This document shows, one piece after another, positions 1 to 64,000 of a stretch of 64,000 bases of DNA. The stretch comes from Thermosulfurimonas sp. F29. GTDB taxonomy: Bacteria > Desulfobacterota > Thermodesulfobacteria > Thermodesulfobacteriales > Thermodesulfobacteriaceae. A program made the position numbers and the translations under genes. The stretch is from positions 496,001-560,000 of the forward strand of contig NZ_JAIFYA010000001.1 of assembly GCF_019688735.1 (NCBI RefSeq), written 5' to 3'. The notes beneath the pieces were generated by a model. That model was not told where the DNA came from. It did not search any database and saw nothing but the letters and a program-made list of their open reading frames with translations. The number at the start of each line of letters is the position of its first letter. The stretch's first letter is position 1.

Positions 1-1737
1 GTGTTTTATGACGAAATTATTTATCTCTTCCTGGCGTTAATCCTGTGGGGAGCCTGGCCCCGTAAGGTCGGGCCCCCGGCTCTCGTGACTGCGTCTATCT
101 TTCTTTTAAAGGATCTCGTGTGGCTTTTGCTGGTTAGACAGAGACTGGCTACCGCTTTGGATGCCCTGGAGTTTGCCGTAAGGCAACGCGCTCTCCTGCG
201 CTGGGCGCTCCTCTTTTTCTTCGTGGATGTGGCGATGCTGGGTCTTCCCTCCCGTCTTCCCCACGAGGTATGGGCCATTTTTCTTTACGGCCAGTATCTC
301 CTCCTCGCCTGGTACATGGCCGGACGCTACGAAAAACGCCAGCACCTCACCGGCCTTTCCCCCGGACGGTACCTCCTCTCGCAGATCCGCTTCTTCTCAC
401 CGGCGGTGTTCCCGTGGGTAGCGGCTTCCCTCGGAATAGAACTCATCCAAAGGTGTGTCCCCGGACTCCCGGATTATTTCCTCTGGACCCTGGGACTTAT
501 CCTTCTGGGTATCTTTTTCCCATATCTTGCGGTTAAACTCTGGCCCACCCGGTCTTTCCCGACCTCGTCCCTCCGCACCGAAATCGAAGCCTACCTTCGT
601 CGGGTAGGAGTTCGCCTGGGGGACATCCGACTCTGGCTCGCCTTTGAGGGCAAGCTTCTTACTGCAGGTGTTCTGGGGGTGCTCCCTCCTTTCCGGTATC
701 TTTTAATCTCTCCGGGTCTCCTGGCCACCCTTAACGAGGAGGAAATTCTCTCGGTGGTAGCCCATGAAGCCGGACATGTCAAACACCGCCATCTATGGTG
801 GCTCCTTTTTTTCCTGCTGGCCTTTCTTTTTCTCCTCTACTGGGTTCTGGAGTCGGCCTGGTTGCTTTTCATCTCCCTTTTTCCCTATCCGAAACTCTTT
901 GTGAGTTCGGATTTTCATCTGCGGGTCTGGCCGGAGATAATTCTGGCTTTAATCCTGGGAGGGGTGGTGATATTTTATTTTCGCTATTTTATTGGCTATT
1001 TTCTTCGCAATTTTGAGCGTCAGGCGGATCTCTTTGCCTTGGAAAGCCTGGGATCGGCCCGGGGGATCATTGCGGCGCTGGAGAAGATAGCGGCTATTTC
1101 CGGTTTACAAGAGGCCCCTAGCTGGCATCATTACAGTCTGGCCGAAAGAATCTCTTTCCTTCACGCGGCCTCGGCTGATCCGCTTCTCGTTCAAAAACAT
1201 CATGTGGCCCTTTCTAGGCGTAAGAGGATCTTTCTCCTCGTTGTTTTTGTCCTCCTGGGCCTCGCGGCACTGGGGGACCACAACTTTCTAAAGGAAAGGG
1301 CTCTCCGAAACATGCTGCGGGGGGTGGAGGCCCGGGCGGAGGGGCAACCCGAGGTTCTGCAGGCGCTCGCGGATTATCTCCTCTCTCAGGGGCTGGAAAA
1401 GGAAGCCATTTCGGTATACGAGAAGGTCCTTACCGGAGATCCCCGGGATCCCTGGGCCTTAAATAACCTGGCGTGGCTGCTTCTTACCGCAAAGAAGCCT
1501 TCTCTGAGGCATCCCCGAAGGGCCCTTGAGCTGGCCCGAGAGGCCGTACGGCTCAAACCCTCCGCGGCCATTCTCGACACCCTGGCCGAGGCCTATTACC
1601 AGAACGGTGATCGAAATCAAGCATGTGCTACCGCCCGCAAAGCCCTCTCCCGGGCCAGAAGGGAGAAAAGTCGCCATCTGAATTATTACTTGAAACGGGA
1701 AAAAGCCTTCTGCCGTCATGCTTCGGCCTCCCTATGA
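1..1737 (+). CDS. M48 family membrane metallopeptidase with C-terminal TPRs
   Basis: Membrane zinc endopeptidase of the M48 (HtpX/Ste24-like) family. The zinc motif HEAGH is at about residues 255-259. A second motif, FERQADLFAL near residue 338, supplies the third metal ligand region. Several hydrophobic segments lie before and after the active site, and a strong membrane segment lies near residues 405-425. The last 140 or so residues are TPR-like (repeated A-x3-Y and LNNLA helices). The family acts in membrane-protein or envelope quality control; the TPR part probably binds partners. The reading frame opens with GTG at the first base of the window, so the true start could lie further upstream. 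It overlaps the next gene by 20 bp, so the two are probably cotranscribed. Confidence 0.85.
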   Translation: MFYDEIIYLFLALILWGAWPRKVGPPALVTASIFLLKDLVWLLLVRQRLATALDALEFAVRQRALLRWALLFFFVDVAMLGLPSRLPHEVWAIFLYGQYLLLAWYMAGRYEKRQHLTGLSPGRYLLSQIRFFSPAVFPWVAASLGIELIQRCVPGLPDYFLWTLGLILLGIFFPYLAVKLWPTRSFPTSSLRTEIEAYLRRVGVRLGDIRLWLAFEGKLLTAGVLGVLPPFRYLLISPGLLATLNEEEILSVVAHEAGHVKHRHLWWLLFFLLAFLFLLYWVLESAWLLFISLFPYPKLFVSSDFHLRVWPEIILALILGGVVIFYFRYFIGYFLRNFERQADLFALESLGSARGIIAALEKIAAISGLQEAPSWHHYSLAERISFLHAASADPLLVQKHHVALSRRKRIFLLVVFVLLGLAALGDHNFLKERALRNMLRGVEARAEGQPEVLQALADYLLSQGLEKEAISVYEKVLTGDPRDPWALNNLAWLLLTAKKPSLRHPRRALELAREAVRLKPSAAILDTLAEAYYQNGDRNQACATARKALSRARREKSRHLNYYLKREKAFCRHASASL

Positions 1738-2524
1738 ACGCTACGAAATCCTTTATCTGTACGCCTTTTCGGGCACTCATCCCGACCTTCGGAATTTCTC
1801 CGACCCGGACTTCATAGGTTGCTGGGTGGAGGAGGACCTCACGGTGCTTTTTTTCCATCGTGAAAAGTCCGGGCTCCCGGAAATGATTGAGAGGAGATTT
1901 GGTCTCATTTTTGAGCTATCGGCCCGGGTTCCCTATCGGGAATGGGGCGAAGGTCGGGACCTTTCTCCTTTTTCTGTGGGGCCTTTTATCTTTGCGCCGG
2001 TCTGGAAAAAGATTCCAGGGGCGCTGATCTATGATCCCGGGGTGGTCTTCGGAAGCGGCTCTCATCCCACCACCCGCCTCATGCTCGAGACCCTGTGGGA
2101 GGTCTGGTCACAGGAAGGCCCCTTTCACCGGATCTATGATCTGGGATGCGGAAGCGGTCTTCTCACCCTGTTTGCTGCCCGTCTGGGTGCCAGGGTCACC
2201 GCGGTGGATCGTAATCCCCTGTGCGTGGAACTTACCCGCCACAATCTGAAGCTGAATGGTCTTGCGGCGGAGGTGATCGAGGGGGATCTCCGGAAGCTTC
2301 TTCCCTTCCAGGGGGGGCTGGTTCTGGCCAATCTATACAAAGGCCTGCTTGCGGAACTCCTGGGACTGCCCTCCTTTCTTAAAGCCGATTATTATATCCT
2401 TTCCGGCTTTAACACCTCCATGGAAGTGGAGCTCCGGGAGATAATCGCCGGAGGAAGGCTCAAAATCATAGATCGAAGGGAAAGGGAGGGTTGGGTGTGT
2501 CTGAGTCTCAAAAAGAAGAAATGA
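1718..2524 (+). CDS. PrmA-like class I SAM-dependent methyltransferase
   Basis: About 268 residues related to ribosomal protein L11 methyltransferase. The stretch DPGVVFGSGSHPTT near residues 105-118 and the SAM motif DLGCGSG near 142-148 are both PrmA hallmarks. The N-terminal L11-recognition domain is shortened and divergent, and a second, more canonical PrmA is encoded at 9174-10028. The substrate may therefore not be L11. The start overlaps the peptidase gene, and the stop overlaps the ATG of coaX (ATGA), indicating translational coupling. The family call is firm; the specific target is unknown. Confidence 0.75.
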   Translation: MLRPPYERYEILYLYAFSGTHPDLRNFSDPDFIGCWVEEDLTVLFFHREKSGLPEMIERRFGLIFELSARVPYREWGEGRDLSPFSVGPFIFAPVWKKIPGALIYDPGVVFGSGSHPTTRLMLETLWEVWSQEGPFHRIYDLGCGSGLLTLFAARLGARVTAVDRNPLCVELTRHNLKLNGLAAEVIEGDLRKLLPFQGGLVLANLYKGLLAELLGLPSFLKADYYILSGFNTSMEVELREIIAGGRLKIIDRREREGWVCLSLKKKK

Positions 2525-3297
2525 TCTTGTGCGTGGATGTGGGAAATACTACCACCGCCTGCGGAATATTCCGCCGGGACGGACTCCTTCTGCGGACCTT
2601 CCGTTTCCGTACGCGCACCGATCTCACCCCGGAAGAGCTTCTCCTTTTTATTCGCGGCTTTCTTGATCTTCTGGAGATCCCCGTGCGCGCTGTAAAGGGT
2701 GTGGCCTATGCCTCGGTAGTACCTCCCCTGGACAGTGTGTGGGAAGCGGTGGTGCGCCGATGGCTGGTCAAGGAATGGCTGGTGGTTTCCGCCGAAAGCA
2801 TCCCTATAACGGTGAAACTCCGTTATCCCTCCGAGGTGGGGGCGGATCGACTGGTAAACGCTTATGCAGCCTGGGTCCGGTGGAAACAGGCGGTTATTGT
2901 GGTGGACTTTGGCACCGCCACCACCTTTGACTGTGTATCCCCGGAGGGGGAGTACCTGGGAGGAGCCATAGCCCCGGGACTCGAAACTGCCGCCGAGTTC
3001 CTCTTCCGGCGTGCAGCCAAGCTTCCCCGCGTGGACCTGAGCCGCCCTCCGGAGGAGATCTTGGGAAGGGACACGGTCTCGGCCATGAAAAGCGGTCTCC
3101 TTTACGGTTTTGTGGGCCTTACCGAGGGTCTGGTGGAGAGACTTTCCCGGGAGATGGCCACCTCTCCCATGGTGGTGGCCACCGGTGGACTATCCCGGAT
3201 CATAGCCCCCCTTTGCCGGGTGATCCGGGAGGTGGTGCCGGAGTTGACCCTGGAGGGACTCTATCTTCTCTATAGGGAGCGAGTGAAAGGTGTTTAA
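2521..3297 (+). CDS. coaX: Type III pantothenate kinase
   Basis: Phosphorylates pantothenate in the first step of coenzyme A synthesis. It belongs to the ASKHA fold: the phosphate-1 motif DVGNTTT lies near the N-terminus, VVDFGTATTFD in the middle, followed by GGAIAPGLE and TGGLSR near the C-terminus. These are the type III signatures, and the 258-residue length is normal. The ATG at 2521 was chosen over an upstream in-frame GTG because the protein then begins MILCVDVGNTTT and the ATG overlaps the stop of the preceding gene. Type III enzymes need a monovalent cation and are not feedback-inhibited by CoA. The panB gene of the same pathway is at 45057. Confidence 0.95.
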   Translation: MILCVDVGNTTTACGIFRRDGLLLRTFRFRTRTDLTPEELLLFIRGFLDLLEIPVRAVKGVAYASVVPPLDSVWEAVVRRWLVKEWLVVSAESIPITVKLRYPSEVGADRLVNAYAAWVRWKQAVIVVDFGTATTFDCVSPEGEYLGGAIAPGLETAAEFLFRRAAKLPRVDLSRPPEEILGRDTVSAMKSGLLYGFVGLTEGLVERLSREMATSPMVVATGGLSRIIAPLCRVIREVVPELTLEGLYLLYRERVKGV

Positions 3298-4147
3298 CCC
3301 CGGTGATCGGGTAATCGTTTTCGCTCCGGCCGGGGCGGTGCGCGAAGCGGATCTGGAAACGGGACTGGATATACTGCGGAAATGGGGGCTTGAACCACGG
3401 GTGAGTGAGACCTGTCGAAGCCGGTATCGCTATCTCGCCGGAGACGACAAGCTGCGGGGAGAGGAACTGCGGAGACTTCTTGAGGAAGAAAGGGATTGCG
3501 TGCTCTGGGCTGCCCGTGGAGGATTCGGTTCGGCCCGGCTTCTTCCCCGTCTAGAGGATCTCTTTCCGGGCCGCAAGTCGCCGATTCTTCTGGGGTTTAG
3601 TGATTTAACCGCGCTTCTCAATTATCTCGTGATCCGGGGCTTTAGAGCCTGGCATGCTCCCACGGTGAGTTTTCTCGGAAAAATGCATCCTGGGGCCCGG
3701 GAGGAACTGCGTCGCCTACTTTTCGGAGAAAAGATCCCCCTCCTTTGCGGAATCGCTCTTCGAGAAGGAACAGTTGAGGGACCTCTTTTCGGTGGAAATC
3801 TGGCCACCCTTTCGGCCCTTGTGGGCACACCATATTTTCCCGAACTCAGAGGGGCCATCCTTTTTCTTGAGGACACGGGGGAGGCTCTCTATCGTCTGGA
3901 TCGCTATCTCACTCACCTGGCCCTGGCCGGAATCTTCCAGAAAATAAAGGGCCTGGTACTGGGGGATCTGGGGCACCCTCTGGAGGCCATCTTCCCCATC
4001 CTGGAGGAGATCCTTCCCTCTCACCTCCCGGTGGCTGCGGGTTTTCCCCTGGGACACTTGCCCGGGACTCAGGCCTTTCCTCTGGGGGAAAGGGCACGCC
4101 TTGAGGTGAGGGGGGGAAGGGCCTTTCTAACTCAGGCGTACGATTAA
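3290..4147 (+). CDS. S66 family LD-carboxypeptidase (LdcA/MccF-like)
   Basis: Serine peptidase of family S66, which trims the terminal D-alanine from murein tetrapeptides during cell-wall recycling; MccF relatives cleave microcin C. The expected nucleophile is in GFSDLT near residue 103, the acidic residue in LEDTGE near 193, and the histidine in GHLPGT near 254, in the order Ser-Glu-His typical of the family. The N-terminal RGGFGS motif is also characteristic. GTG start at 3290, overlapping coaX by 8 bp; last gene of this plus-strand run. No signal peptide, which fits cytoplasmic recycling. S66 membership is clear; the exact substrate is not. Confidence 0.88.
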   Translation: MFNPGDRVIVFAPAGAVREADLETGLDILRKWGLEPRVSETCRSRYRYLAGDDKLRGEELRRLLEEERDCVLWAARGGFGSARLLPRLEDLFPGRKSPILLGFSDLTALLNYLVIRGFRAWHAPTVSFLGKMHPGAREELRRLLFGEKIPLLCGIALREGTVEGPLFGGNLATLSALVGTPYFPELRGAILFLEDTGEALYRLDRYLTHLALAGIFQKIKGLVLGDLGHPLEAIFPILEEILPSHLPVAAGFPLGHLPGTQAFPLGERARLEVRGGRAFLTQAYD

Positions 4148-4501
4148 AGGGATCACATGGAGCTCCTCGTGCACCTCCTCGGTGGGGCCGAGATCCCAGT
4201 CCGCCACCCGGAGTCCGTCGGGAAGGAGATCCTCCAGCGCCTTCACCACCCCGGAGAGATTTAGCGCCGGATGACGCTTGAAAACCTCCGGGAGGCCCCA
4301 GGTCAGGTTGCAGGCCAGACACTGCCCGGGCCGGGCCTTGAGACGAAGCTCTAGACGTACCACCCGGCGTTCCGGGTCAAAATGTCCCAGGCCGAGCTCC
4401 ATGTCGTAAGCCGGCTCTTCTCCGAAATAAAAGGCCTCGAAGAACTCCCTAACCTTTTCCGGAGGGAGAAGAGCGCGCACGCGTAATTCATCTATCATCA
4501 T
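4127..4501 (-). CDS. Conserved hypothetical protein (Desulfobacterota-type small protein)
   Basis: Protein of 124 residues with the pattern FFEAFYFGEEPAYDMELGL and a later RPGQCLACNLTWGLPEVFKRHP segment. To my recollection this resembles a family common in sulfate reducers that databases label, misleadingly, pancreas/duodenum homeobox protein 1. No homeobox is present and no function is known. A CxxC pair (CLAC) could bind metal. The start was set at one of two adjacent ATG codons (4501 or 4498), downstream of a GGGGAGGG ribosome-binding site, rather than at the upstream 4513 start, which would precede that site. It overlaps the S66 gene tail-to-tail by 21 bp. Confidence 0.65.
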   Translation of the reverse strand: MMIDELRVRALLPPEKVREFFEAFYFGEEPAYDMELGLGHFDPERRVVRLELRLKARPGQCLACNLTWGLPEVFKRHPALNLSGVVKALEDLLPDGLRVADWDLGPTEEVHEELHVIPLIVRLS

Positions 4502-4522
4502 CTCCCTCCCCAAAAGTTTGAT

Positions 4523-5956
4523 CTAGTAGGAAGTCACCCTTATGTCCGTGAGAAGTACATACCTTCCGGTCTCAATGTCGGCATACCCGGAACCCAATAT
4601 AAAGTACAGAGCGGAAGGAAGTCGATCAAGGGCCAGGGGATCGGCCCTGTCGGACAAAAGCTTCTTTCCGTCAAAAAAGATGCGTATGGTATCGCCCTTC
4701 TTCTGCAGGGCTACTCGATGAGGCCTTCCCACTATGTCCTGGTCAAGCGGGATGGGCTTGTTCATCCACTTAAAAGAGGTGTCTTGAGCGGTGGCTCCTT
4801 TGGCCAGGTAAAGGTAAAAAGGGGCATCGAACCGTCCCAGGCGCACAGAAGCCTGTCCGTGGGGAACATAGGTTCCACAATAGAAAGTGTACTCAATGGC
4901 CCAGTCTCCGGACCAGCGAAATCTTTGCAAATTTTTATAGAAAACTGTCTCTCCCTTAATCGTGGCCAGCCACTTCTTGCCCTGAAAGGAGACGCACTCC
5001 GCGGTCCCCTTAACTATTCTGATGGAGGAGGGGACCTCCGTGCATCGAGAAAAGTCCTCCTGCCATACCACCTTTTTTCCCGGCTCGAACCGGGCCTCCG
5101 GTCGTACCAGCCCTCCGGTGGGGGCAGGAGCCACCGAGGAGTCCCGGGGGGCCGAAGTCGCCGCCGGACGGGGAGCCGCCGAGGGATTGTTATATCCCTG
5201 GGTGTCCGAACCCCAGCGATAATAATTTTCCGGTACCATCTTGGCGATGGCGTCCACGGCGTTGTAAAGCATCACCCGGATGGCCTTCTCCATGGGGGTG
5301 TTCTTGTAGGCCCCCAGAGCCCCGCCCAGGGCTACGGTCCCCAGAATGGTGCCCATTCCACCGCCCACCTTCCAGGAGGTGGCCTTCCCCTCCACACTGG
5401 TGGCATTTATGACCCGCCCGGTGCGCACATCCACCAACCGGATGTCCGCGGCAATGTACGCTTCTTTCTTGGAGATCTTGGCCCCCCCGATAAGGGGAAT
5501 ATTGAAAGGCACCACTATACCGCCCCCTCCCACTCCCGAGGCGTTGGGCTCGAAGGCGGTGATGGCTCCGATGACCAGAATGTCCGCCCCCTCCATGAGC
5601 CCGGTCTTGGGGCCGGCCCCCTGCCTCACATATCCGGACTGGGCCAGGTTAAGTTCCTCCTGAATGGCCTTCAGTCCCTCTCCCCGTTCGAGCACTATGA
5701 AACGACCGGTTCGGAAGAGGGCCGTGGCCAGCATGTCCGCCAGACCATCTCCTATGGCCCCGCTGCACTTGGCGGCCTTGCACCTGAAACTCGCTACCGC
5801 TATACGGGCCTTGGGCCCCCTATAGGTGATCACCTCCTGTACCGTTGGCCCGGTACTCTCCACGCGAGTCTGAACCCCGGAGGATACACAGGAGGTCAAA
5901 AAAAGAAAAATTCCCAAGCCCAATAAAACCGATACTCTCTTCTGTAAAGCGTCCAT
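4523..5956 (-). CDS. CsgG-family lipoprotein with C-terminal concanavalin-like domain
   Basis: Signal peptide with lipobox LTSC at about residues 20-23, so a lipidated envelope protein. Residues from roughly 45 to 250 match the CsgG/HfaB fold (ARIAVASFRCKAA, LADMLATALF, RFIVLERGE, VDVRTGRVI). CsgG forms the curli secretion pore; relatives sense or assemble at the outer membrane. A Pro/Ala/Ser linker follows, then about 180 residues (WQEDFSRC, WAIEYTFYCG, VALQKKGDTIRIFFDG) resembling a LamG/concanavalin-type beta sandwich. No csgA, csgE or csgF homologue is nearby. ATG at 5956 was chosen because a strong AGGGGGGT site precedes it. Promoter at 5989-6017. Confidence 0.75.
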   Translation of the reverse strand: MDALQKRVSVLLGLGIFLFLTSCVSSGVQTRVESTGPTVQEVITYRGPKARIAVASFRCKAAKCSGAIGDGLADMLATALFRTGRFIVLERGEGLKAIQEELNLAQSGYVRQGAGPKTGLMEGADILVIGAITAFEPNASGVGGGGIVVPFNIPLIGGAKISKKEAYIAADIRLVDVRTGRVINATSVEGKATSWKVGGGMGTILGTVALGGALGAYKNTPMEKAIRVMLYNAVDAIAKMVPENYYRWGSDTQGYNNPSAAPRPAATSAPRDSSVAPAPTGGLVRPEARFEPGKKVVWQEDFSRCTEVPSSIRIVKGTAECVSFQGKKWLATIKGETVFYKNLQRFRWSGDWAIEYTFYCGTYVPHGQASVRLGRFDAPFYLYLAKGATAQDTSFKWMNKPIPLDQDIVGRPHRVALQKKGDTIRIFFDGKKLLSDRADPLALDRLPSALYFILGSGYADIETGRYVLLTDIRVTSY

Positions 5957-5988
5957 AATACCCCCCTGCAAATTCGACATTTGTTTTT

Positions 5989-6017
5989 TAAATACAAAAA
6001 AGAAAAGTCTCTGTCAA
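5989..6017 (-). promoter_or_regulatory. Sigma-70-type promoter for the CsgG-like gene
   Basis: On the minus strand, TTGACA (6017-6012) is followed after exactly 17 bp by TATTTA (5994-5989), about 33 bp upstream of the ATG at 5956. The -35 box lies within the palindrome GTCAAGCTTGAC at 6013-6024. Confidence 0.6.
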
Positions 6018-6019
6018 GC

Positions 6020-6049
6020 TTGACGGGGCGGGACTTTTCAACCTATTAT
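6020..6049 (+). promoter_or_regulatory. Sigma-70-type promoter for the GGDEF-like gene
   Basis: TTGACG (6020-6025), 18 bp spacer, TATTAT (6044-6049), about 36 bp upstream of the TTG start at 6086. Its -35 box is the other half of the GTCAAGCTTGAC palindrome, so the two divergent promoters are back to back. Confidence 0.6.
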
Positions 6050-6085
6050 AAGTCGGGAGTTTCAAGGGGTGAGGTTTCATAAAAA

Positions 6086-6877
6086 TTGGACGCTACACTT
6101 TTTGAAAAACTCCTGAAGCAAGAAAAAAAGGCACTGGTTACGGCCTGGGAAAGTTTTCTCTCTATACAGAAGGAGGGGAAGGTTCCCTATCCATCGATTT
6201 ACTCTCAAGTCTTCACCAGAAAACAGGGGGAAACTAAAACCGAAGAGCCTGAAATTCTTGAAATTTTTGAAGAAGCCAGACAATTTTTGGACAATATTCT
6301 CAAAAAAGTCCGCAAAGAATCGGTCAAGCGTTTCTCTGTAACCTTTAAGACAGAGGAAGTACTCACGCTATACCAATTACGAAAGCGCATAGAAAAACTG
6401 GAAAAGGAAATTGCTTTTCTGAAGGAAGAATTGCTTAAGGATCCCCTTACTAATTTCTGGAACCTTCGGGGGCTACAACGCATCTTTGATTATGCAGTAA
6501 GGCCACACATTTATAGCGAGGACTACAGTCTTCTGGTCTTTCATCTTCTTTTACCAGAAAAAGAATATGCCGCTTTCACAGACAGAATAATTCTGGCCTG
6601 TGCGCATTTTCTAAGAAGTCTTTTTTCTCCTCGTGACTTTTTCTGTCGCCCTTCGGAAAAAACCTTTGCCATCGTATGTGTTGGACAACGGGTGGGCGAG
6701 GCCCGCAGATTGATCGAGCTGTTGAGGGAGAAGACCTTCCCCTGCCGCATAAAGGGCCGCCCTCTGGCCGTGCGTTACAAGGTGGGGGGAACAAACATTT
6801 TGGGGGCTGACCACCTTCAGGTGGTACTGGAGAGGGCCCTTTCCGCTGCGGAAAAGGGAACCTTCATTCGGGTCTAG
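6086..6877 (+). CDS. Degenerate GGDEF-domain protein
   Basis: Protein of 263 residues. The first 130 or so residues are helical and charged, including a coiled coil (RKRIEKLEKEIAFLKEELLKD). Next comes DPLTNFWNLRGLQRIF, which matches the opening of GGDEF (diguanylate cyclase) domains. The catalytic GG[DE]EF loop is absent: its place is taken by SPRDFFCRPSEKTFAIV. The domain is therefore expected not to make c-di-GMP and may act as a binding or protein-interaction module. Start is TTG at 6086 with GGGGTGAGG upstream. The gene is less GC-rich than its neighbours. It overlaps cutA tail-to-tail by 14 bp. Confidence 0.65.
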   Translation: MDATLFEKLLKQEKKALVTAWESFLSIQKEGKVPYPSIYSQVFTRKQGETKTEEPEILEIFEEARQFLDNILKKVRKESVKRFSVTFKTEEVLTLYQLRKRIEKLEKEIAFLKEELLKDPLTNFWNLRGLQRIFDYAVRPHIYSEDYSLLVFHLLLPEKEYAAFTDRIILACAHFLRSLFSPRDFFCRPSEKTFAIVCVGQRVGEARRLIELLREKTFPCRIKGRPLAVRYKVGGTNILGADHLQVVLERALSAAEKGTFIRV

Positions 6878-7190
6878 CCGTTTCGGTAAAGATCCATTCC
6901 AGGAAGGGCCCATGACCTCCGGATACCGGTATTATGAGCACACACGGACAGGAGTAGGAATGGTGCCTGACGATTTCCTCCCGGGCCGGTTCAGCCAGTC
7001 TCTGAGTGGTCTTAACGATGAGTACGGCCTCCCGGGAACTTTCGATCTTACCCTCCCACCAGTAAAAGGATCGCATCTCGGGAAAGATGTTCACACAGGC
7101 GCAGAGTCTTTTTTCCAGTAGGATTCTTCCCAGTGTCTCGGCCTCCTCGAGTCCCGAAACGGTGACATAAAGGAGCACCACCCCGCTCAT
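6864..7190 (-). CDS. cutA: CutA1-family protein
   Basis: Protein of 108 residues with the full CutA pattern: LYVTVSGLEEAE at the N-terminus, LLEKRLCACVNIFPEMRSFYWWEGK, an EAVLIVKTT strand and a C-terminal FLEWI. CutA forms very stable ferredoxin-fold trimers. It was named for divalent-cation tolerance in E. coli, but its real role is unsettled. Last gene of the minus-strand cluster that runs from prmA at 10028. Confidence 0.93.
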   Translation of the reverse strand: MSGVVLLYVTVSGLEEAETLGRILLEKRLCACVNIFPEMRSFYWWEGKIESSREAVLIVKTTQRLAEPAREEIVRHHSYSCPCVLIIPVSGGHGPFLEWIFTETARPE

Positions 7191-7193
7191 GTC

Positions 7194-7619
7194 TTAACCT
7201 CCCTCGGCAAGCTCTTCGCGAAATTTTTGGGTCTCTTCTTTCAGGGGATGCCCCTCCGGGAGCTCGGCCCAGAAGGCTTCCACCAGGGTACGCACCCGCC
7301 TCCGGTATCCATTCAGGGGATACCCGTGTCTCTTGAGAAACCGACACAGCCGATTCCAGTTGATCCGGGCTCGCTCCGGTCCTCTATAAAAGGATTTATT
7401 CATATTCTCCACCCGCAGGTCCCGCTCAATGATGAGGATATAACGGCGAATTACGGCTTCCCGCAGGGTGGCTTCCTCCTCTACCCGGAGTACCAGTCCG
7501 AGTCCCTCGGGAGGAGCCCCGGTAAGATAAAACCAGGCGTTCCAGAAGGCCACCTCCGGAATCTCTCCACCTTCATGTACTATGAGCTCGGCTTCCTCAA
7601 GCACCTCCGTTCTTATCAT
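7194..7619 (-). CDS. Hypothetical protein
   Basis: Soluble, charged protein of 141 residues. I do not recognise it. Visible features are an Arg-rich central helix (RRYILIIERDLRVENMNKSFYRG), an aromatic N-terminal segment (AFWNAWFYLTG) and no signal peptide, membrane segment or cysteine pair. Its ATG overlaps the 3' end of scpB by 4 bp, and cutA starts 3 bp after its stop, so it is in the same transcription unit. Confidence 0.6.
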   Translation of the reverse strand: MIRTEVLEEAELIVHEGGEIPEVAFWNAWFYLTGAPPEGLGLVLRVEEEATLREAVIRRYILIIERDLRVENMNKSFYRGPERARINWNRLCRFLKRHGYPLNGYRRRVRTLVEAFWAELPEGHPLKEETQKFREELAEGG

Positions 7620-8146
7620 GTCCGTCCCGCAAGTTTTCTAATTTCCTCAAGAGGGGGAAGGTCCTGGAGACTTTTGAGACCGAAGAATTCCAAAAAATAA
7701 TTCGTGGTTCCGTAAAGAAGAGGACGTCCGGGAACCTCCTTGCGTCCCACCACCCGGACAAATCCCGTCTCCAGCAGAAAGCGGAGCGGCCCAGAGGAGT
7801 CCACACCCCGGGCGGCCTCTATCTCGGCCCGGGTCACCGGTTGCCGATAGGCCACCACCGCGAGGGTCTCCAGGGCAGCGGGAGATAACCGTCGGGGTTT
7901 GGGCCGAAGATAGATTCGCACATATTCAGCCACCTCCGGAGCCGTCTCCAGTCTCCAACCTCCGGCTACCTCCCGAATACGCATCCCCCGCCCCCGGTAA
8001 GACTCACTCAGCTCCCGGAGGATCTCTTCGAGTTCCGACTCGGAGATCCCTGGGAAAACCTCCCGCAAATCCCTAACCCGCACCGTACGCCCTGCCGCAA
8101 GAAGAATGGCCTCGATCGCCTTTGCCAGGAGCCCCCGATCCATCAC
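7616..8146 (-). CDS. scpB: SMC-Scp complex subunit ScpB
   Basis: Kleisin-associated winged-helix protein that, with ScpA and SMC, forms the bacterial condensin needed for chromosome segregation. Two winged-helix repeats are visible; the signature LSPAALETLAVVAYRQPVTRAEIEAARGV lies near residues 88-116, and GRPLLYGTTNYFLEFFGL closes the second domain. Length 176 is normal. scpA is not adjacent in this window. It directly follows ribE, essentially without a gap. Confidence 0.93.
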   Translation of the reverse strand: MMDRGLLAKAIEAILLAAGRTVRVRDLREVFPGISESELEEILRELSESYRGRGMRIREVAGGWRLETAPEVAEYVRIYLRPKPRRLSPAALETLAVVAYRQPVTRAEIEAARGVDSSGPLRFLLETGFVRVVGRKEVPGRPLLYGTTNYFLEFFGLKSLQDLPPLEEIRKLAGRT

Positions 8147-8787
8147 TATTCCAGAAATCCCTTGTCCCGCAGGAATTCCTCGGTGAGATCCCGGGTGTAA
8201 TAGGGTCGGAGGAAATTCTCTACATATTTGGCCAGAAGATCAGCCTCCAGGTTCACCCTGTCGCCGGGTTTGCGGAACCCCATGGTGGTGACTCGGGCCG
8301 TGTGCGGAATAATAGCCAGCTCGAACACGGGGCCCTCCACACGGTTTACCGTTAGACTCACCCCGTCTACCGCCACCGACCCCTTCTCCACCAGATAGCG
8401 GACCACATTTTCCGGGGCCCGAATACGCAAAAAAAGAAATTCACCGGTCTCCTCCCGGCTCAGGACTTCCCCTACTCCGTCCACATGTCCGGTCACTAGG
8501 TGCCCTCCCAGACGATCCCCCAGGCGCAGGGCCCTTTCCAGGTTGACCCGTTCACCGGATCGCAGATGCCCCAGGGTGGTCCGACGCAGGGTCTCGGGGG
8601 AGATCACAACCTCAAAAAAAGGTGGAGAGAGCGCCGCAACCGTAAGACAGGCCCCGTTCACGGCAATGCTGTCCCCCACCCGGGTATCCTCAAGGGGGAA
8701 GGGAGCCTCTATTCGCAAAACAAGTCCCCCTTTTTGGGCCCTGGCCTCCCGGACCACCCCGAGTCCTTCCACAAGACCGGTAAACAT
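8146..8787 (-). CDS. ribE: Riboflavin synthase, alpha subunit
   Basis: Dismutates two 6,7-dimethyl-8-ribityllumazine molecules to riboflavin. It starts with the invariant MFTGLVEGLG and has two lumazine-binding repeats (VNGACLTV near residues 44-51; VDGVSLTVN near 140-148), with LVTGHVDGVG between them. Length 213 is typical. No other rib genes are adjacent. No FMN riboswitch is seen upstream, which fits the placement inside an operon behind the CGGC-domain gene, whose stop abuts this start. Confidence 0.96.
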   Translation of the reverse strand: MFTGLVEGLGVVREARAQKGGLVLRIEAPFPLEDTRVGDSIAVNGACLTVAALSPPFFEVVISPETLRRTTLGHLRSGERVNLERALRLGDRLGGHLVTGHVDGVGEVLSREETGEFLFLRIRAPENVVRYLVEKGSVAVDGVSLTVNRVEGPVFELAIIPHTARVTTMGFRKPGDRVNLEADLLAKYVENFLRPYYTRDLTEEFLRDKGFLE

Positions 8788-9135
8788 CTAACCCAGATCG
8801 TGCGTGCCCAGAACCACTTTGGCCCCGGTCTTATCCTGAATCATCTTGACCAGCTCGTCTATGTCGTGATTCTTACAGGCCGGTCTGGCCTTAACCAGAC
8901 AATTGGTGAGGTGAACCACCTCGAACCCGGTCTTCTCCTTGGCCATGGCAATGTTCGCCACCAGAGAGCGTCCCGGACAGCGACACTTTAGAAATCCCAT
9001 TACCTTCACCTCGTCCGGATACTCGGCGAAGGGCCCCTTTTTCTCCGCCGCGGAGGAAAGACACTTCCAATCCGCGACGCAGGAATGAGAGGTATCGGCA
9101 TAGGATCCACAGGCCACGATAAGCACCTTGGGCAT
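8788..9135 (-). CDS. CGGC domain-containing protein (putative metal binding)
   Basis: Small cytoplasmic protein of 115 residues, MPKVLIVACGSYADT... with Cys-rich elements: CGSYADTSHSCVADWKC near the N-terminus, CRCPGR in the middle and TNCLVKARPACKNH further on. This matches the CGGC-domain family, proposed to bind metal; its function is unknown. The start at 9135 was chosen because AAGGAGGTG lies 6-8 bp upstream and because homology begins there; a longer reading frame to 9210 is unlikely. Confidence 0.75.
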   Translation of the reverse strand: MPKVLIVACGSYADTSHSCVADWKCLSSAAEKKGPFAEYPDEVKVMGFLKCRCPGRSLVANIAMAKEKTGFEVVHLTNCLVKARPACKNHDIDELVKMIQDKTGAKVVLGTHDLG

Positions 9136-9173
9136 TGCACACCTCCTTGATTGTATTCTGTTTGATCTTAAAA

Positions 9174-10028
9174 CTAATCGGTGGAACGCCTCAGGGCAAG
9201 AAAACCCCATTCCTCCCGACGGTGTTCCTCCACAACCATGAGGCCGATCTCCCGAAAGGATTTCGCCATCTCCGGGATCTCCTTACCCAGGAATCCGGAA
9301 ATAAAGAGCAGCCCTCCGGGGGCGAGTCTTTTCCTAAGGCTATAACGCAGACGGTGAAGCTCCCAGGTCGAGAGGTTGGCCAGCACCAGATCGAAGACCC
9401 CGTGGAGATCATCCAGGATTCCCGGAAAGATCTCCACTTTTACCCGGTTAAGCAGAACATTATGACGGGTGGCCTCCCGAGCCATAGGGTCGATGTCTAG
9501 CGCTACCACCCGATGGGCTCCCAGCTTGGCCGCGGCGATGGCCAGGATTCCCGTTCCGCAGCCCACATCAAGGACCCTTTTCGGGATCCCCTTCCGGAAG
9601 GAGAGGTTATCCAGGGCCCGGAGCATCAGGGCTGTGGTGGGATGGTGTCCGGTTCCGAAGGCCTGCCCGGGATCCAGGACAATCTCTATTTTTCCCTCGG
9701 ACAGATCCAGACTCTCCCACGGCGGACGCACCCATAGGCGTGCCGAGACCTGAAACGCCCGGAAATGTTCCTGCCAGGTTCGAGCCCAGTCCTCCGCCGG
9801 GACCTCCGTAATCGAGATCACCTCAAGCCCCCGACGACGGCAATCTCTCCGAAAGGGTTCCACCTCCTCGGCGGAGTTCAGGTAGAACTCGGCCCGTACC
9901 CCGGAGGAGCATTCCTTAAACAGAAATCCTCCCCAGCGTTCGGCAAGCTCCGGGAGTTCCTTTTCAAGGACTCCGAAGCTGCCGCCGACCTCCACCCGAA
10001 GATAGGTTTGAGGTTTACCCCTGTCCAT
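9174..10028 (-). CDS. prmA: Ribosomal protein L11 methyltransferase
   Basis: Methylates ribosomal protein L11. The N-terminal recognition domain is followed by LDPGQAFGTGHHPTT (near residues 133-147), the SAM motif VLDVGCGTGILAIAAAKLGA, and the NxxL-type VLANLSTWEL motif. This copy fits the family in length (284) and order better than the shorter paralogue at 1718-2524. First gene of the minus-strand cluster running to cutA. Confidence 0.9.
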   Translation of the reverse strand: MDRGKPQTYLRVEVGGSFGVLEKELPELAERWGGFLFKECSSGVRAEFYLNSAEEVEPFRRDCRRRGLEVISITEVPAEDWARTWQEHFRAFQVSARLWVRPPWESLDLSEGKIEIVLDPGQAFGTGHHPTTALMLRALDNLSFRKGIPKRVLDVGCGTGILAIAAAKLGAHRVVALDIDPMAREATRHNVLLNRVKVEIFPGILDDLHGVFDLVLANLSTWELHRLRYSLRKRLAPGGLLFISGFLGKEIPEMAKSFREIGLMVVEEHRREEWGFLALRRSTD

Positions 10029-10077
10029 GGTAGAGATAGGCTAATAAATACTTACGCTGTTTCAAGGAGACGCAAAG

Positions 10078-11898
10078 ATGAAGAAAGCAATTCCGTTACT
10101 TTTAATACTCGGTGCCCTTATCACCGGCAAGCTTCTGGCAGCCCTTCCTCCGGAAATAAAGTCAGATCTTTCTCCCCTCTCGGCTCTGGTGATCGGGGTT
10201 GACGGGAATCGGGTCATTCTGGACAAGGGACGGATCCAGGGAGTCAGGCTGGGCGATCTTTTTACCATCTATCGTAAGGGACAACCGGTGGTCCATCCGG
10301 AGACCAAAAAAGTGCTCGGATACCTGAAAAAACCGGTGGCCCTGGCCGAGGTTGTGCAGGTGGAGGAGAACTTTGCCACCGCTCGCATCCTCTCCCGATC
10401 CGGGGAATTTCCCGTACCCACTCCGGCCATCCGTTACGGAGACATCAAGATCCTGCTGGTGGCTCAGAACCGGCGCCTTGCCGAAAAATACCTGCCGGAA
10501 CTGGAGAGTGTTCTTTCCCGCAGCCGGATTCTTTATGAACCTCAAAGGACTCTGGGGGCCCTTTCTCCGCAGGATCTTTCCCGGGAAGGGGTGAACCTGG
10601 TGCTTTACCTTGAGGAAGGGGCTTTACGCCTTTACAGTCCGCGGTTAAATCTTCTCCGGGTTTACACCCTTCCGGAGGTGGCCCCTTCTCCTGCAAGGAC
10701 CACCTTGCCATCGGCAGCTCCCTCCTCTCAGATGGTTCCTTCCCCGCTGACCGCCAGCCCTTACCGAAAATCCGCGCCTTCCGTTACCACCCCCGTCCAG
10801 CCCGTGAGTCGTCCTGAGATCCTGCCGCAGGCTCCCCCTTCCGCGCAGTCTGCTCCATCCCGGTATCCCTATACCACTCTGGGATATACCCGACCCCAGG
10901 TGCCGCGTTTCCGGCGGGTGGGACGGCTTCCGCAGGTGGTGGCTGACTTTGAGATCGGAGATCTGAACGGAGACGGAATTCCCGAAGTGGTCTACCTCAC
11001 CCCCAAGGCCCTTTATGTGGCCCGTTATCAGGGAGCACTTCTGGCCCAATATCGCTTCAGGGGCTTCGGGAAGGTGCTCAATTTCTCCCTAGGTCCCCGG
11101 GGCTGGATCGCCCTCAACATCTATCAGGAAGGCGAGGGGCTACGGAGTGAGCTTCTCCATTTTACCGACGGGGCCCTCAAGCCTGAAATAAAGGGGATTA
11201 ACCTGATTCTTTCTTTTGTGGATTTCAACGGTGATGGTCGTAACGATACCCTCCTCGGTCAGACCTTTGATGAGGAGAACTTTTTCGGCCCCAGGGTATA
11301 TGTTCTGTCCCGGAAGGGGAACAAGATCACCTACCGTGAGCCGCTCACGGTTCCAACGGGATTCCGGCTCATCGGAGCCGCTTTCGCCGATCTCGATGGG
11401 GATGGATATCTTGAAACCATCTTTATTAACCGGGGACACAAGCTGGCCGTTTACCGATATACCCAAAAACTCTGGGTCTCCACCCAAAAAGTCGGGGGGA
11501 GTTTATACGGAATCAAGGTCCGCGTAGGGCCTTATCGGCAGACTTATATGGAAACCATTCCGGCCGAGGTAAACTTTCTGGTACGCGACCTCAACGGAGA
11601 CGGGCGTCCGGAGGTCCTTCTGGTGGCCAATCATAGCGCTCATCACGATCTCCTTCCGGGGTTCCCGGCCTACACTTCGGGAGAGGTGATGGTGCTCTCT
11701 TACTCCACCACCGGGTTCGAACTCCGTCCCTTCTCCGGAGGATTTGAAGGGCCCCTCCAGGGACTCGGCATAGTGGATTCGGAACTTCTGGTAGTGCTAA
11801 CCAAAGGGAACCCCTTTACCCAAGAAGGGGAATCCTACCTTCTGGCTTTACCTTTGCCGACTCAATCCTATCGAAGAAGCCTAGGATATGGTAGATAA
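10078..11898 (+). CDS. Secreted FG-GAP/VCBS repeat protein
   Basis: Protein of 606 residues with an N-terminal signal peptide (MKKAIPLLLILGALITGKLLA). Residues 30-130 form a beta-rich domain (VILDKGRIQGVRLGDLFTIYRKG), similar in style to FlgT- or SpoIVB-like domains. A Pro/Ser/Ala-rich linker spans roughly 205-280. The second half carries at least four calcium-binding repeats: DLNGDGIPEV, DFNGDGRNDT, DLDGDGYLET and DLNGDGRPEV, as in beta-propeller FG-GAP proteins. The role is unknown, probably periplasmic or surface recognition. RBS AAGGAGA precedes the ATG. Confidence 0.75.
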   Translation: MKKAIPLLLILGALITGKLLAALPPEIKSDLSPLSALVIGVDGNRVILDKGRIQGVRLGDLFTIYRKGQPVVHPETKKVLGYLKKPVALAEVVQVEENFATARILSRSGEFPVPTPAIRYGDIKILLVAQNRRLAEKYLPELESVLSRSRILYEPQRTLGALSPQDLSREGVNLVLYLEEGALRLYSPRLNLLRVYTLPEVAPSPARTTLPSAAPSSQMVPSPLTASPYRKSAPSVTTPVQPVSRPEILPQAPPSAQSAPSRYPYTTLGYTRPQVPRFRRVGRLPQVVADFEIGDLNGDGIPEVVYLTPKALYVARYQGALLAQYRFRGFGKVLNFSLGPRGWIALNIYQEGEGLRSELLHFTDGALKPEIKGINLILSFVDFNGDGRNDTLLGQTFDEENFFGPRVYVLSRKGNKITYREPLTVPTGFRLIGAAFADLDGDGYLETIFINRGHKLAVYRYTQKLWVSTQKVGGSLYGIKVRVGPYRQTYMETIPAEVNFLVRDLNGDGRPEVLLVANHSAHHDLLPGFPAYTSGEVMVLSYSTTGFELRPFSGGFEGPLQGLGIVDSELLVVLTKGNPFTQEGESYLLALPLPTQSYRRSLGYGR

Positions 11899-11945
11899 TC
11901 AATTTCCGGGCAACCGTTCTTGTGAGGGTTAAATATTTCTAAAGT

Positions 11946-13547
11946 ATGCTGGCGGAACTCCGGCTGAAAAACCTCCTCCTCATCGAGGAGGCCTCGCTTT
12001 CCTTTGCCCCGGGGTTTACGGTCTTTACGGGAGAGACCGGGGCCGGGAAGTCCCTGCTGGTAAAGGCCCTTCGGCTGGTCCTCGGAGAGCGGGGGAGTCC
12101 CGATTATGTGCGGCCCGGGGCACGGGAGGCGGTGGTGGAGGCCTTCCTGGTCTCTCCGGAGCTTCCGGAAAGACTTTCCGCTCTGGGGTTTGATCCGGCC
12201 GAGGAGGTCCTGATCCGGCGGGTGCTGGCCCCGGAACGGTCCCGGGCCTTCGTAAACGGCACCCCGGTGCCCCTGCGAATGCTCTCCGAGCTCACCCGGG
12301 GGCTGGTCATTCTCACCGGACAGCACGAGTTCCGGGCCCTTCTCTCTCCGGAGTACCGTCTCCGGGTGCTGGACACCTTTGCCGGTCTTGAGGAGCAGCG
12401 GAAGGCCTATGCCGATCTTTACCGGAAATGGCGTGGGGTCCACGAGGAGAGGACGCGACTGGAGGGGGAGCTCCTCCGGGCGGCCCGGGAACGCGACTTT
12501 CTGGAGTTTCAGATCCGGGAGATCGAGGAGGCCGACCTCAGCCCCGGTGAGGACGAAGCCCTCCTGCGGGAAAGGGAAATCCTCCGGAACCTTACCCGTC
12601 TAAAGACGGGACTTTTCGAGGGGAGCCGGGCCCTGGAGGAGGCCTCCGAGGCTCTCTCAAGGGCCCTTTCCTCCCTGAGGGATCTCTCCCGAATAGAGGG
12701 CGAGCTGGCCCCCCTTCTTGCCCGGCTCGAGGAGGTTTATTACGAATTGCTCGAGGCCTCCCGGGAGCTTTCCGGACGGCTCGCCGATCTTCCCGAGGAC
12801 GACGCCCGGCTGGAGGAGGTGGAGGCCCGGCTGAGCCGGATCGAGAACCTCAAGCGCAAGTACGGAGCCACGGTGGAGGAAATCCTTTCCACCCTGGAGG
12901 AACTCCGGAGGCGCCGGGAGGGACTTGAAGTGGGGGAGGAGCGTCTCGGCGAACTCAGGTCCCGGGAAAAGGAGCTCGCCGAAAGAGTCCTTTCCTCGGC
13001 CCTGGAGATCTCTTCCGCCAGACATTCCGCGGCCCGCCGCCTTTCCCGGGCCATGAACCGGGAGCTGGAGGCCCTGGCGCTTTCCGGAGCGGAATTCCGG
13101 GTGGAGGTGGAAACCCCCGCGGCCCGACCGGAAAACCTCACCCCTTTCGGGCTGGATCGGGTGCGTTTCCTGGTGCGCACCAATCCCGGCACCCCGGCCA
13201 GACCCCTGGAAAAAGTGGTCTCCGGCGGAGAACTATCGCGGATCTTTCTGGCCCTTAAGAGCCTTCTGGCCGAAAGGGATCGAGCGGCCTGCCTGGTCTT
13301 CGACGAGGTGGACGCCGGAATCGGAGGGATGGTGGCGGTGCGGGTGGGAGAAAAGTTGAAAGAACTTGCCCGGAGGGAGCAGGTCCTCTGCATCACCCAC
13401 CTTCCCCAGATCGCCCGTCTCGCCGATCACCACTTTGCCGTGGAAAAGGAGGTGGTGGACGGGCTGACCTACACCCGGGTAAGGGTCCTCGGTCCGGAGG
13501 AAAGGGAGAGGGAACTTCGGCGCATGATGGGGGAGGCCGATGGCTAG
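11946..13547 (+). CDS. recN: DNA repair protein RecN
   Basis: SMC-like ATPase that acts early in double-strand-break repair. Walker A GETGAGKS at residues 29-36, coiled-coil arms through the middle (many E/R/L heptads, about residues 155-370), signature SGGELSR near 424 and Walker B VFDEVDAGIGG near 450, followed by CITHLPQIA. Length 533 is usual. Its stop overlaps the start of the next gene by 8 bp. No LexA-type site was identified upstream. Confidence 0.95.
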   Translation: MLAELRLKNLLLIEEASLSFAPGFTVFTGETGAGKSLLVKALRLVLGERGSPDYVRPGAREAVVEAFLVSPELPERLSALGFDPAEEVLIRRVLAPERSRAFVNGTPVPLRMLSELTRGLVILTGQHEFRALLSPEYRLRVLDTFAGLEEQRKAYADLYRKWRGVHEERTRLEGELLRAARERDFLEFQIREIEEADLSPGEDEALLREREILRNLTRLKTGLFEGSRALEEASEALSRALSSLRDLSRIEGELAPLLARLEEVYYELLEASRELSGRLADLPEDDARLEEVEARLSRIENLKRKYGATVEEILSTLEELRRRREGLEVGEERLGELRSREKELAERVLSSALEISSARHSAARRLSRAMNRELEALALSGAEFRVEVETPAARPENLTPFGLDRVRFLVRTNPGTPARPLEKVVSGGELSRIFLALKSLLAERDRAACLVFDEVDAGIGGMVAVRVGEKLKELARREQVLCITHLPQIARLADHHFAVEKEVVDGLTYTRVRVLGPEERERELRRMMGEADG

Positions 13548-14472
13548 AGCGCGGGCGCTTCTTCTCTTCTCCGGCGGGCTCGACAGTATGCTGGCCGGAA
13601 AGGTCCTTCAGGCCCAGGGCATCGAGGTGCTGGCCGTGCGTTTCGTTACCCCGTTTTTTCACTGGAAGTGGCGGGGACGGGAGGAGGAGTTCGATCGGGT
13701 GCTCCGGGAAAAGTACGGTTTCCGGGGGCTCGTCCGGGATATCAGCAACGAGTATCTGGCCATGCTCCGGGATCCCCCTCACGGCTACGGCTCCGCGGCC
13801 AATCCCTGCATAGACTGCAAGATCCTCATGCTGCGAAAGGCCCGGGAAATGATGCCCGAGGTGGGGGCGGACTTCCTGGCCACCGGCGAGGTGGTGGGTC
13901 AGAGACCCATGAGCCAGCGTCGGAACATCATGCGTCACATCGAAAAGGAGGCCGGGGTTAGCGGCATCCTCCTGCGCCCCCTGTGTGCCCGGAGACTTCC
14001 TCCCACCGAACCGGAGAAGAGGGGTTTAGTGGATCGGGAAAAGCTCTACGACTTTTGCGGTAGGGGACGAAAACCTCAGATGCGGCTTGCCGAGGCCTTC
14101 GGGATTCGGGACTATCCCACTCCGGCGGGAGGATGCGTGCTCACGGACCCCATCATCGGGGAAAGGCTCCTGCGGCTTCTGGAACTTCGCGGTGGACTTT
14201 CCGTGCGTGAGGCCGAGCTGGCCCTGCTGGGTCGTCACTTTATAGAGGAGGGAATGTGGCTGGTGGTGGGGCGTCGGGAGGCCGAAAACAGGAAACTCCG
14301 GGAGTTAGCCCGTCCGGGGGACCGGCTTTTCCGGTTGCGCGGGGTCCCCGGGCCCACCGGTCTTCTGGTGGAGGGACGGGGAGACCCGGACAGGGTGAGG
14401 GAGATCCTCAAGCGTTATACCCCCCGGGCCCGGAATCTCGAAGCCGTGGAACTGGAGGAACTTTCCCCGTGA
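13540..14472 (+). CDS. PP-loop tRNA thiolase-like protein with NFACT-R-type C-terminus
   Basis: N-terminal PP-loop ATP pyrophosphatase motif SGGLDS (residues 11-16) and a central NPCIDCKILMLRKARE segment like the MnmA/ThiI active-site region. The C-terminal third (YPTPAGGCVLTDP, then LARPGDRLFRL) resembles the module found with DUF814/NFACT-R proteins. Such proteins are usually annotated as tRNA 2-thiouridine or 4-thiouridine-type synthases. C48-C51-like cysteines are conserved but the substrate is not known. It is coupled to recN and to the following gene (GTGA overlap). Confidence 0.7.
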   Translation: MARARALLLFSGGLDSMLAGKVLQAQGIEVLAVRFVTPFFHWKWRGREEEFDRVLREKYGFRGLVRDISNEYLAMLRDPPHGYGSAANPCIDCKILMLRKAREMMPEVGADFLATGEVVGQRPMSQRRNIMRHIEKEAGVSGILLRPLCARRLPPTEPEKRGLVDREKLYDFCGRGRKPQMRLAEAFGIRDYPTPAGGCVLTDPIIGERLLRLLELRGGLSVREAELALLGRHFIEEGMWLVVGRREAENRKLRELARPGDRLFRLRGVPGPTGLLVEGRGDPDRVREILKRYTPRARNLEAVELEELSP

Positions 14473-15236
14473 AGGGGCCGGTGGTGCTCCTTACGGACTT
14501 CGGCCTGCGGGATCACTATGTGGGGGTGATGAAGGGAGTGATTCTTTCCCGGGTTCCGGAGGCGGTGCTGGTGGATCTCACTCACGAGATACCTCCCCAG
14601 AATGTACGGGCCGCCGCCTACGAACTGGCGGTTTCCTGGTCCTATTTCCCGGAAGGCTCCGTCTTTCTCTGCGTGGTGGATCCGGGGGTGGGCACCGCCC
14701 GCCGGGCCCTCGCCGCCGTGATCGAAGGTCGGTTTTTCGTGGGACCGGACAACGGACTCCTCACCCTGGTACTGCGACGGCACGGAGCCTTTGAGATCAG
14801 GGCGGTGGAGGCGGAGCGGTTTTCCCTCCCCGGAGCCAGCACCACCTTTCACGGCCGGGACCTATTCGCCCCGGTGGCGGCGGAGATCCTGCGCGGACGC
14901 CCTCTGAGGGATTTCGGTCCCCGGATCGAGGATCCCGTCCTGCTTCCCTTCCCAGAACCGGAACCTGTGCCCGGGGGATGGAGGGCCCGGGTTTTGCGGG
15001 TGGACCGTTTCGGAAACCTGATCCTTAACCTCTCGGTGCGGGAACTTCCCTTCGGGTCCTTCCGGGTGGAGGTGGAGGGACGCCGGGTGCCTCTGGCGAG
15101 GACCTACGCCGAGGTGCCCGAGGGGGAGCCTCTGGCTCTCATCGGAAGCGACGGTTTTCTGGAGATCGCGGTAAATCGCGGATCAGCCGCCGAACTCTTC
15201 GGAGAGGATCCCGAGATCCTGGTCCTTAAAGAATGA
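14469..15236 (+). CDS. SAM hydroxide adenosyltransferase (DUF62 family)
   Basis: Family that hydrolyses S-adenosylmethionine to adenosine and methionine; fluorinase and chlorinase are relatives. Opens with VVLLTDFGLRDHYVGVMKG, then DLTHEIPPQNV, CVVDPGVGTARRA, VGPDNGLLTLV and TFHGRDLFAPVAA, the canonical order. A longer in-frame reading from 14256 would overlap the previous gene and has no family homology, so GTG at 14469 was chosen; it overlaps the preceding stop. 255 residues, normal for the family. Confidence 0.88.
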   Translation: MKGPVVLLTDFGLRDHYVGVMKGVILSRVPEAVLVDLTHEIPPQNVRAAAYELAVSWSYFPEGSVFLCVVDPGVGTARRALAAVIEGRFFVGPDNGLLTLVLRRHGAFEIRAVEAERFSLPGASTTFHGRDLFAPVAAEILRGRPLRDFGPRIEDPVLLPFPEPEPVPGGWRARVLRVDRFGNLILNLSVRELPFGSFRVEVEGRRVPLARTYAEVPEGEPLALIGSDGFLEIAVNRGSAAELFGEDPEILVLKE

Positions 15237-15512
15237 CCGATTCCCTTACGCGCCCTCCTCACCCATCTCAATCCGGTTTTTTACGGTTCAGAGTTCCTCC
15301 CGGGAGGTGATTTCTCCGGCGGTAAGGATCGTCGGAAGATTATGCGCTCGATGCCTCGTTCCCGAATCACCCGGGAATACATACACCCGATACCGAGGGC
15401 CTCAGCACCTTTTTTACAGGTCGTTAGGCCTTTGAGGGTATTTTTGATGATGTGATAGCGGTTTATATACTTTCACGATCTACCCCTCCTTTTAGAAGTG
15501 TTCGAGCCCGTG
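15237..15512. other. Intergenic region with a possible gene remnant
   Basis: No intact gene. On the minus strand, roughly 15462-15281, a short open frame reads ...LKGLTTCKKGAEALGIGC..., which loosely recalls the C-terminal helix-turn-helix of Fis-type regulators. It has no convincing start. It may be the stub of a gene disrupted by the neighbouring insertion sequence. Confidence 0.25.
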
Positions 15513-17378
15513 GTTATACCCAACTTTGACACCCCGGGCAAAAAAATTCTCTTGTATCAACGGTTTTCGGGCACACTACCTCCACGTTCCACAACACCTT
15601 CTTCCTCTCCTGCCTCCAGCACCCTTCCCGGCACCCTCATACCCACCGCCCTGAACGCCTCATACGCCCTCCCCTCAAGCTCCGTCCTCACCAAATACTT
15701 CTTCCCGTCAACCGCAACCTCCACCGCCTTGAGCCTCTCAAGATCCCTCATCACCTCCCTGTAAGACCCCTTACATCCCGCCTCCTTAAGCCTCCTCATC
15801 ATCACCACCTCCAGCACAAAGGCCAAAAAGCAAACCATTATGTGGCCCCGTATCCGCTTCTCTGTCCAGTGATAAATAGGCCTCAGCTCCAAACCACTCT
15901 TGATCTCCCGAAAAGCCCTCTCCACCCTCCAAAGATCCCTATACGCCAGCGCCGCCTCCTCCACCCCAAGCTCCGTATTCGTCTCAAGCACATACTTCCC
16001 ATCATACCGCGCCTCCTCCTCCAATACCTCCCGATCTATCGTAACCTCCGCCCCCTTCACCTTCAAATATCGACGATAACCCCTATTCCCTATAAGCCCC
16101 TTAAGACCACCCGCCTTAAGCTTCTCCTCAAGCTTCCTTACCACCTCCTCCCTCGCAGCCCTCTCCCTCTCCGCCTCCTCCGGATTAAAACAAACCAGGT
16201 AACGCCTGCCTTCATGCCAGACCTCTTTTACCCTCAAATTCCCTTTCACCTTCCGGAAACGGCCCCCTCTACCCAAAACCTCCTTCATGGCCCTAAGCTT
16301 CCGCATCCTCACCCCCACCAAATACTCAAGCCCCAAAGCCTCGATCTCCTCCAAAATCTTCCGGCTCACCATCCCACGGTCAGCCACCAAAATCACCCGC
16401 CTCACCCGAAACCGACCCCGCAACTCCTTAAGCACCGCCCAAAATGTCTCTACATCCGCCGTAGCCCCGGGAAACACCTCGTGCCCTATCGGCATCCCCT
16501 CCCGCGTCATAAGTAAACCCAATATCACCTGCACACGGTCCGGCCTCCGGTCCTTCGAATATCCATACTCGCAAAACCCCTCCGCCCCTCTCCCCTCAAA
16601 ATACGCGCTCGTCGTGTCCCAAAACACCAAATCAAGCTCCAGACTGAAAAGATCCTTTATCCTCTCGAAAAGCTCTACCTCAATCTCGTCCTTATGATCG
16701 GCCAAAAAATCAAGAGCCCGGTAAAAATGATGAAGCTCAAGCCTCTCAAACTCCGGCCGATATACCGTCTCCTTCCATCGGCTAACCCCAAGCTTCGAGG
16801 CCGGGTCACAGAGCCTGTTCAAAACCATGGCAAAAACCGCTTCTTCCACATCTATGGAAATTTCCGTCCCAGAAAGAAGCTTCCTCAGAATCCTATCAAG
16901 CTTAAGATCTTCCCATAGCCTTCTAAAGATCAACGCCGGACCGAAATCCTTGGCCCATTTGGCCTCAAGGGATCGGGCACAAGCCTCTATCCATTGCCTC
17001 CGGGAAAACCTGGCCAGCCCTTCTATCAGCTTGTCCAGTTGACCCTCCTTAAGTTTTTCCAGCCGTCCCAGGTTGGCTACGATCCTCTGGCGTACTTTTC
17101 CGTTAACCCGCTTGCCCTCAACGATATAGAGGTAGGTCCTGGTGGAGCCGTCTTTGTTTTTGAAGGTTTTGGTGCGGATATACATAGCACTAAAATAGTA
17201 GCATGATTTTCTTGTTTGTCAAGATGTAATTTTGTAGGCATAGCACAACATTTGAAGGCTAAGAGGATGAGTCGTAGGTGGAAGGAGGGAATTAGAGGGG
17301 CATTTAGGGGTTATTTCGGGCCGAAAATGCTCACTTGAGATTCCCCAGCCCCTTCCGACTGTCAAACTTGGGTTATAC
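15513..17378 (-). mobile_element. IS1634-type insertion sequence
   Basis: A transposase gene flanked by imperfect terminal inverted repeats. The left end is at 15513-15530 (GTTATACCCAACTTTGAC); the right end at 17361-17378 reads, in reverse complement, GTATAACCCAAGTTTGAC. With one small indel the two ends match at nearly every position. No clear target-site duplication was found. About 180 bp of non-coding sequence lie between the transposase start and the right end. Confidence 0.65.
15557..17185 (-). CDS. IS1634 family transposase
   Basis: Full-length DDE transposase of 542 residues. The N-terminus (YLYIVEGKRVNGKVRQRIVANLG) is the typical IS1634 lead. Candidate catalytic positions are D in VFWDTTSAYF, D in ILVADRGMVS and E in RVERAFREIKSGLELRPIYHW. 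No frameshift or internal stop was found, so the element could be active. It marks the left flank of the accessory island. Confidence 0.88.
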   Translation of the reverse strand: MYIRTKTFKNKDGSTRTYLYIVEGKRVNGKVRQRIVANLGRLEKLKEGQLDKLIEGLARFSRRQWIEACARSLEAKWAKDFGPALIFRRLWEDLKLDRILRKLLSGTEISIDVEEAVFAMVLNRLCDPASKLGVSRWKETVYRPEFERLELHHFYRALDFLADHKDEIEVELFERIKDLFSLELDLVFWDTTSAYFEGRGAEGFCEYGYSKDRRPDRVQVILGLLMTREGMPIGHEVFPGATADVETFWAVLKELRGRFRVRRVILVADRGMVSRKILEEIEALGLEYLVGVRMRKLRAMKEVLGRGGRFRKVKGNLRVKEVWHEGRRYLVCFNPEEAERERAAREEVVRKLEEKLKAGGLKGLIGNRGYRRYLKVKGAEVTIDREVLEEEARYDGKYVLETNTELGVEEAALAYRDLWRVERAFREIKSGLELRPIYHWTEKRIRGHIMVCFLAFVLEVVMMRRLKEAGCKGSYREVMRDLERLKAVEVAVDGKKYLVRTELEGRAYEAFRAVGMRVPGRVLEAGEEEGVVERGGSVPENR

Positions 17379-17458
17379 TAGGAGGGGGGTGACATTTTAG
17401 GTTTGCAATTAAGGGTGACAAAATCGCTCTGCAATAACCCAAGAAGCAATTCGCCCCC

Positions 17459-17487
17459 TTGACAATGTGAAGGGAGCCTAATAATTT
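17459..17487 (+). promoter_or_regulatory. Promoter for tRNA-Asn
   Basis: TTGACA at 17459-17464 and TAATTT at 17482-17487, with a 17-bp spacer, ending 17 bp before the tRNA gene. Consensus -35 box. Confidence 0.6.
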
Positions 17488-17504
17488 TTAAAATCGGATT
17501 TGGT

Positions 17505-17580
17505 TCCCCGGTAGCTCAATCGGCAGAGCGGCGGGCTGTTAACCCGTAGGTTGCAGGTTCGAGTCCTGCCCGGGGAGCCA
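17505..17580 (+). tRNA. tRNA-Asn (anticodon GTT), CCA encoded
   Basis: Full cloverleaf: acceptor TCCCCGG/CCGGGGA, D-arm beginning GCTCAAT, anticodon stem GCGGG/CCCGT around loop CTGTTAA, T-arm GCAGG-TTCGAGT-CCTGC, discriminator G and an encoded CCA. Its 3' half overlaps, on the other strand, the end of a serine-recombinase reading frame, which suggests that it served as an attachment site. Confidence 0.96.
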
Positions 17581-18342
17581 AATGATACGCTCAGTAAAAC
17601 TCTCCCCTGAGGAAATAGGTCCGATATCCCATAATTCGAGTTTGATCTTAGTCGCTTCTTGGCCGTCCCGGACTTCTTTTCCGTAATAGACGATGCGCTT
17701 TATTAGAAGGTGTAGGAGATCGTATTTCTCCTGGGGCGTGAGGTGTTCAAAGACCTCTTTGAAGTACTTGAAATTGGCTTTGAGACTTTCGGCATTTAAA
17801 TAGTTGTTCTCCACCTCGTTAATTTTGAATTCCAGAAGCTCGATTTCCTTTTTCAATCCGTCTCGTTCTTCTCCAAGTTCCTTTAGTTTCTGGAGTATAA
17901 AAGCGAAACGGGGGTCCGTTTCTTCCAACCCCTCAAGAAGGTTCATCATTTTGCGAGCGCTACCTTCTACTTCCTGTAGTCTTTTTGCCAAGGCCTGTTT
18001 TTTCTTTTTTAAACGCTCCCCCTCCTCCCTTTCCTCCCGAATAGCCTCCTCCACCACCTCGTCCACAAACTCCGGGCTTTCAGCAAGGAATTGAAGTTTT
18101 TTTACGATCAGATCTTCAAGTGCTTTGGCATTTACGGCCCCTATAGGGCATTTACCTTTGCTGGGGTCGTTATTCACCAGGCACCGATAGTAGTAATATT
18201 TTCGGCCCTTTGAGTAAGCAAAAGAGGGGGCCATGGCACACCCACAATGTCCACAGTAAACTAGCCCCTTTAAGAGGAATTTTTCGGTACCGGCCCTGAA
18301 ACCGGTGTTCGATGCACGATTCTGGTCAAGCATTTCCTGCAC
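17539..18342 (-). pseudogene. Large serine recombinase, C-terminal fragment
   Basis: About 267 residues equivalent to the C-terminal half of large serine integrases: a zinc-ribbon (LVYCGHCGCAM, then YRCLV and GKCPIG), a long coiled coil rich in E/K/L, and a final domain. The catalytic resolvase domain and the recombinase domain are missing. Homology begins at VQEMLDQN, immediately after an in-frame stop near 18350, so the gene is truncated. The last 13 residues (WLPGQDSNLQPTG) are read from the antisense of tRNA-Asn, with the stop codon in the anticodon loop. This is expected when an integrase gene adjoins its attachment site. Presumably non-functional. Confidence 0.75.
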
Positions 18343-18414
18343 GTAATATTACTGGGAGCACTTTTTATGTGACACTCAGACCTCATGATTCCAAGGTTTT
18401 AGAGGCTGAAAATG

Positions 18415-18945
18415 TCACCTATTTGATAACCCCATTAATAGTAAAAAGTCCCAGCCTTTAGCAGTGATACACGCATTTAAATAAATTTCTAAGTTTTTTT
18501 GGCGGGTAAAATTAGCTTCTATTAGTCCTCTTTCTTTTAAACTTTTGAAATGAAAGCTAAGTTCTTCAGGTGTTTTGCACCAAGCAAGGGCTATAAATTC
18601 TGGCGACCTCACATCAATCCATTCGCCAGGATAATTTGTTCTTCGTTCTAAGGCTTGCATCAAAAGGAGCTGTTTTTCACTTACACTTGGCACAGTTAAA
18701 GAGCTTTTTAATCTTTTAAAATCATAATCTGTTAGTTTTGGAGTTTTAGCTCTTTCATTTTGTTCTCTGATCCATGAAGAAATAAGAAAAAGTGTCTTTT
18801 CTTCATAATATAATTCCGCTAATAAGGATCCGGATATAAAAAATTTTCCGCACCTTTGACAATCAAAGCACTCATAATCTCCACTTGTTGTGTATTCTTT
18901 TATATCGTAACCCTTACATATAGGACATACTTTCTTTTGTGTCAT
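18415..18945 (-). CDS. Hypothetical zinc-ribbon protein
   Basis: AT-rich gene for 176 residues. The N-terminus has two cysteine knuckles, CPIC (about 7-10) and CFDCQRCG (about 26-33), followed by helical sequence with no recognisable domain; a winged-helix-like region (EELSFHFKSLKERGLIEANFTRQ) lies near 125-155. The stop codon TGA lies within the GGTGACATTTT element end at 18419-18409, so the natural C-terminus may have been lost. It is the last of three AT-rich genes behind the methyltransferase gene. Function unknown. Confidence 0.55.
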   Translation of the reverse strand: MTQKKVCPICKGYDIKEYTTSGDYECFDCQRCGKFFISGSLLAELYYEEKTLFLISSWIREQNERAKTPKLTDYDFKRLKSSLTVPSVSEKQLLLMQALERRTNYPGEWIDVRSPEFIALAWCKTPEELSFHFKSLKERGLIEANFTRQKNLEIYLNACITAKGWDFLLLMGLSNR

Positions 18946-19106
18946 ATGATATTTCTTATTTTAGTTTGTCGTTTCTTTAATCTTTTCATTATTTTAAGAT
19001 TATTTTACTGATAGTTGAGAAATCTTTAATGAAATTCAATTTTTATTGTCTATCTTAATTTTATATCTCAACTATGATGAATTTGTCAATTGCTAGATAT
19101 AGATAA
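18946..19106. other. AT-rich intergenic gap
   Basis: Very AT-rich spacer between two minus-strand hypothetical genes. No gene or clear terminator seen. It may contain a promoter for the zinc-ribbon gene, but nothing specific could be assigned. Confidence 0.4.
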
Positions 19107-20198
19107 TTACTTAAAAATATCTTGCAGTAATTCTTCAGAAAGTCCAGTAGAAGAACAAAAAAACTTTGCCAAGTCTCTAGTTAATTTTTTAGTAATATCA
19201 GAAAAATTAGAATCAATATATTTAATTCCATTGACGTTATTGCCTTGATAAAGTACTTTCTCAAAAAGAACAAGTTGTAAATAACGCAATATTTGGCTAG
19301 AATCTTTTGGTTTATTTAAAAGTCTAAAAGCAATATCAAATAAATTTGGTAAATAGTCTGGATCTAATTGTAAGGTAGGAACTTCAAACAATTGTCCCTG
19401 TTTGCACATCTTTTGTAAAAGTTTATTGATATAATCGACTATAGTTTCCCGTCTTTTCATTTCATCATAGCCACCATAAAAGTATGATCTAAGCTCTAAT
19501 TCTGGATTTTCTGGATTGATGTGAAAAACATATGAACTCATTTGAAGAATAGATAAACTAAACAAAGTTAATAAATCAACAGCGAGTGCTTTGTGGAATT
19601 TGTCTTTAGGGTTAAATTTCCCGGCATATTTTGTAGTATATATAAGAAGTCTAGAAATATTTTGATAAGGCGAATTCATCCAAAAGTAATGTTTTCTAAA
19701 AAGTAATAAAAATTCTAAATCTTTTGAGATTTGAGAAATATTTCGTTCAAAATATAGCCAACATTCTGGATTAGAGAAGTTCAGATATTTAGTATTTGTA
19801 TCTAAAACTCTTTTTTCTAAATTTAGCAGATTATCTTGGTTAAGGATAGTTATACCTAGTTTTTGTGCCACAATTCGTTGATTTTCTGGTATGGATTGAT
19901 TAGTTCCTAAGCATAAATAACCTTTTTTAGTTCCAAAAAAATCCATCACGCCTTTTAACCAAAAAATCCGTTGGATTGGACTTTTTATAATTTTTTTATT
20001 TGTTGTGCAATCTGCTACAATATAGTCTATAATCATGTCAGAAAATACTCTTATTCCTAAAACATCTATGTCTGTCAATTCAGTTGGTTTTCTTGTTTGA
20101 GAGCTATATTCTGCAAGTTTAATTTCAATGCGTGTGTAACAATTTAAAGACCAAAGAATATTATTAATACGAACTTTTAATTCAAAATCCTTATCCAT
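19107..20198 (-). CDS. Hypothetical protein with possible PD-(D/E)XK nuclease-like N-terminus
   Basis: AT-rich, 363 residues. Residues about 20-130 resemble restriction-endonuclease-fold proteins of the Mrr type: a helix with E (TRIEIKLAEYSS), ELTDIDVLGIRVFSD, a strand IVADCTTNKK, then IQRIFWLKGVMDFFGTKKGYLCLGTN and an AQKLGITILNQDNL tail. The usual E-x-K is replaced by D-C-x-x-x-K, so catalysis is uncertain. The C-terminal 230 residues are helical and unassigned. It follows the 20239 gene by 40 bp and sits in the candidate defence cassette. The domain call is an inference by eye. Confidence 0.5.
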   Translation of the reverse strand: MDKDFELKVRINNILWSLNCYTRIEIKLAEYSSQTRKPTELTDIDVLGIRVFSDMIIDYIVADCTTNKKIIKSPIQRIFWLKGVMDFFGTKKGYLCLGTNQSIPENQRIVAQKLGITILNQDNLLNLEKRVLDTNTKYLNFSNPECWLYFERNISQISKDLEFLLLFRKHYFWMNSPYQNISRLLIYTTKYAGKFNPKDKFHKALAVDLLTLFSLSILQMSSYVFHINPENPELELRSYFYGGYDEMKRRETIVDYINKLLQKMCKQGQLFEVPTLQLDPDYLPNLFDIAFRLLNKPKDSSQILRYLQLVLFEKVLYQGNNVNGIKYIDSNFSDITKKLTRDLAKFFCSSTGLSEELLQDIFK

Positions 20199-20238
20199 TT
20201 TTATCTCCCTTTCAAGCTGTTTATATTAAATTAGTCAT

Positions 20239-21546
20239 TTATGTTCTTAAAATATCCATTACGTTACAAATAATGCTATCGATTTCCTCTTGCACCATAC
20301 TTGAAATTTTAGGTGTTCTTTTCATCTTGGGTAAGGTCCTTAATGCTTCTTCATAAGAACCAGGATAAAACAGAATTTTTCGTATTTCTTCTGATAGTCC
20401 TTTTTCTTCGATTTTTTCTCCAATTTTCAATAGATCTTTAGCAAGTTTTACAGCTTTTATATTTTCTTCTGTATCAATAAGTTCGAAATAATATCTATCT
20501 TTATGAAATCTATCTCGATATATTTTGCCTATACCTCTGCTTACAAGAATTCCATATTGTTGTTTTATCTCAGTATGACTTCCTATTTTATGAGGGGGCT
20601 CAAGTAATTTGTTTATAATTGCTTCTGGATATTTTATTTTTGTAATCGATCCAAAATGTTGTCCATATCTAATACACGCTAAGATAGCCATTGCTTTTTC
20701 AAAAATAATCTTTTCTTCTAATGAGATCCCAATAGATGGTATAAATCCAAAAAATTTTTCACCTTTAAATGAACGCACTTTTGGAGCGAGAATTATTCCC
20801 CTTTTTATAGCTTCTATAATTATCTTTCTTTCGTCATTTAATTCTTGATTGACGCTTATAGAAATATTTATTGGGAATCCTTGATATTCTTTAATCATTT
20901 GAAGAACTTTATGAATATTTTCTGCACCAAAAGTTCTAATAAGCTTGTATAGCTCAGCAATTTTTTCAGGATTTTCTATCCAATATTGAGGAGAATACAA
21001 TACTTTTTCTCCTGTTTCTCTTGATTGATACTCTTGTATTAACCCTCCGCTTTTCCCTATACTTAAAACCATTTCATATAATTTATCTTCCCCCAATTCT
21101 TCTTTTATCTTTTCTTCAGGTAGTGGAGATATAGCTAATGTATCGCAAATTTTTATGGTAGCCTCTTCAACTTCTGAATGAGGAATATTTTTAAAATATT
21201 CTCCAGCTAATGAATAAATATCACTAAAATATGGCACACTTTCTTCTATCTTCTTTATTTGGGTGCCGATTTTTTCAATTCTAGCCCATTCAAGTTCCTG
21301 AAGGACGTTGAGCACATTAGGTAACACTAAAGAGTCGATTCCAAATTGACTTGCAATATATTCTAATCTTTTATAATCGCTTATTACATCTGATCCACGA
21401 ATATGAATTGCTAAACGTTCAGCCATTCCTATTAATCGAACATTTTTAGTCTCTGCAGCTAACGCTCCTAAATCCACATCTTGGAGACCTGTTTGAATAT
21501 CTTGTGCTCTCAATCCTACTTTTAGAGGTTCAAATGTCCATCTCAT
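20239..21546 (-). CDS. Hypothetical protein of the defence cassette
   Basis: Protein of 435 residues, AT-rich, not recognised. Secondary structure looks mostly helical with two winged-helix-like stretches: one around CDTLAISPLPEEKIKEELGEDKLYEMVLSIGKSGGLIQEY, and a second near IKQQYGILVSRGIGKIYRDRFHKDRYYFEL. No catalytic motif was seen. The start at 21546 (MRWTFEPLKVG) was preferred over 21594 because AGGAG lies about 8 bp upstream of it and the longer version overlaps the methyltransferase gene. It begins 23 bp after that gene ends, so it is probably cotranscribed with it. Confidence 0.6.
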   Translation of the reverse strand: MRWTFEPLKVGLRAQDIQTGLQDVDLGALAAETKNVRLIGMAERLAIHIRGSDVISDYKRLEYIASQFGIDSLVLPNVLNVLQELEWARIEKIGTQIKKIEESVPYFSDIYSLAGEYFKNIPHSEVEEATIKICDTLAISPLPEEKIKEELGEDKLYEMVLSIGKSGGLIQEYQSRETGEKVLYSPQYWIENPEKIAELYKLIRTFGAENIHKVLQMIKEYQGFPINISISVNQELNDERKIIIEAIKRGIILAPKVRSFKGEKFFGFIPSIGISLEEKIIFEKAMAILACIRYGQHFGSITKIKYPEAIINKLLEPPHKIGSHTEIKQQYGILVSRGIGKIYRDRFHKDRYYFELIDTEENIKAVKLAKDLLKIGEKIEEKGLSEEIRKILFYPGSYEEALRTLPKMKRTPKISSMVQEEIDSIICNVMDILRT

Positions 21547-21569
21547 ACTAAAACTCCTATTTTTTAATA

Positions 21570-24500
21570 TCAAATATGCTTCAGGTTCTCCCACGCCTCC
21601 AATACGAGGCGTTTGGTGCGGTATTCGCCGAATTGCCTAATTTCTTTTTCTTCCAGAACTCTAAAAGTCTCACCTGGGAAATCTGGGCCAAAAACATCTT
21701 GAGGGTCGAGGGTGTAGCGGAGTTCTTCCTCGGTGAGGCCGTAGAGTTTGGCGAAAAGCGCGTCGAGTTCGGCGCGCAGGCGGGCGCGGCGCTCTTCGTT
21801 CCACTTGAAGGGTGGAAGGGGGCAAGCATCCTGGTTAGGGTTGTCAGGATTAAGGGAATAAATGATCTCAAGCCACTCGGGTGGGGTTGCGTTTCCATGG
21901 CCTCCGGTTTCGCGGGCGTTTTCTTCCCATTGCTTGCGGATGGCGGCGCGGAGTTCCTGGTCGGCTTCTGCCCAGATGTCATCGGCAAAGGGCTTCATGT
22001 CCCAAGCGGTGTAGACTAGCTCCATAATTCGGGGAATGGCGAATAGCAAGTGGCGAGTGGTGTAGGTTTCGGGAGGAAGGACGGGGAGTTGTTTGACATA
22101 GTGGAAAGTGAAATTAGTTCCTCCAACTTTTTGTCTTGTTACATAATCAAAAACCATTGAGGATAAATTCGCTAAAAGACAAGGGGAGAATTTGATTTTT
22201 TCTACAAATAGTAAAGGGGTACTATGACCTACTCCGGATAGAGGGATGAGACTGAAAATAGCGGTGCGTTCGTTTGTAGCGCTGGTAATATTTCTAAAAC
22301 TCAATAACCAATTATAAATCCATCTCCAAAGAAGACCTTCTTGAGAATCGTAGCGAACAAGTCGTTGCTTAACTTCTAAGAAAGATACCCAATACCAAGG
22401 TTGGATAACATAACAAGCATTTTGGTATTTAGATAATGGGGTTTGTGGTAAAACCCTATATCCTCTTTCTTCGCTTCGCGTTTCGTATGATCCGAATCTA
22501 TGATCATAAAAATCGACAAATTTGGCTTCATACAGAGGCAAATAAACATCGCCGTTTGCTTTCACAAAGATATTCCCCTTGAGCTCGTATCCCGCGGCGA
22601 AAAGCTCCTTGCGGGTGCGGAAGAGGTGGCTGTCGTTAGACATATCAAACATGCGTAAGAACCGCACGCCCCAAGGATTTTCGCCGGTCTTTTCGTTCAC
22701 CAGCACCGGGACGCGACGGTAGATCTTTTTCGTAAGTTCGGCGTCGTAGCTGGTGCGGAAGATAGGGGTGGTGCGGGTGTTGGGATTTATACAGGCGATG
22801 TCCTCAGCTGTGAGGGTGAAGCGGCGTTGCTTGTCCTTCAAGTGCTCCACACGGGTGGCGAAAAAGACGAATTCTGGCGAATGGCGAGTGGCGAATGACG
22901 AACGGTAAAGAGTGAGTAAAGAAAATTTATAGGAGCGATGGACTGCGGGGAAGATACCTTCCCGGTTTTCAAAGTCGTAAAGGCTGGCAAGAAAGCCGTT
23001 TTCCATAAGGTGGCTAAAGAATTGTTTGTTTGTGTCGTCAGTAGCGATGCCGGTGGGAACGATGATTCCGGCGCGGCCCTCGGGGCATGTGAGCCGCAGG
23101 GCCAGCTCGGCAAAGACGCTGTAGGTGTTGATGTCGCCTCTCGCAGTTAAAGGGAACCTTCCCGAAGCCCGGAGAAAAAGGCTTGTAGCGTCGGCGTTGC
23201 GCTTTGCTTCGAGGAACTCTCTGTAAAGCGCTGGATTTTCTTCTTTGAGCTTTTTGATCAATTTCTGGCGGGCGGCGCGGTTTGCGGCATTGGCTATCTC
23301 CGGCGCACGGACGACGAAAAATTCCTTCTCTTGGAGCTTGATTTTCTCCCACGGCGGATTACCCAAAACCACATCGAAACCGCCCCGAGCAAAGACTTCC
23401 GGGAACTCAAGCGGCCAGTGGAAGAAGCGGAGAGCTTCTCTCTCGGCTAGGGCGTCCGCCTGCCCGATAAGCCTTCCGTCGGCAGCCTTGGGGCGCTCAA
23501 GATAACGGAAGAGCTCCTCCGAGGTGGGAACGAAGGCCTGAGTTTCGGCGGTCTTCGGCATGAAGAAGGCCGCGGTCCAGAGGTTGCAGGCCCGTTCCAG
23601 GATCCACCACTCCTCGCTTCTCGTTATTTCGCGGTAGCGCTCGGCTTTGGCCTTAAGTTCCTCAAGCGTTCGATCCGGAAGGTCCTCAAGCTCCTGGAAT
23701 CTCCGGCTTAACTCCTCAAGCTTTTTAAGTGGATTGAAAAGGGAAGATCCTCCAAAGTGCGTTCGTGCCCGTTTGTTTTTCTTGGCGAGCTCGCGGCAGA
23801 CTTTACGGTCGTCTCCCTCAAGGGGCTTGAAAGCCTCATCCGGGATGCCTTTCTCAAGGACTTTGAAATCAAAAACTCCCACCAGAGAATCACCGCACTT
23901 TATACGGTGGTCAAGAAAGGTAAGGGGCTCTCCCCGGCAGGCACCCTCAAGCCAGAGGGCCACCTTGCAAAGGTCAACCGCAAGGGGATTCTTGTCTACC
24001 CCGTAGAGGCAGTGCTGAATGACCTCGCGCGTAGCGTGGCGCACCTCGTCAACCGAGGGGTGCTCCTCGCCGGTGCGCACACGGGCCAGCTCGAACCCGA
24101 GCCTCCTTGCCGCCGCCAGCAGAAAATGTCCCGATCCACAGGCGGGATCGCAAACCTTGAGATCGAGGATAGCGCGTTCTTTTTCTTCGCGAGTTGAAGC
24201 CTTTTTAAGGCGTTCTTCAAGGACTGGTTCAAGGGCGCTTTTGATGAGCTCCTGCACTAGGGCCGGAGGGGTGTAATAGGAACCTGTTGATTTGCGCTCT
24301 GTTCCGGGAATCAGGTCAAACTTTATGTTCAACGTTTTCAGTTTTTCTCGCAGGTCTTCCTCGGTGTAGATACCAGATTCCTCTTCCATATCTCGCATGG
24401 CGGATATCAAAGAAAATTCTGACCACTTAGAAATTTCTTCGTGAACTTCAACAAACACCGGCTGGTAGTCAAGGAGGCTCTCGTAAACGCTTCCCAGTTC

Positions 24501-25715
24501 CTCTACATCAAGGGCCGCGTAATTTACGCGAATCTTGCGGCCGTCCTGCTCGAAATAGGAAAGGTGGTTCAGGGCTTTCAAAAAATCGGCGTTTGAGAGT
24601 TTGTAATCCTTAAAGAAGAAATTTTCCCATTGGAAAAGGCCTCCATTCAGTACCGTGAGGCCGAGTTTTTCGCCGTCTTTGGTGGAAAGCAGATAGAAAA
24701 GGCGCTTTACGCCTTCCCACAGATCGTGGAAACCGGGGTTTAGCACCTCGGGCTCGGCACTCATGGCCCGAAGCCGGGAAAGTCCATAGTAGTTATCGTA
24801 AATCTCCCGGAGTTTAAGGTCTTCCGGCTGGATAAGATCGCGCTCCTCCGCCACCATGATGAAGAGCAGGCGGTAGATGAGCTGAAGGAGCTCGCGATAA
24901 AAGTAAGAGGGGCTGATTTCCCCTCGGGCTATTTTTTCCCGCAACTCCTGGTTTTCGGGATGAGAAAGAAAGCCGTTTCCCAGGATTTTGAGGGCCTCCT
25001 CCACACTGTCGCGCAGACGGTCGCGGATACGGGCACCCTGTTCAAGACTTTCCTGATGGTATTTTTCGAGCCAGCATTCATGGGCCGTGGCAAGATCCTT
25101 TGGCAGGCGGCTCCGGTGTGCCAGGCGGAAAAAGAGAAGAAAGGCCGGGAAGTCTTCGCTTTCAAAGATGTGCTCAAGGTCAAACTCGATGTAGGAGTGG
25201 CGGGTAAGTTTGTTGCTTGCCCTAACCAGCCGAAAGCGAAGACCGTTGGTTACTACACCCCAAAGGTGGTCAGTGAGATTGAGATACTCCTGAACCGTGG
25301 CCTGGGGAGACAATTTCAGCCTTTGGGGACGTCGGTCAAGATCCTGGCGAAAACCCACGATGTGAACCGGGGGAGACGCTGGAGATTCATCTGCCCTATG
25401 AGAAATGGGAAAAAGCCTTCCGGAGACTTCCTCGGCCTTTTTGACAAATACCGGATTGTAACCAAGGAGGGTTAAAAGGGGCACCATCCATAGGTTTCTG
25501 GTGACGGTTGTGCCCAGATCATCGGAGGAGATATTTTCTCTCTTTCGGCGAAACTTGCGCCAGTAATCGCGGGCGTCGTTCCAGATAGAAGCAGTTTCTT
25601 CGATAAACCGCTTGAGGCCGAAATCTTTGGCACTCTGTCCCGGTGCCTCGCCGTTTCGGATTTTCTCGAGTATTTCTGGATTTAAAAGTCCGCCCTCAAC
25701 GCGCAAACTGGCCAT
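21570..25715 (-). CDS. Eco57I/PglX/DrmMI-like adenine-specific DNA methyltransferase
   Basis: Protein of 1381 residues. SAM-binding motif DPACGSGHF near residue 525 and the N6-adenine motif NPPW near 790. About 500 N-terminal residues (SSDDLGTTVTRNLWMVPLLTLLGYNP) and a long C-terminal target-recognition region surround the MTase core. This is the type IIG/BREX-PglX/DISARM-DrmMI architecture without an obvious nuclease. Start is ATG 25715, or TTG at 25727 overlapping the PIN gene. Two 7-bp-periodic repeats lie inside the coding region at 22034 and 22874. In class 1 DISARM such an enzyme marks self DNA. Confidence 0.85.
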   Translation of the reverse strand: MASLRVEGGLLNPEILEKIRNGEAPGQSAKDFGLKRFIEETASIWNDARDYWRKFRRKRENISSDDLGTTVTRNLWMVPLLTLLGYNPVFVKKAEEVSGRLFPISHRADESPASPPVHIVGFRQDLDRRPQRLKLSPQATVQEYLNLTDHLWGVVTNGLRFRLVRASNKLTRHSYIEFDLEHIFESEDFPAFLLFFRLAHRSRLPKDLATAHECWLEKYHQESLEQGARIRDRLRDSVEEALKILGNGFLSHPENQELREKIARGEISPSYFYRELLQLIYRLLFIMVAEERDLIQPEDLKLREIYDNYYGLSRLRAMSAEPEVLNPGFHDLWEGVKRLFYLLSTKDGEKLGLTVLNGGLFQWENFFFKDYKLSNADFLKALNHLSYFEQDGRKIRVNYAALDVEELGSVYESLLDYQPVFVEVHEEISKWSEFSLISAMRDMEEESGIYTEEDLREKLKTLNIKFDLIPGTERKSTGSYYTPPALVQELIKSALEPVLEERLKKASTREEKERAILDLKVCDPACGSGHFLLAAARRLGFELARVRTGEEHPSVDEVRHATREVIQHCLYGVDKNPLAVDLCKVALWLEGACRGEPLTFLDHRIKCGDSLVGVFDFKVLEKGIPDEAFKPLEGDDRKVCRELAKKNKRARTHFGGSSLFNPLKKLEELSRRFQELEDLPDRTLEELKAKAERYREITRSEEWWILERACNLWTAAFFMPKTAETQAFVPTSEELFRYLERPKAADGRLIGQADALAEREALRFFHWPLEFPEVFARGGFDVVLGNPPWEKIKLQEKEFFVVRAPEIANAANRAARQKLIKKLKEENPALYREFLEAKRNADATSLFLRASGRFPLTARGDINTYSVFAELALRLTCPEGRAGIIVPTGIATDDTNKQFFSHLMENGFLASLYDFENREGIFPAVHRSYKFSLLTLYRSSFATRHSPEFVFFATRVEHLKDKQRRFTLTAEDIACINPNTRTTPIFRTSYDAELTKKIYRRVPVLVNEKTGENPWGVRFLRMFDMSNDSHLFRTRKELFAAGYELKGNIFVKANGDVYLPLYEAKFVDFYDHRFGSYETRSEERGYRVLPQTPLSKYQNACYVIQPWYWVSFLEVKQRLVRYDSQEGLLWRWIYNWLLSFRNITSATNERTAIFSLIPLSGVGHSTPLLFVEKIKFSPCLLANLSSMVFDYVTRQKVGGTNFTFHYVKQLPVLPPETYTTRHLLFAIPRIMELVYTAWDMKPFADDIWAEADQELRAAIRKQWEENARETGGHGNATPPEWLEIIYSLNPDNPNQDACPLPPFKWNEERRARLRAELDALFAKLYGLTEEELRYTLDPQDVFGPDFPGETFRVLEEKEIRQFGEYRTKRLVLEAWENLKHI
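22034..22062. repeat. 7-bp-periodic GCGAGTGG-type repeat (copy 1), inside methyltransferase gene
   Basis: Tandem degenerate units of the GGCGAAT / GGCGAGT type, kept in frame in the coding sequence, where it encodes ...TTRHLLFAIP.... Copies 2 and 3 are at 22874 and 26732, all in the same orientation. Confidence 0.55.
22874..22905. repeat. 7-bp-periodic GCGAGTGG-type repeat (copy 2), inside methyltransferase gene
   Basis: Reads (GGCGAAT)(GGCGAGT)(GGCGAAT)(GACGAAC); encodes the segment SSFATRHSPEF. Period 7, same orientation as the other copies. Confidence 0.6.
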
Positions 25716-25723
25716 TTTTTCTT

Positions 25724-26104
25724 TCAAAGAAAGAGAACTTTAATGAAGTTTTCAGCTTTTTTGAAATCTTTATCCATTGTCACTATTTGCAAATCGTATT
25801 CTTTACAGAGGGCTACTTGATAAGAATCGTCATAATCTAAATCGTAGGTATTACTTATTACAAGAAGGTCTTTTCGTTTTTCTAGGGGAAGGCTAATTAT
25901 GCGAATTTTAGAAAGAATATCTTCAACGAATGCAACGAAACTTTCTTTTTGGTTATAACGAAATAGTATAACTCCTATAGAATGTAAAGAAAAATCGCTT
26001 ATATAGGATTTGCTTCCGTTTTCTTTTATAAAATGCTTACATATATCTTTCTTTTCTTGAGATAACGCTATTTCTAGGAAAATGTTAGTGTCTAGCAAAA
26101 ACAT
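25724..26104 (-). CDS. PIN-domain toxin (VapC-like)
   Basis: Protein of 126 residues beginning MFLLDTNIFLE, with the first acidic residue of the PIN ribonuclease fold, a central acidic region (NTYDLDYDDSYQVALC) and the closing VTMDKDF. VapC toxins cleave tRNA or other RNAs. The antitoxin gene ends 1 bp upstream, and the stop overlaps the alternative TTG start of the methyltransferase gene, so the pair sits inside the defence transcription unit. AT-rich. Confidence 0.85.
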   Translation of the reverse strand: MFLLDTNIFLEIALSQEKKDICKHFIKENGSKSYISDFSLHSIGVILFRYNQKESFVAFVEDILSKIRIISLPLEKRKDLLVISNTYDLDYDDSYQVALCKEYDLQIVTMDKDFKKAENFIKVLFL

Positions 26105-26105
26105 G

Positions 26106-26318
26106 CTACCACCATTCCAAAGCTTTATGTTGTAATTCCACAGACGAATATTTTTCTTTTATGTGTTTCAAACAACCTTCCCAACGAAATTCAAAATCTT
26201 TTTCTTTATTTGTAGGGGTTAAGTATTTTTTTTCCAAAAATTCTAAATAATCCAGCACTTCTTTTTGTAAATCTAAAGGTAATTTTTCAATGCGTTTTAA
26301 TAATTCTTTGGCCATCAT
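26106..26318 (-). CDS. VapB-like antitoxin (DUF2281 type)
   Basis: Protein of 70 residues, MMAKELLKRIEKLPLDLQKEVLDYLEFLEKKY..., the typical small helical antitoxin that precedes PIN toxins (DUF2281-like N-terminus, EVLDYLEFL motif). The start at 26318 was chosen because AAGGAGGAG lies 6-7 bp upstream; a longer frame to 26363 would overlap the helicase gene. Probably neutralises the PIN protein and autoregulates. Confidence 0.75.
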   Translation of the reverse strand: MMAKELLKRIEKLPLDLQKEVLDYLEFLEKKYLTPTNKEKDFEFRWEGCLKHIKEKYSSVELQHKALEWW

Positions 26319-26331
26319 GTTTTGCTCCTCC

Positions 26332-29187
26332 TTAGTGTATTTTAGGTTTCGGAAAAAGCACATAAAGCCCCAAGAGGTCTGCCGGAGGGATAAACCTAAC
26401 TTTTATGCGGCGCTCACCGGCTCGACGGAGACGATTTATATTTTCTTCCACTTCGGAAGCCCTTTGCTCCAGGAAAGATTCAATTTCAGGCTTTAAGATT
26501 TCAAACTCTTCCAGAGCCTTACGAAAGGCTTCTCTTTTGTGTTCGGGAAGGACTTCGCCCGCGGGTTCGGCCCAGTAAAGGAGTTCCCGAGCCTCGTCTT
26601 CGTTGAGAGATGGAGAATAAATAACCAACTCTTCTATAAGTTTATTGCGGGCTTGATAGCGGACCCGTAGAAGGTAAAGAACCGTGCGTCGGGAAACGGC
26701 TTCGGTGCGGATAACTGCGGCCCGGGCAGCCGGCAAATAGCGAGTGGTGAGTGGCGAGTGGCGAGTGGAAAGGGCTTGTCCTAAAATGTAAGAAGATAGG
26801 GCCTCCACTATCATATGGTTTCTGCCAATAAAAACTGCTCCCTCAGGCGGCGGAAAATGAAACGATATCTTTAGGCGGGCGTCTTCAAGGCCGGTGCGAA
26901 CACGGACTTCGGGCGGAAGAGTACTTAAGTGTAAAAGATAAACACCCTCTTTCTCTTTTCGGATATCCCCTCCGAGAGCTTCCACAGCTTCAAGGACAAA
27001 GCGTTCAACATCTTTTTGAGTCCCCAAGCGCTTTGCCACTTCGGCAAGCTCTCTCGCCACTTCATCCTGGAGTTTGATGGCCCTCTGGGCGAAGATGCTT
27101 CGGCTTTTCTTTTCGCGACTTGCGGCTTCGTCCCAAAGACGAGTTACCTGGTTGATGTCCGGTTCTTCGAAAAGACTGTACTGTCGAAATTTGTGCCCGC
27201 TTTTTAAAAAGAGAGATTCGATTAAAGCTTCCATGACTTTGGCGTGATCCTGTGGAAGAGGTACTAGAATACCCAAGCTCTTGTGGATTTCTCTGGCTTT
27301 GCGTAGAAGGACCTCAAGTACTGCGCCGTCCACCGGATTGTCCTGACCATAGACGAGAAATGTTTTGACTACTGGATGAGGCTGACCAAAGCGATCCACC
27401 CGGCCTTCACGTTGCTCAAGACGATTAGGATTCCAGGGAAGATCGTAATGAATGACGGCATTAAAATGTTCCTGAAGATTTATACCTTCACTGAGGCAGT
27501 CCGTAGCTACCAAAACCCGCTTGGGGTAGCGGGAAAGTTCCTCTACTTTCAAGCGGCGTTCGTCTTCGGTAATACGTCCGGTAATAGCAGAAATGCCAAG
27601 ATCAGAAAAAGATTTTTCAAGCTCGTGGCGCAGGCCTTTAGCCACATACTCCGCCGTGGTGATGTAGCGGCAGTAAATAACAGGTGAAAACCCTTCCTCA
27701 AGAAGACTCCTAACTGTAGCGACAACTTTTCGGAATTTTTCATCCTCCTCATAAGATAAAGACCTAGCTTTTTTAAGGAATTCTCTTAACCGTCTAATTT
27801 CATGGGATTGGAAAGAGGCTTCCTCGGTTTCTAACTGGTGTTCAATAACGGCTTGAGGATTGGTGTCGTCAGCCACCTCTTTTGTAAGGGGATCGTACAC
27901 TAAAGGGGAAAAAAGGGTTTCTTCTTCGGTCTCATCGAGAGCGTAGTCTTCCTGGGATTCAGAAGTCTTTTTGAGTTTGGTCCGGAGCCTGGTTTCAAAA
28001 GCGGCCACGGCCGAGGCCGGGCTTGACATGACCGAACGCAGTAGGGCCAAGGCGGCCCAAAACCGGAGCCTGCGTCGTCTAGGAATTTCGGCCTGCTTTG
28101 CGGTCCTTACCAACTCATGGGCAAACTCGTATACCTCGTCAAAAAGCTCACGGTAGGCAGGGCTTAAGGTGTAAGGAAGATCAAAAGACTTTCTTTCTGG
28201 GAAGGGAGTATCTGCGCCAAGCCATTCTTTTACATCTTTTCGGGTGCGCTGGATGAAGTGACGGGCTAAGCGTTCGCGCTCCCTCCGGCGCTCTTCTTGG
28301 CTTAGGCCGTCTAAATCAAGGGTTTCAAAGTCGGGATTCAAAAAACCAATCAGAGACCTAAAAGATTCTTCGATACCGCTGTGAGGGGTGGCGGTTAACA
28401 GTACAAGATGACGGCCTGGATCTTCGGCAAGAGCTTTGACCAACTCATAGCGTAGATGTTGATCCCGACTTCCGGCCTGTGGCGGCCGAGCACAGATGTG
28501 GACCTCATCAACTACTACTAATTCAGGAGCATATTTCAGTAAAATGGAACGCCAACGCTCACCCTTGAGGTAGTCAATGCTAGCTACGAGATAGGGATAA
28601 TAATTAAAAATGGTTGCATCTCCTGGAGTTTTTCTTTCAAGTATAGCCATAGTTTTGGGAGAAATAACTTCTGCTGGCAAAGCAAATTTCTCTCGCAGTT
28701 CATAAGCCCACTGATCTGCCAAATACGGAGGGCAGAGCACAATAAAGCGATTTATCTCTCCGCGCTCGATTAACTCCTTGAGGATAAGACCAGCCTCGAT
28801 GGTTTTACCTACGCCTACATCGTCGGCAATAAGAATGCGCACGGGTTCAAGGCGAAGAGCCATTATCAAGGGCACCAACTGGTAGGGACGGGGGTCAAAA
28901 TTGAGTTTGCCTGCGGACTGAAGAGAAGTAATGCCGTATCGAAGAGAAAGGCGTAAAGCCTCAGCTAGAAGTCGGGCTCTGGCAAAATTCCCTAAGTCCT
29001 TTTCGTCCGGCAGGGGGAAAGAAGCAGATTTAATATCCTCAAGATAAGCCAGTGGTTTATAGATGGCCCAGGTTTCGGATTCCTGCCCCACCAAAGGCTT
29101 TAAGTGCACAAGGTCTTTCGTTACGCTGGAGATGACCCACTCACGCCCCCGACAATGGACAATAGCTCCCGGCGAGAACTCAAACAT
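26332..29187 (-). CDS. SNF2-type helicase, DrmD-like
   Basis: Superfamily 2 ATPase of 951 residues. Walker A DDVGVGKT near residue 124, DEVH near 226, TATPHSG near 270 and motif VI EQREGRVDRFGQP near 593, the RapA/HepA/SNF2 layout. The C-terminal 250 residues are helical and charged. In class 1 DISARM this position is held by DrmD. A 7-bp-periodic repeat is embedded in frame at 26732-26768. ATG at 29187 with AAGGGA upstream; diverges from the DUF1998 helicase gene across 65 bp. Confidence 0.85.
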   Translation of the reverse strand: MFEFSPGAIVHCRGREWVISSVTKDLVHLKPLVGQESETWAIYKPLAYLEDIKSASFPLPDEKDLGNFARARLLAEALRLSLRYGITSLQSAGKLNFDPRPYQLVPLIMALRLEPVRILIADDVGVGKTIEAGLILKELIERGEINRFIVLCPPYLADQWAYELREKFALPAEVISPKTMAILERKTPGDATIFNYYPYLVASIDYLKGERWRSILLKYAPELVVVDEVHICARPPQAGSRDQHLRYELVKALAEDPGRHLVLLTATPHSGIEESFRSLIGFLNPDFETLDLDGLSQEERRRERERLARHFIQRTRKDVKEWLGADTPFPERKSFDLPYTLSPAYRELFDEVYEFAHELVRTAKQAEIPRRRRLRFWAALALLRSVMSSPASAVAAFETRLRTKLKKTSESQEDYALDETEEETLFSPLVYDPLTKEVADDTNPQAVIEHQLETEEASFQSHEIRRLREFLKKARSLSYEEDEKFRKVVATVRSLLEEGFSPVIYCRYITTAEYVAKGLRHELEKSFSDLGISAITGRITEDERRLKVEELSRYPKRVLVATDCLSEGINLQEHFNAVIHYDLPWNPNRLEQREGRVDRFGQPHPVVKTFLVYGQDNPVDGAVLEVLLRKAREIHKSLGILVPLPQDHAKVMEALIESLFLKSGHKFRQYSLFEEPDINQVTRLWDEAASREKKSRSIFAQRAIKLQDEVARELAEVAKRLGTQKDVERFVLEAVEALGGDIRKEKEGVYLLHLSTLPPEVRVRTGLEDARLKISFHFPPPEGAVFIGRNHMIVEALSSYILGQALSTRHSPLTTRYLPAARAAVIRTEAVSRRTVLYLLRVRYQARNKLIEELVIYSPSLNEDEARELLYWAEPAGEVLPEHKREAFRKALEEFEILKPEIESFLEQRASEVEENINRLRRAGERRIKVRFIPPADLLGLYVLFPKPKIH
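26732..26768. repeat. 7-bp-periodic GCGAGTGG-type repeat (copy 3), inside helicase gene
   Basis: Five consecutive 7-bp units of the type (A/G)GCGAGTG (including TGAGTGG and GCGAGTGG) are read in frame as STRHSPLTTRYLPA. Same orientation as the two copies in the methyltransferase gene. Confidence 0.6.
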
Positions 29188-29252
29188 CTTCCCTTAAAAT
29201 GCTATCTAGATTTGGTATTTTAGACAAGAGCAAAAAAGCTGAGGGGGGACCA

Positions 29253-32200
29253 ATGGATGCCTTTCAGCTCTGTAAAAGCCTTATTTCCGACTACAGTGAA
29301 TATGTTAGCGGTTTTCTGAATATCAGGGACGAACGACTGAGAGATTATGTGGATAGATTTTTGAGCCGTGGTTCTCTCTGGCCCGAGGCGAGAGTTCAGC
29401 TTAATCCTGCTTATGAAAAAGGGGCTACGGTAGAAGATCTGGTCCGCGAAGGCCTTCTTCATCCTGACTGTGCCCAAATTTTAAGAACCAAAGAAGGGAA
29501 ACCTTTTCATCTTTATCGGCACCAGGAAGAAGCCATAATAAAAGCAGCCAAGGGAGAATCCTATGTTCTTACTACCGGAACGGGTTCAGGAAAGAGCCTT
29601 TGTTTTTTTATTCCTATTGTGGATTATGTCCTGAAAAACGACCCTCAAGACAAAAGGGTGAGGGCCATCATTGTTTATCCGATGAACGCCCTAATCAATT
29701 CTCAGCTTGAAGGCTTTAAAAACCTTCTTTCAAATCTACCCGAATGCCCTGTAACCGTAGCCCGCTATACCGGCCAGGAAGATGCTCAAACCAGAGAACG
29801 CCTTCAAAAAAATCCACCCCACATTTTGCTTACCAATTATGTCATGCTGGAACTCATGCTTGCTCGGCATCACGAGCAAGTTTTTGTGGATCAGAATTAT
29901 GCTCGCATTAAATTTTTGGTATTTGACGAACTTCATACCTATACCGGGCGCCAGGGAGCAGATGTCGCCTTATTGATTCGCCGATTGGCGGAAAGAACCG
30001 GAAATCAAGATCTAATTTTAATAGGTACAAGCGCCACCCTGGCCACAGAAGGAGACCGTTTCCATCGCAAAGAAGTAGTGGCCCAGGTAGCCTCAAATTT
30101 CTTCGGAAGAAGGATACCGCCAGAAAATGTAATTGATGAAACTCTGAAAAGAGTCACCTGTGGCCATTTTTCGAAAGAGAGTCTAAGAGAAGCTCTGGCT
30201 TCTCCGCCTCCTTCGGAAGATATTTCTCTGGACGAGTTTTTGAGGCATCCGGTTGCGGCTTGGATTGAGGATACTTTTGGTCTTACGGAAAAAGACGGAT
30301 ATTTAATGCGCAGAGAGCCCATTACCCTTTCCGAAGGCGCGAAAAAGCTGGCCGAAGAAACCGGTGTATCTGAAGGAACGGCCGTTAAGTACCTTCAGCA
30401 CATGTTTAATCTCGGGAGTCGCTTAAAACTTCCCGATGGCACCACAGTTTTCCCTTTCAAACTTCACCAATTTGTGGCGCAGGGTGAAAACATTTTGGCT
30501 ACCTTAGAAAAGCCTTCAACTAGATTTTTTACCGCCGAGATCAAAAATTTTGCTCCCGATGTGGAAGGTCTTAAGCGCCCTCTTTTTCCACTGGTTTTTT
30601 GCCGAGAGTGCGGACAGGAATATTACCAAGTGGTTTGGGATACTCAAGAAAACCAGTTTTTACCTCTGGAAGAAACCCTGGAAGAAGAAGCTGAGGAGAT
30701 TCAAGCCGGTTATTTGGTTATCGAAGAGGAACCGGACACCGTCTGGAACGAAGCTTCCCTTGAGGAACTACCGGATACCTGGAAAACGCCAAAAGGAAGA
30801 ATTAGTAAAAAGTACGAAGATCATGTCCCCCGGAGGGTATGGGTTACTCCCGATGGGAAAATTTCCTTTGAAGAGACCGAAGATTCCGCTCCTGGTTGGT
30901 TTGTGAGATATCCTTTTCTTTTTTGTCTCAATTGTGGAATAGTTTATACCCGCAAGGAAAGAGAATTTAAAAAGTTGGCCCGTTTTTCTTCCGAAGGGAG
31001 GAGTACAGCCACCACACTTCTCAGCGTCTCAACTATAGTCCATCTACGCAAGCAGGGAATTTCACAAGAGGCTTGTAAACTTCTTTCTTTTACTGACAAT
31101 CGGCAAGATGCCTCTCTTCAGGCGGGACATTTTAATGATTTTGTTCAAGTGGCTCTGATAAGGTCTGGCGTTTACCGTGCCCTAGAAGAAGCGCGAGAGC
31201 TCACTCACGAGAACATAGCCTTTGCTGTATATGAAGCCCTCAATCTACCCCAGGAGATGTACGCCAAAGAACCGGCAGAACCAGGAACTCCGGGATTTGA
31301 GCGCAAACGGAAGGCCTTTATCCGGTTGCTTGAATATCGGATTTTAGAGGACCTGAGGCGAGGGTGGCGGGTAGTTCAGCCCAATCTTGAGCAGGTCGGT
31401 TTGCTGAAAATAGAGTATCACGGCCTGAGAGAAATTTGCCATAAAGACAGTCTCTTTCAGGCTCATCCACTTTTGGCTAAGGCTACCCCTGAGAAGCGCT
31501 TCTTTGTGGTGAAGAACTTTCTGGACTTTATGCGGCAGGCCCTAGCCATAGATGCTCATGTTCTTACTCCCGAAGCCCAGGAAAGCCTTCTTAGGGAGGT
31601 GCGCCAAGAAATCAAAGAGCCTTGGAATTTTGCTGACGATGAGATTTTACGGAGAGCTTCGTGGTTTGTGATTGATCCCTATCATGAGAGAAGAGAAAAC
31701 GAATGGAGCCTTTCGGCAAGAAGCAAGCTAGGAAGATTCCTAAGATCACCTGAAACCTGGGACGGACTTTTAACCAAACCGCTTTCGGAAGAGGAGTATC
31801 AGGAGGAGTTTTTACCGGCGTTCGTAGATCTTCTTATTGGCTGTGGATTCGTAAGGAAGAGACCGGACGGAAAAGCCATTCAGGTTCAGGTGGGATCAAT
31901 CGTCTGGCAAAAAGGCACGGGAGAAATTCCGGTCCCGGATCCGATTCGTTCTAAATGGCTCAAAGGGGCCGACATCGACAAACTTCTACGCCGAGCCCAT
32001 CCCTTCTTTGTGAGACTTTATAAAGAACTTGCTTCAGAATTTAAAAACCTTCAGGCTGCCGAACATACTGGACAGATTGGCAAGGAAGTTCGTGAAAAAA
32101 GAGAGAAGCTTTTCAGGAAAGGGGAGGTTCCGGTACTTTATTGTTCCCCTACCATGGAGCTTGGGATTGATATTGCGGATTTAAATGTGGTTCACATGCG

Positions 32201-34367
32201 AAATGTTCCGCCCTCTCCGGCCAATTATGCCCAGCGAAGCGGACGAGCAGGAAGAGGGGGACAGCCTGCGGTAGTCATTACTTATTGTGCAGCTAAAAGT
32301 CCGCATGACCAGTACTTCTTCCATCGTCCAGTAAAGATGATTGCCGGAGCAGTGACGCCACCACGGTTTGATCTTTCAAATGAAGACATGCTTAGAGAAC
32401 ATCTACATGCTATTTGGCTGGCAAAGACTGGACTCAATTTGGGGCATAGTATACGTGAGATACTAGATTTAGAGTTTTCAGGATATCCCCTGCATGAAGA
32501 CATCAAAAAGACCATTTCTGATCCTCGCTACATTGAAGCTGCTTTTGAGGAAGCTAAAAGACTGATTGAAAGAGAAAAAAGACTAAATAATGAAGAAGAA
32601 AAATTCTTCCCCGATGAAAAGTGGATTAAAGAGACTTTGGAAAGGGCTCCCGAATTATTTGATAAGGCCTTTGATAGGTGGCGAACTCTTTACCATCTTG
32701 CTGAAGAGCAGATACGAAAAGCTCAAGATGAGATCTTAAAGCTACTTATGATTAAAGGGAATCGCAAAGAAATGCAGGAAAGGCGCCAAAAAGCAGAGAG
32801 GATGCAAAGGGAGGCTTTAAGACAGATAGAGCTCCTTCTTAATCAAGCTGAAAATACCGAATCAGATTTTTATCCTTATCGTTATCTCGCCTGTGAAGGA
32901 TTTTTGCCGGGTTACAATTTTCCGAGGCTACCCATAAGAGCCTATCTTTCTGTGGGGGAACAGGGAGAATTCATCACAAGACCAAGATTTTTGGCTATTC
33001 GGGAGTTTGCCCCTTTCAATCTGATCTATCATGAGGGACAGATATTTATGGTTGATAGAGTCCAGATGCCGTTAAGCCAAATTCATTCACGCCTTAAAAG
33101 TGTGAGACTATGTAAACAATGTGGGTATATTCATGAAATTCAGGAAATTGATTGTTGTGAAAATTGTGGTGTCTCTTTAAATGCTGAAACCTCAATAACT
33201 ACTGACAGCCTGTTCGATCTTCCAGATGTTGTGGCTATCAAATGCCGTAGAATCACCTGTGATGAGGAAGAGCGGGTAAGACTTGGTTATAAAATAGATA
33301 CCTTTTTCCGTTATTCAGTCGGTAAATCGGGGATTCGAAAAAGAGGCTATAAAGTAATGGTTGGCCGAGAAGAACTTTTTCGAGCTACCTTCGGGCCTTC
33401 GGCTACTCTTTGGCTCGTCAATCAAGGATGGCTCCAAAGTAAAACTCCCCGGGGATTTTTGTTGGACTTCGAGAGCGGGAAATGGCTTAAAGATTCAAAG
33501 GAAAGTGATCTTTCCCCTGAAAGGGTCAAACGTGTTTTACCTTTTACAAAAGATACCAAAAACATTCTACTAATTCAGCCTATCGCACCTGAACATAGAG
33601 AAGACGCCATTCTGGCTTCCTTTCAGGCGGCCATGCTCTCTGCTATAGAAACATATTTTCAACTTGCGGAGGGTGAAATTTCAGCGACTAGACTGGGAGA
33701 AGGAGAACAAAAGGGCATTCTTTTCTGGGAAGCCAGTGAAGGAAGCCTTGGAGTGTTAAGAAGACTTGTAGATGAACCCGACATTTTCCGTAAGTTAGCC
33801 CACTTAGCTTTGGAAATTTGCCATTTTTCTCCTGAAGGAGATGATCTGGAACCAAAAGATTCTGAAGAACGTTGTACCAGAGCGTGCTATCGGTGTCTTC
33901 TTTCTTATCAGAATCAGCCGGATCATTTGATTTTAGACAGGTTTTTGGTTAGGGATTTGCTCTTGAAACTTAGAGAAGCGGATTTGGTAGCCCAAGATTT
34001 TTCTAGTAGAGAAGAACAATACCACTTTCTTTTAAAGCAAATTGATCCTCGTTCTTCCTTGGAGAAACGCTTTTTAGAGTATTTGTACAAAACCGGTAGG
34101 AAGCTTCCCGATGAAGCTCAGAAATTAATTATAGATGAAAATTTAGGTCTTAAAGCCTGTCCTGATTTTTATTACAGAGCTGGCAATGTATGTATTTTCT
34201 GTGATGGCTCAGTTCATGACGAAAAGAGAATTCAGGAAAGGGATTATGAACAGCGAAAATTGTTAGAAGAAGCTGGATACCTGGTGATTTCTATAAAGTA
34301 TGATGAGGATCTGGAAGACCAGATAAACCGGTATCCTAATGTATTTGGTGCATTAGCTCAGACTTAA
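29253..34367 (+). CDS. Large DEAD-box helicase with DUF1998 and nuclease-like C-terminus (DruE / fused DrmA-DrmB-like)
   Basis: Protein of 1704 residues. Walker A TTGTGSGKS near residue 108, DELH near 225, GTSATLA near 258 and motif VI QRSGRAGRGGQ near 993. A DUF1998 zinc module (CTRACYRCLLSYQNQPDH) is near 1540-1560. The last 110 residues (SSLEKRFLEYL, PDFYY, FCDGSVHD, RDYEQRKLLEEAGY) resemble Vsr/DUF559-type endonucleases. DruE of Druantia is of this size; DISARM splits helicase and DUF1998 into DrmA and DrmB. ATG 29253 follows GAGGGGGG. The stop codon lies in an IS end at 34360, so the final residues may not be native. Confidence 0.8.
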   Translation: MDAFQLCKSLISDYSEYVSGFLNIRDERLRDYVDRFLSRGSLWPEARVQLNPAYEKGATVEDLVREGLLHPDCAQILRTKEGKPFHLYRHQEEAIIKAAKGESYVLTTGTGSGKSLCFFIPIVDYVLKNDPQDKRVRAIIVYPMNALINSQLEGFKNLLSNLPECPVTVARYTGQEDAQTRERLQKNPPHILLTNYVMLELMLARHHEQVFVDQNYARIKFLVFDELHTYTGRQGADVALLIRRLAERTGNQDLILIGTSATLATEGDRFHRKEVVAQVASNFFGRRIPPENVIDETLKRVTCGHFSKESLREALASPPPSEDISLDEFLRHPVAAWIEDTFGLTEKDGYLMRREPITLSEGAKKLAEETGVSEGTAVKYLQHMFNLGSRLKLPDGTTVFPFKLHQFVAQGENILATLEKPSTRFFTAEIKNFAPDVEGLKRPLFPLVFCRECGQEYYQVVWDTQENQFLPLEETLEEEAEEIQAGYLVIEEEPDTVWNEASLEELPDTWKTPKGRISKKYEDHVPRRVWVTPDGKISFEETEDSAPGWFVRYPFLFCLNCGIVYTRKEREFKKLARFSSEGRSTATTLLSVSTIVHLRKQGISQEACKLLSFTDNRQDASLQAGHFNDFVQVALIRSGVYRALEEARELTHENIAFAVYEALNLPQEMYAKEPAEPGTPGFERKRKAFIRLLEYRILEDLRRGWRVVQPNLEQVGLLKIEYHGLREICHKDSLFQAHPLLAKATPEKRFFVVKNFLDFMRQALAIDAHVLTPEAQESLLREVRQEIKEPWNFADDEILRRASWFVIDPYHERRENEWSLSARSKLGRFLRSPETWDGLLTKPLSEEEYQEEFLPAFVDLLIGCGFVRKRPDGKAIQVQVGSIVWQKGTGEIPVPDPIRSKWLKGADIDKLLRRAHPFFVRLYKELASEFKNLQAAEHTGQIGKEVREKREKLFRKGEVPVLYCSPTMELGIDIADLNVVHMRNVPPSPANYAQRSGRAGRGGQPAVVITYCAAKSPHDQYFFHRPVKMIAGAVTPPRFDLSNEDMLREHLHAIWLAKTGLNLGHSIREILDLEFSGYPLHEDIKKTISDPRYIEAAFEEAKRLIEREKRLNNEEEKFFPDEKWIKETLERAPELFDKAFDRWRTLYHLAEEQIRKAQDEILKLLMIKGNRKEMQERRQKAERMQREALRQIELLLNQAENTESDFYPYRYLACEGFLPGYNFPRLPIRAYLSVGEQGEFITRPRFLAIREFAPFNLIYHEGQIFMVDRVQMPLSQIHSRLKSVRLCKQCGYIHEIQEIDCCENCGVSLNAETSITTDSLFDLPDVVAIKCRRITCDEEERVRLGYKIDTFFRYSVGKSGIRKRGYKVMVGREELFRATFGPSATLWLVNQGWLQSKTPRGFLLDFESGKWLKDSKESDLSPERVKRVLPFTKDTKNILLIQPIAPEHREDAILASFQAAMLSAIETYFQLAEGEISATRLGEGEQKGILFWEASEGSLGVLRRLVDEPDIFRKLAHLALEICHFSPEGDDLEPKDSEERCTRACYRCLLSYQNQPDHLILDRFLVRDLLLKLREADLVAQDFSSREEQYHFLLKQIDPRSSLEKRFLEYLYKTGRKLPDEAQKLIIDENLGLKACPDFYYRAGNVCIFCDGSVHDEKRIQERDYEQRKLLEEAGYLVISIKYDEDLEDQINRYPNVFGALAQT

Positions 34368-35560
34368 TCTGACAGTGAGGCCTTCCCAAAGGGGGGTGGT
34401 CCGGGCTACCCTCCAGGGAGCTCCACCCAAAACTCAAAACAAGGAGGAGTAGCCATGACCACCCAAGAGAAGCTTATCAAGAACAAGCTAGGTTTGCTAG
34501 AGTTGGCGGCGTACTTGAAAAACGTATCCGAGGCCTGCCGAGTCATGGGCTTCAGCCGGGACACCTTCTACCGGATCAAGAAAGCCTATGAGTAAGGCGG
34601 GATAGAGGCTCTTTACGAGAAGAGCCGCCGGAAACCCAACCTCAAGAACCGGGTTTCGAAGGAGGTAGAGCGGGCGGTAGTGGAGCTGGCCCTGGAGGAT
34701 CCCTCTTTAGGGCAGAAGAGGGTAAGTGATGAACTGAGGAAACGAGGGATATTTGTATCACCGGCAGGGGTAAGGAGCATTTGGTTAAGGCATGGGCTTG
34801 AGCGATTTGAAAAGAGGCTCAAGGCCTTGGAGGAGCGGGTAGCCAGGACGGGGGAGGTTCTTACGGAAAGGCAGCTTCAAGCGCTTGAGAAGGCCAGGGA
34901 GGAGAAGGTAGCCCAGGGGGAGATAGAGACCGAGCACGTGGGCTATCTAGGAGCCCAGGACACTTACTATGTGGGGACCATCAAAGGGGTGGGCCGAATC
35001 TACCAGCAGACCTTTATAGACACCTATTCCAAGGTGGCTTTTGCCAAGCTTTACACCAGCAAGCATCCCATCAATAGTGCGGACTTACTGAACGATCGGG
35101 TGATACCGTTTTTTGAAGAGCACGGGATATCGGTATTGAGGATACTGACGGATCGGGGAACGGAGTTTTGTGGACGTATAGACCGGCACGAGTACGAGCT
35201 CTTTTTGGCCTTAAACGACATAGAGCACACGAAGACCAAGGCCAAGAATCCGCAGACCAACGGGATATGCGAGAGGTTTCATCGGACGATCAGGAGGAGT
35301 TTTACTCGATAGCGTTGAGGAGGAAGCTTTATCGGAGTTTGGAGGAGCTTCAGGAGGACTTGGATTTGTGGATAGAGAGGTACAACCGGCAGAGGCCGCA
35401 TCAGGGGAAGTACTGTGAAGGCAAGACGCCGATGGAGACGTTTTTGGGAAATGTGCCCTTGGCAAAGGAAAAGATGCATTCTAATGTGGAGGCAGGATTT
35501 GGGTTCTGACCGAGCCTGACAGGTGGAGCCTCTGGAGGGGCCAACTGTCAGATCAAGTCT
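34360..35560 (+). mobile_element. IS481-type insertion sequence, degenerate
   Basis: Terminal inverted repeats: left from 34360, AGACTTAATCTGACAGT; right ending at 35560, whose reverse complement is AGACTTGATCTGACAGT (16 of 17 match, then a further GGCC match). The length is 1201 bp. No convincing target duplication. It carries one inactivated transposase gene. Confidence 0.75.
34455..35509 (+). pseudogene. IS481-type transposase, broken by a stop and a frameshift
   Basis: Reads MTTQEKLIKNKLGLLELAAYLKN..., with the N-terminal helix-turn-helix and the rve integrase core (DTYSKVAFAKLYT, ILTDRGTEFCG, NGICERFHRTI, then YNRQRPHQGKYCEGKTPMETF). Codon 47 is TAA (34593-34595) in the middle of an otherwise continuous YE-GGIEALYEKSRRKPN. 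A one-base loss near 35288-35295 shifts HRTI to a different frame, which resumes as EEFYSIALRRKLYRSLEEL. Two separate lesions make it inactive unless recoded. RBS AAGGAGGAG lies before the ATG. Confidence 0.85.
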
Positions 35561-35863
35561 AAACTTTTACAATTTGGTCTCTAAATATTTATACTAATTG
35601 ATAAGTCTCGAAAACTAAATTAATTGAATGTGAGTTTTTGTAGTCGCCTCCTGGTAGCGCCCATTCAATCTTCTTCCTTGGAAAATAAGCTATATTGCTT
35701 TAATGTTATACTTTTTTAATATTTTCGATTTTCTGTTTTTTGTATCTTTTGGAAGGTATGGTAGGCAATTCGAACAAAGGTATTTGTTCTGAGGGCACTT
35801 GTGCTCTTCGTTCGATTTTGCTATTCTCTTTCTTGACTGATGAGGCTATAGTGAATTCGAAGC
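35561..35863. other. AT-rich intergenic region
   Basis: Spacer to the right of the IS481-type element. No convincing gene on either strand; one stretch around 35700-35740 is T-rich. I see no recognisable repeat or RNA. Confidence 0.4.
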
Positions 35864-36034
35864 TCAAGTTAGGGGGTGTATACTGTACAAAACGGGTTCC
35901 TCGAAGCAGTCCACCGGGGCCATGGCGGCTTTGTACCAGGGTTTGTTCTTATCTTCTTCTGTGACGGGTCGGAAGCCTTCTCTTTCGAGAAGTTCGATTA
36001 TCAGTTCGACCTCTGTTTTTCTTCTTCGAGCCAT
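35864..36034 (-). CDS. Small hypothetical protein
   Basis: Open frame of 56 residues, MARRRKTEVELIIELLEKEGFRPVTEEDKNKPWYK..., ending HPLT. Strongly charged and helical at the N-terminus. It overlaps the end of the next upstream small frame (36001-36123), as in coupled small genes. It lies opposite the excisionase-like gene, as phage control genes often do. No family recognised; could be spurious. Confidence 0.35.
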   Translation of the reverse strand: MARRRKTEVELIIELLEREGFRPVTEEDKNKPWYKAAMAPVDCFEEPVLYSIHPLT

Positions 36035-36123
36035 TTCAGGTACCTCTCTATGTAAAATCGGACCCCTCCTTTGTCTGATCTTTTCACCTTACCACACTGT
36101 ACAAATTTCGGGGTCCACTTCAC
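36001..36123 (-). CDS. Very small hypothetical protein
   Basis: Frame of 40 residues from a GTG, VKWTPKFVQCGKVKRSDKGGVRFYIERYLKWLEEEKQRSN, overlapping the 56-residue frame. Basic first half, helical second half. It begins 3 bp from the start of the divergent excisionase-like gene. Only weak support: plausible composition and coupling. Confidence 0.3.
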   Translation of the reverse strand: MKWTPKFVQCGKVKRSDKGGVRFYIERYLKWLEEEKQRSN

Positions 36124-36126
36124 AGG

Positions 36127-36429
36127 ATGCTGGTCGCCAGGCTTGAGGAAATCGAGGGCCGGGTCGGCCCGGGAGGAAAAGTGTATCTCACGCTTGAGGA
36201 GGCGGAGAAGCTCACCTCCATCCCGGCGGAGACCCTGAAAAAGAAGATATACGCGCAGGAGCTTCCTGCCTACAAACCGGGAAAACAGCTTCTCGTAAGG
36301 TGGTCGGACTTAAGAGCCTTCATCGAGAGGCATCCGGTGAACCGGAATGCTTTTACCGAACCGGAGAGGACGCTAACCGGAAGGAGAGCTTCACGGGGGA
36401 GGCCTCCCGTCAGGTATTATCCGAAGTGA
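36127..36429 (+). CDS. Excisionase-like helix-turn-helix protein
   Basis: Protein of 100 residues. VYLTLEEAEKLTSIPAETLKKKIYAQELPAYKPGKQLLVRWSDLRAFIERH is the standard MerR/Xis-type winged-helix pattern used by recombination directionality factors. A basic tail (RRASRGRPPVRYYPK) follows. Together with the tyrosine integrase at 38314 it suggests an int-xis pair for excision at tRNA-Arg. It may equally regulate transcription. Confidence 0.7.
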   Translation: MLVARLEEIEGRVGPGGKVYLTLEEAEKLTSIPAETLKKKIYAQELPAYKPGKQLLVRWSDLRAFIERHPVNRNAFTEPERTLTGRRASRGRPPVRYYPK

Positions 36430-36451
36430 TGTCTAATCCAGTTTAGGGGAA

Positions 36452-38260
36452 CTAAGGGGTAGGGGTACCGGTCTTTATGTGGTATTTAATTCCCTGTTTT
36501 TCACAAAATTCGATCACTCTTTCGCTCATTTTTCGATAAAATTCTTCATATTTGTGATAGGCATTTGAGCTCACGTTATAGTTTAGCTTTCCGAAAATTA
36601 TCCGGTCCACAAAATCAATTTGTTGAAGCAACTTTTCTATCTGTGAACTTTCAGGATCAATATTTGGAGTGGGGTAGGGCTCGATCGAGACCCAGGTTTT
36701 AAAGCCCGCCCTGGCCAGTTTTTTCAGTGACTCGATGCGCATCTTGTATGGAGCGGAATAAGGCTCAAAGTTTTCTTTAAATTTCGAATTAAGAGAAATC
36801 AAAGTAATTCCATATTCATTGTCTTTGGAGAGATCCCTAACTTCCTCTGGGTAATACCCTTTGGTAAGAGTAGTAACTCTGATCCCTTTTTCGTTCAAAA
36901 ACCGGATGATTTTGAGGGTCATATCCACAAAGGTTTGGGCGAGTTTTCCTTCACGGTGGTCGAACATGAAAGGATCGGTCATGAAGGAGAGATGTACGCA
37001 CTCTATCTCGCGCCCATACTTGAGCCATTCCCGATAGAGCAGATCCATAGCATTGAGAACCAGCCTGGGGCGTATCCAATCCTCATAAGAACGCACCCAT
37101 CCGAATCTCCTGGCCATCATGAAGGCGTAGCAGGGGAAACGGCATCCATGCATGCATCCTAGGAAGTGGTTTATGGTCCAGTCGGAATATTCCACCTTCG
37201 TGCGATAAAGAAGCGACTTCCGGTATATCCCTTCTTGTGGAGTAGTGTTGCCGTTATCTGCCTCGACAGAAAAAAGGTTTTTTTTGTAAATCTCCGGGCC
37301 CCAGATGGAAGGATGTTGCCGTTGCTTCATCCTGGCATAAACATCTTTAACGATTTGGGTGATGCTTCCTTTACGAGAGGCAAAGATGAGGTAATAGATT
37401 ACGTCCCTTTTGTGCGGGTAGGGCATGTCGTAAGCTACCACTTTCATTCCCGGAAAGTTTTTTTCTACGAAAAATCTGAGCATTTCGAGGCTGTCTTTGG
37501 GAATAACATTCACATCGGCCCCCATGAACTCTTCGAGAGTCTTTAAGGTTTTGAGTTCCTTGATCGCCACATTTTCTTTATTCTTAACCCTTTCGGCAAA
37601 CCCTCTTACTCTCTGCACCCCTTCCAGGATGAAGTTGAACATTATGTCCTTGCGATTGGGAAGCCCAAGAAGAGTTCTAAGCGTGTCTACTTTTATCTGA
37701 AGTCCGTAAGGATCGATGAAAATAAAAAGAGGGTTTCCCAGGGTTTTATGCTTGTCGGGGATGCTGGCGCAAACTTCATGAATGACCTCGTTGCAGTCCC
37801 CCTGAATGATCTGTATTCGGCAGAGGTCCCTTAGCTCCGGGTATCTTCCGAGAAACTGATGCGTTAAAGTTTGGAGAACACCAGCGTTGCTAGCTCTTTT
37901 CTCCACGAGAATGAGATGGACGCGGGTTCTTTTTTTAAATTTTCCCTGCCGATGAAATTGGGCGAAACAATTAAGGAATATTATCGGAGATCCCGGCCAG
38001 TAGGTGATTTGATCAGAGGTTTTCAGCGAGTATATTCCTCTTCCGGCAAAGAGATCGATGTAATACCAGTCTCGGTTAATCCAATTCTGGTTGTTCCATA
38101 TTTTTAGCCAGATGTCATAATATTGAGCGAGGATTTGCAGTTTGGTTTGGGTGTGGATGCGTCCGGTAAGATCCCATTTTTCATCATAGAGGGAAGCAAG
38201 ATCGATATCACTCCACGAGAGATCGGCCCAATAAGGTCTTGCTTCGGATCTTCCGCTCAT
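36452..38260 (-). CDS. TcmP-like methyltransferase-fold domain fused to three-Cys radical-SAM-like domain
   Basis: Protein of 602 residues. Residues 1-330 look like the three-Cys-motif partner protein TcmP: a SAM-fold glycine loop DLFAGRG (69-75), IIQGDC (151-156) and FIDPYG (181-186). Residues 350-602 contain GCMHGCRFPCYAF, i.e. C369, C373, C377 (CX3CX3C), followed by FMTDPF, VTTLTKG, SIEPYPTP and FGKLNYN, similar to SPL/radical-SAM barrels. TcmP normally has a separate partner; here the two are one chain. Start set at ATG 38260, because a longer frame to 38512 overlaps the integrase gene and has no homology. Cargo of the integrase element; function unknown, perhaps defence. Confidence 0.7.
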   Translation of the reverse strand: MSGRSEARPYWADLSWSDIDLASLYDEKWDLTGRIHTQTKLQILAQYYDIWLKIWNNQNWINRDWYYIDLFAGRGIYSLKTSDQITYWPGSPIIFLNCFAQFHRQGKFKKRTRVHLILVEKRASNAGVLQTLTHQFLGRYPELRDLCRIQIIQGDCNEVIHEVCASIPDKHKTLGNPLFIFIDPYGLQIKVDTLRTLLGLPNRKDIMFNFILEGVQRVRGFAERVKNKENVAIKELKTLKTLEEFMGADVNVIPKDSLEMLRFFVEKNFPGMKVVAYDMPYPHKRDVIYYLIFASRKGSITQIVKDVYARMKQRQHPSIWGPEIYKKNLFSVEADNGNTTPQEGIYRKSLLYRTKVEYSDWTINHFLGCMHGCRFPCYAFMMARRFGWVRSYEDWIRPRLVLNAMDLLYREWLKYGREIECVHLSFMTDPFMFDHREGKLAQTFVDMTLKIIRFLNEKGIRVTTLTKGYYPEEVRDLSKDNEYGITLISLNSKFKENFEPYSAPYKMRIESLKKLARAGFKTWVSIEPYPTPNIDPESSQIEKLLQQIDFVDRIIFGKLNYNVSSNAYHKYEEFYRKMSERVIEFCEKQGIKYHIKTGTPTP

Positions 38261-38313
38261 TTGGCTAAACGCATATCTTAAAAATTCGAAAATCTCAAGC
38301 GGAAATTTGAGAT

Positions 38314-39450
38314 TTACTTCCCCTCCCTCATATACGGCAGGGCGTCCTCGAAGATGGTGGGATTTGCGGGATGGCTGTAGTGTAGCAGCATGTCCACGGA
38401 GGAATGGCCGGTGCGTGCCATGGCCTCGACCGGAGAGGCTCCCGCCAGGATCTGGAGATGTGTGGCGTAGGTGTGTCTGGCGTCGTGGAAGCGGACGCCC
38501 GAAAGTCCGCACCTGCGGAATACTCTTGCGGCGGCCGAGGTTATGGAGTCGTGGTGGATGGGAGGAAGTATTCTTCCCTTCGGGATTTCACCTCTTTCGA
38601 GCAATTTTTCCTTCAGTCTCACGAGTTCACGATAGAGTCTTTCCCCCAGGCCCACGAACCTGGGTTTACCTGTTTTGGTTTTCTTTACGAAGACAAGTCG
38701 TCTTTCCCAGTCGATCCATTCCCACTGGAGGGAAAGTATTTCCGACCTTCTCAGTCCGCATCCGAAGGCAAAAAGAAAGATCAGATACATCCATCCGTAA
38801 AGGAGTCTGGATTTCCTGGCTTCGGCGAGGACCATTTCCACCTCCTGAGGGGAGAGCACCCGGGGCTGGAAGGGTTTGTGGTTTTTCAACGGTTTGACGG
38901 CGGAGAAGGGATTGCTCGGAAGGAGACCGAGGGATACGGCTCTTTCTGCGATCCTTTTGAGATCTCTCAGGTGTTTGTTTACGGTATTCGGGGAGTAGCC
39001 TTTCTCGAGAAGAACTCTTTTAAGGATTTCGGCGTCTGAGGGTTTTAGGGAGGCAAGGGGTGTAGAGAGCCCCAGGATACGGAGAATGTTGCGGGATCTT
39101 ATTCCCCTGGCCTGACGTTCTCCCCGGGATAGATGTTTGCTTTCGGCGAGGTAATCCGAGACGGCCTCCTTCAGGGTGTAGCCCGGAAGCCCGGTATCGA
39201 ACACGGACATAAGGGCCTGGAGATCCGGTCTTGAGAGAAGCCCCGCGCCCTGCCACTGTTTCACTTCTTCGGGGGTGTAGTTCGCAAATCTGGTCATTTC
39301 CTCGAGCATTTCGGCTCTGGCAAGAAGGGCTCTGGCTTCCTTTTTGGTGTGGCAGAGACGGGAGCGTTCAACCTTTCTTCCGTCGGGGTAGGTGATCTTA
39401 TACCGGACCCGGAAGCGACGCTTATAGGGGTGGCGGGAGAGGGTGGCCAT
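38314..39450 (-). CDS. Tyrosine recombinase/integrase
   Basis: Protein of 378 residues. An N-terminal arm-binding beta domain, a SAM-like core-binding domain (residues 90-190) and a catalytic domain. The catalytic set is complete: R in GLRRSE (~233), K in TKTGK (~262), HDARH (~321), H in GHSS (~344) and Y in LHYSH (~359). The gene ends the minus-strand unit close to tRNA-Arg, whose 3' end faces it, the usual placement for a tRNA-targeting integrase. Confidence 0.9.
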   Translation of the reverse strand: MATLSRHPYKRRFRVRYKITYPDGRKVERSRLCHTKKEARALLARAEMLEEMTRFANYTPEEVKQWQGAGLLSRPDLQALMSVFDTGLPGYTLKEAVSDYLAESKHLSRGERQARGIRSRNILRILGLSTPLASLKPSDAEILKRVLLEKGYSPNTVNKHLRDLKRIAERAVSLGLLPSNPFSAVKPLKNHKPFQPRVLSPQEVEMVLAEARKSRLLYGWMYLIFLFAFGCGLRRSEILSLQWEWIDWERRLVFVKKTKTGKPRFVGLGERLYRELVRLKEKLLERGEIPKGRILPPIHHDSITSAAARVFRRCGLSGVRFHDARHTYATHLQILAGASPVEAMARTGHSSVDMLLHYSHPANPTIFEDALPYMREGK

Positions 39451-39567
39451 GGGCCGGACCTCCTTTTACCGTATTTTTACCGTGTGATAGCATAAAACGA
39501 CCCGGAACGACGCAGATCGGTCCGGAAAACGGAGGTCCGGGAGTGTTGAAATTACGGAAATTTGTAG

Positions 39568-39641
39568 AGGGCGCGGCGGGATTCGAACCCACGACCTCTG
39601 GCTCCGGAGGCCAACGCTCTATCCAACTGAGCTACGCGCCC
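39568..39641 (-). tRNA. tRNA-Arg (anticodon CCG)
   Basis: Minus-strand cloverleaf: acceptor GGGCGCG/CGCGCCC, D stem GCTC/GAGC, anticodon stem TTGGC/GCCAG around loop CTCCGGA, T arm GTGGG-TTCGAAT-CCCGC. The discriminator position is U and CCA is not encoded, unlike tRNA-Asn in this window. Likely the attachment site of the adjacent integrase. Confidence 0.93.
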
Positions 39642-39685
39642 GTCGTTTACACAGAAAATTTTAAAAGCCCCGCCGGTTCTGTCAA

Positions 39686-40201
39686 CTATTCGTCCTCGAG
39701 TCGGGCGGTTTTATACCTTTTGACCAGGTGGGGAATGAGCCCCCCGTCGCGCAGCAACTCCCGCATGAAGGGCGGAAGGGGTTTCACCCGGTAAACCCGA
39801 TCCTTGGTCAGGTTCCGAATCTCCCCGGCTTCGGCGTCCACCTCCACCTCGTCGCCCTCGTCTATGTCCCGACTGGCCTCGGGACTTTCCAGAATGAGAA
39901 GTCCGGTGTTAAAGGCGTTGCGGTAGAAGATGCGGGCGAAACTTTCCGCGATCACGCAGGAGATTCCCGCCGCCTTTATGGCCACCGGGGCGTGTTCCCG
40001 GGAGGACCCGCAGCCGAAGTTCCTTCCGGCCACGATGAGGTCCCCGGGCCGGACCTTTTTCACGAAGTCCGGGTCAGCGTCCTCCATGCAGTGTCGGGCC
40101 AGTTCCTCCGGATCGGTGGTGTTGAGATACCGGGCCGGGATGATCACATCGGTGTCCACATTGTCCCCGAACTTGAAAGCGCGCCCCTTTATCCGCGTCA
40201 T
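39686..40201 (-). CDS. leuD: 3-isopropylmalate dehydratase, small subunit
   Basis: Protein of 171 residues, the short (archaeal/LeuD2) type. [24 protein letters not shown] at the N-terminus, then [18 protein letters not shown] and [17 protein letters not shown]. With LeuC it isomerises 2- and 3-isopropylmalate in leucine synthesis. A homoaconitase-type small subunit is possible, as these subfamilies are close; the YLNTTDP loop favours LeuD. It starts 3 bp after leuC ends. Confidence 0.88.
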
Positions 40202-40204
40202 GAT

Positions 40205-41485
40205 TTACCCCTCCTTAAGGCCCAGCTCTTCGGGGCTTCCTATCCGTCCCAGAACCGCCGAGGCCGCGGCCACCGCCGGCCCGGCGAGATAAACCTCACT
40301 TTCCGGATGTCCCATGCGCCCCACGAAGTTCCGGTTGGTGGTGGCTACGGCCCGCTCCCCCCTGGCCAGAATCCCCATGTGCCCTCCCAGACACGGACCG
40401 CAGGTGGGCGGAGACACGATGGCCCCGGCCTCGAGGAAGGTTCTTATGTAGCCCCGGCGAAGGGCTTCGCGATAGATCCCCGGGGTGGCCGGAATGATGA
40501 TGGTCCGTACATTGGGGTTTACCTTCCGTCCCCGAAGGATCCTTGCGGCCACGGCCAGGTCTTCCAAACGCCCGTTGGTGCAGGATCCGATCACCACCTG
40601 ATCAATGGGGATTTCCGGGATGTCGGTGATCGGTTTTACATTGGAAGGCAAATGCGGAAAGGCCACCTGTAGCTCAATGCGGGAACAGTCGTATTCCCGA
40701 ACCTCCCGATAGCGGGCCCTGCGATCACTCCGGTACACGCGCGGTGTCCTCCGGCTGCGCCTCCTTACATAATTGAGGGTCTTGCGGTCGGGCTCGATCA
40801 GTCCCACCTTGCCCCCGGCCTCGATGGCCATGTTGGCCATGGTGAGGCGTTCGGAAAGGGAGAGTCTGCGCACAACCTCCCCCGTAAATTCCATGGCCAT
40901 GTAGAGGGCCCCGTCCACCCCGATGTCGCCTATGGTGTGGAGAATTAGATCTTTACCACTGACCCAGGGTTTGAGCCGCCCCCGATAAACGAAACGAATG
41001 GTCTCCGGGACCTTGAACCAGGTCTTTCCCGTGATCCAGGTGGCGGCCAGATCCGTGGAGCCCACTCCGGTGGCAAAGGCCCCCAGGGCCCCGTAGGTGC
41101 AGGTGTGGCTATCGGCCCCGATCACTACATCGCCCGGGACCACCAACCCCAGTTCCGGGAGGAGGGCGTGTTCTATGCCGCAGGCTCCCCCCTCGTAATA
41201 GTGCCGGATTCCGAAACGCCGGGCGAATTCCCGACACATGCGCACCTGTTCGGCACTCTTGATGTCCTTGTTCGGGGTAAAATGGTCCATAACCAGGACG
41301 ATACGCTCCGGGTCGAAGACCCGGTTTATTCCGGTTTCGTCAAAGATTTTGATGGCGAGCGGTGCGGTGATGTCGTTGGCCAGCGTGAGATCCACCGGGA
41401 CCTCCACCAGTTCCCCGGGCTCCACCGCCTCGAGTCCGGCTCGATCAGCCAGAATCTTTTCCGCCATGGTCATGGGTCTTTTCAT
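40205..41485 (-). CDS. leuC: 3-isopropylmalate dehydratase, large subunit
   Basis: Protein of 426 residues; aconitase-family large subunit with 4Fe-4S ligands in VIGSCTNG (about residue 295) and CGPCLGG (about 358-364), and [20 protein letters not shown] and [15 protein letters not shown] as further signatures. It partners leuD downstream. An Arg-rich insertion ([28 protein letters not shown]) fills the region before the second iron-ligand half. Subfamily 2 also contains homoaconitases, so substrate is assigned by context. Confidence 0.88.
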
Positions 41486-41546
41486 TGCGGCCTCCGTCCC
41501 GCAAACATGGACTTTTTAAATACTACCAAAAGGAGGGCTCGGCAAG

Positions 41547-42197
41547 GTGGAAAGGCTGATACGAGCCGCGCGGGACTTCGCCTGGTTGCTGGATCGAGGC
41601 TATCCGGAGCGGGCGGCCTTAAAACTGGTAGGCGATCGTTATGATCTCAACACCGGGGAAAGGGAGCTCGTCCTGCGAGGTACGGTGCCCCGCGAGGTGG
41701 CCCGCTGCAGACGGGAAAAACGGGTGCGTCCCGGTGAGCTCGTCGGGGCTTCCGTGGCCGTGGACGGCTACAATGTACTCGCCACCCTGGCGCACGCCCT
41801 GCGGAGACGCCCCCTGGTGCTGGCCCGGGATGGTTTCGTGCGGGACGCAGAGAGAGCCGGCCCCCGTCTTTGCCTGAGCCCGGAACTCCCCCGCCTGGAA
41901 GCCCTGCTTCTGGGATTTCTTCGCCGTTATAGACCGGCCTTTTTGGGCTTTTACCTGGACGCCCCCGTCTCCGGTTCCGGGGAACTGGCAGCAAGGCTCC
42001 GTCGCAGTCTCCTGGAACCCCTGGGGATCCCCGGAGAGGTGCTGGCCCTCCGGGATGCGGAAACCAGGGTGCTTGAGGCCGCGGTGGTCTGTACCGCCGA
42101 CGGGGCCCTGGTGGACCGGGCCCGGCGGGTGTTTGATCTTGCCGGCCACCTCATCGTGCGAACCCTCCGGCACCCGCTGCTGCGTCCGTTCCCGTGA
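41547..42197 (+). CDS. DUF434 domain-containing protein
   Basis: Protein of 216 residues, VERLIRAARDFAWLLDRGYPERAALKLVGDRYDLNTGERELVLRG..., which matches DUF434 (Archaea and thermophilic Bacteria). The central VAVDGYNVLATLAHAL and late CTADGALVDRARRVFDLAG look like a nucleotide- or RNA-binding core, but function is unknown. GTG start at 41547 with AGGAGGG upstream. It stops 58 bp before yebC, with the yebC promoter in between. Confidence 0.75.
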   Translation: MERLIRAARDFAWLLDRGYPERAALKLVGDRYDLNTGERELVLRGTVPREVARCRREKRVRPGELVGASVAVDGYNVLATLAHALRRRPLVLARDGFVRDAERAGPRLCLSPELPRLEALLLGFLRRYRPAFLGFYLDAPVSGSGELAARLRRSLLEPLGIPGEVLALRDAETRVLEAAVVCTADGALVDRARRVFDLAGHLIVRTLRHPLLRPFP

Positions 42198-42225
42198 TTG
42201 AAAGGAGACGGCCCGGCGGTATAAT
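42198..42225 (+). promoter_or_regulatory. Promoter for yebC-ruvCAB
   Basis: TTGAAA at 42198-42203 and a perfect TATAAT at 42220-42225, spacer 16 bp, about 30 bp upstream of the yebC ATG. Starts immediately at the stop of the DUF434 gene. Confidence 0.6.
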
Positions 42226-42255
42226 GGGATAGCCTTTGCCGGAGGAGGGGTTTTT

Positions 42256-43011
42256 ATGGCCGGTCATTCTCACTGGGCTCAGATCAAACGCAAAAAGGCG
42301 GCCCAGGACGCCAAACGGGGGCGTCTTTTCACCAAGATCACCCGCGAGATCATGGTGGCGGCGCGGCTCGGAGGCGGGGATCCGGACTCCAACCCCCGCC
42401 TGCGGGCGGCCATAGCCGCGGCCAAGGCCGCCAACATGCCCAAGGAGAACATCGAGCGGGCCATCCGTAAAGGACTGGGCCTGGAGGAGGGAACCCGTTA
42501 CGAGGAGGCCACCTTTGAGGGCTACGGCCCCGGGGGTGTGGCGGTCTTCATTGAAAGCGTCACCGACAACCGTCGTCGCACCGTATCGGAGCTCCGGCAC
42601 ATCTTCAGTAAGTGCGGGGGAAACCTCGCCGAGCCCGGGGCGGTGTCCTGGATTTTTGAAAAGAAGGGCCTCATCGTGATCCCGAGGAACGGACTTTCCG
42701 AGGATCAGGTCCTGGAGGCAGCCCTTGAGGCCGGAGCCGAGGATGTGCGCGTCTACGAAGGGGAGTTCGAGATCATCACCGCTCCCGAGGACTTCGAGGA
42801 GGTTAAGGCCGGGGTGGAGAAGGCGGGGATGAAGCCCTCCTCGGCCCGGATTACCCTGGTGCCCAAGAGCACGGTGCGCATAGAGGACGAGAAAACCGCT
42901 CAGCAGATGCTCCGCCTCATGGAAATGCTGGAGGACCACGACGATGTCCAGCGCGTTTACGCCAACTTCGACATCCCGGAGGCCATTATGGAAAAACTCT
43001 CCGGGAGTTAA
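42256..43011 (+). CDS. yebC: YebC/PmpR family protein
   Basis: Opens with the invariant [22 protein letters not shown] and has [23 protein letters not shown] and [15 protein letters not shown], then a [22 protein letters not shown] segment. 251 residues. YebC proteins act as transcriptional regulators and, in recent work on the family, relieve ribosome stalling. It heads a block with ruvC, ruvA and ruvB, a common arrangement. The stop TAA overlaps the ruvC start (TAATG). Confidence 0.96.
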
Positions 43012-43505
43012 TGGTGCGCGTGCTCGGGGTGGATCCCGGTTCCCGGATTACCGGTTACGGAGTGGTGGAAAGCGGTCCACCGCCCCGGGCTATCGCCTGG
43101 GGGGAACTCCGTCTTCCCGAGCGGGAGGGGTTGCCCCGACGACTCCACACGCTCTACCAGGGTCTTTCGGCGCTTCTGGACAGATTCGCTCCGGAAGCTC
43201 TGGCCCTGGAGGAGGTGATTCCGGAGCGTTTCCCCCGGGCGGCCCTCACCCTGGGTCAGGCCCAGGGAGTGGTTCTGCTCCTGGCGGCCCGGGCCGATCT
43301 TCCCGTCTTCACCTACCATCCTGCGGTTATTAAACAGGCCCTTACCGGGAACGGTAGGGCACCGAAGCACCAGGTGGCTTACATGGTAAGAGCCCTCCTC
43401 GCGCTCAATGGGGAAACCTCTCCGGATGCCGCCGATGCCCTGGCCGTGGCTCTTACCCACATCCTGAGGGAAGAAGGGTGCTTTCAGAAATTCGTGGGCG
43501 AGTGA
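43011..43505 (+). CDS. ruvC: Holliday junction resolvase RuvC
   Basis: Protein of 164 residues; RNase H-fold endonuclease that cleaves Holliday junctions. First acidic residue in LGVDPGSRITGYGVV, second in LALEEVIP, and the final DAADALAVALTH with the closing aspartate. Starts with ATG at 43011, coupled to yebC, and overlaps the ruvA start by 28 bp. Confidence 0.96.
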   Translation: MVRVLGVDPGSRITGYGVVESGPPPRAIAWGELRLPEREGLPRRLHTLYQGLSALLDRFAPEALALEEVIPERFPRAALTLGQAQGVVLLLAARADLPVFTYHPAVIKQALTGNGRAPKHQVAYMVRALLALNGETSPDAADALAVALTHILREEGCFQKFVGE

Positions 43506-44050
43506 TACGCAAAATTCCGGGCAAGGTGTGGCTTGAGGTCGGAGCCCTGGTATTTGAGGTTACCGTACCTTTCACCCTTACCGAAAAACTTCCCGCCCCC
43601 GGGCAGGTGCTTCGACTTCCGATCTGTCTATGGATCCAGGAGGGCGTTCCGGAACTTTTTGGCTTTGCTGACGAGGAGTCCCGGGATACCTTCCGGCTCC
43701 TGGCTTCTCTTTCCGGGGTGGGACCGCGTCTGGCCCTGAACATACTGGCCCTTTTTCGCCCGGAAGAACTGGAGGAAGCGGTGCGAAGTGAGGATGTGGA
43801 GGCGCTCTCCCGGGTGCCGGGCATAGGTCCTAGACGGGCCGAGAAACTTTGTGTGGAACTTCGTGGGCGACTCGCTCTCAGGAAGAAAGACCGGCCGCGC
43901 CCTCCGCTTTACGAGGAGGCCCTTCGTATCCTTCGACACCTGGGGTTCCCCGTTACCGAGGCCGAGAAGGCCCTCTCGGAGGTCTATACCGGCGAGGAGG
44001 ATCTGGACGCCCTGCTACGGGAGGCCCTGAAACGCCTCTCTCCAGTTTAA
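43478..44050 (+). CDS. ruvA: Holliday junction branch migration protein RuvA
   Basis: Protein of 190 residues from a GTG. N-terminal OB fold ([28 protein letters not shown]), then two helix-hairpin-helix motifs: [17 protein letters not shown] and [20 protein letters not shown]. The C-terminal domain III ([16 protein letters not shown]) contacts RuvB. It binds four-way junctions and loads RuvB. Confidence 0.95.
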
Positions 44051-44096
44051 ATCCTGCGGGCGGCCGGTTTGGGTTATAATTGCTTCTGAGCATACC

Positions 44097-45053
44097 ATGG
44101 ATCGGTTGCGTCCCCGGACCCTTGCGGAATACATCGGCCAGGAGGCCGTAAAGAGGGAGCTTTCCGTCTATCTTTCCGCGGCCCGATCCCGCGGAGAGGC
44201 CCTGGATCACATGCTTCTCACCGGATTTCCCGGGCTGGGGAAGACCACCCTGGCCCAGGTGGTGGCCAACGAGCTCTCCGTAAACCTCAAAATCACCTCC
44301 GGGGCGGCGCTGGAAAGACCGGGAGACCTCGCCGCCATCCTCACCACGCTGGAGGACCGGGACATCCTCTTCATAGACGAGATCCACCGCCTCCCCCGGG
44401 CCTGCGAGGAGGTCCTTTATCCGGCGATGGAGGACTTCGCCCTGGATTTCGTGGTGGGAAAAGGGCCGGGGGCCCGGGCGGTGCGGCTCAAACTCCCCCG
44501 GTTTACCCTCATCGGGGCCACCACCCGTCCCGGTCTCCTATCCGCCCCCCTGCGGGATCGGTTCGGCATCGTCTTCAAGCTGGACTTTTACGACGAGGAG
44601 GCCCTCACCCTCATCGTGAAGCGCTCGGCCGGGATCCTGGGGCTTTCCATTACCGAGGAGGCCGCCCGGCTTATCGCCTCCCGGTCCCGGGGCACTCCCC
44701 GCATCGCCAATCGCCTTCTCCGCCGGGTCAGGGACTTCGCCCAGGTCCACGGCTGCAATGAGATTACCTCCCGCGTGGCCGAGGAGGCCCTTTCCCTGAT
44801 GGATCTCGATCCCCTGGGACTTTCCCCCCTGGATCGCCGAATCCTTGAAACCATCCTTGAAAAGTTCGACGGGGGGCCGGTGGGGCTCTCCACCCTGGCC
44901 ACCGCCCTCTGCGAGGATCCTCAGACCCTGGAGGATCTTCACGAACCCTATCTGATTCGCTGCGGGCTTCTGCGCCGTACCAGAAAGGGACGGGTGCTTA
45001 CCGAACGGGCCTACGCCTATTTAAAAGCCCGGCGAAATGCGCTACCTTTTTAA
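44097..45053 (+). CDS. ruvB: Holliday junction branch migration helicase RuvB
   Basis: AAA+ motor of 318 residues, starting [16 protein letters not shown]. Walker [10 protein letters not shown], Walker [25 protein letters not shown], sensor 1 [20 protein letters not shown] and the C-terminal winged-helix domain ([22 protein letters not shown]). Slightly shorter at the N-terminus than many RuvB proteins. A possible TATAAT (44075-44080) lies just upstream but has no good -35. Confidence 0.96.
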
Positions 45054-45056
45054 GGG

Positions 45057-45887
45057 ATGGGTCGTCTCACTGCCGCGGACATCCGGGCCCGGAAGGGCGG
45101 AGAGCCGCTGGTGGCTCTCACCGCCTACGACTTTCTTTCCGCCAGGCTGGCGGAAGAGGCCGGAGTGGAACTGCTCCTGGTGGGGGATTCCGCGGCCATG
45201 GTGATCCTGGGACACGAGGATACCCTGCCCATCACCATGGAAGAAATGCTGGTGTTCTCCCGGGCAGTGGCGCGGGGGGCCCGGCGGGCCCTTATCGTGG
45301 GAGACATGCCCTTCCTCTCCTATCAGACCGGCCCAGGGGAGGCCATCCGCAACGCGGGGCGTTTCCTGAAAGAAGGAGGGTGCCAGGCGGTAAAGATCGA
45401 GGGTGGTGAGGAGGTGGCCGAGATAGTGGCGGCGGTGGTTCGGGCCGGGATCCCGGTCCTGGGACACATCGGGCTCACTCCTCAGCGGGCCTCTGCACTC
45501 GGAGGATATCGGGTGCAGGGACGAGACCTGGACTCCGCCCGCAAGCTTATGCGAGACGCCGAAGCCCTGGTGGAGGCCGGAATCTTTGCTCTGGTCCTGG
45601 AATGCGTGCCTGCGGAGTTGGCCCGTCGTCTCACCGAAAGGGTCCCGGTGCCCACCATCGGCATAGGAGCCGGCCCCCACACCGACGGCCAGATCCTGGT
45701 CTTTCACGATGTAGTGGGCCTCTGGCCCCGTTTCAGACCACGATTCGTACGGGCTTACGGCAACGCAGCCGACGAAATCCTCCGGGCCGTGCGCGCTTAT
45801 ACGCAGGAGGTGAAAATGCGGCGCTTCCCCGGCCCGGAAGAAAGCTTCGGGATCTCTCAGGAGGTCCTAGAGGCCCTGAAGCTCTAA
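45057..45887 (+). CDS. panB: 3-methyl-2-oxobutanoate hydroxymethyltransferase
   Basis: Ketopantoate hydroxymethyltransferase, first committed step of pantothenate synthesis, using methylene-THF. TIM-barrel signatures are VALTAYDFLSARLAEEAGV, LLVGDSAAMVILGH, GDMPFLSYQ, AVKIEGG, GHIGLTPQ and IGIGAGPHTDGQILVFHD. 276 residues. It begins 3 bp after ruvB and ends overlapping the slyD-type gene by 21 bp on the opposite strand. With coaX it shows de novo CoA synthesis. Confidence 0.95.
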   Translation: MGRLTAADIRARKGGEPLVALTAYDFLSARLAEEAGVELLLVGDSAAMVILGHEDTLPITMEEMLVFSRAVARGARRALIVGDMPFLSYQTGPGEAIRNAGRFLKEGGCQAVKIEGGEEVAEIVAAVVRAGIPVLGHIGLTPQRASALGGYRVQGRDLDSARKLMRDAEALVEAGIFALVLECVPAELARRLTERVPVPTIGIGAGPHTDGQILVFHDVVGLWPRFRPRFVRAYGNAADEILRAVRAYTQEVKMRRFPGPEESFGISQEVLEALKL

Positions 45888-46334
45888 CTCCTCCTGATCG
45901 TGAATCCCCAGAAGCTTGATGCGAAAGATGACATTCTTGCCGGCCAGAGGGGGATTCAGGTCCAGAACGATTTTTTGATCATCCACCGCGGTGACCAGAG
46001 CCGGAAACTGCATCTCCCCCTGGGGGGTGTCCACGATGAGATTGAGCATCATGCCCACCTGGGGCTCCGTTTCAAGGGAGATGGCCTCCCGGGGAATCTC
46101 CCGCACCAGGTTCTCGTCCCTCTCCCCGAAGGCCTTGTCCGGGGAAAGAAGCACCTCCTTCTCCTCACCCTCGGCCATACCCACCACGGCCTCGGACAAC
46201 CCGGGGATGATTTCCGGAGAACCCACCTGGAAGTAGAAAGGTTCCCCTTCCGGGGTCTGTTCGAAGATCTCCCCGTTTTCCAGCATACCCACGCAATAAA
46301 TACTTACCACATCTCCTACCTTGGCCCTGCGCAT
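45867..46334 (-). CDS. FKBP-type peptidyl-prolyl isomerase, SlyD-like
   Basis: Protein of 155 residues: VGDVVSIYCVGMLENGEIFEQT, then FQVGSPEIIPGLSEAVVGMAEGEEKEVLLSPDKAFGERDENLV, with an IF (insert-in-flap) domain and VDLNPPLAGKNVIFRIKL at the end. It has the chaperone-type fold but lacks the long His-rich metal-binding tail of E. coli SlyD. Cytoplasmic; assists prolyl isomerisation. Confidence 0.9.
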   Translation of the reverse strand: MRRAKVGDVVSIYCVGMLENGEIFEQTPEGEPFYFQVGSPEIIPGLSEAVVGMAEGEEKEVLLSPDKAFGERDENLVREIPREAISLETEPQVGMMLNLIVDTPQGEMQFPALVTAVDDQKIVLDLNPPLAGKNVIFRIKLLGIHDQEELELQGL

Positions 46335-46423
46335 AAAATACTCCTTTTAACTGAAATTCCGACCGGGAGAAGAGTCTCCTCCACCCCCGTCGTTGAATCC
46401 ATTTTACCATAGATAGAAAAAGA

Positions 46424-47341
46424 TCAACACCTAGGACGAACGGCCCGATTCCGGGGCTGGGCCAGGAAAAAAAGGGCCAGAGCCGGAAGGCCATCGGAGA
46501 AACGCACCGCCTGGGGAGCGGAAAGAAGGCTCTTCACCGCTTCGATGTGGAGACGGTGCCCGGAGAGTTCGGCCTGAATCTCGCCGCGAAGGGCCCAGCC
46601 GGCCACGAAAAGATCCCCCAGAAGGTCGAGGGCTTTGTGCCGCACGAATTCGTCACGGGCCCGCAATTTACCATTGATCACCCCTTTATCGTCCAGCACC
46701 AGAGCGTTCTCCAGGCTCCCCCCGCGAAGAAGACCCTTCTCGCGCCGGCGCAGGAGATCCTCCTTGAAGCCGAAGGTCCGGGCAAAGGCCACCTCCTTCT
46801 GGTAGGAAAGAGGATTGACCCGCAGGGATAGTTCCTGTTCCCCGATAAGGGGATGATCAAAGGCAATGCGCACCGATATGCGCAGTTCATCGGCCGGGCG
46901 AAATAGAACGCGCCCCACCCCGTTGCGCACCTCGAAGGGACGCAAAACCTCCACGAAACGCTTGGCCGCGGGTTGCAACCGCAGACCGCAGGCCAGAATC
47001 TCGCGCACAAACACCTCCGCCGAGCCGTCAAAAAGCGGTATCTCCGGTCCCCATACCCGCACGATCACATTGTCGATGCCCAGGCCGTGGAGGGCCGAAA
47101 GGAGGTGTTCCACCAGGTACACGCTGTTTTTCCCGTCAGAAATCACCGTGGCCCCTTCGGTGCCCAGGACATTTTCCGGACGCAACGCAATGCGCGGCGC
47201 TCCGGGAAGATCCTCCCGCACAAAGACTACCCCGGCGTCCGCTTCCGCCGGCTCAAGCCACACCCTTACGGTCTTCCCGGAAAATACTCCCTCCCCTTCC
47301 AGAACTACACTTGCCGCAAGCGTCTGCTGAAACTTCTGCAT
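46424..47341 (-). CDS. lpxC: UDP-3-O-acyl-N-acetylglucosamine deacetylase
   Basis: Committed, zinc-dependent step of lipid A synthesis, which shows that the organism makes LPS. HLLSALHGLGIDNVIV contains the first metal histidine region, FRPADELRISVRIAFDHPLIG lies mid-protein, and FVRHKALDLLGDLFVAG gives the other ligands. 305 residues, normal length. RBS GGAGGAGGG. It converges with the SlyD-like gene separated by about 90 bp. Confidence 0.95.
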   Translation of the reverse strand: MQKFQQTLAASVVLEGEGVFSGKTVRVWLEPAEADAGVVFVREDLPGAPRIALRPENVLGTEGATVISDGKNSVYLVEHLLSALHGLGIDNVIVRVWGPEIPLFDGSAEVFVREILACGLRLQPAAKRFVEVLRPFEVRNGVGRVLFRPADELRISVRIAFDHPLIGEQELSLRVNPLSYQKEVAFARTFGFKEDLLRRREKGLLRGGSLENALVLDDKGVINGKLRARDEFVRHKALDLLGDLFVAGWALRGEIQAELSGHRLHIEAVKSLLSAPQAVRFSDGLPALALFFLAQPRNRAVRPRC

Positions 47342-47495
47342 CCCTCCTCCGGACCCGGATGGTCTTTATCTCATTATGATAACAAAAACCGTGCCACAAA
47401 GCCCGGGGGGCGGAGATCCCCTCCCGGCCCCGAAACGACCCTTCCCGGAGTGGGATCAGGGTCGGGATGATGTTCACTTCGAGAGACAGTGTGCC

Positions 47496-48416
47496 CTAAA
47501 AGTACGGAAACTCCAGGCGTCGCAGAAGGCGTTCTTCCTTCCTCCAGCCCTTGAGCACCTTGACCCAGAGGTCAAGATACACCCTCTTTCCGAAGATGAA
47601 CTCTAGTTCCTCCCGGGCGAGCGTTCCGATCTTTTTAAGCATCTGTCCGCCCTTCCCTATCACGATGCCCTTCTGCGAATCCTTTTCCACATATATGGTA
47701 GCCTGAATGACCAGCAGATTCTTTCCCGGATCCTCCCGGAATTCCTCCACCACCACCGCGGTGGAGTAGGGAATCTCCTGCCGGGTGAGCATGAAGAGTT
47801 TTTCCCGGATGATTTCCGCGGCGAGCACCCTTTCCGGCTGGTCGGTCACCATTTCCGACGGATAGTAGGGCGGCCCCTCCGGAAGGAGGGCCACGATCTC
47901 CTGGAGCAGATCCGGAAGACCGTCCCGCTCCAGGGCCGAGACCGGCACGATAGCCCGGAAGGGATAGATGCGCGAGAAGTAGTCGATCATGGGGAGGAGC
48001 TCAGCCTTTTTGACCAGGTCGATCTTGTTCAGGGCCAGCACCGCGGGTTTGTTGACCCGGCGCAGAATCTCCAGGATCTTCTCTTCCGCCTCTGGTCGGC
48101 GTTCGGAGGCATCCACCACCCACAGAACCCCGTCAACCTCCTCAATGGCTCGCACGGCCTGCTCCACCATGAGACGATTAAAGAGGTCCCGGGCCTGGTG
48201 AATACCCGGCGTGTCCACGAAGACCACCTGATAGTCCGGCCCGGTAAGGATGCCCCGGACCTGAAAACGCGTGGTCTGGGGCTTGGGGGTGGCTATGGCC
48301 ACTTTGGTGCCCAGGAGCTGGTTCATGAGAGTGGATTTTCCCACATTGGGGAGCCCCACTATGGCCACGAACCCGGAACGAAAAGATCTCTCCTTATCTC
48401 CCTTAGCCTCACTCAC
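47496..48416 (-). CDS. era: GTPase Era
   Basis: Ribosome-assembly GTPase (16S rRNA maturation). G1 GLPNVGKST, G2 TTRFQVRG, G3 DTPG, G4 NKID, and a C-terminal KH domain (VYVEKDSQKGIVIGKGGQMLKKIG-type). A longer open frame reaching 48758 adds 114 Pro/Gly/Arg-rich residues with no homology and overlaps the next gene, so GTG at 48416 was chosen; GGAGAAAG is upstream. Confidence 0.94.
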   Translation of the reverse strand: MSEAKGDKERSFRSGFVAIVGLPNVGKSTLMNQLLGTKVAIATPKPQTTRFQVRGILTGPDYQVVFVDTPGIHQARDLFNRLMVEQAVRAIEEVDGVLWVVDASERRPEAEEKILEILRRVNKPAVLALNKIDLVKKAELLPMIDYFSRIYPFRAIVPVSALERDGLPDLLQEIVALLPEGPPYYPSEMVTDQPERVLAAEIIREKLFMLTRQEIPYSTAVVVEEFREDPGKNLLVIQATIYVEKDSQKGIVIGKGGQMLKKIGTLAREELEFIFGKRVYLDLWVKVLKGWRKEERLLRRLEFPYF

Positions 48417-48508
48417 TATCTTTCTCCGCGGGATCAATTTTTTACCCAAAATAATGCCAAAACGCCGTCCGTGCAAAACCGAACCTGGTCCACCAGAGGA
48501 GATGAGGA

Positions 48509-50479
48509 CTAGAAACGATAGAGGTGGAGGTTTCCGTAGCGGTCGCAGGCGGCCCGGAATCCGGGAGGGAGGTAAACGGTGGCGAAGTCGCTCACCACCA
48601 GGGCGGGTCCGGAAAATTCCGCCTCCACCGGCAGCTCCTCCCAGAGGTAGACCGGGCTCCGGAGCCGGCGTCCCTTCCCCACCAGGAGGCCGGTATGCTC
48701 CACGGGGCGAAGCCCTTCTCCTCCCCGGAAGGGAGGCAGCTCCGGAACGGGGCGGCACACCGTGGCCGAGAGCCGTACCGCGGTGGCCTCGAGGGGCTTT
48801 TCCGGGAGCCGGAACCCGTAAAGTCTTTCGTGTTCCCGATGAAAGGCCTCCTCGAAGTCCGGACCGAAGGGCACGGTTATTTCGAAGGACTGGCCGCGAT
48901 AGCGCAGGTCCACGAACTCCCGGAAGGAGAGGTCCCCCTCGGGAAAGCCCAGACGCCGGATCTCCTCCCGGGCCTTCTCCCGGAGGGCGGCGAGTCTTGC
49001 CGCCAGAAACTCCCGGGAGACGGGATCCCGGGAGGGACGCAGGCCGGCGGTGAAGTCGAAGCGCGGCTCGGCGGTGAGTATTCCCAGGGCCGAAAGGACT
49101 CCCGAAAGTCTGGGGACCAGCACCCGGGGGATGGCCAGCCGTTCGGTGAGCTCCGCGGCGTGAAGGGCCCCGGCTCCGCCGAAGGCCACCAGGACGAATT
49201 CCCGGGGATCGTAGCCCCGCTCAAGGGAGACCCTGCGCAGGGCGGTTTCCATGTTGGTGTTGGTGATCTCGATGATGGCCCTGGCGAGGGCCTCGGGGGA
49301 GAGCCCCCGTGGGGCTCCGGTCTCGGCAAGCGCCCGGGTGGCCCGCTCCGGGTGAAGGGGCATGCGCCCGCCCAGGAACCGGTGCGGAAGAAGGCGACCG
49401 GCCAGCACATGGGCGTCGGTTACGGTGGGTCGGGTGCCTCCCCGTCCGTAGCAGGCCGGCCCGGGGTCCGCACCGGCGCTCTGCGGCCCCACCCTGAGCG
49501 CCCCGCCCGCGTCAAACCAGGCCAGCGACCCACCCCCGGCCCCGATGGTGTGAATGTCGATGAGGGGAAGGGCCACCGGGTGTCCCTCGATCTCGTACTC
49601 CCGGGTGTAGGTGGGGGCTCCGTCGCAGAGAGAGACATCCGTGGAGGTCCCGCCCATGTCGAGGGTGATAATCCTCTCGAACCCGACCTTTCGGGCCACG
49701 GCGAGCGCCCCCATTACCCCTCCGGCCGGCCCGGAAAGGAGGGTCGTCACCGCCCGGGCCTCCACGGCCTCCGCCGGCATGAGCCCACCGTTGGACTGCA
49801 TGATGAAGATGCGGCTTTCGGGAAGAGCCGCGGCGAGGTTCCTCACATAGCGGCCCATCACCGGGGCCAGATAGGCATTGAGCAGGGTGGTGGAGGTGCG
49901 CTCGAACTCCCGGAACTCCGGCCGCACCTCCGAGGAAAGGGAGATGTGAAGCCCCAGATCCGCAAGGACCCGGGCCACGCGACGCTCGTGTTCCGGAAAC
50001 GCGTAAGCGTGCAGGAAACATACCGCTACCGCCTCCGGACGCCTGTTCTTCACCCAGGTCCGCACCCGCTCCAGTTCCTCCCCGGTGAGGGGGACTTCCA
50101 CCGTGCCGTCGGCGAGCACCCGCTCCCGCACTCCCAGCACCAGGCTCCTGGCCACCACCGGCCGGGGTTTTTCCACCATGAAGTCGTAAAGAGCCGGCCG
50201 GGCCTGGCGCCCGATAAAGACGACATCCTCGAAACCGCGGGTGGTGAGAAGGGCCACGCGAGCCCCCCGGCGGGTGAGAAAGGCGTTGGTGCCCACGGTG
50301 GTGCCGTGAAGGACCTCCGCCACGGGCTCACCGGTGCGTTCGGCCAGCTCGGAAAGCCCCCGAAGGATGGCCCGGGAGGGATCCTCCGGAGTGGAGGGCA
50401 CCTTGTGGGTTAAAAGGACACCCTCCGCCTCGGCCACGAAGTCGGTGAAGGTTCCCCCGGTGTCAACCGCAACGCGCAC
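48509..50479 (-). CDS. Hydantoinase/oxoprolinase family protein (HyuA-like subunit)
   Basis: Protein of 656 residues, ATP-binding ASKHA-type subunit. Starts MRVAVDTGGTFTDFVAEAEG, then HGTTVGTNAFLTRRGARVALLTT, LDMGGTSTDVSLCDG, TIGAGGGSLAWFDAGGALRVGPQSAGADPGPACYGRGG. These are HyuA/OplA signatures. The B subunit (HyuB) usually adjoins but none is visible in this window. Substrate could be a hydantoin, 5-oxoproline or a related amide or ketone. Start GTG 50479; the stop of the small membrane-protein gene lies immediately upstream. Confidence 0.88.
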   Translation of the reverse strand: MRVAVDTGGTFTDFVAEAEGVLLTHKVPSTPEDPSRAILRGLSELAERTGEPVAEVLHGTTVGTNAFLTRRGARVALLTTRGFEDVVFIGRQARPALYDFMVEKPRPVVARSLVLGVRERVLADGTVEVPLTGEELERVRTWVKNRRPEAVAVCFLHAYAFPEHERRVARVLADLGLHISLSSEVRPEFREFERTSTTLLNAYLAPVMGRYVRNLAAALPESRIFIMQSNGGLMPAEAVEARAVTTLLSGPAGGVMGALAVARKVGFERIITLDMGGTSTDVSLCDGAPTYTREYEIEGHPVALPLIDIHTIGAGGGSLAWFDAGGALRVGPQSAGADPGPACYGRGGTRPTVTDAHVLAGRLLPHRFLGGRMPLHPERATRALAETGAPRGLSPEALARAIIEITNTNMETALRRVSLERGYDPREFVLVAFGGAGALHAAELTERLAIPRVLVPRLSGVLSALGILTAEPRFDFTAGLRPSRDPVSREFLAARLAALREKAREEIRRLGFPEGDLSFREFVDLRYRGQSFEITVPFGPDFEEAFHREHERLYGFRLPEKPLEATAVRLSATVCRPVPELPPFRGGEGLRPVEHTGLLVGKGRRLRSPVYLWEELPVEAEFSGPALVVSDFATVYLPPGFRAACDRYGNLHLYRF

Positions 50480-50480
50480 T

Positions 50481-50585
50481 TCAGCTACCGGAAACCTTAC
50501 TTCGATGACGCTCCAGTCTTGAAAGGAGAAAGGCCTCGGCCCCCAGGAGAAGTATGCCTATCACCAGTAAAAGACCTATCTCCAT
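50481..50585 (-). CDS. Small single-pass membrane protein (34 aa)
   Basis: Frame of 34 residues, MEIGLLLVIGILLLGAEAFLLSRLERHRSKVSGS. One hydrophobic helix (residues 3-21) followed by a basic tail. Preceded by an excellent RBS (GGAGG) 6 bp before ATG 50585. Its stop abuts the HyuA-like start, and it begins 2 bp after the next small gene ends. Not in known small-protein families that I recognise, but the RBS and coupling support translation. Confidence 0.6.
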   Translation of the reverse strand: MEIGLLLVIGILLLGAEAFLLSRLERHRSKVSGS

Positions 50586-50587
50586 TT

Positions 50588-50779
50588 TCAATCCTCCGGA
50601 TAGAGCATCCAGCCCAAAAAGAAGGATATCAGTCCTACCAGCAGAATAAAACCCAAAAGCTCCACGGTCAAATGTTGAGAGAGCACCGCACCGATCACTC
50701 CTGCGCCGAAGCTGTATTTGGAAACATCAAAAAAGACCCGAGCGGCCTCTTTTTGTTTCTCTCGTGCTCTATCCCTCAA
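50588..50779 (-). CDS. Small two-segment membrane protein (63 aa)
   Basis: MRDRAREKQKEAARVFFDVSKYSFGAGVIGAVLSQ..., 63 residues with an amphipathic basic N-terminus and two hydrophobic segments (about 22-36 and 40-58). Unrecognised family. It overlaps the phosphoesterase gene by 11 bp, so it is translated in the same unit. Confidence 0.65.
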   Translation of the reverse strand: MRDRAREKQKEAARVFFDVSKYSFGAGVIGAVLSQHLTVELLGFILLVGLISFFLGWMLYPED

Positions 50780-51263
50780 GTTCCACCCTCTCTACCTCGC
50801 CGCTTTCGGTGTCGTAGAGGACGAAGGTGGGGGCTCCCTCCTTGCCCAGGATCTCGCCGGGATTGATCACCAGGGTCCGGCCCACCCGAAGGACCTTGTA
50901 AACATGCGTGTGCCCGCAGAGGACCAGGTCGTAGTCCCCGGTGGCGGCAAACCCCCGGGCCAGCTCCGGATAGTGGACCATGGCTATGGAGAGTCCGCCT
51001 TCCTCGAGGAAGGCGAATTCTCCGTGAAAGTGCACATTCTCGAAGCGGGCCACCTGTTTTTCGAGAAGGTGCGGGTCCCCCCGGTTGTTGCCCAGGATCA
51101 GGTGCACCGGCCCCGGAAACTCGGCCAGCACCGGGACCATGAAGGGGGAGATGAGGTCGCCGCAGTGGAAACACACCCGGGCCCCGGCCTCCCGGGCCCG
51201 CGAGATGGCCCGGCGCAGGTTGGGGATGTGGTCGTGGCTGTCGCTCAGGATGGCCAGTTTCAC
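50769..51263 (-). CDS. YfcE-family metallophosphoesterase
   Basis: Protein of 164 residues: SDSHDHIPNLRRA, CGDLISP, GNNRGD, MVHYPELARG and GHTHVY, i.e. the calcineurin-like metal-binding order of the YfcE/MJ0936 phosphodiesterases. Cleaves phosphodiesters in vitro; physiological substrate unknown. It is the first gene of a unit with the two small membrane proteins and the HyuA-like gene. Confidence 0.9.
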   Translation of the reverse strand: MKLAILSDSHDHIPNLRRAISRAREAGARVCFHCGDLISPFMVPVLAEFPGPVHLILGNNRGDPHLLEKQVARFENVHFHGEFAFLEEGGLSIAMVHYPELARGFAATGDYDLVLCGHTHVYKVLRVGRTLVINPGEILGKEGAPTFVLYDTESGEVERVELEG

Positions 51264-51320
51264 CGGATCACCTCCCGCCTCGGAGTGGTGAAAGGAGTAT
51301 TTCCCGCGAGCCCGAAAGCG

Positions 51321-53789
51321 TCAAGAGGCGGACCGGAGGCGTTTTTTGAGTTCCACCAGCACGAAAAGCAGGATTCCTCCTCCCAGGATGGGTCCCCAGG
51401 CCACGGGAGGGAGCGGAGCCACCCGGAAGATGCGGTCCAGAAAGGGAAGGTAGGTGAAGAGCGCCTGAAGAATCACTATCACCGCCAGCCCGGGCAGAAG
51501 GGCCGGATTTCCGGAAACAAGCCGGCGCGGGTCCCAGGGGGCCCGTCCCAAGAATCGGGTGTTGAGTAGATAAAAGGCTTCCATGAAGACCAGCAGGTTC
51601 ACGGCTACGGCGCGGGCCTCGGCCAGCGTTCCCCGGGCTTTCCACCAGGAAAATCCCGCCCAGGTGATTCCCGCCATGAGCACCGAGACCAGAAGGATCT
51701 GAACGAGTAACCCCCGATCCAGCAGGGGGGCGTCCGGGGGACGAGGAGGACGGGCCATGACCACCTCCTCCGCGGGCTCGAAGGCCAGGGTTACCGCCAG
51801 GGCCACGGTGGTCACCAGGTTGATCCAGAGGATGTGCAGAGGAAGCACCGGAAGCGCCGAGGCCAGAAGCAGGCTCCCCAGGAGAAGGAGACATTCTCCC
51901 CCGTTGGTGGGGAGGATGAAGAGCAGGGTCTTCCTGAGGTTGTCGAAGACGGTGCGACCTTCCTCCACCGCGGCCACCAGGGTGGCGAAGTTGTCGTCGA
52001 GAAGGACCATGTCCGCGGCCTCCTTGGCCACCTCGGTGCCGCTCCCCATGGCCACGCCTATGTGTGCGGCCCTGAGCGCCGGAGCATCGTTCACCCCGTC
52101 CCCGGTCATGGCCACGATCTCTCCCCGCGCCTTGAAGGCCTCGATGAGACGAAGCTTGGTCTCCGGGGTGGCCCGGGCCACGAGATCCGTCCCGGAAAGA
52201 AGGGCGTAAGCCTCCTCCGGGGCGAGACGAGTGATCTCCTCCCCGGTGACGGCTTTTCCCGAAAGCCCCACCCGGTGGCCTATGGCTTCGGCGGTGAGGG
52301 GATGATCCCCGGTGACCATCTTGACCCTTATGCCTGCGGAAAGGCAGGTTCGGATCGCCTCCGCGGCCTCGGGCCGGGGAGGATCCCGGAAGCCCAGGAG
52401 TCCCAGGGGCTCAAACCCTTTTTCGGGAAGGTCCCCCAGGCTCTCATCCCGGGTTTCTCTGCGGGCAAAGGCGATGAGACGGAGTCCGTCGGCGGCGAGT
52501 TCGGTTAGAACCCCCTCCAGCGGGGAGGCGGCCTCGCAGCGGGCCAGGACGATTTCCGGAGCCCCCTTGAGGAGGATCCAGCGCCGTCCTTCCTTTTCCA
52601 CCAACAGAACGGAATACTTGCGCGAGGAGTCAAAGGGTTTCTTGTCCAACACTCTATAGCCGGTGCTCCACTCCCCGCCCAGGGGGAGGCTCTCCCGGAT
52701 GGCCTCGTCCAGAGGATGGCCTTCCTCCAGGGTGAGGGCCACGCTCTCGAGGAGGGGATCCGGAGGCGCGAGCCGCTCCGGGGAGCGGACCTCTCCCCCG
52801 GGCCGAACCACCACCTCGAGCACCAGCTGGTTCCGGGTCAGGGTGCCGGTCTTGTCCGTGAAGATCACGGTGGTGCTGCCTAGGGTCTCCACCGCCGGAA
52901 GGTAACGCACCACGGCCTTCTTACGGGCCATGCGTTTCACCCCCATGGCCAGGGCCACGGTGAGGATCACCGGAAGGCCCTCCGGGATGGCCGAGACCGC
53001 GAGCGCCACCGCGGCCATGAAGGATTCCTCCAGGGGAAACTTCCGGAGGTAGCCCACCCCGAAGGTGAGACCGGCCAGGATCACTATGGCCACGCTTACC
53101 ACCCGGGTGAATCCCTCCAGCTTCCGGGCGAGAGGGGTCTTGGGCAGACGCACCTCCCCCATGAGGCGGGCTATCTTGCCGAATTCGGTGTGGGCCCCGG
53201 TGGCTACCACCACGGCCCGGCCCTCGCCGTTCACCACCAGAGTTCCGGAAAAAACCATGTTTTTGCGTTCCGCCAGGGGAGCTCCTTCCGGAACCTCCCC
53301 GGGGGCCTTTTCCACCGGGAGACTTTCTCCGGTGAGCACGGATTCGTCCACCAGAAGCCCCCGGGCCTCCAGCAACCGGGCGTCCGCCGGGATCTTCATC
53401 CCCGCCCGGAGAATCAGCACATCCCCGGGGACCAGCTCCTCGGCCGGAATGCTCTGCACCCGGCCCTCCCTGACCACCAGGGCCCTGGGGCTAAGATACT
53501 CTTTAAGGCCTTCCAGGGTGCGTTCGGCCTTGTATTCCTGGAAGAAACCGATCAGGGCGTTGATGAAGACCACGGCCAGAATCACCGCCGCATCCACCGC
53601 CTCTCCCACGAAGTAGGAAACCACGCCGGCCACGATCAGGGCGTAGATGAAGAGGGAGCGGAACTGCGCCAGGAGGATCTTAAGGGGGGATCGCCCGGGA
53701 AGCGCCGGCAGAAGATTGGGACCGTAACGGGCCCGAAGCCGACGAACCTCCTCCCCGGAAAGACCCCGCACGGGATCCGTCTTTTCCAT
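51321..53789 (-). CDS. P-type cation-transporting ATPase (P2-type)
   Basis: Protein of 822 residues. Actuator LTGES (about 153), phosphorylation DKTGTLT (about 307-313), TGDGVNDAPAL hinge, and N-terminal GLSGEEVRRLRARYGPNLLP. TM4 has PEGLP, the P2 signature, and TM5 keeps E (TNGGECL), but TM6 reads NLVTT where SERCA has NLVTD, so calcium specificity is doubtful. The ion cannot be named from sequence alone. About ten hydrophobic segments, normal length. Confidence 0.88.
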   Translation of the reverse strand: MEKTDPVRGLSGEEVRRLRARYGPNLLPALPGRSPLKILLAQFRSLFIYALIVAGVVSYFVGEAVDAAVILAVVFINALIGFFQEYKAERTLEGLKEYLSPRALVVREGRVQSIPAEELVPGDVLILRAGMKIPADARLLEARGLLVDESVLTGESLPVEKAPGEVPEGAPLAERKNMVFSGTLVVNGEGRAVVVATGAHTEFGKIARLMGEVRLPKTPLARKLEGFTRVVSVAIVILAGLTFGVGYLRKFPLEESFMAAVALAVSAIPEGLPVILTVALAMGVKRMARKKAVVRYLPAVETLGSTTVIFTDKTGTLTRNQLVLEVVVRPGGEVRSPERLAPPDPLLESVALTLEEGHPLDEAIRESLPLGGEWSTGYRVLDKKPFDSSRKYSVLLVEKEGRRWILLKGAPEIVLARCEAASPLEGVLTELAADGLRLIAFARRETRDESLGDLPEKGFEPLGLLGFRDPPRPEAAEAIRTCLSAGIRVKMVTGDHPLTAEAIGHRVGLSGKAVTGEEITRLAPEEAYALLSGTDLVARATPETKLRLIEAFKARGEIVAMTGDGVNDAPALRAAHIGVAMGSGTEVAKEAADMVLLDDNFATLVAAVEEGRTVFDNLRKTLLFILPTNGGECLLLLGSLLLASALPVLPLHILWINLVTTVALAVTLAFEPAEEVVMARPPRPPDAPLLDRGLLVQILLVSVLMAGITWAGFSWWKARGTLAEARAVAVNLLVFMEAFYLLNTRFLGRAPWDPRRLVSGNPALLPGLAVIVILQALFTYLPFLDRIFRVAPLPPVAWGPILGGGILLFVLVELKKRLRSAS

Positions 53790-53895
53790 ACCCGGATCTT
53801 ACCAGACCTCGGGATCGATTTGAATGTGTCTGAGCCAACGGCTTGCTATAAGTTGAAATCTCGTGCTACTTTAGGTAGTTAAAGGGGGCCCTCCC

Positions 53896-55338
53896 ATGAG
53901 CACCGCGGTCCTTACCCTGGAAGGCGGCTATCAGCTCAGAACTTCCCCGGACGGAATGGAGGCCTGGCTGGAGCCTCCTCCGTCCCCTGCGGAGTATCCT
54001 TCCCTCAGGGAAAAGCTGAAAGAAGTGGGGCTTACCGGCCTCCTGGATCCTCCCGTCCGGGAAGACGGGCGTCTGATCGTGGCCCGCGGGCGGCCTCCGG
54101 AGCCCGGGGAGGACGGCAAGATCGAGTTTCTGGTGGACTTCTCCCGGGGACCGCGGGAGATCTCCCCCCACCGGGTGGACTGGCGCGAGGTTAACGCCCT
54201 AGTCTCGGTGCCCGCGGGAACGGTGGTGGCCCGCATCACTCCCCCCACGCCGGGCATTCCCGGGCTCACGGTGTGGGGCGAGCCCGTTCCGGCCCAGCCG
54301 GGCCGAAAGATCCGGATACGGGAAGAACTCCCTTCCACGGATCAGGATCTCGCAGCCGTGGAGGATCTCATCAAGACCGAAGAAAAAGGAGGACAGGTGG
54401 ACCTGACCCTGGGCCCCGGACTGATCTACGATAGCCGCGAGGGCACCATCGTGGCCCGGGAAGGGGGGTTCCTGGAGTTGCGGGGGAAGCACCTGCGACT
54501 GTATCCGGTCTATACCCTGGGGGGAGATGTGGACTGGACTACGGGAAACATCCGGTTTTATGGTAAAAAGTTAACAATCAAAGGCACGGTGCGAAGGGGT
54601 TTCCTGGTGGAAAGTGCCGGGGACCTGGAGATCCACGGCAATGTGGAGGACGGAGTCAGGATCCAGACCGGCGGGTCTCTGATCGTTCAGGGAATCGTGA
54701 AGGGGGAACGCATCGAGGTCCATGCTGAACGCGAGGCCTTCCTCAACATCGTGGAGTATGCCTCGGTAAAAGTCCGGGGAAACCTCACCGTGAGCGGGTA
54801 TCTGCTTCAGGCCCGGGTGATCGTTGGGGGGATGCTTTCGGTGATGGGAAAGGAGGGTATTCTGGGGGGAGAGGTCTTCGTGGAGGGCTCGGCGGTGGTG
54901 AGTGTGCTGGGCAGCCCTGCCTTCGTAAAGACCCTGATCAAGGTGGGCTACAATTACGAGGTGGCCGAGGAGGTAAAAAAACTGGAGGAGGAATTTTCCA
55001 GGCTGGACGAGGTCACCGACCGCATGAAAGAGGCCCTGGTTCAGGGGATAAGATTGGCCCGGGCCGGGCGCCTGACCCCGGAAAAGAGGGTTATAGTGGA
55101 AAAACTCTATCAGGTGCTCAAAAAAAGAATCCTGGAGATGGCGGACATCAAAGAGAGGATCAAGGCCCTGGAGACCCGGCTTGATAAGGGGGACTTTGCC
55201 TTCCTACAGGTTACCATGCGGGCCTATCCCAATGTGGTGGTGGGTATAGGGAAAAATGCCATTCTGCTAAAAAAAGAACATGGCCCCGGAATCTTTCGAC
55301 TGGAGGGTGCCAAAATAGCCTTCAGGGGGCAAAATTGA
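53896..55338 (+). CDS. FapA family protein (DUF342)
   Basis: Protein of 480 residues. The N-terminal half carries the RVDWREVNALVSVPAGTVVARITPPTPG region typical of DUF342; the middle is a beta-helix of polymerising repeats (LTIKGTVRRGFLVESAGDLEIHGNVEDGVRI); the C-terminal 130 residues are a coiled coil and a short beta domain. FapA-like proteins are proposed to be polymeric and found with flagellar or polar components. ATG 53896. It overlaps the next gene by 4 bp (TTGA). Confidence 0.85.
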   Translation: MSTAVLTLEGGYQLRTSPDGMEAWLEPPPSPAEYPSLREKLKEVGLTGLLDPPVREDGRLIVARGRPPEPGEDGKIEFLVDFSRGPREISPHRVDWREVNALVSVPAGTVVARITPPTPGIPGLTVWGEPVPAQPGRKIRIREELPSTDQDLAAVEDLIKTEEKGGQVDLTLGPGLIYDSREGTIVAREGGFLELRGKHLRLYPVYTLGGDVDWTTGNIRFYGKKLTIKGTVRRGFLVESAGDLEIHGNVEDGVRIQTGGSLIVQGIVKGERIEVHAEREAFLNIVEYASVKVRGNLTVSGYLLQARVIVGGMLSVMGKEGILGGEVFVEGSAVVSVLGSPAFVKTLIKVGYNYEVAEEVKKLEEEFSRLDEVTDRMKEALVQGIRLARAGRLTPEKRVIVEKLYQVLKKRILEMADIKERIKALETRLDKGDFAFLQVTMRAYPNVVVGIGKNAILLKKEHGPGIFRLEGAKIAFRGQN

Positions 55339-55847
55339 AAAATAAACCTTCCTCACAATTGAAACACCTCCGGAAAGCCCTTGAGAAAGTAGTTAAAGAA
55401 ATCTCGGAACTCTTTGAAAAGGAAGTATCCTTCGAGAAAAGACTCAAAGACCGGAAGGATCCTTCCCGGATGGATTCTCTTTACATAGAACTGGTAATTT
55501 TGGACTTCCTGCAAAAAAAAGCCCTTCTCATAAAAGAGGCCCTCAAGTGCAAGGATTTCTCCGAACATCTGGAACTTGATCCTCAAAAATGTGCGGTGGG
55601 GAAGTTCCTTTCCTCCTTCTGTCCCTTGACGGAGGTGGGCAGGTATCTGGTGGAGGAAATCCGAGGGGTGCACGAGAAGCTTCACGAGGAGGCCCGTCGG
55701 CTGGCCGAAGAGATCCGCACCCGGAATCCCGACTGTGAGGATATTCGAAAGATCCTGCAGGAACGGCTCTTTCCCCTCTTCAACGAACTCCTGGAATTGC
55801 TAATAGATCTCTCCAATCATCTCGAAAAAGGAGAACCCGAGAACTGA
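55335..55847 (+). CDS. CZB-like (chemoreceptor zinc-binding) domain protein
   Basis: Protein of 170 residues from TTG at 55335. Helical throughout. CAVGKF (C86) followed by VHEKLHEEA (H113, H117) recalls the C-x-G-K ... H-x3-H pattern of CZB domains, which bind zinc and sense oxidants. The remaining ligand is not clear. Translationally coupled to fapA, so the two are likely to work together. Confidence 0.6.
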   Translation: MKNKPSSQLKHLRKALEKVVKEISELFEKEVSFEKRLKDRKDPSRMDSLYIELVILDFLQKKALLIKEALKCKDFSEHLELDPQKCAVGKFLSSFCPLTEVGRYLVEEIRGVHEKLHEEARRLAEEIRTRNPDCEDIRKILQERLFPLFNELLELLIDLSNHLEKGEPEN

Positions 55848-55873
55848 TCCTCCCGGCCGGGTGTGCGGAGACC

Positions 55874-56875
55874 ATGGCGATTTTTGTCGGTTCCGGGGCC
55901 CTTAACCTGGACCTCTTCTACGAGGTGTCCGAGCTGGCGGAGCTTTCCTTTCCGGGGGTGGAGTTTCGTCCCGGGGGAGAGGCCGCCGGCGACCGGGAGA
56001 CCCTCTACGCCCTGCGGGATTATCTGGAGGCCCGGGGAAGGTTCGTAGCGGCCCTGGGAGGGGGGTCCGCGGCCAACACGGTGTGGGCGCTTTCCCGTTT
56101 CGGCTTTAAAACCGCCTTCATCGGGGCCGCCGGCCGCGACGAGGAGGGCGAGCGCGCGCTCGCCGAGCTTGCGGAAGAGGGCGTGGACCTTTCCCGGGTG
56201 GTGATCTCCGGCACCACCGGCATGGCCCTCATCGTGCTCGATCGGAGGAGGGATCGCTTCATCTTCGTTTCCCCCGGGACGGCCGAAAAGGCCCTGGCGG
56301 AGTTCGATCCCCCCCTCAAAAAGGGTGAGTGGCTGCACCTGAGCTCCCTGATCACCGGGGAAGGTCTGGCCTTCCACCGGCGTCTGATCCGGAGGGCTTT
56401 CGGGCCGACGAGCCTTGACCCCGGTGAAATCTACGCCGCCCGCGGTTTCAAAACCCTGAGACCCCTCCTCGAAAGGACCTCTCTCCTTTTCATTACCGAG
56501 GCCGAACTCGACACCCTGGGCCTTCCTCCGGAAAGACTCCTGGCCACGGGACCGGAGTTGATCTTCGTAAAACGAGGCCCCCGGGGGGTTACGGTTTTTA
56601 GCAGGAGGAACGGGGCTTTCAGTCTTCCGGCGGAAAGCCCCCCACGGGTGGTGGACAACACCGGGGCCGGAGACTTCTTCAACGCCGGCGTGCTTGCGGG
56701 TCTGGCCCGGGGGCTTTCCCCGGAGGCGGCGGCCCGCCTGGGAGTCACGGTGGCCGCGGTGAGCCTTCGCGACTACGGCCGCCGGGGTTGTCCGTCCCGG
56801 AAGGAGTTTTTAAACTGGCTTGGCGAACTCTTCGCCGGAGATAAGAGAAATGGAACTTCCCGGAGGTACGGATAA
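55874..56875 (+). CDS. PfkB family carbohydrate kinase
   Basis: Protein of 333 residues. Ribokinase fold: GGGSAANTVWALSRFG near the N-terminus, LTEAELDTLG-like central motif and the anion-hole motif VDNTGAGDFFNAGVLAGL with catalytic D. Adenosine kinase, fructokinase or a similar sugar kinase; substrate cannot be assigned. It overlaps tldD by 26 bp. Confidence 0.9.
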   Translation: MAIFVGSGALNLDLFYEVSELAELSFPGVEFRPGGEAAGDRETLYALRDYLEARGRFVAALGGGSAANTVWALSRFGFKTAFIGAAGRDEEGERALAELAEEGVDLSRVVISGTTGMALIVLDRRRDRFIFVSPGTAEKALAEFDPPLKKGEWLHLSSLITGEGLAFHRRLIRRAFGPTSLDPGEIYAARGFKTLRPLLERTSLLFITEAELDTLGLPPERLLATGPELIFVKRGPRGVTVFSRRNGAFSLPAESPPRVVDNTGAGDFFNAGVLAGLARGLSPEAAARLGVTVAAVSLRDYGRRGCPSRKEFLNWLGELFAGDKRNGTSRRYG

Positions 56876-58220
56876 GGTTCTCGCCGCGCTTTCGGCCGGG
56901 GCCCTCTTTGCCGACCTTTACTTCGAAAACACCCGGGCCCTGCGCATAGTCCTCGAAGGGGAAAAGATCGAGGAGCTTTCCGCCGGAGAGGACGCCGGGG
57001 TGGGCCTGCGTCGCATCGAGGGGGACTTCGAGACCCGTTACGCCTTCTCCAACGACTTTTCCACCGGCACCCTGCTGGCCCTGGCCAGAAGACTCGGCGG
57101 TCGGGAAGCCCGTTCGGTCCAGGATCCAGGCCCGAGAGCCTCCGGGCAGCTTCCGGTAAAGGTGGTCCCGGAAGAGGTGGACCTTTCTCGTAAGATAGCC
57201 CTGGTGAAGCGGGCCGGAGAGGTGGCCCGCAGACTTTCCCCGGAGATCCGTCAGGTGCGGGTGCTCTACCAGGAGACCGAAAAGCGCCTGGCCATGCTCG
57301 ATTCCGAAGGAGGGTGGGTGGAGGAGACCCGGGTTTACACCCTCTTTGCGGTCCAGGTGGTGGCCGAGAGGGAGGGCCTCCTTCAGCAGGGTTATGAACC
57401 GGTTGGAGGTACGATGGGGTTTGAGCTTTTCGAGGAGCACCCCCCGGAGGAGGTGGCCCGGCGGGCGGCCGAGAGGGCCCTTCTCATGCTCTCGGCCCGC
57501 AGGGCCCCCGGAGGGCGCATGCCGGTGGTGCTTTCCTCCGAGGCGGGAGGCACCATGATCCACGAGGCCGTGGGGCACGGTCTTGAGGCCGACCACGCCG
57601 AGGAGGGCTTCTCGGTCTACGCCGGTCGCCTGGGAGAACGGGTGGCCTCGCCCCTCATCACCGTAATCGACGATCCCACCCTCCCGGGAAAGCGAGGATC
57701 CTATCTCTTCGACGACGAAGGGGTTCCGGCCGAAAAGGTAATCCTCATCGAAAATGGGGTGCTCAAAAACTTCCTCTACGATCGGGCCACGGCCCTCAAG
57801 TTCGGGAAGACCCCCAACGGCCACGGGCGCCGGGAGTCTTACCGGTATCGTCCCATTCCCCGCATGGCCAACACCTACATCGCCCCCGGTCCCCACGACC
57901 CCGGGGAGATCGTCCGCAGCGTGGATCGGGGACTCCTCGTGAAAAAGATGGGCGGAGGAGAGGTCAATCCCGTGACCGGGGATTTCGTTTTCGAGGTCAC
58001 CGAGGGCTACCTCATCGAGGACGGAGAGGTGGGAGAACCGGTGAGGGGGGCCACCCTGGTGGGCAACGGCCCGGAGGTTCTCAGGATCATCGACATGGTG
58101 GGCCGGGACCTCGGCTTCGGTATCGGCACCTGCGGTAAGGACGGCCAGGGCGTCCCCGTCTCCGACGCCCAGCCCACCCTCCGCATCCCCGAGCTCATCG
58201 TGGGCGGCGAGGTGAAGTAA
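56850..58220 (+). CDS. tldD: TldD-type metallopeptidase
   Basis: Protein of 456 residues. HEAVGHGLEADHA contains the HExxxH zinc site; FDDEGVPAEKVILIENGVLKNFLYDR and TYIAPGPHDPGEIV follow, as in TldD. TldD works with TldE/PmbA to degrade unfolded peptides or mature modified peptides; no tldE is nearby. ATG 56850 was chosen over 56820 because GGAGATAAGAG precedes it. Coupled to the kinase gene. Confidence 0.92.
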   Translation: MELPGGTDKVLAALSAGALFADLYFENTRALRIVLEGEKIEELSAGEDAGVGLRRIEGDFETRYAFSNDFSTGTLLALARRLGGREARSVQDPGPRASGQLPVKVVPEEVDLSRKIALVKRAGEVARRLSPEIRQVRVLYQETEKRLAMLDSEGGWVEETRVYTLFAVQVVAEREGLLQQGYEPVGGTMGFELFEEHPPEEVARRAAERALLMLSARRAPGGRMPVVLSSEAGGTMIHEAVGHGLEADHAEEGFSVYAGRLGERVASPLITVIDDPTLPGKRGSYLFDDEGVPAEKVILIENGVLKNFLYDRATALKFGKTPNGHGRRESYRYRPIPRMANTYIAPGPHDPGEIVRSVDRGLLVKKMGGGEVNPVTGDFVFEVTEGYLIEDGEVGEPVRGATLVGNGPEVLRIIDMVGRDLGFGIGTCGKDGQGVPVSDAQPTLRIPELIVGGEVK

Positions 58221-58315
58221 CCCCCGAGTTCAATGTATTCCTCCGGGGTCTTAACCCGGCAGGCATTGACTGCCCGTCCTCCAGCCATGAAAACAAAAAT
58301 ATTTTCCGGACACGA

Positions 58316-58933
58316 TTAAAGTCCCGAAAATTTCTTTTTCTTCCACAGGACATACAGGAAGACGACCACCAAAGAAAAAACTATCATCCCTCCACTGACT
58401 TGATGAAGGAATTTGTGAAGCATGGACTCATTTTTTCCCACCACATATCCACAGATGGCCAGCACGGTTACCCAGAGGCCGGCTCCCAGGAGTGTGAAAA
58501 CCGAAAACAGCCAGGGGTTCATGCGTCCGAGTCCTGCGGGAAGGCTTATGTACTGCCTTATGCCCGGAAGAAGTCTACCTATAAAGGTGGAAACATGCCC
58601 GTGACGATCAAAAAAGTCTTCCACTTTGTACAGAGTAAATTCAGAAAGAAAAAGATATTTTCCGTAACGACGCAAAAACGCTTCCAAGGCCGGTCGGCCC
58701 AGTTTGAGAGCCAGAAGGTAATTAAACCAGGCCCCGGCAAGACTTCCCGCGACTCCAGCCCCGATAATCCCGTAAAGGTCCATCTCACCCCGGGATGCAA
58801 GATAGGCTGCCGGAGGGATGACCACCTCGCTGGGGAAAGGAAAAAAAGACGATTCCAGCGCCATCAAAAGGAATATTCCCGGATACCCTAACCGACCAAC
58901 GGTATCAAGCAAAAAGCTTATCAGCTCTTCCAT
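58316..58933 (-). CDS. DedA family membrane protein
   Basis: Protein of 205 residues with four or five membrane segments. [20 protein letters not shown] (near residues 28-47), [20 protein letters not shown] and the C-terminal basic KKKKF are DedA/VTT signatures. Members are lipid scramblases or transporters (undecaprenyl phosphate flippases). Convergent with tldD. Confidence 0.9.
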
Positions 58934-58946
58934 TCAGACTACTTCG

Positions 58947-58965
58947 GAGGGGCGCACGGCCCCTC
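58947..58965. repeat. Perfect 7-bp hairpin between the FmdB and DedA genes
   Basis: GAGGGGC, loop GCACG, GCCCCTC. No T-run follows on the minus strand, so it is not an obvious intrinsic terminator; it may be an RNA-processing or attenuating stem. Confidence 0.35.
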
Positions 58966-58978
58966 TCTGGATCTAAGC

Positions 58979-59191
58979 TCAGCCGAATCCGAAACCGTGC
59001 CCACCGGTTCCGCAGGAACCGAATCCGAAGCCTCCCCCGCCCCCGATGCCGCACGCAAAGGTGGAAAATTCCCTTCGCACCCGATAACTCCCACACCGGG
59101 GGCAACGGGTTTCTCTTTCATCACGAGAGCTAAAACAAAGCTTCTCGAAACGCTCGCCACAATTCTCACACCGAAATTCGTAGATGGGCAT
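58979..59191 (-). CDS. FmdB family zinc-ribbon protein
   Basis: Protein of 70 residues: MPIYEFRCENCGERFEKL with two CxxC pairs (CENC, CPRC), then a glycine/phenylalanine-rich tail (GIGGGGGFGFGSCGTGGHGFGFG). FmdB-type proteins were named from formamidase regulators; the role is generally unknown. Confidence 0.9.
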   Translation of the reverse strand: MPIYEFRCENCGERFEKLCFSSRDERETRCPRCGSYRVRREFSTFACGIGGGGGFGFGSCGTGGHGFGFG

Positions 59192-59296
59192 TTCTGCTCA
59201 CCTCCCGATTTGACCTCTCGATCTGTTAAATTTAAATCCTTTCGCACAAAAGTAAACTCCTTCTTAAAGATCTATTCCCCCCTCCGCAATAGAAAC

Positions 59297-60013
59297 CTAT
59301 TGTGCGGCCTCGTCATTTTTGTCCAGTAGCTGGAGGGCCCTGCGAGCGGCTTCCTGAGCGGCCTCTTTTTTGGACCTTCCTCGCCCTCTGGCCAGGACCC
59401 GACCGTTCACCACTACCTCCACCTCGAAACAGGGAGCGTGCGGAGGCCCCTCTTCGGCCACCACTCGATATATCGGAGTCTCCCGGAAGCGGGCCTGAGT
59501 CAATTCCTGGAGCCGGGAGCGATAGTCCGTCTCAAGTCCCCTTTCGGCCTGGGCCACGAGCCTTCCGAACAGTTGCTTCAGACAATCGAAAGCCCTTCCG
59601 TAGCCCCCGTCGAGATACACGGCCCCGATCACCGCCTCGAGCGCTCCGGCCAGGATGGAGGCCTTGTGCTGTCCGCCGGAGCGTTCCTCTCCCCGGCTGA
59701 CCAGGACGAAATCCGGGAGCCCCAGCCGCTCGGCCAACCGGGCCAGCCTCTCTTCCCGGATCAGCCAGGCCCGCATCCGCGAAAGATCCCCCTCGGCCCG
59801 ATCGGGGAAGCGTTCGTAGAGGAGGTGCGAGATCACCGCCGAAAGCACCGCGTCTCCCAGAAACTCCAGGCGCTCGTTGTCCGCAAAGGGACCGAGCCGC
59901 TTTTCAGCGGCGTAGGAGCGATGGGTCAGGGCCCTCACCAGGAGCCCCGGATCCCGGAAACGGAACCCCAGCCGTTCCTCGAGAATCCCCAGACGCCGGT
60001 AGAGTTCCTTCAT
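59297..60013 (-). CDS. rnc: Ribonuclease III
   Basis: Protein of 238 residues. Catalytic signature ERLEFLGDAVLSAV (near residues 45-58), a second acidic site around GALEAVIGAVYLDGG and a C-terminal double-stranded-RNA-binding domain (HAPCFEVEVVVNGRVLARGRGRSKKEAAQEAARRAL). Processes rRNA precursors. Overlaps rlpA by 4 bp. The last codons form a hairpin with the sequence just downstream (59284-59307). Confidence 0.95.
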   Translation of the reverse strand: MKELYRRLGILEERLGFRFRDPGLLVRALTHRSYAAEKRLGPFADNERLEFLGDAVLSAVISHLLYERFPDRAEGDLSRMRAWLIREERLARLAERLGLPDFVLVSRGEERSGGQHKASILAGALEAVIGAVYLDGGYGRAFDCLKQLFGRLVAQAERGLETDYRSRLQELTQARFRETPIYRVVAEEGPPHAPCFEVEVVVNGRVLARGRGRSKKEAAQEAARRALQLLDKNDEAAQ

Positions 60014-60768
60014 CGGGCCACCAGAAAGGCCCGGGGAAATTCCCGCCGCAGGGCCGCGGCCCTCCTCCGGGCCTCGGAGAGATCGTAGGCCAGAAATACC
60101 CTCACCCGGTAAAAGGTGCCCTCCGGGGCCTCGAATGGTTCGATAAGCACGGACCGAAAACGCCGGGAAAGACGCTCTCTCAAACGCACCGCATTGGCAT
60201 AATTCTTAAAAGACCCCACCTGAAGGTAAAATTCCCCCCGACGCAGGGAGGGGAGGCGGGTGAACACGATCCCCCTCGGGCCCGGGCGCCCCTCGGCCAG
60301 GGCCACCACCCGCACCCGGGCCACCCCCTTCTCCACCATACCCAGGGCCCGGGCCGCGGCGTAGGAGAGGTCGATGATCCGGCCCGGCACGAAAGGTCCC
60401 CGGTCGTTGATGCGCACCACCACCCTCCGGCCGTTTTCCAGATTGGTCACCAGCACATAGGTGCCGAGGGGAAGAAGGCGATGCGCCGCGGTGAAAGCGT
60501 ACATGTTGTAGATTTCACCGCTTGCGGTGCGGCGTCCGTGAAATCCCGGACCGTACCAGGAGGCCAGCCCCTCCTCCACATAACCCGCCGCCGAGGGAAG
60601 GGGATAGTAGGTGCGTCCGTTGACGGTGTAGGGTTTCTGAGAAGCGGGAAGGGGCGGCCCCTTCCCCCCCAGAGGCACATGCACGATCTTCACTGTGTGT
60701 CTCGGCCCCCCGCACGAAGAAAGAAAAACTAAAAGCAGCGCTGCGACCAGACTCCGACCAAAAAACAT
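60010..60768 (-). CDS. rlpA: RlpA family septal lytic transglycosylase-type lipoprotein
   Basis: Protein of 252 residues. Signal peptide with lipobox SSC near residue 18. A double-psi beta-barrel (GLASWYGPGFHGRRTASGEIYNMYAFTAAHRLLPLGTYVLVTN, VVRINDRGPFVPGRIIDLSYAAARALG) is followed by a C-terminal SPOR domain (YLQVGSFKNYANAVRLRERL). RlpA acts at the septum or on denuded glycans. Confidence 0.92.
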   Translation of the reverse strand: MFFGRSLVAALLLVFLSSCGGPRHTVKIVHVPLGGKGPPLPASQKPYTVNGRTYYPLPSAAGYVEEGLASWYGPGFHGRRTASGEIYNMYAFTAAHRLLPLGTYVLVTNLENGRRVVVRINDRGPFVPGRIIDLSYAAARALGMVEKGVARVRVVALAEGRPGPRGIVFTRLPSLRRGEFYLQVGSFKNYANAVRLRERLSRRFRSVLIEPFEAPEGTFYRVRVFLAYDLSEARRRAAALRREFPRAFLVAR

Positions 60769-60807
60769 ACCCTTCCTTTAGAGAGGGGATTATACTACAA
60801 TTTCCCC

Positions 60808-62106
60808 GTGTCCTACATAGAAAAATTACCGGGGCTCTTCGAGGGGCTGGGGCTGGCCGCTCTTTCCGCCGGGGCTATGCCCATCCTGATGGGAATATGG
60901 CCGGGACGGGGGCTTTACCTCTTCCTGGCGGGTCTGATTTACCTCCATTACCTGCGCCGCTACCGGAGGTCCGGGCGCATGGGCCTGTGGGTGCGCTTTC
61001 ACCTCCTGGAGGTGATCCTGGCTCAGGTGGCCGGAGCCGTAGCCGGAGCCCTGACCCTCGTCCTCACCCTGTTTTTTATGGGAGGAAGGGACTACGGCGT
61101 GCCCATGCTGGCCGGTTTCGTCTTCGGCCTCCTGGTGCTGGTCCTTTTCCCGCCCCTTTTCGTGGGGGCCCACCTGCCTCTTCTGTGGGTGGTGCGGCGT
61201 TTCTTCTTTAGGGAGATGTCCCTACGGGAAGCCTGGCGACTGACCATGCTGGGCCTCATCCTCTATGTGCCTCTGCTTGCCGCGGGCAAAGGCCTCGTTT
61301 CCCTTTACGCACGGACCGCCTATCGCTCCTCCCCGGAGGTCCTATCCGGCCCGGCCGTGGTACTTTATAGGTGGTCCCTTCCCTACAACGAAACCGCCTA
61401 CTTCGCCTTCCTCGACGGAGAATTCCTCCACGGGAGAAGAGTCGTCTCCGCGGAGTTGCGCTACGGTGAGGGCGGGAGGGACTTCTTCTGGACCGAGGAA
61501 CTGGAACGGGGCTTTCTGGTGTGGAGGGCTCCGATGCGGAAAGCGCCCGATTCCGGGGCCCTGCTGCGCCTGGCCACCGAGGAGTCCGTCCCCTTCGTGG
61601 GAACCCGGCCCGGCCCTTTCTACGAGCTTCCGGTAAAGGGCGTGGAACCCCTTCATCCCTTCGTGATCCACGATCTACACTGGGAGAGGGGAGGAAACCC
61701 CGCCCTGGTGCTGGAGTTCGAGGGTCGTCTTCCCGTGCGGCTCACGGAGGTCTGCTTCAATTTCGGGGGACACCTGGTTCTCAGGGCCGGATCCGGACTC
61801 AACTATCGCGACCTTCGCCTCAAGGCCGCCTCGGCCCACTACCTCGTCCGGGGGAAGGAGGAGTATTACTGTTACGAGCCCCTGAGGTCTCCGGAGCCCT
61901 CTCCCGGGAGACGGAGCCGGGTGCGCTTTCCCATGCCCCGGGAGGACTTCCGGGACATGCAGGAGCGGGGGCTCCTGGGGACGGGACGGGCCCCTGTCGA
62001 GGTGAGGGGGCTCGTGAGGGGGGAGCTCACCCTAGGGGGTGCTCTTCAGGGACAGGCGGTGGAAGAGGCCTTCCAGATCCGGGTGCCCTTTCCCGACGGA
62101 CGATGA
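60808..62106 (+). CDS. Hypothetical membrane protein with large exported domain
   Basis: Protein of 432 residues from GTG. Four to five hydrophobic segments in the first 160 residues, one with a YLHYLRRYRRSGRMG loop; the last 240 or so residues are beta-rich and lie outside the membrane (VVLYRWSLPYNETAYFAFLDGEF). No family recognised. Its stop overlaps the start of the next gene (ATGA). Confidence 0.6.
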   Translation: MSYIEKLPGLFEGLGLAALSAGAMPILMGIWPGRGLYLFLAGLIYLHYLRRYRRSGRMGLWVRFHLLEVILAQVAGAVAGALTLVLTLFFMGGRDYGVPMLAGFVFGLLVLVLFPPLFVGAHLPLLWVVRRFFFREMSLREAWRLTMLGLILYVPLLAAGKGLVSLYARTAYRSSPEVLSGPAVVLYRWSLPYNETAYFAFLDGEFLHGRRVVSAELRYGEGGRDFFWTEELERGFLVWRAPMRKAPDSGALLRLATEESVPFVGTRPGPFYELPVKGVEPLHPFVIHDLHWERGGNPALVLEFEGRLPVRLTEVCFNFGGHLVLRAGSGLNYRDLRLKAASAHYLVRGKEEYYCYEPLRSPEPSPGRRSRVRFPMPREDFRDMQERGLLGTGRAPVEVRGLVRGELTLGGALQGQAVEEAFQIRVPFPDGR

Positions 62107-62738
62107 GGGACCTTCGGGAGATCAAGCAGCGTCTGCGGGAGGAGGTGTGGCGGCGGCTCACGGAGGCCGGGGTGGCCCGTTTCCCCGGGGCCTACGGGAG
62201 GATTCCCAACTTCGCGGGGGCCGAGGCCGCGGCCAAAAGGGCCCTTGCCCTGGAAGAGGTGAAAAGGGCCCGGGTGGTCTTCGTCAATCCGGACAGTCCC
62301 CAGTATCCCCTGCGGGCGGAACTCCTTTCGGCCGGAAAGATCCTGGTCGTGGCCGCCCCCGGTCTCCGGGGCGAGAAACCCTTCATCCTGCTACATCCCG
62401 AAAGGCTCCGCCCGCACCCTCTCCGGGTGGCCACCCTCAAGGGAGCCTTCCGCTACGGGGAAAGACTCTCCCTTGCGGAGGTCCCCCCTCTCGACCTTTT
62501 CGTCACCGGATGCGTGGCGGTGAGCCCCCGGGGGGAAAGACTGGGTAAAGGGGGAGGATTTGCCGACCGGGAGCACGCCCTCCTGCTTGAGGCCGGAAAG
62601 ATAACCCCCGAAACGCCGATCCTCACCACCGTGCACGAGCTCCAGATCCTTTCCGAAATCCCCCGGGAGCCCCACGACCTCTCGGTGGACCTGATCGTGA
62701 CCCCGGAGAGGGTGGTACGCGTTTCACGTGAAACATGA
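62103..62738 (+). CDS. 5-formyltetrahydrofolate cyclo-ligase family protein
   Basis: Protein of 211 residues; contains VSPRGERLGKGGGFADREHALL, the GKGGGY-x-DR ATP/folate loop of 5-formyl-THF cyclo-ligase, but has only loose similarity elsewhere and may be an MTHFSD-like relative. ATG 62103 was chosen (overlapping the previous stop) because a longer in-frame reading from 61521 lies within the membrane-protein gene. The last codons (RVSRET) lie over the parS-like site. Confidence 0.75.
   Translation: MRDLREIKQRLREEVWRRLTEAGVARFPGAYGRIPNFAGAEAAAKRALALEEVKRARVVFVNPDSPQYPLRAELLSAGKILVVAAPGLRGEKPFILLHPERLRPHPLRVATLKGAFRYGERLSLAEVPPLDLFVTGCVAVSPRGERLGKGGGFADREHALLLEAGKITPETPILTTVHELQILSEIPREPHDLSVDLIVTPERVVRVSRET
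62720..62735. promoter_or_regulatory. parS-like ParB-binding site
   Basis: CGTTTCACGTGAAACA matches the parS consensus TGTTTCACGTGAAACA at 15 of 16 positions, including the perfect inner palindrome GTTTCACGTGAAAC. ParB nucleates here to segregate the chromosome. Such sites cluster near oriC. Confidence 0.8.
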
Positions 62739-62778
62739 GCTTGTTTCCTAAGGAGTGGAAGGCTAAAATGTTTTCGAC

Positions 62779-64000
62779 ATGAAAAATTGTTTTGATCCCC
62801 GCGTACTGGATCTCCTTCCCGACGGGGTGATGGTGCTGGATGCCGAGGGGAGGATTCTTTACGCCAATTCCGCCATGGCCGAGATCCTGCGAAAGCCCCT
62901 TCCGGAGATCCTGGGGGGATACTGCTACAAACTCGTTCACGGCACGGAGACCCGGCCCTCCTTCTGCGTTCAGATGCGCATGGAGGCAGAAATGCGGCCC
63001 ATCGTGGAGGAATTTTACGAGCCCCACCTGGGGACCTGGCTCTGGGTATATGCGGCCCCGGTAAAGAACGAAAAGGGATGTTGCGTGGCCTGTTTTCATC
63101 TCACCCGGAATATTTCCAGGGAGGAAAAGGGATTTGTTGGTAATTATCTCTTTGCCAGGATTGTGGAAACCCTTCCCGGTTTTTTCTACCTTTCGGATCG
63201 AAACTATCGCATTCTTGCGGCCAATCGTCGGTTCAAGGAATGGGTGGGGAAGGATCCCACGGGCAGACTCTGTTATGAGGTGATCTACGGGCGGAAAGTT
63301 CCCTGCGACTGGTGCCGGCAGGATGAGGTCTTTGAGGAGGGAAAGGCCCTTCAATGGGAGGCCCGCAATCCCCGGGATCACCGCTGGTATCTGGCGGTCA
63401 ATTCCCCCTTTGACTCTCCCTCCGGAGAGCGCTTCAAGATCGGCCTGATCTTTGACATCCACGAACGAAAGATCCTGGAAGAAAAGCTTTTTCGCCTCTT
63501 CGAGGACAATCCCGCCGGTCTCGCGGTGACGGATTTCGAGGGACGCATCCTTATGGTCAATCGGGCCCTGAGGGCGCTGATGGGTATTGAGGAAAAAGCT
63601 CTTCAGGGAAAAACCGTCTGGGAATATTACCTCCAGCCCGAGGATCGTCATCATTTCATGAAAACCCTGAAGAGAAAAGGAGAAATTTCCGGATACGAAC
63701 TTCAGCTGCGGGATCACCGGGGACGGATTCGGACCGTTTTGGTTTCGGCCAGGGTCTTCGGCGAGGGCGAACACCGGGAGATCTGGAGCACGGTCCAGGA
63801 CATCACCGCCCTCAAGGAGGCCGAGGCGGCCCTGGCCGAAAGCGAGGCCCGTTTCCGGACCCTGGCGGAAAACGCCCCGCTGGCGGTAATCCTCATGGAC
63901 GATGTCGGACGCATAACCTACTTCAACCCCATGGCCGAGAGGATCTTCGGCTGGATGGAGCGCGAGGTGCTGGGGAAGGAGCTTCATTTAGTTCTGGCCC
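62779..64000 (+). CDS. PAS-domain sensor protein, truncated by window end
   Basis: Reads MKNCFDPRVLDLLPDGVMVLDAEGRILYANSAMAEILR..., a PAS domain, then a second PAS-like domain (IVETLPGFFYLSDRNYRIL) with clustered cysteines (CYEVIYGRKVPCDWCRQD), a third (LFRLFEDNPAGLAVTDFEGRI) and a fourth beginning RFRTLAENAPLAVILMDD near the end. Cysteine-containing PAS modules could bind metal or haem. The downstream output domain (kinase, GGDEF or other) lies beyond 64000. Confidence 0.85.
   Translation, partial: MKNCFDPRVLDLLPDGVMVLDAEGRILYANSAMAEILRKPLPEILGGYCYKLVHGTETRPSFCVQMRMEAEMRPIVEEFYEPHLGTWLWVYAAPVKNEKGCCVACFHLTRNISREEKGFVGNYLFARIVETLPGFFYLSDRNYRILAANRRFKEWVGKDPTGRLCYEVIYGRKVPCDWCRQDEVFEEGKALQWEARNPRDHRWYLAVNSPFDSPSGERFKIGLIFDIHERKILEEKLFRLFEDNPAGLAVTDFEGRILMVNRALRALMGIEEKALQGKTVWEYYLQPEDRHHFMKTLKRKGEISGYELQLRDHRGRIRTVLVSARVFGEGEHREIWSTVQDITALKEAEAALAESEARFRTLAENAPLAVILMDDVGRITYFNPMAERIFGWMEREVLGKELHLVLA

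Follow-up and report, generated by a model that had tools for sequence, protein, structure and literature searches.

TcmP proteins and their three-cysteine partners are widespread and automatically named. The TcmP family is defined in NCBIfam (TIGR04474) and already has candidate defence status in PADLOC, where two candidate systems, PDC-M30 and PDC-M41, combine an A component, TcmP, with a B component, the three-cysteine protein. In the open literature we found TcmP in passing mentions only, and no experiments on any TcmP pair. In S. meliloti a TcmP gene adjoins the phage-defence gene hna, as listed in a published table (PMC12445080). A second point of comparison is spore photoproduct lyase (SPL), where C98 has Y97 on one side and Y99 on the other and the indispensable H-atom donor is C141 (PMC3742179). 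The fourth Cys that SPL requires is C141 in the B. subtilis enzyme.

The window analysed here is a stretch of 64,000 nucleotides from Thermosulfurimonas sp. F29, in which a TcmP and a three-cysteine domain are encoded as one chain (Table 1). Such a fusion had been proposed in the first-pass annotation, and profile searches bear it out: a single open reading frame contains both domains, and each half scores above a profile cut-off. The N-terminal half matches TIGR04474 with 130.3 bits (E 1.2e-37, cut-off 53) over model positions 2–261 of 263, corresponding to residues 120–394 of a longer frame of 686 aa that opens with a GTG at 38512. The C-terminal half matches PF04055 (Radical_SAM) with 32.6 bits against a cut-off of 29.5. 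The longer frame was rejected: over its first ~70 codons it overlaps the integrase gene and reads that DNA in a different frame; in the sister genomes these codons match integrase DNA only. The best start of the fusion is therefore the ATG at 38260. A profile search of the genome found the fusion gene as its sole TcmP.

Table 1. Coordinates of the features in the window and in three related loci.
Feature	Sequence	Coordinates	Strand	Remarks
DEAD-box helicase	window	29199-34367	+	1722 aa, DUF559-like nuclease end; best PADLOC match DruE (340 bits)
Degraded IS481-type transposase	window	34680-35509	+	split across frames; between helicase and excisionase-like gene
Excisionase-like HTH_17 protein	window	36127..36429	+	TIGR01764 33.6 bits, cut-off 28.8; convergent with fusion gene
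Fused TcmP-radical SAM gene	window	36452..38260	-	602 aa, ATG 38260 to stop 36452
Radical-SAM half, about residues 345-602	window	36455..37228	-	SPL-like barrel, from PF04055 and SPL Z
CX3CX3C motif, residues 369-377 (CMHGCRFPC)	window	37130..37156	-	C369, C373, C377
TcmP half, about residues 1-338	window	37247..38260	-	class I methyltransferase fold, RlmJ/DUF519/Trm1-like
Tyrosine recombinase (integrase)	window	38314..39450	-	PF00589 E 3.8e-20; directly upstream of fusion gene, same strand
tRNA-Arg (CCG)	window	39567..39641	-	beside integrase
Integrase-excisionase slot	L157 (sister genome)	1224-2724		empty
Integrase-excisionase slot	L156 (sister genome)	3728-5693		MazF-like gene (by eye)
Island	L154	5522-10573		Eco57I-like methyltransferase (by eye), TcmP-SPL fusion, nucleotidyltransferase, DarT, macro-domain gene

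To survey fused and split relatives, contigs were scanned with the radical-SAM half. Of the 422 relatives obtained, the best 80 were analysed, as were 29 viral loci and four others. This set is weighted towards the window protein, and counts within it are not population frequencies. Twelve intact fusions were present (the window protein, L003, L025, L026, L027, L028, L031, L032, L034, L035, L036 and L085). L024, L029 and L050 are three more, each either broken, cut or with an internal deletion. One full-length fusion with 51–52% identity to the window protein comes from another genus of the same family, and ten further intact fusions lie elsewhere. In most relatives the genes are separate but close: 81 of the 113 loci have a TcmP gene at most 300 nt upstream on the same strand, and the split pairs show a median gap of 16 nt (24 of 83 overlap). 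No adjacent TcmP was found in 17 of the 113 relatives, several of which lie at contig edges. Plasmid and phage records gave weak or partial matches only, except for one split pair (L022) and a partial second pair (L023). The long branch of the window protein (0.64–0.7) could have indicated an accidental fusion or a sequencing error without biological meaning. However, its frame is intact, the motifs of both halves are conserved and the 11 other intact fusions are spread over bacterial phyla and archaea; this reading is thus refuted, and we give it next to no credence. The fusion in the window exceeds chance.

Two trees were calculated for these relatives. In the partner tree the fused genes cluster in a clade of 24 (SH-aLRT 97), with five changes between fused and split labels as compared with 14.2 in shuffles; in the TcmP tree they fall in a 12-row set with an SH-aLRT of 99. 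The fusions come in two architectures. Archaeal fusions retain a winged helix (wHTH) between the halves, and bacterial fusions, including the window protein with its TcmP half, are without it. The GMT-wHTH profile PF22560 scores over its cut-off in the archaeal fusion L025 and below it in L085; it is also matched in L038. Perhaps there were two fusion events, or one fusion followed by domain loss. Two observations concern the surroundings of relatives at large. A phage terminase small subunit-like gene, recognized by eye, lies downstream of the radical-SAM gene of the split pair in L087, L105 and L108, from which we conclude that prophages carry split pairs. The gene preceding a lone radical-SAM relative (L051, 2046-2696) has, by eye, a His-Gly/Cys arrangement like that of caspase-type peptidases, and no Pfam match.

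A sequence search among solved structures returned no relative of the window protein, and we therefore compared folds. The AlphaFold2 model, built on a 60-row alignment, has a mean pLDDT of 90.6, and its only poorly ordered stretch is the linker at residues 335–341; at a pTM of 0.72 it does not fix the relative orientation of the domains, and hence a shared active site. With Foldseek and VIA-align, the TcmP half is closest to RlmJ and DUF519 (2oo3), with Z about 15, and to Trm1, with Z 13.9; the overall fold is common to all of them at an identity of about 15%. The two motifs noted at first pass, DLFAGRG (motif I) and FIDPYG (motif IV, core IDPYG), are located in this SAM-fold domain at residues 69–75 and around residue 183, respectively. 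Motif IV is DPYG in the window protein and DPTG in most bacterial fusions. RlmJ, an rRNA m6A methyltransferase, carries DPPY as its catalytic motif IV, which is missing from the window TcmP half, so that the fold alone is common to the two. The DPxG form of TcmP resembles that of Trm1. An enzyme that modifies tRNA or rRNA, for instance to offset phage-encoded RNA cleavage through methylation plus radical chemistry on one nucleotide, would fit the proximity to RlmJ and Trm1, the Trm1-like motif IV and the RlmN-like radical methylases that appear further down the list of structural matches. Nevertheless, the genes linked in the genomes are those of DNA methyltransferases and helicases, and the wHTH of split TcmP suggests DNA; we thus regard an RNA substrate of this kind as quite unlikely. 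Separately, the split TcmP of five loci (L063, L084, L090, L101 and L110) display DCM[CS]NSG at motif I and DP[YF]xA at motif IV. Because DCMCNSG replaces DxFAGxG in some split TcmP, methyl transfer is possibly not universal, and in some lineages SAM use may, judging from these motifs, be lost or altered although the CX3CX3C partner is kept.

In the model, the C-terminal half forms a barrel around the three cysteines, the fold that characterizes the radical SAM superfamily. Its best match is SPL (Z 19.7, rmsd 3.0 over 238 residues), followed by the next radical SAM family at Z 15.6; the top matches include SPL, PFL-AE, NifB and viperin. When the archaeal fusion L025 was modelled as well, the folds of both halves were reproduced (SPL Z 17.2, RlmJ Z 16.6). 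At the level of profiles, the half scores 14.7 bits with PF07505 (DUF5131, cut-off 28.9) and 13.5 bits with PF20903 (SPL, cut-off 27), which rules out direct membership of either. The fused partner belongs to a third, SPL-like family, distinct from the DUF5131-type partners and from those with canonical CX3CX2C.

The radical SAM superfamily contains spacings other than CX3CX2C, so CX3CX3C is non-canonical but compatible with membership. The stretch GCMHGCRFPCYA places C369, C373 and C377 exactly where the first-pass annotation had put them, and the spacing, described there as different from the canonical one, is kept in 112 of 113 relatives. In all 112 it has the form C-x-H-G-C-x-[YF]-P-C-Y, with His-Gly and Pro; in the lone exception Trp replaces the first Cys. 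When relatives were retrieved by patterns that did not specify the cysteine spacing, CX3CX3C was present in 40 of 40. Compared with SplB-like paralogues in genomes of the same family, which have CX3CX2C with C-x-Y-C-Y, one Pro is inserted before the third Cys, and the residue before the insertion is Tyr or Phe among the relatives. The three cluster cysteines are the only effectively invariant ones, with C586 near-invariant. The nearest candidate for a fourth Cys is column 425 (Cys in 96, Ser in 16 including the window protein), and none is strictly invariant. Y378, which follows C377, is invariant. Together with the Tyr or Phe before the insertion and the absence of any evident fixed fourth Cys, this points to an SPL-like scaffold whose chemistry differs and whose cluster is probably held by CX3CX3C. 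The only mention of CX3CX3C in radical SAM enzymes that we found in the open literature is one line on NifB in a review that elsewhere assigns NifB the canonical motif (PMC9692996).

These features bear on a possible repair function. A mobile-element-borne enzyme that repairs a DNA or RNA base lesion by SPL-like radical chemistry, with the methyltransferase-like half recognizing the damage, would agree with SPL as the nearest fold, with Y378 next to C377 as Y99 is next to C98 in SPL (PMC3742179), and with one TcmP relative whose fused domain scores over the PF20903 cut-off. Yet the window half itself stays far below that cut-off, no strictly conserved counterpart to the fourth Cys required in SPL is evident, and linkage is to restriction-modification rather than repair genes, which leaves repair distinctly improbable.

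TcmP combines with several kinds of partner. In an even sample of the phylum (297 genomes), TcmP scored over the cut-off in 44 genomes, with a long, fused frame in four; the CX3CX3C domain occurred in five and was fused in three. Twenty TcmP loci from this sample were inspected with 1.5-kb flanks, and all 20 had a three-cysteine protein nearby, of the DUF5131 type (CX6CX2C) in most and with canonical CX3CX2C in four. Thus, the earlier statement that TcmP is the gene partner of a separate three-cysteine protein holds as regards adjacency in the split relatives, and has to be amended in that there are several partner families and no single one. A different fusion was detected in L154, where TcmP is joined to a domain with CX3CX2C that is over the SPL cut-off (54.8 bits, PF20903); close relatives of this C-terminal half are unfused. 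The L154 locus reads as a compact defence island. Distances between TcmP proteins and between their partners correlate only moderately (r 0.40, 0 of 1000 permutations), a pattern suggesting that partners are swapped while a pairing of this kind stays obligatory.

The genes beside the fusions were then analysed. ResIII, Eco57I, N6_Mtase, SNF2 and PLD are the dominating domains, and most intact fusions have a methyltransferase gene of type IIG or type III, or a helicase gene, nearby. In L155 the order is a PLD-SNF2 helicase, an Eco57I methyltransferase (Pfam) and the fusion; an Eco57I-type gene is located upstream of the fusion in L026, L028, L036 and L025, a type III Mod-like gene upstream in L031 and a ResIII helicase downstream in L032. 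Overall, type III Mod-like genes occur in 14 loci, with 12 of 16 copies at the nearest position; a further type of neighbour, the Eco57I-type methyltransferase, is present in 12. Mitsuokella multacida DSM 20544 (L090) has the split pair in a Mod-Res-TcmP-rSAM operon. Since fused and unfused relatives are often found among restriction-modification genes, the pair is probably a bacterial defence enzyme acting on nucleic acids. DNA methyltransferase neighbours are present in only about a quarter of the relatives, however, and many split pairs adjoin unrelated or housekeeping genes, so that the pair may have a function other than defence. Recurring ORFs of 180–250 aa upstream of split TcmP raised the suspicion of a conserved third gene, for which clustering gave no support. 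In L029 (297-7745), the fusion gene has kept its radical-SAM half but lost the TcmP core to a deletion; upstream of it are genes for an Eco57I methyltransferase, a protein with a Piwi domain and, by eye, a SIR2-like protein.

Among the PADLOC models, PDC-M30A matches the window protein with E 1.5e-19 (A component, TcmP-like), and PDC-M41A is also matched by the TcmP half; the B models gave no match for the window protein. Weak matches to B models were obtained with the partner half of the L003 fusion (PDC-M41B E 3.3e-6, M30B E 2e-5) and in L022 (E 2e-3).

In the window, the fusion gene belongs to a small integrated element, in which it occupies the interval between the integrase and excisionase-like genes, and the adjacent tRNA-Arg (CCG) is the probable integration target. 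The same leuC/leuD neighbourhood is found beside the integrase in L158. As the corresponding interval of the sister genomes is empty in one and differently filled in another, it is an exchangeable cargo slot. The GC content of the fusion gene is 44.4%, as compared with 55.5% for the integrase and 57.4% for the excisionase gene, and the fusion looks like recently acquired cargo. We did not find a second 20-nt copy of the tRNA 3′ end or a convincing direct repeat within 20–39.7 kb of the window; the far end of the element is therefore not placed. The nearby DEAD-box helicase gene has 44.2% GC and is possibly another defence gene beside the element.

The MazF-like gene in the same slot of a sister genome, the defence-type neighbours, the location of one fusion (L154) beside DarT and the occurrence of intact, degenerate and absent states among relatives are all compatible with an offensive effector, whose radical SAM half would damage phage DNA or cellular RNA in abortive infection while TcmP provides recognition or marks self. 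But the window protein contains neither a nuclease domain nor that of a known toxin, there is no consistent linkage to an immunity gene, and the SPL fold is associated with repair and specific H-abstraction rather than broad damage. An effector of this type therefore seems unlikely to us.

Taken together, it is well supported that the gene encodes a single-chain TcmP/three-cysteine pair, with a methyltransferase domain and an SPL-fold radical SAM domain, and that it was acquired as cargo between integrase and excisionase of an element beside tRNA-Arg. The first-pass annotation had taken the fusion as strong evidence of a joint complex; that the halves belong together stands, and what the complex does is not revealed by the fusion. 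A nucleic-acid substrate is inferred from the RlmJ, Trm1 and SPL folds, the wHTH of the relatives and the DNA-methyltransferase neighbours. Our preferred reading, which we consider about evenly poised between right and wrong, is that the fused enzyme modifies nucleic acid with two SAM sites and has a candidate defence role like that of PDC-M30/M41, its chemistry and part in phage defence being put forward provisionally. Both halves would bind SAM and act on one nucleic-acid target: the TcmP half would recognize the substrate and may N-methylate a base, and in most split homologues and archaeal fusions the winged helix would add DNA binding. The radical SAM half is predicted to cleave a second SAM at a [4Fe-4S] cluster, and the resulting 5′-deoxyadenosyl radical would attack the base or sugar at a C-H bond. 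Working alongside type IIG or type III restriction-modification as an accessory, the enzyme would most likely make a covalent modification that serves self/non-self discrimination or is directed against invading DNA. A more specific form, in which a distinct Pro-expanded CX3CX3C subfamily and a class I methyltransferase, joined in a single chain, install a two-step (methyl plus radical) DNA hypermodification for self/non-self discrimination by defence systems of the restriction-modification type, is tentative and on the doubtful side.

This analysis adds a fusion that recurs, a CX3CX3C subfamily expanded by one Pro, a second kind of fusion (TcmP-SPL) and a cargo slot between integrase and xis. 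The same methyltransferase-like protein pairs with at least three families of the radical-SAM type and is fused to members of two. The natural fusion fixes the pairing and stoichiometry of TcmP and its partner in one soluble chain of about 600 aa, whose host is probably thermophilic, and its conserved CX3CX3C is predicted to be an unusual motif for a radical-SAM cluster. Should nucleic acid be what the pair modifies, radical chemistry would be added to the restriction-modification toolkit.

Compared with known systems, the N-terminal half is a clear member of the TIGR04474 family. A typical TcmP is the product of a separate gene, often with a C-terminal extension of ~105 aa (GMT-wHTH where tested), whereas the window fusion lacks this extension and has the partner joined in frame. 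DUF5131 (PF07505), the usual partner, takes the same position beside TcmP and has a three-cysteine motif followed by Tyr; it differs in its CX6CX2C spacing, and the window half is under its cut-off. SPL (PF20903/SplB-like) is the best fold match and has the arrangement C-X3-C-x-[YF]-(P)-C-Y with the Tyr after the third Cys kept, but the Pro insertion that creates CX3CX3C, the PF20903 score below cut-off and the lack of a strictly conserved fourth Cys set the window half apart. Finally, the two-gene order of PDC-M30 and PDC-M41 equals the domain order of the fusion; these candidate systems consist of separate genes, whereas the version in the window is fused, and the B models match weakly in L003 and L022 and not at all in the window protein.
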